Below, one piece after another: positions 1-32,826 of a DNA stretch of 32,826 bases. The DNA is from Deltaproteobacteria bacterium (GTDB lineage Bacteria; Myxococcota_A; Polyangia; Haliangiales; Haliangiaceae): the NCBI GenBank assembly GCA_005887925.1, contig VBLP01000108.1, forward strand, positions 1-32,826. Reading direction: 5' to 3'. Within the stretch, counting starts at the first letter, position 1. Each line of letters starts with the position of its first letter. The translations under genes were made by a program, and so were the position numbers. The notes under the pieces are model-generated. The model had not been told where the DNA came from. It saw only the letters and a list, made by a program, of their open reading frames with translations, and did not search any database.

Positions 1-361
1 CGGCGACCCGATCGCGCGCGTGGCCGGCGCTGCGGTGCGCGTGGATCGCGGCGACCAGGACGTTCTCGAACACCGTCAGGTTGGCGAACGGCCGGACGAT
101 CTGGTGGGTGCGGACGATCCCGGCGCGCACGCGGCGATGCGCCGGCAGCCGGGTCACCGGCTGGCCCTGGAGCAAGATCTCGCCCGCGCTCGGCTGGATC
201 GAGCCGGCGATCAGGCTGAACAGCGTGGTCTTGCCCGCGCCGTTGGGGCCGATCACGCCGAGGATCTCGCCGGCGCCGAGCGCGAGGTCCACGCGATCGA
301 GCGCGGTCAGGCCGCCGAAGCGCCTCGTCAGCCCGCGGGTCGAGAGCAGCGCCCCCGTCAT
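1..361 (-). CDS. livG: LivG-type ABC transporter ATP-binding protein (partial, N-terminal part)
   Basis: Reading the minus strand from the ATG at 361 gives about 120 residues of an ABC ATPase; the rest lies beyond the left edge. It is absent from the ORF track, probably because it has no stop inside the window. A Walker A motif (GPNGAGKTT) is preceded by a typical LivG N-terminus (TRRFGGLTALDRVDL), and the stretch after it (RTHQIVRPFANLTVFENVLVA) matches the LivG Q-loop region. It should be the cytoplasmic ATPase energising uptake of branched-chain amino acids or a related substrate. Its start overlaps the livM stop in an ATGA, so it is translationally coupled and last in the visible operon. 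A livF would be expected further left, but cannot be seen. Confidence 0.92.
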   Translation of the reverse strand, partial: MTGALLSTRGLTRRFGGLTALDRVDLALGAGEILGVIGPNGAGKTTLFSLIAGSIQPSAGEILLQGQPVTRLPAHRRVRAGIVRTHQIVRPFANLTVFENVLVAAIHAHRSAGHARDRVA

Positions 362-1317
362 GCGCCACCCGCGCGCCGCGCGCCGCGGACCCGGCGCACG
401 AAGCGCCGGCCGAGCCCGGTGAGCCCGAGCGGCTCGAACAGGATGATCGCGATCAGGAGCACGCCGTACAGCCCGAGATGCAGCGTGGGAAACGACTGGA
501 GCAGGTAGCTCCGCACCAGCACGAACACCACCGCCCCGAGCGCCGGCCCCAGGGAGGTGCCGACGCCGCCGATCACCGCCAGCAGCACGAACGTGATCGA
601 GCGATCGAAGCCGAACATGTCGCTGGGCTCGATGTCGCTCTGATACGACGCGTGCATCGCGCCGGCCAGCCCCACGGCCGCGCCGGACAGGGCGAAGATC
701 ACGTCCTGGTACAGCGTCGCCGAGACCCCGACGTCGGCGGCGGCGTCGACGTCGGCCTTGATCGCGAGCAGCCGGAGCCCGAAGCTCGAGTGCCGGATCG
801 CGAGCGAGGCCACCGCGACCGCCGCGGCCAGCCCCAGCGTCCACCAGTACAGCTGATAGCGGAAGTCGACGTCGATCGGCAGCGACAGCCCCGTCGCGCC
901 GCCGGTGAAGCGCTCCCAGTAGGTGAAGACATGCCGGCTGACCTCGCCGACGCCGATCGTGGCGATCGAGAAGTACGGTCCGCGCAACCGCAGCGTCGGA
1001 TGCGCGCCGAGCGCGAACACCCCCGCGGCGATCGCGCCGCCGAGCCAGGCCACCGGCGCCGGCAGGTGCACGTGGAGGATCAGCCGCGCGGCGACGAAGC
1101 CACCGAGGCCGAACATCGCGGCGTGGCCGAAGCTGATCTGGCCGACGAAGCCACCCATCCAGTTCCACGCCAGCACGCAGGCGATCATCAGGTACGACTC
1201 GGTGAGCTGGTCGTGGGCGTAGTCCGACAGGACCAGCGCCGGCAGCACGGCGAGCACCGCGCACGCCGCGGCGAAGCCCCAGGCCGGGCGCGGCGGGATC
1301 CGCGGCCGCCCCGTCAT
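358..1317 (-). CDS. livM: Branched-chain amino acid ABC transporter permease LivM
   Basis: This 319-residue multi-pass inner membrane permease carries LivM hallmarks: an early GQISFGHAAMFGLGGFVAA segment, GPYFSIATIGVGEV, and a C-terminal permease segment (GVGTSLGPALGAVVF) with a basic tail. With LivH it should form the membrane channel of a HAAT-family importer. The ATG at 1317 overlaps the livH stop (ATGA) and its own stop overlaps the livG start, so the cluster is one coupled transcript. The length is normal for LivM and the reading frame is intact. The substrate could be something other than Leu/Ile/Val (amides, urea, short peptides); sequence alone cannot decide. Confidence 0.93.
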   Translation of the reverse strand: MTGRPRIPPRPAWGFAAACAVLAVLPALVLSDYAHDQLTESYLMIACVLAWNWMGGFVGQISFGHAAMFGLGGFVAARLILHVHLPAPVAWLGGAIAAGVFALGAHPTLRLRGPYFSIATIGVGEVSRHVFTYWERFTGGATGLSLPIDVDFRYQLYWWTLGLAAAVAVASLAIRHSSFGLRLLAIKADVDAAADVGVSATLYQDVIFALSGAAVGLAGAMHASYQSDIEPSDMFGFDRSITFVLLAVIGGVGTSLGPALGAVVFVLVRSYLLQSFPTLHLGLYGVLLIAIILFEPLGLTGLGRRFVRRVRGARRAGGA

Positions 1318-2146
1318 GACAGGACCCGATGGCCGAACAGCCCGCCGGGCCGCAGCACCAGGACCAGCACCAGCAGCGCGAAGCCGACCGTGGTCGTCAG
1401 GTACGTCGGCAGGATCAGCACCGAGAACTGCTCGACCGCCGCCACGATCAGCGCCGCCAGCCCCACGCCGTAGATGCTGCCCAGCCCGCCCAGCACTCGA
1501 ACGGGAACACCGTCGCCAGCAGCACGCCCGCCACGCTCGCCAGCGCGGTCCCGATGCCGAAGGTCAGCGCGTAGATCGCGTCGACGTCGATGCCGACCAG
1601 CGTGCAGCTATCGGCGTTCTGGGCCGCGGCGCGGATCGCGCGGCCGATCAACGTGCGGCGCAACAGCAGGTGCAGCGCCACCGCGATCGCCGCGCCGACA
1701 CCGAGCAGCACCAGCCGGGGCAGCGCGACGTGGAGGCCGAGCAGCGACAGCGAGCGCGTGTACGTCCCGTGGATGTCGTGCGTGTTGCCGGTGAACAGCA
1801 CGTAGGCGATGTTGCGCAGCACCAGCCACACGCCGAACAGCAGCAGGAGCGACGCCGGCCCGCCGGCCGGGCCGCGCGGCAGTCGCCGCACCAGCCCGCG
1901 GTAGATCGCGGCGCCGAGCCCGAAGCCGATCGCCCCCACCACCGGGATCGCGAGGTACGGATCGAGGCCGAGGTGGTCGCGGATCACCCAGGCCAGGTAC
2001 GCCCCGACCATGATGACGCCGCCGTGCGCCAGGTTGACCACGCGCAAGACGCCGTAGATCAGGCTGAGGCCGTACGCCATCGTCGCGTACAGCCCCGCGA
2101 GCAGCACCGAGGACACCACCAGGTCGGCGAAGCGCGACGCCGACAT
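1314..2146 (-). pseudogene. livH: LivH-type ABC permease gene, disrupted by an internal deletion and frameshift
   Basis: Two ORFs in different frames cover one livH. The N-terminal part (232-residue ORF from ATG 2146) is a clean LivH up to LLATVFPFE and then runs into non-homologous residues. The C-terminal part resumes in another frame at VLGGLGSIYGVGLAAL and continues to a normal end. In intact LivH these two segments are separated by roughly 20 conserved residues, so sequence is missing as well as frame-shifted. The whole gene is 833 nt, which is not a multiple of three; the loss should be 3k+1 nt. The gene starts immediately after the livJ stop (TGAATG). As written the permease would not be functional. 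An assembly error is equally possible because livM and livG are intact. Confidence 0.85.
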
Positions 2147-3394
2147 TCACTTGCAGCGCGGATCGGGCACGCCGGCCGCGGCCGCGACGTCCTTCGGGAA
2201 GATGATCGGCGAAGTGCCGTCGGGCTGGTTCTGCTGCAGCACGTACGAGGCCTGGACCTGGCCACCCTTGTCCTGCGGGAACTCGAGGACGCCGCCCGGC
2301 AGGAGCGAGTCGAGCTTGAGCGCCGCGAGCTTGCCGCGCACCGCCTCGCGATCGACCGCGCCGGCCTGCTCGATCGCGGTGAACAGCGCGCGCGCCGCCT
2401 CGTAGCCGAGCGCCTGGAACCACTCCGGCGTCCGGCCGCCGTACTTCGCCTTGAACGCCTCGACGTACTTCTTGGCCAGCGGGTTCGTGGCCGCGAGCAG
2501 GGGACTCCACCACGTGCCCGACAGCACGTACTGGACGTTGTCCTTGCCGAGCTTCTCGAACGCGTCCTTCTCGGCGCCGCGCGCGCCGTAGCTCGCGACC
2601 TTGTGACACAGCCCGGCGTCGATGTACTGGCGCTGCATCGTGATGTAGTCCGGCAGGTGGGCGTCGACGAGGAAGATGTCGGTGCCGGCCGCCTTGACCT
2701 TGCCGAGCACCGCGCTGAAGTCCTTGGCGTTGATCTCGAACGACTCGTCGACGGCGATCTCGTACGCGCCGCCCGACTTGCCCGCGTAGCTCGCGACGCC
2801 CTCGCGGAACTCCTTGCCGTGCGACGCGTTCTCCCACAACAGCGCGATCTTCGACGGCCTGGGCAGCTTGCCGGCCTTCTGCTGCTCGTCGATCCACGTC
2901 ATCAGCGTCGTGCTCAGCAGCTCGATCGACGACAGCGCGCCGAACAGGTACTTGTAGCCGCGCTTGTAGATCGCGCTCGCCGCGCCGCCGCCGTTGACGT
3001 ACGGCACCTTGTTCTGCTCGGCGACCGTGCTCTGCCGGTTGACCAGCGCGGTCGAGTAGGTGCCCAGCAGAAAGTCGACCTTGTCGCTCTTGATCAGCTT
3101 GTCGGCCAGGCTGGCGGCGGTGTCCTGGGTGCTGGTGTCATCGTAGAGCTTCAGCGTGACCTTGAGCTTCTTGCCGCCGACGTCGAGGCCGCCGCGCTGG
3201 TTGACCTCGTCGAACGCCAGCTCGTAGCCCTCCTTGAAGAATCCGCCGGTCCGCGCCTCGGCCCCGGTCAGCGGCAGCGTGGCGCCGATCAGGATCTCGG
3301 TCCGGTCCCCGGACGCGGTGGACTTGGGCTTGCACGCCGCAGGGATCGCGGCCAGGACGAGCAGGACACAGAGCGATCGGGCGCGGCAGGTCAT
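2147..3394 (-). CDS. livJ: Branched-chain amino acid type substrate-binding lipoprotein (LivJ/LivK family)
   Basis: The protein has 415 residues from the ATG at 3394. I prefer this over the ORF-track start at 3490 because it places a lipoprotein signal at the N-terminus (VLAAIPAAC, Cys21) and has GAGGAG about 8 nt upstream. The mature part has the type I periplasmic binding fold of the ANF/Peripla_BP_6 group: ILIGATLPLTGAEA near the N-terminus, DDTSTQDTAASLADKLI, and LLGTYSTALV. It should capture the ligand outside the inner membrane and deliver it to LivHM. It is the first gene of the liv operon, and its stop abuts the livH start. A somewhat different ligand from Leu/Ile/Val is possible. Confidence 0.9.
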   Translation of the reverse strand: MTCRARSLCVLLVLAAIPAACKPKSTASGDRTEILIGATLPLTGAEARTGGFFKEGYELAFDEVNQRGGLDVGGKKLKVTLKLYDDTSTQDTAASLADKLIKSDKVDFLLGTYSTALVNRQSTVAEQNKVPYVNGGGAASAIYKRGYKYLFGALSSIELLSTTLMTWIDEQQKAGKLPRPSKIALLWENASHGKEFREGVASYAGKSGGAYEIAVDESFEINAKDFSAVLGKVKAAGTDIFLVDAHLPDYITMQRQYIDAGLCHKVASYGARGAEKDAFEKLGKDNVQYVLSGTWWSPLLAATNPLAKKYVEAFKAKYGGRTPEWFQALGYEAARALFTAIEQAGAVDREAVRGKLAALKLDSLLPGGVLEFPQDKGGQVQASYVLQQNQPDGTSPIIFPKDVAAAAGVPDPRCK

Positions 3395-3433
3395 GGCCAA
3401 CTCCTCGGCGATGGGTCGCCACGACGATGGGTA

Positions 3434-3462
3434 CCACAGCCGGTCCTCGAGATTCTTGTCAA
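3434..3462 (-). promoter_or_regulatory. Possible sigma70-type promoter of the liv operon
   Basis: On the minus strand TTGACA (3462-3457) is a perfect -35 hexamer. About 17-18 nt further lies CTGTGG/TGTGGT, a poor -10 match (3 of 6). The position, about 40-65 nt before the livJ ATG, is right for a promoter. The rest of the 206-nt gap (3395-3600) shows nothing else I can identify. The weak -10 keeps confidence low. Confidence 0.3.
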
Positions 3463-3600
3463 TCCCACCCGCAATCACACGCGCCCCCACCGGGCGGTCG
3501 CCGGGATCCGGTCGCCCCGCGGCTCGACGCGATGCGTCTTTGCAGGCGCCGGCCCGCGGCAGTCACGGCGCGGTCGTGACCGTCGCGCGTCGCGCCACCG

Positions 3601-4254
3601 TCATCGCGGACTGGCGGTTACGCCGAGATCGCAGCTATCGTGCGCCGGCATCGGCCCGCACTGGCTGCCGACCACGTAGTCGCGTGCGCACTGGCAGTCG
3701 CACATCGCCATGCCGGCCGGGCAGGTCGGTACCAGGGTGATCTCGGTCTGCGCCTTCCTGCCTTCGTCGTCCTCGATGCGCACCCGCAAGAGGTACGGCA
3801 CGTCGTTGAGATCGCGCGTCGACGTGATGTGCGGACAGACCTCGAGGTTGCTGAACGTGGTCACGGACGACACGCCCCAGCCGTCGCTGCCCACGATCAG
3901 CCTCGTCGGGCGCTGGTCGATCTTGAGGATCTCGTCGTTGCAGGGATCGATCAGCGCGGTCGTGAGGCTGATCCGGCAGCCATCGATGTTTCGCGCGCGC
4001 GCGCCGAGCAGGACGATCCAGCCGCCCTGCGGAGGCTGGATCAGCGGCACGGCCGCCATCGCCGTGCTCTCGATCACCGTGTTCTCGGCGTCGAGATGGA
4101 CGATCTCGAGCTCGGCCGGCGCCGCCAGGTCGCCGATCGGACACGGCTGGGTCTCCGACGCATCCGGGTGGGGCTCACCTCCGCCGCCGCACCCGAGTGC
4201 GATCGCACCCGCGAGTGCGACCGGGTGGACGCGGGTCAGCATGGTGGGGATCAT
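3601..4254 (-). CDS. Secreted lipoprotein of unknown function, related to the small lipoprotein at 5444-5896
   Basis: The protein has 217 residues from ATG 4254, which overlaps the stop of the copper enzyme gene in an ATGA; an alternative ATG lies at 4242. It has a lipoprotein signal (GAIALGC, Cys22) and a Gly-rich tether. The mature part has PPQGGWIVLLGARARN in its middle and DDEGRKAQTEITLVPT near the end. Both segments have counterparts in the small lipoprotein two genes upstream (GPQGGTVVWGAASV and DRDGRSAIAERTIVPT), so the two are probably paralogues with a beta-sandwich-like fold. Several Cys in the last 50 residues (CPAGMAMCDCQCARD) suggest disulfides outside the cytoplasm. The function is not recognised. 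It is probably co-expressed with the monooxygenase-like protein. Confidence 0.75.
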   Translation of the reverse strand: MIPTMLTRVHPVALAGAIALGCGGGGEPHPDASETQPCPIGDLAAPAELEIVHLDAENTVIESTAMAAVPLIQPPQGGWIVLLGARARNIDGCRISLTTALIDPCNDEILKIDQRPTRLIVGSDGWGVSSVTTFSNLEVCPHITSTRDLNDVPYLLRVRIEDDEGRKAQTEITLVPTCPAGMAMCDCQCARDYVVGSQCGPMPAHDSCDLGVTASPR

Positions 4255-5327
4255 AGACAGAAGATGTCCGATTCTACCTTTGGATAGTAGTAGAGGAACA
4301 CGTTGCAGTGTTCCCCGACGTCGGTATTGCCGCCGAACGTGTAGCAGCAGTCGCCCTGGTGCAGCGGGTCCTTGTTGTTGACGTCGTCGCAGGTGAACTC
4401 GACCGGCCGCTGCCACTGGTACTCGCAGTCCCACCAGATGCCGGAGCTCGCCGGCAGTGGCACGGCGAGGCTGGTCGCCATCGGTGGGTCGTTCCAGTAC
4501 AGGCTCTCGTAGAACTGCGCGGCCGCGGGCGGGTGATCGATCGACTTGCCGTCCCAGGCCGAGATCGCGAACCTGGTGCCGCGCTTGTGGAAGTGACCGT
4601 TGGCCGCGGCGATCGTCGTCGCGCCCGGGAACCGGCAGGTCCCCGAATACGTGACGCGGGGCTGGCTCGCGCAGATCCGGATGTTCTGCTGGGTCGCGAA
4701 CAGCGAGCCCATCTCGACCGGCGGCTCGGTGGCCTGGCGGCGGTAGAAGTTGATCCCGACGCGTGCGCCGTACTTGGTGGTCTGGTCGCCGGCGTTCACG
4801 TAATGGGTCTGCAGCATCAGCATCTCGCCGGGGCGGAGCCGGATCGCCACGTCGGTCGGCAGGTTCCAGTCGGTCGTGAGCTCGCCGGAGTTGGCGTGCT
4901 GCGAGTTGGCGATCAGCGGCCAGTCGGCCCAGTTCGCGCTGCCCCAGCACGGGCTGTTCTTGTAGTCGTCGGAGCCTTCGATCACCGTGGCCGGATAGTC
5001 GCCGAGCATCGTGGGCGTGCCGCGGTCGGGGTGGAGATCGATGATGGTCTTCACCCGGAACACGTTGACGTGGTGGCTGCCGGGGTTGATCCCGGTCAGC
5101 ACGCGATCGATCCAGATGTCGTCGCCGACGCCGAGATCGGGCACGCGAACGAAGTAGCAGTTCTGGCTCTCGCGGCCCGGCGCGACCTCGAACTCGGGCA
5201 CGCGCAGGGAGAAGCCCTGCTTGCCGTGCAGGTCGTCGAGGACCCAAGGGATGAAGTCCGGTTGATCGGAGCTACAGCCGATCGAGCCGATGACCGCGAG
5301 CGCGATTACTGCTGATCTGACCTTCAT
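4251..5327 (-). CDS. PHM-like type II copper, ascorbate-dependent monooxygenase family lipoprotein
   Basis: The protein has 358 residues from ATG 5327, with GAGG about 8 nt upstream; it starts with a lipoprotein-like signal (IGSIGC, Cys18). Copper sites of peptidylglycine hydroxylating monooxygenase can be placed by motif. The CuH site would be His85-His86 (GSHHVNVF) and His175 (LMLQTHYVN). The CuM site would be His245 and His247 (NGHFHKRG). The 70-residue gap from His175 to His245 equals that between rat PHM His172 and His242. The last CuM ligand of PHM, Met314 in DEMCNLY, aligns with His340 in GEHCNVFLYYY, so the ligand appears exchanged. Cys301 and Cys341 match a PHM disulfide. Family members hydroxylate peptides or catechols, but the substrate here is unknown. 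Confidence 0.82.
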   Translation of the reverse strand: MKVRSAVIALAVIGSIGCSSDQPDFIPWVLDDLHGKQGFSLRVPEFEVAPGRESQNCYFVRVPDLGVGDDIWIDRVLTGINPGSHHVNVFRVKTIIDLHPDRGTPTMLGDYPATVIEGSDDYKNSPCWGSANWADWPLIANSQHANSGELTTDWNLPTDVAIRLRPGEMLMLQTHYVNAGDQTTKYGARVGINFYRRQATEPPVEMGSLFATQQNIRICASQPRVTYSGTCRFPGATTIAAANGHFHKRGTRFAISAWDGKSIDHPPAAAQFYESLYWNDPPMATSLAVPLPASSGIWWDCEYQWQRPVEFTCDDVNNKDPLHQGDCCYTFGGNTDVGEHCNVFLYYYPKVESDIFCL

Positions 5328-5443
5328 GGGGACCTCGTCTACGGTTCTGGTTTCGAGCGCCGGTCGCCAGCCGCAATGAACGGCGTGTCCGTGTGCGCGT
5401 TTCAGCGAGGGAGTGCGCGTGTGCGAGTTGCATTGTCGGATCG

Positions 5444-5896
5444 CTACGGCTGGCCTTTCGTAGGCACGATCGTCCTCTCGGCGATCGCCGAGCGGCCGTC
5501 GCGGTCGCGGGCTTCGAGCCGCCACACGCATCGCTGGTTCTGGAACTGTTCCTCGTCGGGCAGAAACACCGGGTGGCCGGAGGTCGTGCTCGCCGCGAAG
5601 CCGTCGTCGGCATCGTGGAGGTCGACGAGCACTCTGCTCAGCGATGGTGCGCCTGCGGGAGGCTTGATCGTGAAGGTGAGCTCGAGCTGATCCGGATCGA
5701 GGTAGCGCACCGACGCGGCACCCCACACGACGGTGCCGCCCTGTGGGCCGGTCCCGATCGGCACCGGATCGCCATCATGGATCAAGACGAGCTCGCTCTC
5801 CCCGAAACCGAGCGTCAGCTCCGGAGGTCCGGGATACTGCGTGTTGTGCTCGGCTCAGGCAGCCAGGACGACGACTAGACCATCGATGCGCATCAT
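5444..5896 (-). pseudogene. Small lipoprotein gene with an in-frame TGA at the lipobox cysteine codon
   Basis: Starting at ATG 5896, which has GGAG 6 nt upstream, the frame reads MMRIDGLVVVLAA, then TGA (5857-5855), then AEHNTQYPGPPELTLGFG and on for a further 125 or so residues. The stop is at codon 14, exactly where the lipobox Cys (L-A-A-C) is expected. The ORF track lists only the part from a TTG at 5785. The downstream sequence is well preserved and related to the lipoprotein at 3601-4254 (PQGG segment and C-terminal DGR..A..T.VPT). The gene lies 15 nt after the MYXO-CTERM gene and 116 nt before the copper enzyme, probably in one operon. A TGC/TGT-to-TGA change or a sequencing error is simplest; selenocysteine at this position is a remote alternative. 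Confidence 0.72.
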
Positions 5897-5911
5897 GGCA
5901 AGCTCCACGAG

Positions 5912-6745
5912 CTAGACGCGACGCCGCGCGCGGCCGAATGCGAGTCCGAGAGCTACGAGCCCGAGCAGCAGCGCGTCGGTCGGGCCCGGGCCGCGCGTGG
6001 CGCTGCAGCCGCCGTCCGATTCGCCGCCGTCCGACTCGCTCTTGATCTCTCCATTGGGCGTCAACCCGAGCATCGTGACCGCGTCGGTGCCGGCGCACGC
6101 GATCTTGGCCGCGAACAGGGGGGTCTGGTCCAGCTGCGAGCGCGCCGTCTGGATGGCGATGCACGCGGCGGCGGACGGGTTCACCGAACAGTCGGTGCAC
6201 TGCGCGACGTTGATGCTCGCGACCGCCTGGTGCTGCGGGTCGACCGTGACTGTCCCCCCTGGGCCGAAGTTCACCTGCGCGACGCCGGCGACGCCGTCGA
6301 ACCGTCCGTCGGGAGTGTAGATCTTCCAGATCCCGTAGCCGGCCTGGCCGCCGGCGACGCCCCGGGTCGAGATTGCGTTCAGCACCGCATTCGACCACGT
6401 CACGCCCCCCAGCGCGGACTGGAACGCGCCGGTCGTCGCGGCATTCGTGCCGCCCCCACAGAACGCGGAGGTGTTGTTCCCGTTCGGATCGAACAAGCCG
6501 GCGCCCACCACGCTGGCGCCGGTGGGCAGGTTGCCGAGCGCCTGACCGCAGCCGCAGTTCGTTGACCCGGAGGTCGTGACCGTCTGGAGTGACCGCGCGT
6601 AGTAGGTGTAGGCACCGTCGTGGGTGACCGCGCAGTTGTTCTCCGGTGGGATCGTGCTGCACGCGTCGGCGTCGTCTTGCACTCCGAGCGCGAGCGCCGC
6701 GAATGCGGCAGTGCCGAGGATTCCAGTAACGATGATTTGCCTCAT
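5912..6745 (-). CDS. Secreted protein with a MYXO-CTERM-type C-terminal anchor
   Basis: The protein has 277 residues from ATG 6745, with a strong AAGGAG about 7 nt upstream. The long ORF-track extension upstream is not needed. It has an N-terminal signal peptide (VTGILGTAAFAALAL) with cleavage probably near DADA/CS. The mature part is Cys-rich near the start (NCGCGQ) and has no family I recognise. The end fits the MYXO-CTERM pattern: a Gly/Cys-Ser motif (GGCSATRG), a hydrophobic helix (DALLLGLVALGLAFG) and an Arg-rich tail (RARRRV). Such tails mark myxobacterial proteins processed and held at the cell surface. It heads the likely four-gene secreted operon ending at 3601. Confidence 0.85.
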   Translation of the reverse strand: MRQIIVTGILGTAAFAALALGVQDDADACSTIPPENNCAVTHDGAYTYYARSLQTVTTSGSTNCGCGQALGNLPTGASVVGAGLFDPNGNNTSAFCGGGTNAATTGAFQSALGGVTWSNAVLNAISTRGVAGGQAGYGIWKIYTPDGRFDGVAGVAQVNFGPGGTVTVDPQHQAVASINVAQCTDCSVNPSAAACIAIQTARSQLDQTPLFAAKIACAGTDAVTMLGLTPNGEIKSESDGGESDGGCSATRGPGPTDALLLGLVALGLAFGRARRRV

Positions 6746-6998
6746 ATTGATCTCCTTCGTGAAGGCCCGCTGCGGCCGCTGCAAACGAACAGCCATGGTG
6801 ACCGGGCGCGATCTATTGGGGATAGCCGTCGATCGCTGCCTGTCGCGGGCGGCAGGTGCAGCCGCGCGCCAGCAGGGTGATGCGCAATCGGTGTCGTTGA
6901 CCTGCGGGGGATCCGGTGGTTCGACGCGCGAGACCGATGCGCTTGCTGGCGCGATCTGTGCTCTGCGAGCCGTGCATGATCTCCAAGCGATCTGCTCG

Positions 6999-8057
6999 AT
7001 GGAGCGTGCGCGCCGGAGGGCGGCGCCACCACGGGGCCTGCTCGTGATCGCGCGCTGGTCGGCGTGTATCGCCTTGCTCGCATCGGCGTGTGGGTCGGCA
7101 GACGATGCATCGCCAGCGTGGTCGGCCGTGTTCACCCAGCTCGATCGAGTCGCGCTGTCCGTGTGGAGCGCCCGCCCCGATGACGTGTACATCGTCGGCG
7201 GTGGGCTCGGCGCGCCGGGCCTGACCGCGCTCGCGCTTCACTGGGACGGCTCGCGCTGGCGCGACCTCGATCCCGCCGTCGAACAGACGCTCTGGTGGGT
7301 CACCGGCGTGCGCGGCCAGCCGCGCGGCGTGTGGATGGTCGGCGAATCGGGGACCGTGCTCCGGTGGGATGGCACCGCGTTCCTGGCGATCGAATCTCCG
7401 GTGCGGGCGACCCTGTTCGGCGCGTGGGCCGCTGCCCCCGACGATGTCTGGATCGTCGGCGGGGTCCCCGGTGCCGGCACGGTGCTCGAGAATGACGTGG
7501 TCCTGCACTGGGACGGTCAGCGCCTCGTTCGCGATGACACGCTGCCCAGCCGCGGGGTCGCGCTCCTGAAGGTCTGGGGCTCCGGTCCGGACGACCTGTG
7601 GGTCGTCGGCGAGCACGGCGCGCTGTGGCACCGCACGCAGGATCGCTGGGAGGACCACTCGATGAGCTCGTCGACCCTGTTCTCCGTGCACGGCTGCAGC
7701 CGCGACGATGTCTACACCGTCGGCGGCTCGCAGCTCCTCCACTTCGACGGCGCCACGTGGTCGCAGGTGGGTCCTCCGATCAACGCCTCCGCGATCGGCG
7801 TGGCCTGCGATACGACAGGCGTGTTGATCACCGGGTCTGGCGGCTTGAAGCTGCGCTGGGACCGGCGCTCCGGGGAATGGCACGACGAGCAGAACGTCGC
7901 CCCCTGGAATACCGACTTCCATGCCGCATGGATCGATGGCGACGGCGGCAACTGGGTCGTCGGCGGCAACTATAACCAGACGAGCAAGACCTCGCCGCGG
8001 CTCGGCGTCGTTGGCTATTACGGTGTGCGACCCCCACTACCCGGTGACCGTTTGTGA
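6999..8057 (+). CDS. Beta-propeller-like surface lipoprotein
   Basis: The protein has 352 residues from ATG 6999; a GTG at 7044 (VIARWSACI) is an alternative giving a shorter signal. The signal ends at LLASAC (Cys31). The mature part is made of roughly 45-60 residue repeats with the theme W-x(3-4)-PDD-V/L-W/Y-x-VG followed by LHWDG..W, for example ARPDDVYIVGG, AAPDDVWIVGG, SGPDDLWVVGE and SRDDVYTVGG. This pattern is common in myxobacterial exported proteins and should fold as a propeller. No catalytic motif is evident, so a binding or structural role is likely. It is transcribed divergently from the MYXO-CTERM gene, with a 253-nt shared upstream region in which I see no convincing promoter. 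Confidence 0.82.
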   Translation: MERARRRAAPPRGLLVIARWSACIALLASACGSADDASPAWSAVFTQLDRVALSVWSARPDDVYIVGGGLGAPGLTALALHWDGSRWRDLDPAVEQTLWWVTGVRGQPRGVWMVGESGTVLRWDGTAFLAIESPVRATLFGAWAAAPDDVWIVGGVPGAGTVLENDVVLHWDGQRLVRDDTLPSRGVALLKVWGSGPDDLWVVGEHGALWHRTQDRWEDHSMSSSTLFSVHGCSRDDVYTVGGSQLLHFDGATWSQVGPPINASAIGVACDTTGVLITGSGGLKLRWDRRSGEWHDEQNVAPWNTDFHAAWIDGDGGNWVVGGNYNQTSKTSPRLGVVGYYGVRPPLPGDRL

Positions 8058-8104
8058 CGACTGCGACGCCGCCGTGCTGGTGCACGCCGTGCTGAGCCGG
8101 CAAG

Positions 8105-8140
8105 TCACTCGGCGTTCGCGCCCGCGTACATCGCGGCGAT
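8105..8140 (-). pseudogene. 3'-end remnant resembling the acyl-CoA synthetase C-terminus
   Basis: On the minus strand the 12 codons ATC GCC GCG ATG TAC ... GAG TGA read IAAMYAGANAE-stop. The intact gene end at 8249 reads IEAMYRNADAES-stop, and the nucleotides are similar (GCGATGTAC shared). This looks like the tail of a second, tandem copy of the synthetase whose remainder is gone. The similarity stops where the palindrome cluster begins. The match is short, so chance cannot be excluded. Confidence 0.4.
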
Positions 8141-8145
8141 CGATA

Positions 8146-8216
8146 GGGGGCTTTCCCGCCCCCTCTTTCGCGGCAAAGCCGCGAAATTCACCCCTCCGCG
8201 CGTCGCGTCGCGCGGA
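8146..8216. repeat. Three consecutive palindromes (terminator or REP-like element)
   Basis: Three perfect hairpins lie within 71 nt: GGGGGC/GCCCCC with a 6-nt loop (8146-8163), followed by TCTTT; TTTCGCGGC/GCCGCGAAA with loop AAA (8166-8186); and TCCGCGCG/CGCGCGGA with a 6-nt loop (8195-8216), followed by TCTTCTT. They sit between convergent genes ending at 8057 and 8249, so bidirectional termination is plausible. Three stacked stems exceed what one terminator needs and resemble repetitive extragenic palindromic elements. Whether it is repeated elsewhere in the genome cannot be seen here. Confidence 0.65.
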
Positions 8217-8248
8217 TCTTCTTGGCCATCCACCCGGGGGAGCTTGTT

Positions 8249-10023
8249 TTAGCTCTCTGCGTCCGCATTGCGGTACATCGCCTCGATCGCGGCGGCGTAC
8301 TTGTGGACGATCACGCGCCGCTTGAGCTTGAGCGTCGGCGTGAGCTCCTCGCTCTCGGCCGTCCACTCGCCGGGCAGGATCGTCCACTTGCGGATGCTCT
8401 CGACCCGCGACACCCGCTCGTTGACCGCCGCGACCGCGCGCGCGACCTCGGCCGCGACCTCGGGGTGCGCCGCGAGCTCGGCGATCGCCTGGCCCGCCAT
8501 GCCGCGCGCCGCGGCCCACGCCGGCGCGTTCTGACCGTCGAGCACGATCAGCGCCGTCAGGTAGGCCCGGTTGTCGCCGATCACGCAGGCCTGTCCGATC
8601 AGCGAGTGCGCCTTGAGCAGGCCCTCGAGGTTGGCCGGCGAGATGTTCTTGCCGCCGGCGGTGATGATCAGCTCCTTCTTGCGATCGACGATCGTGTAGT
8701 AGCCGTCGGCGTCGACCGCCGCGATGTCGCCGGTCGACAGCCAGCCGTCGGCGTCGATCGTCTCGGCGGTCTTGGCCGGCTCCTTGTAGTAGCCGCGCAT
8801 CACCAGGCCGCCGCGGACCTGGAGCTCGCCGTCGGCCGCGAGCCGGAGCTCGACGCCGGGCAGCGCCGTGCCGATCGAGCCGATCTTCACCCGGTCGGGC
8901 GGGTTGCGCGTCCCCATCACGGCGATCTCGCTCATCCCCCAGACCTCGTTGATCCGCAGGCCGATCGCGTGGAAGAACTCGAGGACCTCGCGCGGCGTCG
9001 GCGCGGCGCCCGTGACCGTGTAGCGCGTGCGGTCGAGCCCGATCCGGGCGCGGATCGCCGCGAAGATCGGCTCGACCATCGCGCGCTTCTGCTGCAGGTC
9101 GGCAGGGACCGGCTCGCCGCGCTGCTCGTGCGCGACGACCGCTCGCCCGATCTCGAGCGCGCCCAGCACCATGCGCCGCTTTTGCTCGTCGGGCTCGTTG
9201 CTGATCGCGCTCGTCAAGCCTGCATGAAGCTTCTCCCAGATCCGTGGCACGTGTGCCCGGTCACCAGCGACGTGTAGTAGCCGAGGAAGCGGTCCGCCGC
9301 GTGGGCGAGCGGCAGGTAGCTCAGCGTGCAGTCCTGCTCGGTGTTCTGCACGTCGCGGCGCGCCGACTCGATGACCCACAGCGCGGAGCGCTGGGTGTCG
9401 ATCACGCCCTTCGGCGGGCCGGTGGTGCCCGACGTGTAGATCAACGTCACGATGTCGTCGGGCGTGACCGCCCGCCACAGCCGGTCGAACGCTCCCGCGT
9501 CGCGGGCGTGCACGGCGCGGCCGAGCGCGAGCAGCTCGTCGAACGTGATCACCGACGGGTCATCGCTCGCGCCGTCGAGCAGCACGATGTGGTCGAGCTG
9601 CGGCAGCTCGTCGCGCCGGAACCGCGCCAGGAACGCCGGGTTGTCGACCACCGCGACCCGGGCGTCGCAGTGGTTGGTGATGTAGCTGATCTGCTCGGGC
9701 GCCAGCGTGTTGTACAGACCGACCGCCGTGACCCCCGCGTGCATCAGGCCGAGATCGGCGATCACGTACTCCATGCGATTGCGCGCCATGACCACGCCGA
9801 AGCTCCTCGGCTTCACCCCGAGCGCCTGGAAGCCGAGCGCCGCGTCGCGGACCCGCTCGCGATACTGCTTCCACGTCAACGACCGCCGCTCGCCGCCCGG
9901 GCCCTTGTCGACCAGCGCCTCGGCATCCCCCAGCCGCTCGGCCGTCGCGGCGAACTTGCTGCACAGCGTCTGGCCCTCGATCGCTCGTTCGATATCTCTT
10001 CGCTCGGCGGCGATATCGCGCAT
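8249..10023 (-). pseudogene. Long-chain acyl-CoA synthetase (AMP-forming) gene, disrupted by an internal deletion and frameshift
   Basis: The start at ATG 10023 has AGGAGG about 7 nt upstream. The first ORF contains the adenylate-forming P-loop (LIYTSGTTGPPKGV) and reaches LPLAHAADRFLGYYTSLVTGHT before losing homology. A second frame resumes at VPRIWEKLHAG and carries the rest: GAAPTPREVLEFF, the A5 region VWGMSE, STGDIAAVDADGYYTIVDRKKELI, GGKNISPANLE and a C-terminal Lys region (TPTLKLKR). In intact FadD15-like enzymes about 24-26 residues lie between the break points, so sequence is lost as well as frame. The gene is 1775 nt, again implying a 3k+1 loss. It would activate long-chain fatty acids with ATP and CoA. 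It is divergent from the PiT gene. Confidence 0.85.
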
Positions 10024-10193
10024 GCGGACCTCCTGGTGCGGACGTTACGCCGGCCGGGGCCGACCGACCAAGCTGGAACTGCCATCGGTCGGCTCACCCG
10101 GCGCCCTCCGCCTCCGGTCACAGCACGGAACCGGCTCGATGCCGCACCCGGGCCGAGCCGGTGCTGTTATCGTGCCGGCCCAGGAGGTCAGCC

Positions 10194-11294
10194 ATGATGG
10201 GACTCGCGGTCGTGGTCGGCGTCGGGCTGCTGGCCTGGTGGAACGGCGCGAACGACAACCTCAAGGGTGTTGCGACGCTGTACGGGTCGGGCGCGGTGTC
10301 GTACCGGGTAGCCCTCGGCTGGGCGACCGTGACACAGCTCGCAGGCTCGCTCCTGGCCACCGTCCTGGCCGCCGGGCTGATCCAGACCTTCTCGGCCAGG
10401 GGCCTGGTCCCCGACGCGGTCGCGGCCGACCCCGGATTCCTGGCTGCGGCGGCCCTCGGCGGCATGGCGACCGTGCTGCTCGCGACGCTGATCGGCATGC
10501 CGGTCTCGACCACCCACGCGCTCACCGGCGCGCTGGTCGGTGCGGGCCTCGTCGCCGCCGGCACCGACATCAACGTGGCTGTCCTGGGCAAGAGCTTCGT
10601 CCTCCCGCTGCTGGTCAGCCCGGCGATCGCGATGGCGCTCACCGCCACCCTCTACCCGCTCGCGCACCTCGCGCGCAAGGCGCTCGGCGTCCAGCGTGAA
10701 TCGTGTGTGTGCGTCGGCGCGCAGTACGTTCCGGTCTCATCGCTGTCGCGCCACGGCGCGGCCCAGCTCTCGACCCCGCCCGCCGCAGCCGTCACCGTGT
10801 GCGTCGAGCGCTATCGCGGGACCCAGGCCGGCATCTCGGTCCAGGGCGCGCTCGACTCCCTGCACTTCGTCTCGGCCGGGGCGATCTGCTTTGCGCGTGC
10901 GCTCAACGACACCCCCAAGATCCTGGCGCTCTGCCTGTCGGCGAAGGCCCTCGGCGTCCCTCTCGGGCTGCCGATGGTCGGCGCCGCCATGGCCGCCGGC
11001 GGGCTGGTCAACGCCCGCAAGGTCGCCGAGACGATGTCGAAGAAGATCACCGCGATCAACACCGGCCAGGGCCTCGTCGCCAACCTCACCACGGCATTCC
11101 TCGTGATCGTCGCGTCGCGCGCCGGCATGCCGGTGTCGACCACCCACGTCTCCACCAGCGCCATGTTCGGCATCGCGGCCATCAATCGGTCCGCCAATTG
11201 CAAGACCGTGCTGCACATCATCGCCGCCTGGATCACGACCCTGCCCGCCGGCGCCGCGATCGGAGCCATCGCCTACGCGATCCTGGCGCGATGA
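10194..11294 (+). CDS. PiT-family inorganic phosphate transporter
   Basis: The protein has 366 residues from ATG 10194, with AGGAGG 6 nt upstream; the next codon is also ATG. It is a multi-pass membrane protein with the inverted-repeat layout of PiT. The first half has GANDNLKG (residues 18-25) and GMPVSTTHAL (101-110). The second half has ALNDTPKI (236-243) and GMPVSTTHVSTSAMFG. These ND motifs are the family's ion and phosphate binding signatures, so cation-coupled uptake of phosphate across the inner membrane is likely. The central loop (about 165-215) is rather Cys-rich (CVCVGAQY, TVCVERY). No pho-box-like site or PhoU gene is visible nearby. Sulfate or another anion cannot be excluded. 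Confidence 0.88.
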   Translation: MMGLAVVVGVGLLAWWNGANDNLKGVATLYGSGAVSYRVALGWATVTQLAGSLLATVLAAGLIQTFSARGLVPDAVAADPGFLAAAALGGMATVLLATLIGMPVSTTHALTGALVGAGLVAAGTDINVAVLGKSFVLPLLVSPAIAMALTATLYPLAHLARKALGVQRESCVCVGAQYVPVSSLSRHGAAQLSTPPAAAVTVCVERYRGTQAGISVQGALDSLHFVSAGAICFARALNDTPKILALCLSAKALGVPLGLPMVGAAMAAGGLVNARKVAETMSKKITAINTGQGLVANLTTAFLVIVASRAGMPVSTTHVSTSAMFGIAAINRSANCKTVLHIIAAWITTLPAGAAIGAIAYAILAR

Positions 11295-11375
11295 CCGCCA
11301 TCGCTCCATTCCGCATGCGCGACCACCGCGATCCGATCGCTGACTCCCGCGGCGATCTCGCGTAGGCTCGCCGCC

Positions 11376-12197
11376 GTGCATCGACGGGACTACGAGCACG
11401 ACGGCTTCCTCGTCCTCGAGCGCTTCGTCGATCCCGCCGCGTGCGACGCGCTGATCGCCCGCGCCGGCGAGCTGGTCCGCGGGTTCCGCCCCGACACCGT
11501 CTCGATCTTCACCACCCGCGAGCAGACCCGCACCGCCGACGACTACTTCCTCGACTCCGGCGACAAGATCCGGTTCTTCTTCGAGGAAGACGCCATCGCG
11601 CCCGACGGCTCGTTCCGCTATCCCCTCGCCCGCTCGATCAACAAGATCGGCCACGCCCTCCACGACCTCGACCCGGTGTTCTCGCGGTTCTCCCGCGATC
11701 CGCGGCTCGCCGAGCTGATCGGCGCGCTCGGCATCGCACAGCCGTTGCTCCTGCAATCGATGTACATCTTCAAGCAGCCGTTCGTCGGCGGCGAGGTCAC
11801 CGCGCACCAGGACCACACCTACCTGTGGACCGATCCGCCGTCCGCCACCGGCCTGTGGTTCGCGCTCGAGGACGCTACCGTCGGCAACGGCTGCCTGTGG
11901 GTCCGGCCCGGCGGCCACACCGAGCCGCCGCGCAAGCGGTTTCACCGCCGCCCCGGCGGCGGCGCCTCGTTCGAGCTGCTCGACGACCGCGACCTGCCCT
12001 TCGACGGCATGGTCCCGCTCGAGGTGCCCCGCGGCACCTGCATCGTGCTGCACGGCCTGCTCCCCCATTACAGCGGCCCCAACCGCTCGCCCATCTCGCG
12101 GCAGGCCTACACGCTCCACGTCATCGACGCCGCTGCCCACTACCGCAGCGACAACTGGCTGCAGCGCAGCCCCGCCCTCCCCCTCCGCGGCTTCTAG
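11376..12197 (+). CDS. Phytanoyl-CoA dioxygenase (PhyH) family protein
   Basis: The protein has 273 residues and probably starts at GTG 11376. It has the PhyH opening YEHDGFLVLERFVDP. The Fe(II) and 2-oxoglutarate site can be placed: His144 and Asp146 in TAHQDHTYL, distal His231 in LLPHYSGPN, and Arg242 (SRQAYTLHV) for 2-oxoglutarate. QSMYIFKQP and LWVRPGGH are also typical. It should hydroxylate a small molecule or acyl-type substrate in the cytoplasm. The family is broad and the true substrate cannot be predicted. It lies 81 nt after the phosphate transporter and 81 nt before the metallo-beta-lactamase-fold gene on the same strand; a shared transcript is possible. All catalytic residues are present. 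Confidence 0.87.
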   Translation: MHRRDYEHDGFLVLERFVDPAACDALIARAGELVRGFRPDTVSIFTTREQTRTADDYFLDSGDKIRFFFEEDAIAPDGSFRYPLARSINKIGHALHDLDPVFSRFSRDPRLAELIGALGIAQPLLLQSMYIFKQPFVGGEVTAHQDHTYLWTDPPSATGLWFALEDATVGNGCLWVRPGGHTEPPRKRFHRRPGGGASFELLDDRDLPFDGMVPLEVPRGTCIVLHGLLPHYSGPNRSPISRQAYTLHVIDAAAHYRSDNWLQRSPALPLRGF

Positions 12198-12278
12198 CCC
12201 CGCATCATCCCGGCCGCGCGCCGCCTCTGCATGGCCGGCGACGCAGCCGCGCGTGGCTTTCTGTAAGATGCGCGCACC

Positions 12279-13232
12279 ATGCCGCGCCCCCTCCTCGCGC
12301 TCGCCGCCTTGACCTTGCTCCTCCGCGCGGCGCCGGCCCGCGCCGACGTCCCCTCCGGCTGCGCGACCAAGGACGTCACCGCCGCGTTCGGCGACTTCCT
12401 GCGCACCGGCAAGATGCCGCCCGACACCGGGCGCTGGCTCTACGACAAGAAGGCCCAGTACATCGCGCCGTGGAAGGCGTTCGACAACGTCCACTTCGTC
12501 GGGATCTGCTGGGTCTCGGCGTGGCTGATCACCTCGCCCAAGGGCCACATCCTGATCGACACGCTGTACGACCCGTTCGTCGACACGCTGCTCGACAACA
12601 TCCGCAAGGTCGGCGCCGACCCCAGGGACATCAAGGTCGTCCTCATCACCCACGGCCACTTCGACCACGCCGCCGGCGCGGCCAAGCTCAAGCCGCTCTT
12701 GCCCAGGGCGCGCTTCGTCATGACCGAGACCGGCTGGCGCGAGGGCGCCGAGTCCGCCGCCGCGTCGCAGACCACCCCGAGGCCATGGACCATGCTCGCC
12801 AAGGACGTCGTCGCCAAGGAGGGCGACACGTTCACCGCCGGCGGCGTCACCGTGCGCGTCTTCGAAACGCCCGGCCACACCTTCGGCACCGCGTCGTACG
12901 CGTACGACGTCATGGACGGCAAGACCGTCGAGCACGCCGTGACCGTCGGCGGCCTCGGCCTCAACGCGATCAAGGACGCGAGCCAGGTCGAGGCCTACCT
13001 CGCCAGCGTCAAGAAGCTGCGCGCGCTGATCACCAGCGCCGACCACCCCGTGCGAGTGCACCTGACGACACACCCGTTCTCCAACGGCATGTTCGAGGCC
13101 GCCGCCGGCCTCAAGACCCGCAAACCCGGCGAGCCCCACCCGCTCGTCAACCAGCCCGGCATCCTCAAGCAGCTCGACGGCCTCGAGGCCTCGGCCAAGG
13201 ACCGCCTCGAGATCGAACGCGCCAAGAAGTAG
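12279..13232 (+). CDS. Subclass B3-like metallo-beta-lactamase fold hydrolase, secreted
   Basis: The protein has 317 residues with a Sec signal peptide (LLALAALTLLLRAAPARA) cleaved near residue 22. The mature protein has the zinc ligands of the B3 group: HGHFDH (His125, His127, Asp129, His130), GHTFGTASY (His200), and a late His, probably His265 in LTTHPF. SAWLITSPKGHILIDT in the N-terminal half also matches B3 enzymes. It should be a periplasmic di-zinc hydrolase. B3-like proteins of soil bacteria may hydrolyse beta-lactams, but many have other substrates, so resistance is not shown. The Thr-Phe in GHTFG replaces the commoner GHTPG. No strong ribosome binding site is visible before the ATG. 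Confidence 0.85.
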   Translation: MPRPLLALAALTLLLRAAPARADVPSGCATKDVTAAFGDFLRTGKMPPDTGRWLYDKKAQYIAPWKAFDNVHFVGICWVSAWLITSPKGHILIDTLYDPFVDTLLDNIRKVGADPRDIKVVLITHGHFDHAAGAAKLKPLLPRARFVMTETGWREGAESAAASQTTPRPWTMLAKDVVAKEGDTFTAGGVTVRVFETPGHTFGTASYAYDVMDGKTVEHAVTVGGLGLNAIKDASQVEAYLASVKKLRALITSADHPVRVHLTTHPFSNGMFEAAAGLKTRKPGEPHPLVNQPGILKQLDGLEASAKDRLEIERAKK

Positions 13233-13256
13233 CGAGCCGAGCCACGCTGCCACATT

Positions 13257-13270
13257 CCGCGGAAACGCGG
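13257..13270. terminator. Hairpin between convergent genes
   Basis: CCGCG-GAAA-CGCGG is a 5-bp perfect stem with a GNRA-type loop. It lies 25 nt after the metallo-beta-lactamase-fold stop and about 70 nt after the end of the convergent minus-strand gene. No T-run follows, so its role as a terminator is inferred from position. Confidence 0.4.
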
Positions 13271-13339
13271 CCCGAGTCACAGAACGATTCCACGGATCCA
13301 CGGAAACGCGACCTCCCGCGTGGGACCGAAGCGACGGAG

Positions 13340-13969
13340 CTACGGCGACGACCGGCGGCGGACCGCCGCACGCACGGCATCGATCACCGGTGCGAGCACC
13401 TCGCGGTCCTGGCGCGCGCGGTGCGCCGCGGTGAAGGCCCGCATCGCGCGCTCGAGCTCGGCGAGCTGGGCCTCGACCTCGTCGAGCCGGCCGCGGCGGT
13501 GCAGCTCGACGCGTAGCGTGTCGCACACGTAATGGACGCAGCGCGCCGGACGGTGCTCGAGCGCGAGCGAGCACGCCTCGGCGCCACGGAACGCGCAGCC
13601 CGCGTGCGCATCGCGACCGGCGGGCGGGCGCAGATCGCGCGGCCGCGTCCCGGCATGGGCCAGCGCGGCGAGCTCGTGATCGTCGAACACGCTGGCGGTC
13701 GCACCCGCGCAGCACGCGCCGCCCGCGAACCCGCCGACCGGCCACGGCTGGCGCGCCGCGCACGATCCGCACGACGCCACCTCGCCGAATGCTGCGGCAG
13801 CCGCCCGCTTGGCGCGCGCGACCTCGCCCGCCAGCCCCCGCTCGTCGTCGGCGACCGTGCTCGCCCGCTCGACGCGCAGCCGCTGCCGCAGCGCCGCGAC
13901 CTCGGCCGCGCGCGACGCCGGCTGGCGCAGCCGCATCACCAGGCGCTCGATCGGCACGAACACGCACAT
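13340..13969 (-). CDS. Cysteine-cluster protein of unknown function
   Basis: The protein has 209 residues from ATG 13969; an ATG at codon 12 (13936) is an alternative. The N-terminal third is charged and probably helical (RLRQPASRAAEVAALRQRL). A cysteine-rich core follows: CGSCAARQPWPVGGFAGGACC, then HAGCAFRGAEACSLALEHRPARCVHYVC. The C-terminal part is again helical (LDEVEAQLAELERAM). Eight Cys arranged as CxxC, CC, and spaced single residues suggest a metal or Fe-S site. The layout is loosely like YkgJ-type cysteine cluster proteins, though I cannot assign it firmly. There is no signal peptide, so it should be cytoplasmic. Convergent with the hydrolase gene to its left in coordinates. Confidence 0.7.
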   Translation of the reverse strand: MCVFVPIERLVMRLRQPASRAAEVAALRQRLRVERASTVADDERGLAGEVARAKRAAAAAFGEVASCGSCAARQPWPVGGFAGGACCAGATASVFDDHELAALAHAGTRPRDLRPPAGRDAHAGCAFRGAEACSLALEHRPARCVHYVCDTLRVELHRRGRLDEVEAQLAELERAMRAFTAAHRARQDREVLAPVIDAVRAAVRRRSSP

Positions 13970-14160
13970 ACCCTAGCATCCATCGAGCGCAAGTACGGCG
14001 AGCCGGGTCTCCCACTGGAACACCGGCTCCTCGATACTGTCATCCACCATCAGGTCCGCCGGTGACGTCGGTCATCCAGGCTGCGCATGAGAACCACGTA
14101 CACTTCGCTCGTCGCGCGCGAGCCTCCGAGCGTCACCTGATGGGCGTCTCCGCAGAGCAT

Positions 14161-14508
14161 TCAGCGCGAGGGCTGCAGCAGGTACATCGCGACGCGATAC
14201 CGAACACAAGCGGGAAGCCCGGAGCGCAGCACTTCGGCGCGCCTGCGAGCAGCGGCCGACGGAGCTCGTATCGCAGTGAGCTGCTGCGGAACGATGCCGG
14301 CCGGACCGAAGAGATGCCGACGGAGCGTCACCGCCTTCCAGGTCTCGCTGCCCGACATCGAGCTGTCCCCGAGCGCCAGCGCGAGCGCGTCCCGCGCGTC
14401 CTCCGGCCACTTCGCGAGGTCGGTCCCGCCTTCGAGCAAGCCGGCAACCTGTTCGAGCATCGCCTCGTCGTCGACGATCTCTCGTTCAACGTCTGCGCGC
14501 TCGATCAT
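14161..14508 (-). CDS. Small protein coupled to the nucleotidyltransferase gene
   Basis: The protein has 115 residues from ATG 14508, which overlaps the nucleotidyltransferase stop in ATGA. It is acidic and helical at the start (EREIVDDEAMLEQVAGLLEGG), and basic in the second half (SAAARRRAEVLRSG). There are no membrane segments. I do not recognise the family. The overlap with a nucleotidyltransferase, and the toxin-antitoxin pair close by, suggest a partner or regulator of that enzyme, perhaps the other half of a two-gene module. This role is inference from position only. About 190 nt (13970-14160) downstream of it hold nothing I can identify. Confidence 0.55.
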   Translation of the reverse strand: MIERADVEREIVDDEAMLEQVAGLLEGGTDLAKWPEDARDALALALGDSSMSGSETWKAVTLRRHLFGPAGIVPQQLTAIRAPSAAARRRAEVLRSGLPACVRYRVAMYLLQPSR

Positions 14509-15149
14509 TTCGATCCTCTGTCACAATACATATCGAGCAGCAACTCGCGCTGGCCGGCCGTGACCTCGAGCCGGGCGATGATCGCCACAGGATCAAGTCC
14601 AAACAGCCGTCGCAACTGGACTACCAGTGCGTCTGCGAACCCCAGGATCGCGTGACGATCGCCGTGCCACTTGATGAGCTGGTTCCAGCGATCCACGAGA
14701 GCATCCGCGGTGGTCCGCGGCGCGAGCAGATCGAGATCCGGAAGGTCTCTCGCGCGCCCGCTCGCCAGCTTCAGCAGGAACAGGTCCTCGATGCGAAGTG
14801 CCCGGAGCTCGAGATCGGAGATCCCTCCGATCACCGGCGACCATGCGATGTCACGGATGAGGATCTGCCCCCATACGTTCTCGCCGGTGGTCACGTCGAG
14901 CCGGAAGCTCGGGCCATGGCGTGCCCGGAACTCCTGCTCGACCAGCTCGACGGCGTCGGCCGAGATCTCGGGCATGTAGATGTCCACGTCGCGCGAATAG
15001 GCGCGGATCTTCCAACCGGCAAGCGCGGTTCCTCCGACCAGCACGATCGGGGACCGGAGCGCCTCTCCGCGAGACCGTGCCACATCCACGAGACGCGCGA
15101 TGACGGCAAGCGCATCGTCGTACGACAGGAGCTGGGCTGGATCGTCGAT
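14505..15149 (-). CDS. Nucleotidyltransferase-fold protein (MNT/AbiEii-like)
   Basis: About 215 residues are convincing, from IDDPAQLLSYDDALAVI to the end. The signature of nucleotidyltransferase-fold proteins is present: VGGTALAGWKIRAYSRDVDIYMP, with GG and the D-x-D metal-binding pair. Next come LRALRIEDLFLLKLASGRARDLPDLDLL, typical of AbiEii/DUF6036-like members, and a helical C-terminus. Such proteins act as toxins, nucleic-acid modifiers or antibiotic adenylyltransferases. The start is unclear. The ORF track opens at a TTG (15362), but residues before about 15149 look non-natural; the nearest GTG (15089) would remove a conserved helix. The 5' end may therefore be damaged. It overlaps the 115-residue gene downstream. 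Confidence 0.65.
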   Translation of the reverse strand: MDDPAQLLSYDDALAVIARLVDVARSRGEALRSPIVLVGGTALAGWKIRAYSRDVDIYMPEISADAVELVEQEFRARHGPSFRLDVTTGENVWGQILIRDIAWSPVIGGISDLELRALRIEDLFLLKLASGRARDLPDLDLLAPRTTADALVDRWNQLIKWHGDRHAILGFADALVVQLRRLFGLDPVAIIARLEVTAGQRELLLDMYCDRGSK

Positions 15150-15231
15150 GTGTTGATGGTCGGCTCGTCGTGAGACGAGGTCAAGGTGAACATGCGCGCG
15201 TGGAGCCGCGCCAGCGAGGTCGTTGCCGGGT

Positions 15232-15390
15232 TCAGAGCAGCTGCTGACGATCAAGCACCACGCCGAGCATCTCCACGCCGGGTAGCGCCGAGATCGAAGC
15301 CGCCTCCAAGGACTCGAGCTCACTCGCGCCGAGCGATCGATGCGCTCGAGATAGCGGCGCAACCCGGCGCCGAACCCGTGGGCCGTGCGG
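15232..15390 (-). pseudogene. Possible C-terminal remnant of an unidentified gene
   Basis: In a minus-strand frame not listed in the ORF track, a 52-codon open stretch ends in TGA (15234-15232). Its last part, GASELESLEAASISALPGVE, reads like real amphipathic protein, then MLGVVLDRQQLL-stop. There is no start codon with a ribosome binding site, and the upstream frame is closed by a stop at 15393-15391. It lies between the VapC-like gene and the nucleotidyltransferase, where both flanking frames look damaged. I do not recognise the family. Confidence 0.25.
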
Positions 15391-15421
15391 TCAGAGGCAG
15401 TGCCAAGCTATCGCAGCGCAG

Positions 15422-15811
15422 TCATGCTCGGAGCAGAGGAACACCGTATGCCTCGAATGCCGGATCGCGCGAAACGATCGTGTAGCCCTGCTCGAGCGCC
15501 TGAGCGATCAACAACCGATCGAAGGGATCCTTGTGATGCCAGGCGAGCCCGCGGACGTGCAATGCGGACGATAGAGACAGCTCCGCCACCTCGAACCCGG
15601 TGCGCCTCAGCACCTCAGGCAGCCAATGCTCGGCGGGTCTCGCGAGATCGAGCTTTCCCAGCGATTGCTTGATCGCGATCTCCCACGCGCTCACGACGCT
15701 GACCAGGACCTCATTCGTGCCGTCTTCGATCGCTGCACGAGCCTCCGCCCCCAGGCGACCGACATCGGTGGCAGCCCATATCAGGGTGTGCGTATCGAGC
15801 AGGAGCTTCAT
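15422..15811 (-). CDS. vapC: VapC-like PIN-domain ribonuclease toxin
   Basis: The protein has 129 residues. The PIN acidic residues are visible: Asp6 in LLLDTHTLIW, Glu in VSAWEIAIK, and Asp residues in HHKDPFDRLLIAQA and IVSRDPAF. PIN toxins cut RNA, usually tRNA or rRNA, in a Mg-dependent reaction and are blocked by their antitoxin. The LLLDTHTLIW start and DPFDRLLIAQA motif are typical of the subgroup paired with Phd/YefM-type antitoxins. Its ATG (15811) overlaps the antitoxin stop in ATGA, so translation is coupled. The length is normal and the frame intact. Confidence 0.93.
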   Translation of the reverse strand: MKLLLDTHTLIWAATDVGRLGAEARAAIEDGTNEVLVSVVSAWEIAIKQSLGKLDLARPAEHWLPEVLRRTGFEVAELSLSSALHVRGLAWHHKDPFDRLLIAQALEQGYTIVSRDPAFEAYGVPLLRA

Positions 15812-16041
15812 TCCATGCCGAACGCGGTCGCGATGTCCGCCGGGAGCTCATCGAAGTCGGCATGCATCGTTGCCTCACCCGCGAACAGCCCGAGTCGACG
15901 CCGCCGTGCCACGGCCCTGTACGGTACGAGAACGGCCACCGGCTCGCCGGCCCGGGCAATCACGATCCGCTCCCCGCCTTCTACCTCTTCCAGAAGCCGA
16001 GACAGCTGCGACTTGGCCTCGTGGATGTTCACCTGCTTCAC
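15808..16041 (-). CDS. Phd/YefM-family antitoxin
   Basis: The protein has 77 residues from a GTG at 16041. It opens with VNIHEAKSQLSRLLEEVEGGERIVIARAGEPVAVLVPY, the full Phd/YefM DNA-binding domain. The C-terminal part (GLFAGEATMHADFDELPADI) is the usual toxin-wrapping tail ending in a D-E-L-P motif. It should neutralise the PIN toxin and repress the operon. A 10-bp perfect palindrome lies 8 nt before the start. GAGG lies only 2 nt before the GTG, unusually close. Confidence 0.92.
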   Translation of the reverse strand: MKQVNIHEAKSQLSRLLEEVEGGERIVIARAGEPVAVLVPYRAVARRRRLGLFAGEATMHADFDELPADIATAFGME

Positions 16042-16049
16042 GACCTCAG

Positions 16050-16064
16050 CTTAGCTAAGGTTAG
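16050..16064. promoter_or_regulatory. Candidate autoregulatory operator of the toxin-antitoxin pair
   Basis: CTTAGCTAAG (16050-16059) is a perfect palindrome. It overlaps CTAAGGTTAG (16055-16064), a second inverted pair. The patch is strikingly AT-richer than its surroundings and sits just before the antitoxin start. Phd/YefM antitoxins commonly bind palindromes here together with their toxin. The binding itself is inferred. Confidence 0.55.
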
Positions 16065-16089
16065 TCCATGAGACAAGCATCCGCCGCGA

Positions 16090-16755
16090 TCAGAACTGGC
16101 CGAGCACGGAGAGCGAGAGGGTCGGGCCGCTGAGGTCGAGGCGGCCGAGGGGGAGCTCGGTCATCGGCAGCGCGAGGGTGTCGTCGGGGTGGCTGCGGCG
16201 CGGGGTCAGCGCGATGCCGCGGGCGGCGACATAGCCGAGCTCGAGGCGGACGCCGAGGCCGAACTGGTGGGCCGTGCTGACCACGAGGTCGAGCGCGGCG
16301 CCGGCCTGCGCCATGGCGCCCCAGCCGTGATCGGACGCCGAGGCGCCGGTGGGATCGCTGATCGAGACATTGGCGCGCTGGGCGCCGAGGGCGAGGCGTG
16401 CGCTGGCGGCGACCATGCGGTGGAGCTGATAGCGCGCCGCGACGCCGCCGGTCAGGCCGAGCTGGCCGATGCTCGTGGACAGGGACTGGAACATGGTGCC
16501 GTCGGCCGAGGTGGCGGCGAGGCCGGCCTCGGCCCACAAGCTGAGGCCGGGCAGCGGCCCGCCGTCGAGGATGCCGAGGTCGCGGGCGGCGCCGAGGGTG
16601 ATGCCGGCGAGGTTGTCGGCGGTGAGGGCATTGGCGCTCGACGAGCGCAGCGCGCGGGCGGTGCCGCCGAACGACAGCTCGTTGGGGGTGGGATCGGCAT
16701 GCGCGGGGGCGCCGGTGGCAGCGAGGGCGAAGGCGAGCGCGGGGAGGTGGCGCAT
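16090..16755 (-). CDS. Outer membrane beta-barrel-like protein
   Basis: The protein has 221 residues, with a signal peptide MRHLPALAFALAATGAPAHA and cleavage before DPTPNE. The mature part alternates short polar and hydrophobic stretches suited to beta strands (LSLWAEAGLAATS, GGVAARYQLHRMVAASARLALGAQ, GLGVRLELGYVAARG). It ends in Phe after LSLSVLGQF, as expected of an outer membrane protein recognised by the Bam machinery. No specific family is recognised. It follows the propeller lipoprotein gene with one nucleotide between stop and ATG, and is the last gene of the operon. It may anchor or export its lipoprotein partners; this is inference. Confidence 0.7.
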   Translation of the reverse strand: MRHLPALAFALAATGAPAHADPTPNELSFGGTARALRSSSANALTADNLAGITLGAARDLGILDGGPLPGLSLWAEAGLAATSADGTMFQSLSTSIGQLGLTGGVAARYQLHRMVAASARLALGAQRANVSISDPTGASASDHGWGAMAQAGAALDLVVSTAHQFGLGVRLELGYVAARGIALTPRRSHPDDTLALPMTELPLGRLDLSGPTLSLSVLGQF

Positions 16756-16756
16756 G

Positions 16757-18373
16757 TCAGTGGTCCTCGTCGAGCAGGTCGGCGGTGAGGAAACCGGACA
16801 GCACGATCGCGTCGCCGCGCGCGGCGGTGGGCGACGGGATCACGGTGGCGTGGCCGAGCGGCCCGCCGTGATCGACGAACACCTTGTCGTTGGCGGTCGC
16901 CAGGACGTGCGCCGGGAGGTCGTCGAGCCGGAAGTCGGTGGGGTGGAGGTTGTCGAGCGCGACGAAGCCGACGCGCGCGACGCCGCGGGTCGCGCCGATC
17001 AGGTAGCTGCCGCCGGGCGAGAAGTCGTAGCTGTCGAGCTTGCCGGTGCCGAGCAGCGGCGCGGTCGCGGTGGTGGCGAGGTCGACCATGCCGAGCACGG
17101 TGCGCGCGTCGTCGTGGACGATCATCGCGAGGTCGCGGCCGGGGACGGCGACGACATCGTGGACCGGCTTGTCGAGCGTGATCGCGACGGGGGCGACCTG
17201 GGCGAGCGGGTCGGCGAGGTGATCGAGCTCGAGCACCCAGAGCCGCGCGAGGCCACCGCCGGCGCCGCCCGAGCCGAGCGACGCGAACAGCGCCTTGTGC
17301 GGCGGACCGTCGTCGGGAAACAGCAGGATGCGGTTGATCGGGTCGGCGATCGGGATCGAGCGGAACTGGGCGGTGTCGGCGTCGATCACGACGACCTCGT
17401 GGGTGTCGGGCGTCGCGGCGAGCACGACGCGCCGGCCGCTGGCCTCGTCGTAGACCGCGATGTCGCTCGGGCCGCCGCCGGCGCCGAGCTCGGAGACGAC
17501 GGCGCGGAAGTCGTTGTCGGCGGGATCGGTGGGGTTGGGCGGCTCGGCCGCGAGCGCGACCTGCAGCACGTCGCGCGCGCGGTCGCTGCGCACGTAGGCG
17601 CTCGCGCTGCCGGGCGCGAACACGACCTCGCGCGGCACGACCACGGCGCCGCCGAGATCGAGCCGGATCGACACCTCGTGGCGCAGCGGGTGAGTCGCGT
17701 CGAGCACGGTGAGGTTGTCGGCCGACAGGATGAACGCGAAGCTGCGCGGGGCAGCGTCGGGGCCGCCCGGCAGGACCATCGGCGGCGACAGCGCGATGCC
17801 GTCGGGCACGGTGCCGAACGAGCGGATGGTCACGAGCGCGGGGTTGGACGCGCCGGCCGGGCTCGCGAGGTCGATCACGGCGAGCTCGTTCGGATTGCGG
17901 AACACGCCCTCGGCGTCCTGGCCGGAGCCGGAGTAGTAGGCGATCGCGAGCGAGCCGTCGGGCGAGACGGCGATGCGGTCGAACGGCGAGCCGATCGGAT
18001 AGGCCTGCGCGGCGCCGGGGCGCTGGCTGTCGACGACCCAGAACTGCGGCGGCTGGTCGATCTCTCCGGGATGGATCGCCTGCTCGCCGCGCGTGATCAC
18101 GAACAGGCGGTGGCGGTCGGCGCTCGGCACGGCGTACATCGCGCGCCGGCCGATCGCGGTGTGCGAGATCGCAGGGCGGTCGCCGCCGAGGTCGATCAGG
18201 ACGACGCGGTCGAGCGCCGAGTCGATGTACGCGATGTGGGTCTTGAGCGCGATCGGGCCGAGCACGGTGCGCTGGCGGTCCCAGCGGATCGGACGGTCAT
18301 CGCTCCAGCATGCCGCGGCGGCGACGGCGAGGACGGCCACGGCGAGCGAGGTTCGAGGCAGGTGGTGGCGCAT
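16757..18373 (-). CDS. Beta-propeller-like lipoprotein A
   Basis: The protein has 538 residues with a lipoprotein-like signal (AVAAAAC, Cys22). The mature part has repeated blades of the type VxxxPDGSLAIAYYSG, ELAVIDLASP, NLTVLDATHP, HEVVVIDADTAQFRSIPI and RTVLGMVDLATT. These are YVTN/WD-like propeller motifs in which a hydrophobic strand ending in VIDL alternates with a parameter name or value. No catalytic motif is visible. It lies between two related exported genes with one nucleotide between stop and start on each side. It may bind a ligand, or scaffold the barrel protein at the outer membrane. It is similar in style to the 554-residue protein upstream, suggesting an old duplication. Confidence 0.8.
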   Translation of the reverse strand: MRHHLPRTSLAVAVLAVAAAACWSDDRPIRWDRQRTVLGPIALKTHIAYIDSALDRVVLIDLGGDRPAISHTAIGRRAMYAVPSADRHRLFVITRGEQAIHPGEIDQPPQFWVVDSQRPGAAQAYPIGSPFDRIAVSPDGSLAIAYYSGSGQDAEGVFRNPNELAVIDLASPAGASNPALVTIRSFGTVPDGIALSPPMVLPGGPDAAPRSFAFILSADNLTVLDATHPLRHEVSIRLDLGGAVVVPREVVFAPGSASAYVRSDRARDVLQVALAAEPPNPTDPADNDFRAVVSELGAGGGPSDIAVYDEASGRRVVLAATPDTHEVVVIDADTAQFRSIPIADPINRILLFPDDGPPHKALFASLGSGGAGGGLARLWVLELDHLADPLAQVAPVAITLDKPVHDVVAVPGRDLAMIVHDDARTVLGMVDLATTATAPLLGTGKLDSYDFSPGGSYLIGATRGVARVGFVALDNLHPTDFRLDDLPAHVLATANDKVFVDHGGPLGHATVIPSPTAARGDAIVLSGFLTADLLDEDH

Positions 18374-18374
18374 G

Positions 18375-20039
18375 TCAGTGATCCACGATCTGGCTGTTGA
18401 GGTCGAAGCCGGTCACGGTGCGGATCGCGCCGGAGGCGAGCGCGACGAACGACATCCGGCCGAGCGGGTGGCGCTGCGCGACGAAGGCCTGGCCGGCCCC
18501 CGGGACGACGCCGACGGTGGACGGCGGCGAGCCGAGCGCGAGGCTGCGGACGATGCCGGTCCGGGCCGAGACGACCTGGACGGCGCGGGTCGCCGACGCC
18601 GCGTCGCCGCCATCGAGCGCGACGTAGGCGGTGTCGCCGTCGGGTGCGTACGCCGGTGGCCCGGGGTCGACCGGGGTGAGCTGCAGCTTGGCGAACCCGG
18701 TCGCGAGGTCGACCAGCTCGTAGCCGTAGCTCCGCGCGATGATCTCGTCGATCGAGCCGGCGGTGGCCGGATCGCCGGGCGCCTTGGCGGCGAGCACGAT
18801 CGCGGTGGCGCTGTCGGGCGCGATCGCGACGGTGCGGACCGCCTTCTGGAGCGGGTAGGTCACGTGCGGAAAGCCGGCGCGGCCGAGCTCGACCACGGTG
18901 AGGTGAGGGTCGAGCGTCGCGTTGGTGTAGAGCACCGCGCGCTTGCCGTCGGCCGACACCGCGAGCGAGCCGACGCTGGCCGGCGCGAGATCGACGGTGT
19001 CGACGCCGCTCGGGTCGATCGCGTCGCCGGGGATGTCGATGATGGCGAGCCGGGCCGCGTCGCGCAGGGCGGCGTAGACCCGCGAGCCGTCGGGGGCGAG
19101 ATCGATATCGGTCGGCGGCGCGTCGAGCGGGACGTCCCAGGTCTGCGCGGCGCCGCGCAGGCTGACCACGCGCACACCGGCGTGCCCGGCCTGGCGGACC
19201 GCCGCGTAATCGCCGGTCGCGACGATCTGGACCTCGAGGTCCTCGGCCGGCACACCCGGCTCGGCGACGGGGATCGGCGGCACGATCCGCGGACCGTGCT
19301 GGGTCGCGTCGACGAGGTCGATCACCGACACGCCGTCCTGGGTGATGACGTAGGCGCGCGCCCCGGCGGCGTCGAACTGTACGGCGCGCGGCCGGAACCC
19401 GACCGTGAGCGCGACCGAGGTCTCGTGGCCGGGCGCGAGCGCGGCGACCACGACGTCCTGGAAGCTCCCGGCGTTGCCGGTGCCGTCGTGCAGCGCGCGC
19501 ACCAGGTCGAACCAGATCACGGCGAAGCGGCCGGTCGGATCGACGTCGATGCGGTTGAGACTGGGCAGGGTCGCGAGCACGCGGGTGCCGTCGCCGCCGG
19601 TCACCACCGGCCGCACCACGGTCGCGGTGCCGCCGGCCGTGTCGAGCGCGATCGCGCCGTCGCTGCCCGGGATGGTGGCGACCTCGCGCGGCGCCGGGCC
19701 GACCGGGGTGGTCGAGACCGTGAGCGTCTCGCCGTCGATCCGCGCCAGCTTGCCCTGCGCGGTCATCGCGACGTAGACGAAGCGCTGCGAGCTGATCGGC
19801 GGCCCGAGCGCGATCTCGGTCTCGGCGGGTGCGCCGCCGTCGCCGGTCGGCGAGGGCGGGACACAGACATGGAAGTCGTTGCAGCTCCAGCCGGTCGGGC
19901 ATTCGCTCGCGACCAGGCAGCCCATCGCCCCGGCGTCGGCACCGGCGCCGCCACTGCTGCCGAGGTCGGCGGCGGTCGAGTTGCCGCAGGCCGCGCCGGC
20001 GACGAGCAGCGCCGCGGCGATCGTTTGCATCGCATGCAT
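18375..20039 (-). CDS. Beta-propeller-like lipoprotein B with an N-terminal Cys-rich motif
   Basis: The protein has 554 residues from ATG 20039; an ATG at codon 4 (20030) is an alternative. The lipobox is VAGAAC (Cys18), followed by a Gly/Ala-rich linker. A small disulfide motif follows, CLVASECPTGWSCNDFHVC, frequent in myxobacterial surface proteins. The remainder is a propeller: RFVYVAMTAQGKLARIDGE, GVSVIDLVD, VRVVSLRGA, IDLAPDGSRVYAALRD, LAIIDIPGD and SLAVSADGKRAVLYTN. It is first in the three-gene operon and divergent from the 245-residue membrane protein across 155 nt. AAGG lies about 10 nt upstream of the ATG. Function unknown; a surface binding role is likely. Confidence 0.8.
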   Translation of the reverse strand: MHAMQTIAAALLVAGAACGNSTAADLGSSGGAGADAGAMGCLVASECPTGWSCNDFHVCVPPSPTGDGGAPAETEIALGPPISSQRFVYVAMTAQGKLARIDGETLTVSTTPVGPAPREVATIPGSDGAIALDTAGGTATVVRPVVTGGDGTRVLATLPSLNRIDVDPTGRFAVIWFDLVRALHDGTGNAGSFQDVVVAALAPGHETSVALTVGFRPRAVQFDAAGARAYVITQDGVSVIDLVDATQHGPRIVPPIPVAEPGVPAEDLEVQIVATGDYAAVRQAGHAGVRVVSLRGAAQTWDVPLDAPPTDIDLAPDGSRVYAALRDAARLAIIDIPGDAIDPSGVDTVDLAPASVGSLAVSADGKRAVLYTNATLDPHLTVVELGRAGFPHVTYPLQKAVRTVAIAPDSATAIVLAAKAPGDPATAGSIDEIIARSYGYELVDLATGFAKLQLTPVDPGPPAYAPDGDTAYVALDGGDAASATRAVQVVSARTGIVRSLALGSPPSTVGVVPGAGQAFVAQRHPLGRMSFVALASGAIRTVTGFDLNSQIVDH

Positions 20040-20194
20040 GCCGAGCGCCTTCGCAACCGATGTACCGCGGCCGCCGACGTGATCTCGGGGAGTTAGCCGG
20101 CACGTGTTTGCCAGCTCGCGCGTCGACCGCGACGCGGATGTCGCTCCTGCGCGGCGTTGCGCGCGCCGGGGCCCCGCGCGACCATGTGCCGGGA

Positions 20195-20932
20195 ATGCGC
20201 GTGCTCGCCGCGATCGGCCTTGCGATCCTGTTCGCGATCGGCGCCGGGCTCGGCCTGGCGATCGGCGCGGTGGTGTTCTTCGTCAGCTGGCGGCGCAGCG
20301 CGCGGGCGGTGCACGCCGACGGCGTGGTCTGCCGCGGCGAGCTCACGGCGGCTGACCGGTCGGCGGCGCGCCTGGCGGGGCCGGCGCTGGTCCGGCTGTC
20401 CGGCGCCCTGGAAGGCCAGGCCACCACCGGCACGGATGTGCTCGGCGTCGAGATCCGGATGCAGCGGACCGCGCGCAACGACGCGGCACACGGCGACCAG
20501 GATCTGGTGTTCGGCAGCTTCGAGTCGTTCGCCACGGCCGCGCGCGATCGCGCCCGGACCAACGCCGGCGACTACCTCGCCAACTGCTATTCGACGGTGA
20601 CGCCCTGGTGGCTGACAAGCCACGGGCCGGTGATCCTGCGGCTGATCGCGGCACCCGCGGCGGCGCCCGAGCGCGGCAGTGACCGGCTGGCCCGGCTCGA
20701 TGCAGATCTGGTAACCGATCGCGCACGGTTTTCACTGGTGGTCGACGCGCCGGCCGGCCGGGTCGCGCTCGGTGAGCTGCGTCTCGTCGAGCGGCTCGCG
20801 ATCGACGATCGCGCGCTGCGCGTCTCGATGTTCCGCCAGGGCCGCGGCGTCCGGCCGCTCGGGCTGCGGAACGGGATTCGCGCCACCGTATATCCGATGA
20901 GCCAGCTCGCGCGCCGTCTGCGCGGCGGGTAG
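20195..20932 (+). CDS. Membrane-anchored protein of unknown function preceding the kinase
   Basis: The protein has 245 residues from ATG 20195; an in-frame ATG at 20138 is possible, but its extension is Arg-rich and unlike a membrane protein. One N-terminal membrane helix (AAIGLAILFAIGAGLGLAIGAVVFFVSW) is followed by a soluble domain beginning RAVHADGVVCRGELTAADRSAARLAGPALVRLSG. The rest has mixed strands and no motif I know. It ends 16 nt before the kinase ATG, so the two are probably co-transcribed and may act together in sensing or anchoring. Which side of the membrane the main domain faces is uncertain; the RRSAR after the helix favours the cytoplasm. Confidence 0.65.
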   Translation: MRVLAAIGLAILFAIGAGLGLAIGAVVFFVSWRRSARAVHADGVVCRGELTAADRSAARLAGPALVRLSGALEGQATTGTDVLGVEIRMQRTARNDAAHGDQDLVFGSFESFATAARDRARTNAGDYLANCYSTVTPWWLTSHGPVILRLIAAPAAAPERGSDRLARLDADLVTDRARFSLVVDAPAGRVALGELRLVERLAIDDRALRVSMFRQGRGVRPLGLRNGIRATVYPMSQLARRLRGG

Positions 20933-20948
20933 GATCACGGCCCGAGCG

Positions 20949-23900
20949 ATGCAGGAGGTCGCAAGCTCCATCGATCGGTACCAGGTGGTGCGGCGGATCG
21001 GCGCCGGCGGCATGGGCGTGGTGTACGAGGCCGACGACGTCGAGCGCGGCCAGAAGGTCGCGCTCAAGACGATCTCCAACCCCGACGTCGAGAAGATCTA
21101 CCAGCTCAAGCGCGAGTTCCGCGCGCTCGCCGACCTGTCGCATCCCAACCTGGTCGCGCTCTACGATCTCGTGGTCGTCGCGGACTCGTGCTTCTTCACG
21201 ATGGAGCTGCTCGACGGCGTCGACCTGCTCACCTACCTGTGGGGCCGCAAGGTCGAGGATCCGGCGGAGCTCGTGACCACGACGCTCACGCCGATGCCGC
21301 CCGGCTTCGAGGGCGCCCCCGGCGAAGGCGAGTCGATCACGCTGACCTCGCCGCAGCCGACGCCGTGCGACATCGATCGCCTGCGCCATGCGCTGCCGCA
21401 GCTCGCGCGCGGCCTGCACGCGCTGCACAGCGCCGGCAAGATCCACCGCGACGTCAAGCCGTCGAACATCCAGGTCACCAGCGACGGCCGGGTCGTGCTG
21501 CTCGATTTCGGGCTGGTCGCCGAGCTCGAGCGCCGCCAGGGTGCCGACGGCATGATCGTCGGCACCGTCGCGTACATGGCGCCCGAGCAGTGCGCCGGCG
21601 ACGTCCAGCTCAGCGCCGCCGCTGACTGGTACGGCCTGGGCGTCGTGGTGTTCCAGGCGCTGACCGGGCGGCTGCCGTTCGAGGGCGTGCCGACCCGCGT
21701 GCTGTTCGAGAAGCAGACCGAACCCGCGCCGCGGCCGTCGCGGCTGGTCCAGCACGTCCCGCGCGACCTCGACGATCTGTGCGCCGAGCTCCTCGAGCGC
21801 GAGCCCGCCGATCGGCCGACCGGCGCGCAGCTCCTGCACCGCCTCGGCGTCGCCGACACCGACCGGATGGCCGCGCCGATGGTCACGGTGTCGCGCGAGG
21901 GCGGCTTCGCGGGCCGCACCGCCGAGCTCGCCACGCTGGAGGCCGCGCTCGAGCCGCTCGCGGTCAAGCGCGCCTCGGTCGCGCTGGTCCGCGCGCCGTC
22001 GGGCATGGGCAAGACCGCGCTGGTCACGCGGTTCCTCGAGCGACTGCGCTCGACCAACCCCAACGCGCTCCTGCTCCACGGCCGCTGCCTCGATCGCGAG
22101 GACGTGCCGTACAAGGCGATGGATCCGTTGATCGACGAGCTCAGCGACTGGTGGCTCGGCCTGGCACCCAAGCAGGCCCAGGCGCTGTTGCCGCGCGACG
22201 CCTACCTCCTGCCGACCTTGTTCCCGGTGCTCGACCGCGTGCCGGCGATCGCCGATGCGCCGCGCACCCGGGTCGTCGCCGATCCGCAGGCCCGCCGGAC
22301 CCACGCGTTCGGCGCGCTGCGCGAGACCCTGCAGCGGCTCGGCGACCGCCACACCGTCGTGCTGTTCCTCGACGACATGCAGTGGGTCGATCGCGACACC
22401 ACGGCGCTGCTCGCCGACCTGATGCGCGCGCCCGATCCGCCGCCGGTGCTGCTCGTGCTCGCGACCCGCAGCGAGGGCGGCGCGCCGGTCGTCGACCTGG
22501 TGCGCCGCATGGACGCCGCGCAGCGCCTGATCGACCTGGGCCCGCTGTCGGTCGACGCCGCGACCGCGATCGCGGTGTCGCACCTCGGCGAGGACAACCG
22601 CGAGACCGCCGAGCAGCTGGTGCGCGAGGCCGACGGCAGCCCGCTGTTCTTGATCGAGCTCGCCCGCTACCTGCACGGCCGCAGCGTCGCCGACGTCGCC
22701 GGCAAGGGGCTCGACGCGATGCTCGCCGAGCGAATCGGCGGCCTGGGCGAGACCGCGCGCGCGATCGCCGAGATCGTCGCGGTCGCCGGCGAGCCGATGA
22801 CGCGCTCGGCGCTGGGCGCGATCAGCGCCGTGCCCCCGGCAGAGCTGTCGCGCCAGCTCTCGCTGCTCCGCGCGCAGCGCGTGGTGCGGATGTCGGGCTC
22901 GCGCGCCGAGGACACGATCGAGCCGTACCACGCCCGGGTCCGCTCGGCGGTGCTGAACCAGCTCGACAACGAACACCGCGCGCGCCACCACCGCGCGCTC
23001 GCGATCGCGCTGTCGGGCAAGGGCTCGGCCGAGCAGCTCGCGCGCCACTGGTACGGCGCCGGCGACCTCGAGCACGCCGCGGGCCACGCGCGGCGCGCCG
23101 GCGACGAGGCCCGCGCCAAGCTCGACTTCGACCTGTCGTCGCGCTGGTACGCGATCGCGCTCGAGGGCCCGCAGTGGACCGACGCCGAGCGCCGCGCCCT
23201 GCGCACCCAGCTCGCCGACGCGCTCGCCGACGCCGGCCGGCCGCGCGAGGCGGCCGAACAGTTCCTGGTCGCCGCGTCCGGCGCCGACGCCGCGACCACG
23301 CTCGAGCTGCGCCGCCGTGCCGCCGGCTCGCTGCTCCAGTCGGGCTACGTCGCGGAGGGCCTGGGGTTCCGGCCGCGCTCGCTCGCCGAGATCAGCCAGG
23401 CCGAGCTGACCCGCGTCGATGTCTGCGAGGGCGTCTCGTTCGGGCTCGCGCTGGTCGACACCTTCCGCTCGATGGACTTCGGCACGCGGTTCCTCCTGTC
23501 CGCGCTGCGGCTCGGCGAGCGCTGGCGGGTGTCGCGCGCGATCGCGCTCGAGACCGACTTCCTCGCCGCGACCGCCAAGTCGGCGCGCGCGGTGCGCCTG
23601 CTCGACAGGCTCGAGCAGCTGACCGCCACGCTCGACGAGGTGCCCGCCCACGCGCAGCTGCTCACCACGCGCGGCTTCGTCGACTTCTTCGTTCATGCCC
23701 GGTTCCGCCGCGCGCTCGGCCACTTCAGCGAGGCGATCGCGAGCTACCGCGCGGTGGTCGGCCGCGCCGGCTTCGAGCTCGACACCGTCAGCATGTTCTG
23801 CTGCTGGGCGCTGTACTACCTGGGCGAGATCGGCGAGCTGTCGCGGCGGGTCCCGGCGATGGCCGAGGCCGCCGCCCGCAACGGCAACCGCTACACCGCC

Positions 23901-24569
23901 GTCACGCTGCGCTGCGCATTTCCGATCGCGTGGCTCGCCCGGTTCGAGCCCGACGCGATCGAGGCCGAGATCGACGCCGCGCTCGGCTCGTGGAGCAGCA
24001 GCGACGGCAGCTACCAGCTCCAGCACCTGTTCGCGCTCGCGTCGCGGCTCGACCTGTCGCTGTATCGCCGCCGCCCCGAGGACCTCACGCCGCGGATCGC
24101 CGCGGAGTGCAAGCGGATCCGGCGCTCGCTGGTCGACCGCCCGCCGATGCAGGGCGTGGTCCTGCAGTCGACGCTGTTGCGCCACGCCGTCGCGTGCGCC
24201 CGGCACGCCCCGCCCGGCTCGTCGCGCCGCCGCGAGGCGCTCGCCGAGGCCCGCGGTCACCTGCGCCGGTTCCCGCGCCGCTCGCTCCCGGTGATCGCGT
24301 ACGTCTCGCAGCTGTTCGATGGCCTGATCGCCGACGCGGACGGCCGCCCCGAGGAGGCGATCGCCCGGTACCGCGCGGCGATCCCCGGGCTCGACCGGCA
24401 TGACACGCACCTGTATGCCAACGCCGCACGCGACCGCCTCGGCCGGCTGATCGGCGGCGACGAGGGCGCCGCCCTGCGCGCCGGCGTGCGCGCCTGGCTG
24501 GATCGCGAGTCGGTCCGCGAGCCCGACACCATCCTCGACATGCTGCTCCCGGGCCCACCCTCGGTCTGA
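20949..24569 (+). CDS. Ser/Thr protein kinase fused to an AAA ATPase and a TPR-like C-terminus
   Basis: The protein has 1206 residues. Residues 11-300 are a Hanks-type kinase with all key elements: glycine loop GAGGMG (18-23), Lys40, HRDVKPSN (166-173), DFG (186-188) and GTVAYMAPEQ. A Pro/Thr/Ser-rich insert (about 100-140, TTTLTPMPPGF...SITLTSPQPTP) sits in the hinge region and could be an autophosphorylation site. Residues 320-690 form an ATPase with Walker A APSGMGKT (349-356), Walker B VVLFLDDMQWVD (470-481) and a sensor-like segment. The remaining 500 residues are helical and TPR-like. The layout matches myxobacterial kinase-ATPase regulators. No membrane helix is seen, so it is cytoplasmic. 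Targets are unknown; the upstream membrane protein is a candidate partner. Confidence 0.92.
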   Translation: MQEVASSIDRYQVVRRIGAGGMGVVYEADDVERGQKVALKTISNPDVEKIYQLKREFRALADLSHPNLVALYDLVVVADSCFFTMELLDGVDLLTYLWGRKVEDPAELVTTTLTPMPPGFEGAPGEGESITLTSPQPTPCDIDRLRHALPQLARGLHALHSAGKIHRDVKPSNIQVTSDGRVVLLDFGLVAELERRQGADGMIVGTVAYMAPEQCAGDVQLSAAADWYGLGVVVFQALTGRLPFEGVPTRVLFEKQTEPAPRPSRLVQHVPRDLDDLCAELLEREPADRPTGAQLLHRLGVADTDRMAAPMVTVSREGGFAGRTAELATLEAALEPLAVKRASVALVRAPSGMGKTALVTRFLERLRSTNPNALLLHGRCLDREDVPYKAMDPLIDELSDWWLGLAPKQAQALLPRDAYLLPTLFPVLDRVPAIADAPRTRVVADPQARRTHAFGALRETLQRLGDRHTVVLFLDDMQWVDRDTTALLADLMRAPDPPPVLLVLATRSEGGAPVVDLVRRMDAAQRLIDLGPLSVDAATAIAVSHLGEDNRETAEQLVREADGSPLFLIELARYLHGRSVADVAGKGLDAMLAERIGGLGETARAIAEIVAVAGEPMTRSALGAISAVPPAELSRQLSLLRAQRVVRMSGSRAEDTIEPYHARVRSAVLNQLDNEHRARHHRALAIALSGKGSAEQLARHWYGAGDLEHAAGHARRAGDEARAKLDFDLSSRWYAIALEGPQWTDAERRALRTQLADALADAGRPREAAEQFLVAASGADAATTLELRRRAAGSLLQSGYVAEGLGFRPRSLAEISQAELTRVDVCEGVSFGLALVDTFRSMDFGTRFLLSALRLGERWRVSRAIALETDFLAATAKSARAVRLLDRLEQLTATLDEVPAHAQLLTTRGFVDFFVHARFRRALGHFSEAIASYRAVVGRAGFELDTVSMFCCWALYYLGEIGELSRRVPAMAEAAARNGNRYTAVTLRCAFPIAWLARFEPDAIEAEIDAALGSWSSSDGSYQLQHLFALASRLDLSLYRRRPEDLTPRIAAECKRIRRSLVDRPPMQGVVLQSTLLRHAVACARHAPPGSSRRREALAEARGHLRRFPRRSLPVIAYVSQLFDGLIADADGRPEEAIARYRAAIPGLDRHDTHLYANAARDRLGRLIGGDEGAALRAGVRAWLDRESVREPDTILDMLLPGPPSV

Positions 24570-24650
24570 CACGACGAGCCTCGCCGTCATCGCAGTCATC
24601 ACCTGCAACCCGAGGTGGACATGCCGGGCCGGGCGAGCCAACATCACGTC

Positions 24651-24938
24651 ATGCGCCACGCGCTGCTCACCCTCACCGTCCTGACGTCGGCCTGTCTGGC
24701 CGAGTCCGCGAACGGTCCCGCGGGTCACACGGCGACGCGCGCCGCGCCGGCCTGCGCGACCGCGCGGCCTACCGGCAGCAACATCACTCGCTGGGTCTGT
24801 CCGCCCGAGCTGAAACCGACCGATCCCATGGAAGCGGCCGTCTGGGGCAACCACGATCCGGCCCGGCCATTCGATCCCGCGCGCGAGGGCTCGTACACCA
24901 CGGACACGCCGGGTCTCCGCGTCTATCCAATCCGATGA
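24651..24938 (+). CDS. Small lipoprotein of unknown function
   Basis: The protein has 95 residues from ATG 24651, chosen because MRHALLTLTVLTSAC gives a clean lipoprotein signal (Cys15). The ORF-track start at 24615 adds 12 residues before it. The short mature part has a Cys pair (PACATARP, WVCPPELK) and a Pro/Asp-rich end (PARPFDPAREGSYTTDTPGL). No family is recognised. Its stop codon lies inside the first unit of the 23-bp tandem repeat, so the last residues YPIR are repeat-encoded. The 81 nt between it and the kinase gene show nothing identifiable. Confidence 0.6.
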   Translation: MRHALLTLTVLTSACLAESANGPAGHTATRAAPACATARPTGSNITRWVCPPELKPTDPMEAAVWGNHDPARPFDPAREGSYTTDTPGLRVYPIR

Positions 24939-25042
24939 TCCCGCTCCGGCCAATCCGATGATCCCGCTCCGGCCATTCCGATGATCCCCCGCTCCGGCCA
25001 TTCCGATGATCCCGCTCCGGCCATTCCGATGACGCCGCTCGG
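24927..25042. repeat. 23-bp tandem repeat array (about five units)
   Basis: Units begin CCAATCCGATGATCCCGCTC and end CGG. Copies lie at 24927-24949, 24950-24972, 24973-24997 (25 nt, two extra C), 24998-25020 and a degraded fifth at 25021-25042. Units 1-2 have CCAATCC while 3-5 have CCATTCC. The period is not a multiple of three, so it is not a coding repeat. It overlaps the stop of the small lipoprotein and ends about 30 nt before the next gene, where it could affect expression. Confidence 0.92.
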
Positions 25043-25075
25043 GCGGGTCGGCGGGCGAGCGCGGTACCTGACGTG

Positions 25076-26288
25076 ATGCGCGACGCGACCCAGGCGCTGA
25101 CCATCCTCGCCGAGATCGCGCCCGGCGCGCGCGCGCCGCTCGCGCGCCGGCTCGCCGCGATCGCCGAGGACCTCGATGGCAATCCTGTCTTCCGGCCGTG
25201 CGAGCTGCCGGATACCCACTTCATGCGCCTGGTGATCATCGATGACCCGCGCCGAGAGCTGCCGGCGCTGCTCGCGTGGGAGAGCAACCACGACGGCCCG
25301 GCCGCCGACTACCTCGCCGCGGTGGCCCGCACCGCTCCGTCGATCTCGGCGGTGTTCGAGTGCTGCGCCGGCTATCCCGCGGGCGGCATCGCCGATATCG
25401 ACCGCTGGGTCGCGTGGATGCGCGCGCACAGCCACCGCGCCAACGCGTTCTACGCCGGCTATCGCGGCGTGCCGCGCAGCGCCGTGGTCAACGATCGCCG
25501 CGTCCACGACGCGATCCGCGACGTCCTCGATCGCGCCGACCGCGACGAGCTGTGCACGCTGTCGCGCAGCGACCTCCAGCGCGCGATCTGCGAGCGCGTC
25601 GCGGCGCGCCGCCCCGAGCTCGACACCTCACCGCGCGGCGACGACGAGCTGCGCTGGCTGCTCGGCAAGCTCGCCGCGGCCGCCGCCGGCCTCGCGCTGC
25701 TGCCGCTCGTGCTCGTCGTGGCCCCGCTGTGGTACCTCGTGCTGCGCCACCGGGAGAGCCGACCAGGTGACCCAGAACCAGCTGACCCACGTGGTCGACG
25801 TGAGGCCCGGCCGGTTCCGGCTCGCCACGCTGTGGCTGGTGCTCGCCGCGATCGACATCGCCGCGCGGGTCCACGCCGTGCGCGGCCAGCTCGGCGGCAT
25901 CACCGCGATCCACTTCGCGCGCTGGGTGATCGTCCGCGATCGCCGCCCCGTGCAGCCGCGGCGCCACCGGCTGGTGTTCTTCTCGAACTACGACGGCAGC
26001 TGGGAGAGCTACCTCGGCGAGTTCATCGACCGCGCCGCCTCGGGGCTCACCGCGGTGTGGTCGAACACCGTCGGGTTCCCGGCGACGCGGCACCTCGTGC
26101 TCGCCGGCGCGCGGGACGAGGAGTCGTTCAAGCAGTGGACCCGCGAGCATCAGCTGCCGACCCAGGTGTGGTGGAGCGGCGTCCCCGATGCCACGGTGCA
26201 GAACATCCGCGACGACGTGTGGATCCGGCAGCAGCTGAGCCGCGGCCTGCCCGACCACGAGCTCGAGACCTGGCTCGGCAAGCTATGA
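25076..26288 (+). pseudogene. DyP-peroxidase partner protein with a duplicated HFARW-type domain; frameshifted
   Basis: Two ORFs in different frames form one gene of about 404 codons from ATG 25076 (GTG 25073 possible). The first covers about 225 residues up to WYLVLRHRE. The frame then slips by one near 25757, and the second continues with ADQVTQNQLTHVVDVRPGRF to the stop at 26288. One extra base explains the length (1213 nt). Each half has the same module: DTHFMRLVIIDD...LAWESNHDGPAADYL, and AIHFARWVIVRD...VFFSNYDGSWESYL, both ending near GYP/GFP. A hydrophobic segment (AAAAAGLALLPLVLVVAPLWYLVL) lies between, probably a membrane anchor. The role is unknown; coupling to the peroxidase (ATGA) suggests a partner. 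Possibly a sequencing error. Confidence 0.75.
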
Positions 26289-27577
26289 CCGTGCCCGGCC
26301 CCGACGACCTCGAGGACATCCAGGGCCTGATCTACAGCGCCTGGCTCGATCATCCGCACGCCGGCTTCCTGTTCGCCCGCCTCGGCGACGACCCGGCCGC
26401 CGCGCGCGGCTGGCTCGACACCGTGCGCCGCCTGGTCACGCCGGCGGTCCGGCATCGCCGCCGCCTCCACGGCCGGCTGCAGGTCGCGCTGTCGCCGACC
26501 GGCCTCGCCGCGCTCGGCGTCCCCGGCGACGTGATCGCGATGATGGCGCCCGAGGCCACCGCCGGCATGGCCGCCCGCCGCCGCGTCCTGGCCGACACAC
26601 CCGCCGACGCGTGGGAGCTCGGCGGCCCCGGCGACCGGCTCGACGCGCTCGTGATGGTCTATACCCGCGACGCGGAGACGCTGGCCGGCGAGCTCGCCGC
26701 GCAGCGCCATGCGCTCGTCGCCGCCGGCGCCCAGGTTCACGCCGACGAGCTCGGCTCGCCGATCGGACAGCGCGAGCACTTCGGCTTCGCCGACGGCCTG
26801 TCGCAGCCGTTCATCGCCGGCGTCCATCCCCGGCCCCGGCCCGGCGAGGACCCGATCCCCGTCGGCGAGATCGTGCTCGGCTACCCCAACGCCTACGGCC
26901 GGCTGCCGATGACCCCGATCTGGGGTGACTTCGATCTCGGCCGGAACGGCAGCTACCTGGTGTTCCGCAAGCTCGCGCAGGACGTCGCCGGGCTGTGGCG
27001 CTGGGTCGCCGATCACGCCCGCCGCCTCGCCGCCGGCGATCCGGCCATGGCCGACTACCTCACCGAGCTGCTCGCCGCCAAGCTGATCGGCCGCTGGCCG
27101 AGCGGCGCGCCGCTCACCCTCGCCCCCGATCGCGACGATCGATCGCTCGCCGCGCCGGAGCGCCGCAACTGCTTCGGCTACCTCGAGCACGACCGCGATG
27201 GCCTGCGCTGTCCGATCTCGGCGCACATTCGCCGCGCCAACCCGCGCGACGCCCGCGGCGGCAGCGCCGACGATTCGCAGACCGTCGTCGGCCGCCACGC
27301 CGTACTGCTCGCTCGCCTCGGCGCCGCGCTGACGGCCCTGCGAGCCGGCTTCGAGTTCATCCAGCAGACCTGGCTCGCCAACCCCGGCTTCCTCGGCCTG
27401 CACTGCGAGCCCGATCCGCTGCTCGGCGGCGCCGCCGGCCAGGGCCACTTCACCATCCCAGCCGATCCGATCCGCCTCCGCCTCACCGGCGTCCCGACGG
27501 TGGTGACCAACCGCGGCGGCGGCTACTTCTTCCTGCCGTCGCTCTCGGCCCTCGCCCGCATCGCCGCCGGCCCGTGA
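26285..27577 (+). CDS. DyP-type (dye-decolorizing) heme peroxidase
   Basis: The protein has 430 residues from ATG 26285, overlapping the upstream stop in ATGA. It has the DyP signature GFADG (167-171, HFGFADGLSQPFI), with Asp170 the catalytic acid. The proximal heme His is His314 in CPISAHIRRANPRD, the family's typical segment. IQGLIYSAW near the start and GFEFIQQTWLANPGF near the end fit full-length family members. It should be a heme peroxidase using H2O2 on aromatic or other substrates. No export signal is present. Residues about 334-354 are encoded by the left arm of a perfect 61-bp inverted repeat. The gene itself looks complete. Confidence 0.93.
   Translation: MTVPGPDDLEDIQGLIYSAWLDHPHAGFLFARLGDDPAAARGWLDTVRRLVTPAVRHRRRLHGRLQVALSPTGLAALGVPGDVIAMMAPEATAGMAARRRVLADTPADAWELGGPGDRLDALVMVYTRDAETLAGELAAQRHALVAAGAQVHADELGSPIGQREHFGFADGLSQPFIAGVHPRPRPGEDPIPVGEIVLGYPNAYGRLPMTPIWGDFDLGRNGSYLVFRKLAQDVAGLWRWVADHARRLAAGDPAMADYLTELLAAKLIGRWPSGAPLTLAPDRDDRSLAAPERRNCFGYLEHDRDGLRCPISAHIRRANPRDARGGSADDSQTVVGRHAVLLARLGAALTALRAGFEFIQQTWLANPGFLGLHCEPDPLLGGAAGQGHFTIPADPIRLRLTGVPTVVTNRGGGYFFLPSLSALARIAAGP
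27286..27346 (+). repeat. 61-bp inverted repeat, left arm (inside the peroxidase gene)
   Basis: This coding segment reads, in reverse complement, identically to 27583-27643 for 61 consecutive bases. The match begins GGCTCGCAGGGCCGTCAGCG on the minus strand and stops abruptly at both ends. The arm encodes peroxidase residues near the C-terminus, so it is the likely original copy. Confidence 0.95.
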
Positions 27578-27582
27578 GCCAT

Positions 27583-27643
27583 GGCTCGCAGGGCCGTCAG
27601 CGCGGCGCCGAGGCGAGCGAGCAGTACGGCGTGGCGGCCGACG
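27583..27643 (-). repeat. 61-bp inverted repeat, right arm (just after the peroxidase stop)
   Basis: This is a perfect inverted copy of 27286-27346, starting 5 nt after the peroxidase stop codon (27577); the spacer between arms is 236 bp. Beyond 27643 the sequence immediately becomes the 3' part of an unrelated minus-strand lipoprotein gene. It is therefore a junction, made by strand-switching, recombination or assembly. Confidence 0.95.
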
Positions 27644-28063
27644 GCGCCTCGACTCGACCGCGATCGCGCGCTGCGGGCACGACTCGTCCTCGCTCCAGGC
27701 GCGCCAGGTCGTCGAGTAGCCGTCGACCGACGGCGTCCACGCCAGCGATGCGATCCACCGGCTGAACTTGGCGTCCCAGGTCAGGCCGCTGTCGGCGGGC
27801 CAGGCCAGCCCGGCCGCGCGCGCCGCCGGCGTGTCGGTGTCCTCCCAGCGGTTTCTCGCGATCCACACCTGCGTGCGCGTGGTATCGCTCGCGACCGGCA
27901 GGCCGCGCCGCAGCTCGGAGTCGTCCTTGCCCGGCGGCGGCGTCGGCGACAGCGGCCCGGACATGCCCCATTCCTCGTCGAGGTCGATGTCACCGCTCGC
28001 GCAGCCAGCGAGGCCCGCGCCGGACAGCCCGGACAGCACAGCCACGAGCGCGACCGATCTCAT
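27644..28063 (-). pseudogene. Lipoprotein gene truncated at its 3' end
   Basis: From ATG 28063, with GGAGG about 8 nt upstream, the frame encodes a textbook lipoprotein signal (SGAGLAGC, Cys21). Then come ASGDIDLDEEWGMSGPLSPT and a globular start (VWIARNRWEDTDTPAARAAG, SGLTWDAKFSRWIASLAW). About 140 residues look natural. At 27643 the frame enters the inverted peroxidase copy and stays open far into antisense sequence (ORF track to 26150), giving Arg-rich nonsense. The true C-terminus is missing. It resembles conserved secreted proteins of myxobacteria, but I cannot name it. It could be a genuinely truncated gene or the product of a false join. Confidence 0.7.
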
Positions 28064-28264
28064 GCGGCCACCTCCAGCACGCGTCGTGCCCATCGCCGCC
28101 GGGCGTGGTCCCGGCAGGTTGCCGCGATTCGCGCCACGCGGGTTCCGGCGCGCGCGCTGGCCGGAAGCTCGACTGACCAGGACGGATGTCACCGCGCGCG
28201 CCAGGCGTCCCGCGCGCCTTTGGGGACCGCTCGGTCTGCGCTTGCGCTAAGGTGCCTGGACCCG

Positions 28265-29224
28265 ATGCCGATCGAAGGTGTGGTCAGCTCGCTCGACGAG
28301 GCCCCCGGAGCCGCCGTGCGCGATCCGGTGCGCGCCACCGCGGCCGGGACTATCGCGGCGCTGGTGCGCACGCTGCGGCCCAAGCAGTGGGTGAAGAACC
28401 TGTTCGTCGCGGCGCCGCTGGTGTTCTCGCGCCACCTGACCAGCCCCACGTATGCGATCAAGACCGCGCTCGCCGTGCTCGCGTTCTGCGCGCTGTCGGG
28501 GGCGGTCTACGCGTTCAACGACGTCCGCGACGTCGCGGCCGACCGCCTGCACCCGATCAAGCGCCACCGGCCGGTCGCCGCCGGTGCGCTGTCGGAGCGC
28601 GCCGCGCTGATCTGGGCCGGCGTGCTCGCGGCCGGCGCGCTCGGCGGCTGCCTGGTGCTGAGCTGGAAGCTCGCCGCGTTCGCCACCGCGTACCTGATCC
28701 AGAACGTCGCGTACACGCTGAGGCTCAAGCAGGTCGCGTTCATCGACGTCCTGCTGATCGCGAGCGGCTTCATCCTGCGCGTGCTCGCCGGCGCCGTCGC
28801 GATCGCCGTCCCGGCGTCCGGCTGGGTGCTGCTGTGCACCACGCTGCTCGCGGTGTTCCTCGGCTTCGGCAAGCGAGCGCACGAGCTGGCGTGGGCAGAG
28901 CGCACCGGGCGCGCCGCCACCACGCGCGCCGCGCTCGCCGGCTACACGCTCAACGTCCTCAAGCTCGCCATGCTGGTCCTGGCCGTGGTGACGTGCGGCG
29001 CGTTCGTCGCGTACACCGTCGACCCCCACACCATCGAGTACTTCAGCTCCGATCGGCTGATCCTGAGCTCGCCGTTCGTCGCGCTCGGCATCGTCCGGTT
29101 CCTGTCGCTCTCGCTGTGGTGGCCCAAGGACGACTCGCCGACCGACGCGATGCTGCGCGATCCGTGGTTCCTCGCGATCCTCGCCGGCGCGGCGGCGACG
29201 ATGCTCTACGCGATCTACGGCTGA
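28265..29224 (+). CDS. UbiA-family prenyltransferase, decaprenyl-phosphate phosphoribosyltransferase-like
   Basis: The protein has 319 residues from ATG 28265 (AAGGTG about 9 nt upstream), taken from within a longer ORF-track entry. It is a multi-pass membrane protein. RPKQWVKNLFVAAPLVFS near residue 38 is characteristic of the decaprenyl-phosphate phosphoribosyltransferase branch of UbiA. The UbiA motif NDVRDVAADRLHPIKRHRP (Asn85, Asp86, Asp89, Asp93) holds the Mg-binding Asp. In actinobacteria this enzyme moves phosphoribose from PRPP to a polyprenyl phosphate for arabinan synthesis. In this Gram-negative context it may make a ribosyl-lipid donor for a surface glycan. It is convergent with the next gene, with only 6 nt between stops. 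No other pathway gene is visible here. Confidence 0.85.
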   Translation: MPIEGVVSSLDEAPGAAVRDPVRATAAGTIAALVRTLRPKQWVKNLFVAAPLVFSRHLTSPTYAIKTALAVLAFCALSGAVYAFNDVRDVAADRLHPIKRHRPVAAGALSERAALIWAGVLAAGALGGCLVLSWKLAAFATAYLIQNVAYTLRLKQVAFIDVLLIASGFILRVLAGAVAIAVPASGWVLLCTTLLAVFLGFGKRAHELAWAERTGRAATTRAALAGYTLNVLKLAMLVLAVVTCGAFVAYTVDPHTIEYFSSDRLILSSPFVALGIVRFLSLSLWWPKDDSPTDAMLRDPWFLAILAGAAATMLYAIYG

Positions 29225-29230
29225 GCCAGG

Positions 29231-29428
29231 TCACTCCGTGCCCAGCGCGCCCGACCCCGGCGGCCCCGGCGGCGCGAACCCGCGGCAGGCGCGCACCGGC
29301 TGCGCCGTGTACTTGGGCAGCGACGGCTCCTGACACATCAGGAAGCACGAGCCCTTCGCGCTGCGAACGATCCGCAGGTGGCGGCAGCGATGGCACAGGC
29401 TCTCGGGGAACGGCAGCTCGTCGGTCAT
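29231..29428 (-). CDS. Small cysteine-rich, zinc-ribbon-like protein
   Basis: The protein has 65 residues from ATG 29428. The Cys are Cys12, Cys15, Cys28, Cys32 and Cys48 (CHRC, GSCFLMCQEP, RACRGF), consistent with a zinc site. The C-terminal tail is Pro/Gly-rich. Such short proteins with CxxC...GS-F-x-x-C and Q-P-V-x-A-C-x-GF are frequent in myxobacteria, but I know of no assigned function. It sits divergently 61 nt from the large membrane protein and stops 6 nt from the UbiA-family gene. Despite the short length, the motif pattern makes a real gene likely. Confidence 0.7.
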   Translation of the reverse strand: MTDELPFPESLCHRCRHLRIVRSAKGSCFLMCQEPSLPKYTAQPVRACRGFAPPGPPGSGALGTE

Positions 29429-29489
29429 GTCTCGGAGGCTGCGACGAGCACGTCGCCGCCCGGGATGGTACTCCTAGATCCAGCAGGCG

Positions 29490-32400
29490 ATGGACGAACT
29501 CGATGCCGAGCTCGCGCACGCGGGCGCCGCTGTCCTCGAAGATCGCGTCGTCCGCCGCGTGATCAAGCAGCACCGCCGGCTGCCCGGGATCGGCCTGCAG
29601 GTGCCCCACGCGCAGTGCTACACGCTGCCGCGCGCCGCGCTCGAGCGGCTGGTCGATCGCGACGAGCTCACCACCGATCCCGCCGCGCTGCCGGACGATG
29701 TCGTGATCTTCGGGGGCCCGCGCGCCGCGCTCGCCGCGGGCGACCCCGCCGCGCTGTCGCGGGCCTGGCGCGCGATCTTCCATGGCCGGATCCACCAGGC
29801 GCTCGCCGCGCTGGTCGACCGCGGCGCGATCACCCGCGCCTCGATCCGCGAGCGCGTCCACCGGATCGGCCAGACCGAGTTCGACGAGATCCGCACCGTG
29901 CTGCGCCAGGAGGACCTGCTGCTGCCGCCGGTCGACGACCTCGCCGCGTACATCGAGTTCGTCGCGCTGTACCTCGAGCTCCGCGAGTTCGCGCCGCGCA
30001 CGCTCGATCGCACGTTCCCCACGCTCGACCTGCCGCGGGTCGATGCGACGATCGCGCTCGACCTCGACGGCGCCGCCGTGCTCGCCGCGGCGCGGCCCGC
30101 GCGCGCCCCCGAGCGGCCGATCGCCGACGAGCCCGCCACGCCGCCGCCCGCCGACGATGCCGACGCGCTGCCCGCCGCGGTCGCGCCGATCGCCGTGGTC
30201 AATCCCTCGGTGCGCAGGCGCGCGTCGCGCGCACGGGTCAAGGGCAACCGCGCCCGCGCCGCGATCCTCGCGCTGCGCGCCGGCGATCGCGAGGGCGCGC
30301 GCGCCGACCTCGACGCCCTGTGCGCGCGCCTCGCCGGCGCCATCGGCTGCGCCCCCAGCCCCGCCTGGGCCGCCGCGCTCCTGCCCGTCGCCGAGGCCGC
30401 CGCCGCGCAGCGCGTGCTGCGGTTCACGCCCGGCGCGCGGCTGCTCCACGATCTGCAGGCCGCGTGCGTGGTCGCCGAGCGCGAGGTCCGCGTCGTCGAC
30501 GTCGCCGGCTGGGCCCTGTCGCGCGGCAAGCGGCCGGTGGTCCGCGCGCTGCCGGCGACGCGCGAGGTCCGGGTCGCCAAGCACCTCCACGCCGCCGTCG
30601 CCAAGGTCGCCGAGCATCGCCTCGTGGCGGGCCGCGACCGCGAGCGCCTGTCGGCCGCCGTGCGCGACATCGTCGACTGCGCCGATCGCCACGTCCGGGT
30701 CGTGCTGCGCCCCAAGATCGAGGCCGCGCTCGACGGCGTCGCGCTCCACCCGCGCAACCTGCCCGAGCGGGTCGCCCAGAAGAAGCTGATCGACGAGCTG
30801 CTCGATCGCGCCGTCGAGGTCGGTCAGCTCTCGCTCGGCAACCTGCGCGACGCGATCTCGCACAACGACCTCAAGCTCCCCGATCTGACCCGCGCGCGGC
30901 TGCGCTCGGGCGACGAGCTGCTGCGCTGCGACGACACGCTGTCGCGCTCGCTCGACGGCGTGTATCGCCGCGGCGAGAGCTACCTGCGCTGGCTGCAGAA
31001 GATCTCGTCGGTGCTGTTCGGCACCGCGGTCGGCCGCGTGCTCACGCTGTACCTGATCCTGCCGCTGCTCGGCTCGTACACCGTGTTCACCGGCGCCCAG
31101 CACATGGTCGGCTGGGTCACGATGCACACCATCCATCGCGACCCGGTGATCGAGACCACGCCGCGGATCTACGCCGGTGCCGCGTTCCTGTTCCTCTTGC
31201 TCCACGTCACGGTGTTTCGCCGCAGCATCGTCTGGGTGCTCCGCATGCTCGGGCGCGGCCTCCGGCTGGTGCTGCTCGACCTGCCGCGCGCGTTGCTGCA
31301 CCGCCCGCTGGTCCGCCGCCTGCTCGACAGCCGGTTCGTGCGCTGGTTGATCCAGCCCGCGATCCCCGCCGCGATCCCCTGGCTCGTCCTCGACGAGCTG
31401 TGGCGCTGGCCCGTCGCCGCGCTCGTGTTCGTCGCGTTCGCGTTCGGCCTCAACTCGCGGCTCGGCCGGCGCGCGCAGGAGATCGCCGCCGACGCGGTCG
31501 TGCACTGGGGCCATCACCTCACCGGCCGGATCGTGCCGAGCATCATCAAGTGGCTGCTCGCAGTGTTCAGCGAGATGATCGAGCTCCTCGACCGCGCGCT
31601 GTACCGCGTCGACGAGTGGCTGCGCTTCAAGTCCGGCCAGCCGCGGATCACGCTCGTCGCCAAGGGCGCGCTCGGCCTCGTGTGGTCCGCCGTGGCCTAC
31701 GTGCTGCGGCTCTACATCAACCTGTTCATCGAGCCCGAGGTCAACCCGATCAAGCACTTCCCCGTCGTGACGGTCGCCGCGAAGATCATCCTGCCGTTCT
31801 CCGAGCCGATCGTCAGCGCGATCAGCGGCCCCGCCAGCCGCATCATGGGCACCACGCTCGGCGTGTCGTTCGCCGCGTTCACCCTGTTCGTCCTGCCCGG
31901 CCTCGCCGGCTTCCTGGTCTGGGAGTTCAAGGAGAACTGGCGCCTCTACCGCAAGACCCGGCCCACCACGCTGCGCGAGGTGTCGTTCGGCCACCACGGC
32001 GAGACCATGGTCGGCTTCCTCAAGCCGGGCTTCCACTCCGGCACGATCCCCAAGCGGTTCACCAAGCTGCGCCGCGCCGCGTGGAAGGCCGACGAGCGGG
32101 CCGTCGCCCGCCACCGCGAGGCGCTGCACCACGTCGAGGACGCGATCCGTACCTTCGTCGACCGCGAGCTGGTCTCGATGCTCAACGCCGCCCCTGCGTT
32201 CCGCATCGCCGACGTCGCCGTCGCGCACGTCGCGATCGGCTCCAACCGCGTGCACATCGACCTCGCCTGCCCCAGCGTCGGCCCCGGCCTCGCCCGGATC
32301 GCCTTCGAGCAGCAGTCCGGGTGGACCGTCGCCAGCATCCCCGAGCGCGGCTGGATCGATCGCCTCGCCGACGACCAGCGCCAGATCCTCGAGATCGCCC

Positions 32401-32780
32401 TCGCCGGCTTCTACAAGCGGTCCGGCGTCGACCTCGTGCGCGAACAGCTCGAGCACGCGATCGCCGGCGACCACGCCCCGCCGCCCTACGACATCTCCGA
32501 CGAGGGCCTCGTGGTCTGGCCCGGCAACGGCTACCAGACCGAGGCCGTCTACGACCTCCGCGCTGCCCAGCCCGCGCCCAGCCTGCGCGGCACACCATGG
32601 ACCGGCGAGCTGCCGCCCCTCGCCGGCTGCCACGCCCTCTACCGCCGCGAGCCCCTGTCGTGGACCGCATGGACCGCTGTGTGGGAGCAGCTCGCCCGCG
32701 GCGAGCCGCCCACCCCGATCCTCGCCGGCCCCAGCCTGCTCCACCGTCCGGCGCCGCACGCCGCCGCGCTCGCCGGCTGA
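29490..32780 (+). CDS. Large membrane protein of unknown function (1096 residues)
   Basis: The first 500 or so residues are soluble and mostly helical, with an Ala/Pro-rich linker near 200-230 (EPATPPPADDADALP). From about 510 come hydrophobic segments: VGRVLTLYLILPLLGSYTVF, IYAGAAFLFLLLHVTVF, AAIPWLVLDELWRWPVAALVFVAFAF, GALGLVWSAVAYVLRLYINLF and FAAFTLFVLPGLAGFLVW. A conserved-looking soluble part follows (FGHHGETMVGFLKPGFHSGTIPKRF), then a C-terminal domain of about 200 residues. I do not recognise the family. The ATG at 29490 lacks a strong ribosome binding site. No catalytic motif is seen; a structural, channel or transport role is possible. The last 46 bases of the window after it show nothing. 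Confidence 0.7.
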   Translation: MDELDAELAHAGAAVLEDRVVRRVIKQHRRLPGIGLQVPHAQCYTLPRAALERLVDRDELTTDPAALPDDVVIFGGPRAALAAGDPAALSRAWRAIFHGRIHQALAALVDRGAITRASIRERVHRIGQTEFDEIRTVLRQEDLLLPPVDDLAAYIEFVALYLELREFAPRTLDRTFPTLDLPRVDATIALDLDGAAVLAAARPARAPERPIADEPATPPPADDADALPAAVAPIAVVNPSVRRRASRARVKGNRARAAILALRAGDREGARADLDALCARLAGAIGCAPSPAWAAALLPVAEAAAAQRVLRFTPGARLLHDLQAACVVAEREVRVVDVAGWALSRGKRPVVRALPATREVRVAKHLHAAVAKVAEHRLVAGRDRERLSAAVRDIVDCADRHVRVVLRPKIEAALDGVALHPRNLPERVAQKKLIDELLDRAVEVGQLSLGNLRDAISHNDLKLPDLTRARLRSGDELLRCDDTLSRSLDGVYRRGESYLRWLQKISSVLFGTAVGRVLTLYLILPLLGSYTVFTGAQHMVGWVTMHTIHRDPVIETTPRIYAGAAFLFLLLHVTVFRRSIVWVLRMLGRGLRLVLLDLPRALLHRPLVRRLLDSRFVRWLIQPAIPAAIPWLVLDELWRWPVAALVFVAFAFGLNSRLGRRAQEIAADAVVHWGHHLTGRIVPSIIKWLLAVFSEMIELLDRALYRVDEWLRFKSGQPRITLVAKGALGLVWSAVAYVLRLYINLFIEPEVNPIKHFPVVTVAAKIILPFSEPIVSAISGPASRIMGTTLGVSFAAFTLFVLPGLAGFLVWEFKENWRLYRKTRPTTLREVSFGHHGETMVGFLKPGFHSGTIPKRFTKLRRAAWKADERAVARHREALHHVEDAIRTFVDRELVSMLNAAPAFRIADVAVAHVAIGSNRVHIDLACPSVGPGLARIAFEQQSGWTVASIPERGWIDRLADDQRQILEIALAGFYKRSGVDLVREQLEHAIAGDHAPPPYDISDEGLVVWPGNGYQTEAVYDLRAAQPAPSLRGTPWTGELPPLAGCHALYRREPLSWTAWTAVWEQLARGEPPTPILAGPSLLHRPAPHAAALAG

Positions 32781-32826
32781 CGCCGCCGCGGCTACTCGCC
32801 GGATCGATACCGCATGGCACAGGGCC

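Follow-up and report, generated by a model that had tools for sequence, protein, structure and literature searches.

The closest described relatives of the enzyme discussed here are peptidylglycine alpha-hydroxylating monooxygenase (PHM; rat PAM; PDB 1opm, 1phm and 1sdw), which serves in the maturation of animal hormones, and dopamine beta-hydroxylase (DBH; PDB 4zel), both copper type II ascorbate-dependent monooxygenases (Pfam PF01082/PF03712). In PHM, an electron is supplied from the CuH site, while O2 binding and hydroxylation of the substrate take place at the CuM site (PMC6123673; PMC4846438). CuH is held by H107, H108 and H172, and PHM is inactivated by H107A, H108A or H172A (PMC6123673). 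CuM is held by the two histidines of an HxH motif and by a methionine, Met314 in PHM and Met487 in DBH (DBH ligand identities, PMC4846438), and these copper ligands are perfectly conserved in PHM from alga to human (PMC6123673). What the CuM methionine does in the chemistry of PHM, DBH and TBM is a long-standing question. Arg240 of PHM, together with Tyr318, binds the peptide carboxylate.

The window, a stretch of 32,826 nucleotides from a draft genome of 12.2 Mb, encodes a protein of this family in which the CuM methionine position is occupied by histidine. The reading frame runs on the minus strand from an ATG at 5327 to a final codon ending at 4254, followed by the stop at 4253-4251. The protein begins with a signal sequence and a lipobox cysteine, Cys18, which is invariant in the clade alignment, and it is therefore predicted to be a lipoprotein. 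The relevant features are:

4251 to 5327, minus strand: PHM-like two-domain lipoprotein of 358 amino acids (from translation, motif positions, fold and clade-wide alignment)
4308 to 4310, minus strand: CAC codon of His340, at the PHM Met314 position (from the codon itself and alignment)
4587 to 4595, minus strand: codons of His245-Phe246-His247, the CuM HxH motif with a clade-specific Phe (from motif positions and clade alignment)

Searches with the single protein against Pfam, NCBIfam and PDB sequences return one sub-threshold Pfam match and nothing else; this is Cu2_monoox_C (PF03712) at E 0.024 and 14.5 bits, below the cut-off of 23. The same family is matched at E 0.1 by 25 of 32 aligned members, and a profile of 32 relatives, run against the PDB with hmmsearch, reaches DBH and PHM (E 2.6e-18 to 7e-16) and places their E-M-C on the His340 column. 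The Pfam comparison suggested in the original prediction thus gives a sub-threshold result for the query itself and the expected register by way of its relatives. A His-only profile (A1) has no match in the PDB, a profile of Met-bearing paralogues only matches PHM at E 2e-20, and the His-clade and Met-clade profiles align with each other over 290 columns at 99.9 percent probability (hhalign). A structure model, also suggested earlier, was built with AlphaFold (AF2) and has a mean pLDDT of 89.6 and a pTM of 0.87. When it is compared with the PDB by Foldseek, every one of the top 31 matches is PHM or DBH, with E values between 5e-13 and 2e-10, and the first match after these follows five orders of magnitude behind at E 2.7e-5. 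The two-domain PHM beta-sandwich fold is present in the enzyme as modelled. Because the query alone is weak in Pfam and profile A1 is blank in the PDB, the link to PHM rests on the Met paralogues and the fold.

The ligand register given in the original prediction is backed by profile search and by joint alignment with 1opm and 4zel. The motifs lie at the residues given for them, with HH at 85-86, LQTHY containing H175, H245 and H247 in the HxH motif, and EHC containing H340 and C341; the distance from H175 to H245 is 70 residues, as between H172 and H242 of PHM. Columns common to the query, PHM and DBH in the joint alignment are C57, H85, H86, C127, H175, C231, H245, H247, C301, E339, C341 and C357. 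By this register the putative CuH ligands are H85, H86 and H175 and the putative CuM ligands are H245, H247 and H340. The sole copper-ligand column that differs from PHM and DBH is 340, where His takes the place of Met beside the conserved cysteine, exactly where it had been placed. The spacing from H247 to H340 is 93 residues compared with 70 in PHM, because of insertions, one of them an additional Cys-Cys loop immediately ahead of the ligand. From the register, the adjoining conserved cysteine, the fold and the fixation described below, we infer that H340 faces the metal.

The likeness to PHM extends to the six core cysteines (C57, C127, C231, C301, C341 and C357 in the enzyme, which align with PHM and DBH cysteines), the Glu-ligand-Cys context, a Gln before H172 and an Asn two residues past the CuM ligand. 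Identity in the structural alignment is about 14 percent. Compared with PHM, the enzyme has His for Met314, Phe for the Thr in HxH, Asn243 for Arg240 and Phe344 for Tyr318, so the carboxylate-binding residues are not kept; it also has the extra Cys-Cys loop and a lipoprotein anchor, and it lacks a PAL domain. From DBH, with which it has the catalytic core and copper-site columns in common, it appears to differ in lacking a DOMON or dimerisation domain, judging from its length of 358 amino acids and its core-only match. Also of the same two-domain family are Met-bearing PHM-like lipoproteins in the same bacteria, such as L002 in the same genome, L033 and L131. The Met type has undergone a strong expansion in these bacteria, where 4-10 high-scoring copies per genome are common; at least one of them (L003) lies in a longer frame whose N-terminal part is thioredoxin-like.

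A comparison of the residue at the Met314 position across bacterial homologues was also suggested in the original prediction. The family alignment contains 174 sequences, made up of the His-clade members, 92 bacterial Met-type paralogues, rat PHM and human DBH. Column 340 holds 80 His, 94 Met and nothing else; His is found in 80/80 clade members and Met in 92/92 paralogues, among which there is neither a second origin nor an intermediate. On these sequences the split is far beyond chance. The methionine expected at CuM in copper type II ascorbate-dependent monooxygenases is thus replaced throughout the clade, while the three CuH histidines (H85, H86, H175), the CuM pair H245 and H247, and F246, E339, H340 and C341 are each present in 80/80. 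Another Met at the CuM site had been proposed as the observation that would overturn the reading, and the alignment speaks against it, as no methionine column stays conserved across the His clade. Candidate surrogates for the CuM methionine (M171, M283, M206 and M255) were rejected on conservation. The best conserved, M171, occurs in 73/80 members and is part of the CuH strand, where H175 follows it by four residues; M283 occurs in only 59/80.

Trees built with columns 340 and 246 removed place a single Met/His change, with SH-aLRT support of 92 (99 rows) and 99 (172 rows). The proposed distinct subgroup with His at CuM is accordingly monophyletic and strongly constrained, and His340 is a fixed trait of one old clade. 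Its codon is CAC in the query and, in the other clade members, CAC in 75 and CAT in 4; going from ATG to CAC or CAT alters all three codon positions, and the change is therefore no single-step slip. The Phe between the HxH histidines, Phe246, is found in 80/80 His members and in none of the Met members, and Gln173 (PHM Gln170) is likewise constant in the clade (80/80) and variable in the Met paralogues. Genome searches find the clade in 75/318 genomes of the class, and a phylum sample adds two genomes outside it. It spans about 12 family-level groups of soil-type bacteria, in the one phylum that the profile searches covered and mostly in one class. Phyla beyond this one were covered through a close-relative scan of the genome collection and through plasmid records. 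The former gave four loci, in Myxococcota or in MAGs labelled proteobacteria or delta proteobacteria, and the plasmid records gave no match to the enzyme. The divergent subclades L069-L077 and L110 keep His340 and Phe246 and are devoid of the Cys-Cys loop; the His change may be older than the loop. Two His-clade members, L077 and L114, have Ala at the conserved column of Cys301, the presumed disulfide mate of the ligand-adjacent Cys341.

The enzyme gene is followed by a partner gene, and a second copy of the partner domain lies on its other side:

3604 to 4242, minus strand: Ig-like lipoprotein with PQGG and a C-terminal CxCxC (from homologue searches, adjacency and model)
5447 to 5800, minus strand: second, divergent partner-domain copy directly upstream of the enzyme (profile A4, E 1.8e-7, and tblastn)

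Neither the partner gene nor the Phe246 co-change featured in the original prediction. The partner starts 8 bases past the enzyme stop, although an overlapping ATGA start is also possible. Among loci with enough flank, an adjoining partner on the same strand is found at 56/77 His loci and at 0/31 Met loci; these counts come from targeted searches, as six-frame neighbour clustering is noisy at this G+C content. A genome-wide profile scan gives a strong partner match (E below 1e-20) in 63 genomes, all of which have the His enzyme, and the partner lies elsewhere in the genome for several genomes in which the two do not adjoin. The co-occurrence has a Fisher p of 8e-54, a value inflated by shared ancestry and drawn from scans between which about ten genomes were sampled differently. 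Invariant in the partner are QGG, one Arg and four Cys, among them the CxCxC cysteines. It matches no Pfam family, and against PDB folds gives weak Ig-like and unrelated matches, none of them confident; its own model is a confident beta-sandwich with a pLDDT of 86.5. A clear partner is missing in L069-L076 and L077, and likewise in most of L069-L077 with L110, and the partner is therefore not strictly required. Taken over 5447-5908, the frame of the upstream copy reads VVVLAA-stop-AEHN, with TGA at the expected lipobox Cys, which suggests decay or a sequence error.

Other parts of the window contain a PhyH-family dioxygenase gene (11376-12194) that directly precedes a plus-strand gene (12279-13229) for a secreted-type metallo-beta-lactamase superfamily protein with an HGHFDH motif (Pfam E 8e-21), as well as a five-copy tandem repeat at 24927-25044 with a 23-base unit (CCATTCCGATGATCCCGCTCCGG) and 91 percent matches.

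Taken on sequence and model, the enzyme is probably a surface-anchored dicopper oxidoreductase of the PHM/DBH fold in which the third CuM ligand is His and both sites are three-His, a reading we hold with some reserve. Here the soft thioether would be swapped for a third imidazole, with CuH untouched and HxH kept. Both sites would bind copper, CuH would still pass an electron to CuM, and O2 (or H2O2) would be activated at the His3 CuM. The partner may dock with the enzyme or, at the cell surface, present the enzyme's substrate to it. A peptide ending in glycine is an improbable substrate, because Arg240 of PHM is Asn here, and with Phe in place of Tyr318 peptide amidation looks unlikely. The fuller version of this reading, an active PHM-fold oxygenase with a three-His CuM that is tuned by the Phe of HxH and works as a two-component system with an undescribed Ig-like CxCxC lipoprotein, is tentative, and we would put it at slightly short of an even chance. 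Engineered Met-to-His variants of TBM are reportedly poorly active or inactive, which counts against an active His3 CuM.

The main rivals are a zinc-type switch and a non-catalytic copper role. Zinc is commonly bound by three-His sites, and His3 is a classic zinc site as well as a possible copper one, which counts against the copper reading. The former CuM could therefore hold zinc or another divalent ion, with oxygenase activity lost and copper kept at CuH for another purpose, and a change that is both radical, at all three codon positions, and fixed would fit such a switch. This is unlikely, although it deserves to be taken seriously, as none of the CuH ligands varies in the clade, nor does the Gln preceding H175 (80/80), and the enzyme shares the Glu before the ligand, the adjoining Cys and HxH with active PHM and DBH. 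Many metals, zinc included, also cannot replace copper in PHM (PMC6123673). As to the lost monooxygenase activity considered in the original prediction, the retention of all CuH ligands argues, at the level of sequence, against a simple loss of redox function. Somewhat less likely again is a non-catalytic role in copper storage, sensing or delivery at the cell surface, in which the partner would be the receiver; the lipoprotein anchor of the enzyme, the conserved CxCxC cysteine cluster of the partner and the missing substrate-binding Arg of PHM would all suit such a role. However, the whole two-domain PHM architecture and the electron-path Gln are conserved as for an enzyme, the genes recognised next to it within the window include none for copper homeostasis, and the Ig-like partner has no known copper-chaperone match and may use its cysteines for plain disulfides.

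Both sites of M314I PHM retain copper binding (PMC6123673), which leaves room for a CuM held by H245, H247 and water or another residue, with H340 pointing away. We consider this improbable, since H340 varies no more than the other five ligands do and occupies the PHM Met314 column beside a conserved Cys; at a position that holds no metal, a constant His would be unexpected in sequences that are about half diverged, and the Met members never vary either. That the query alone falls under the Pfam cut-off could be read as a sign of an alignment artefact or a decaying gene, an explanation that is hardly credible. MAFFT, hhalign, hmmsearch against the PDB and the structure concur against an artefact, and the open frames in 80 members contradict decay.

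The fold and family of the enzyme are known; what is new is His at the family-defining CuM methionine position. In the open literature searched, we found no report of a natural Met-to-His CuM. A clade with one kept replacement allows a direct comparison, in which Met paralogues from the same cell serve as controls, and Phe246, a co-changed second-shell residue, offers a testable compensation. The partner gene offers an initial clue to what a large group of uncharacterised bacterial relatives does. If the active His3 reading is true, the PHM fold would be able to carry out O2 or H2O2 chemistry without the thioether ligand.
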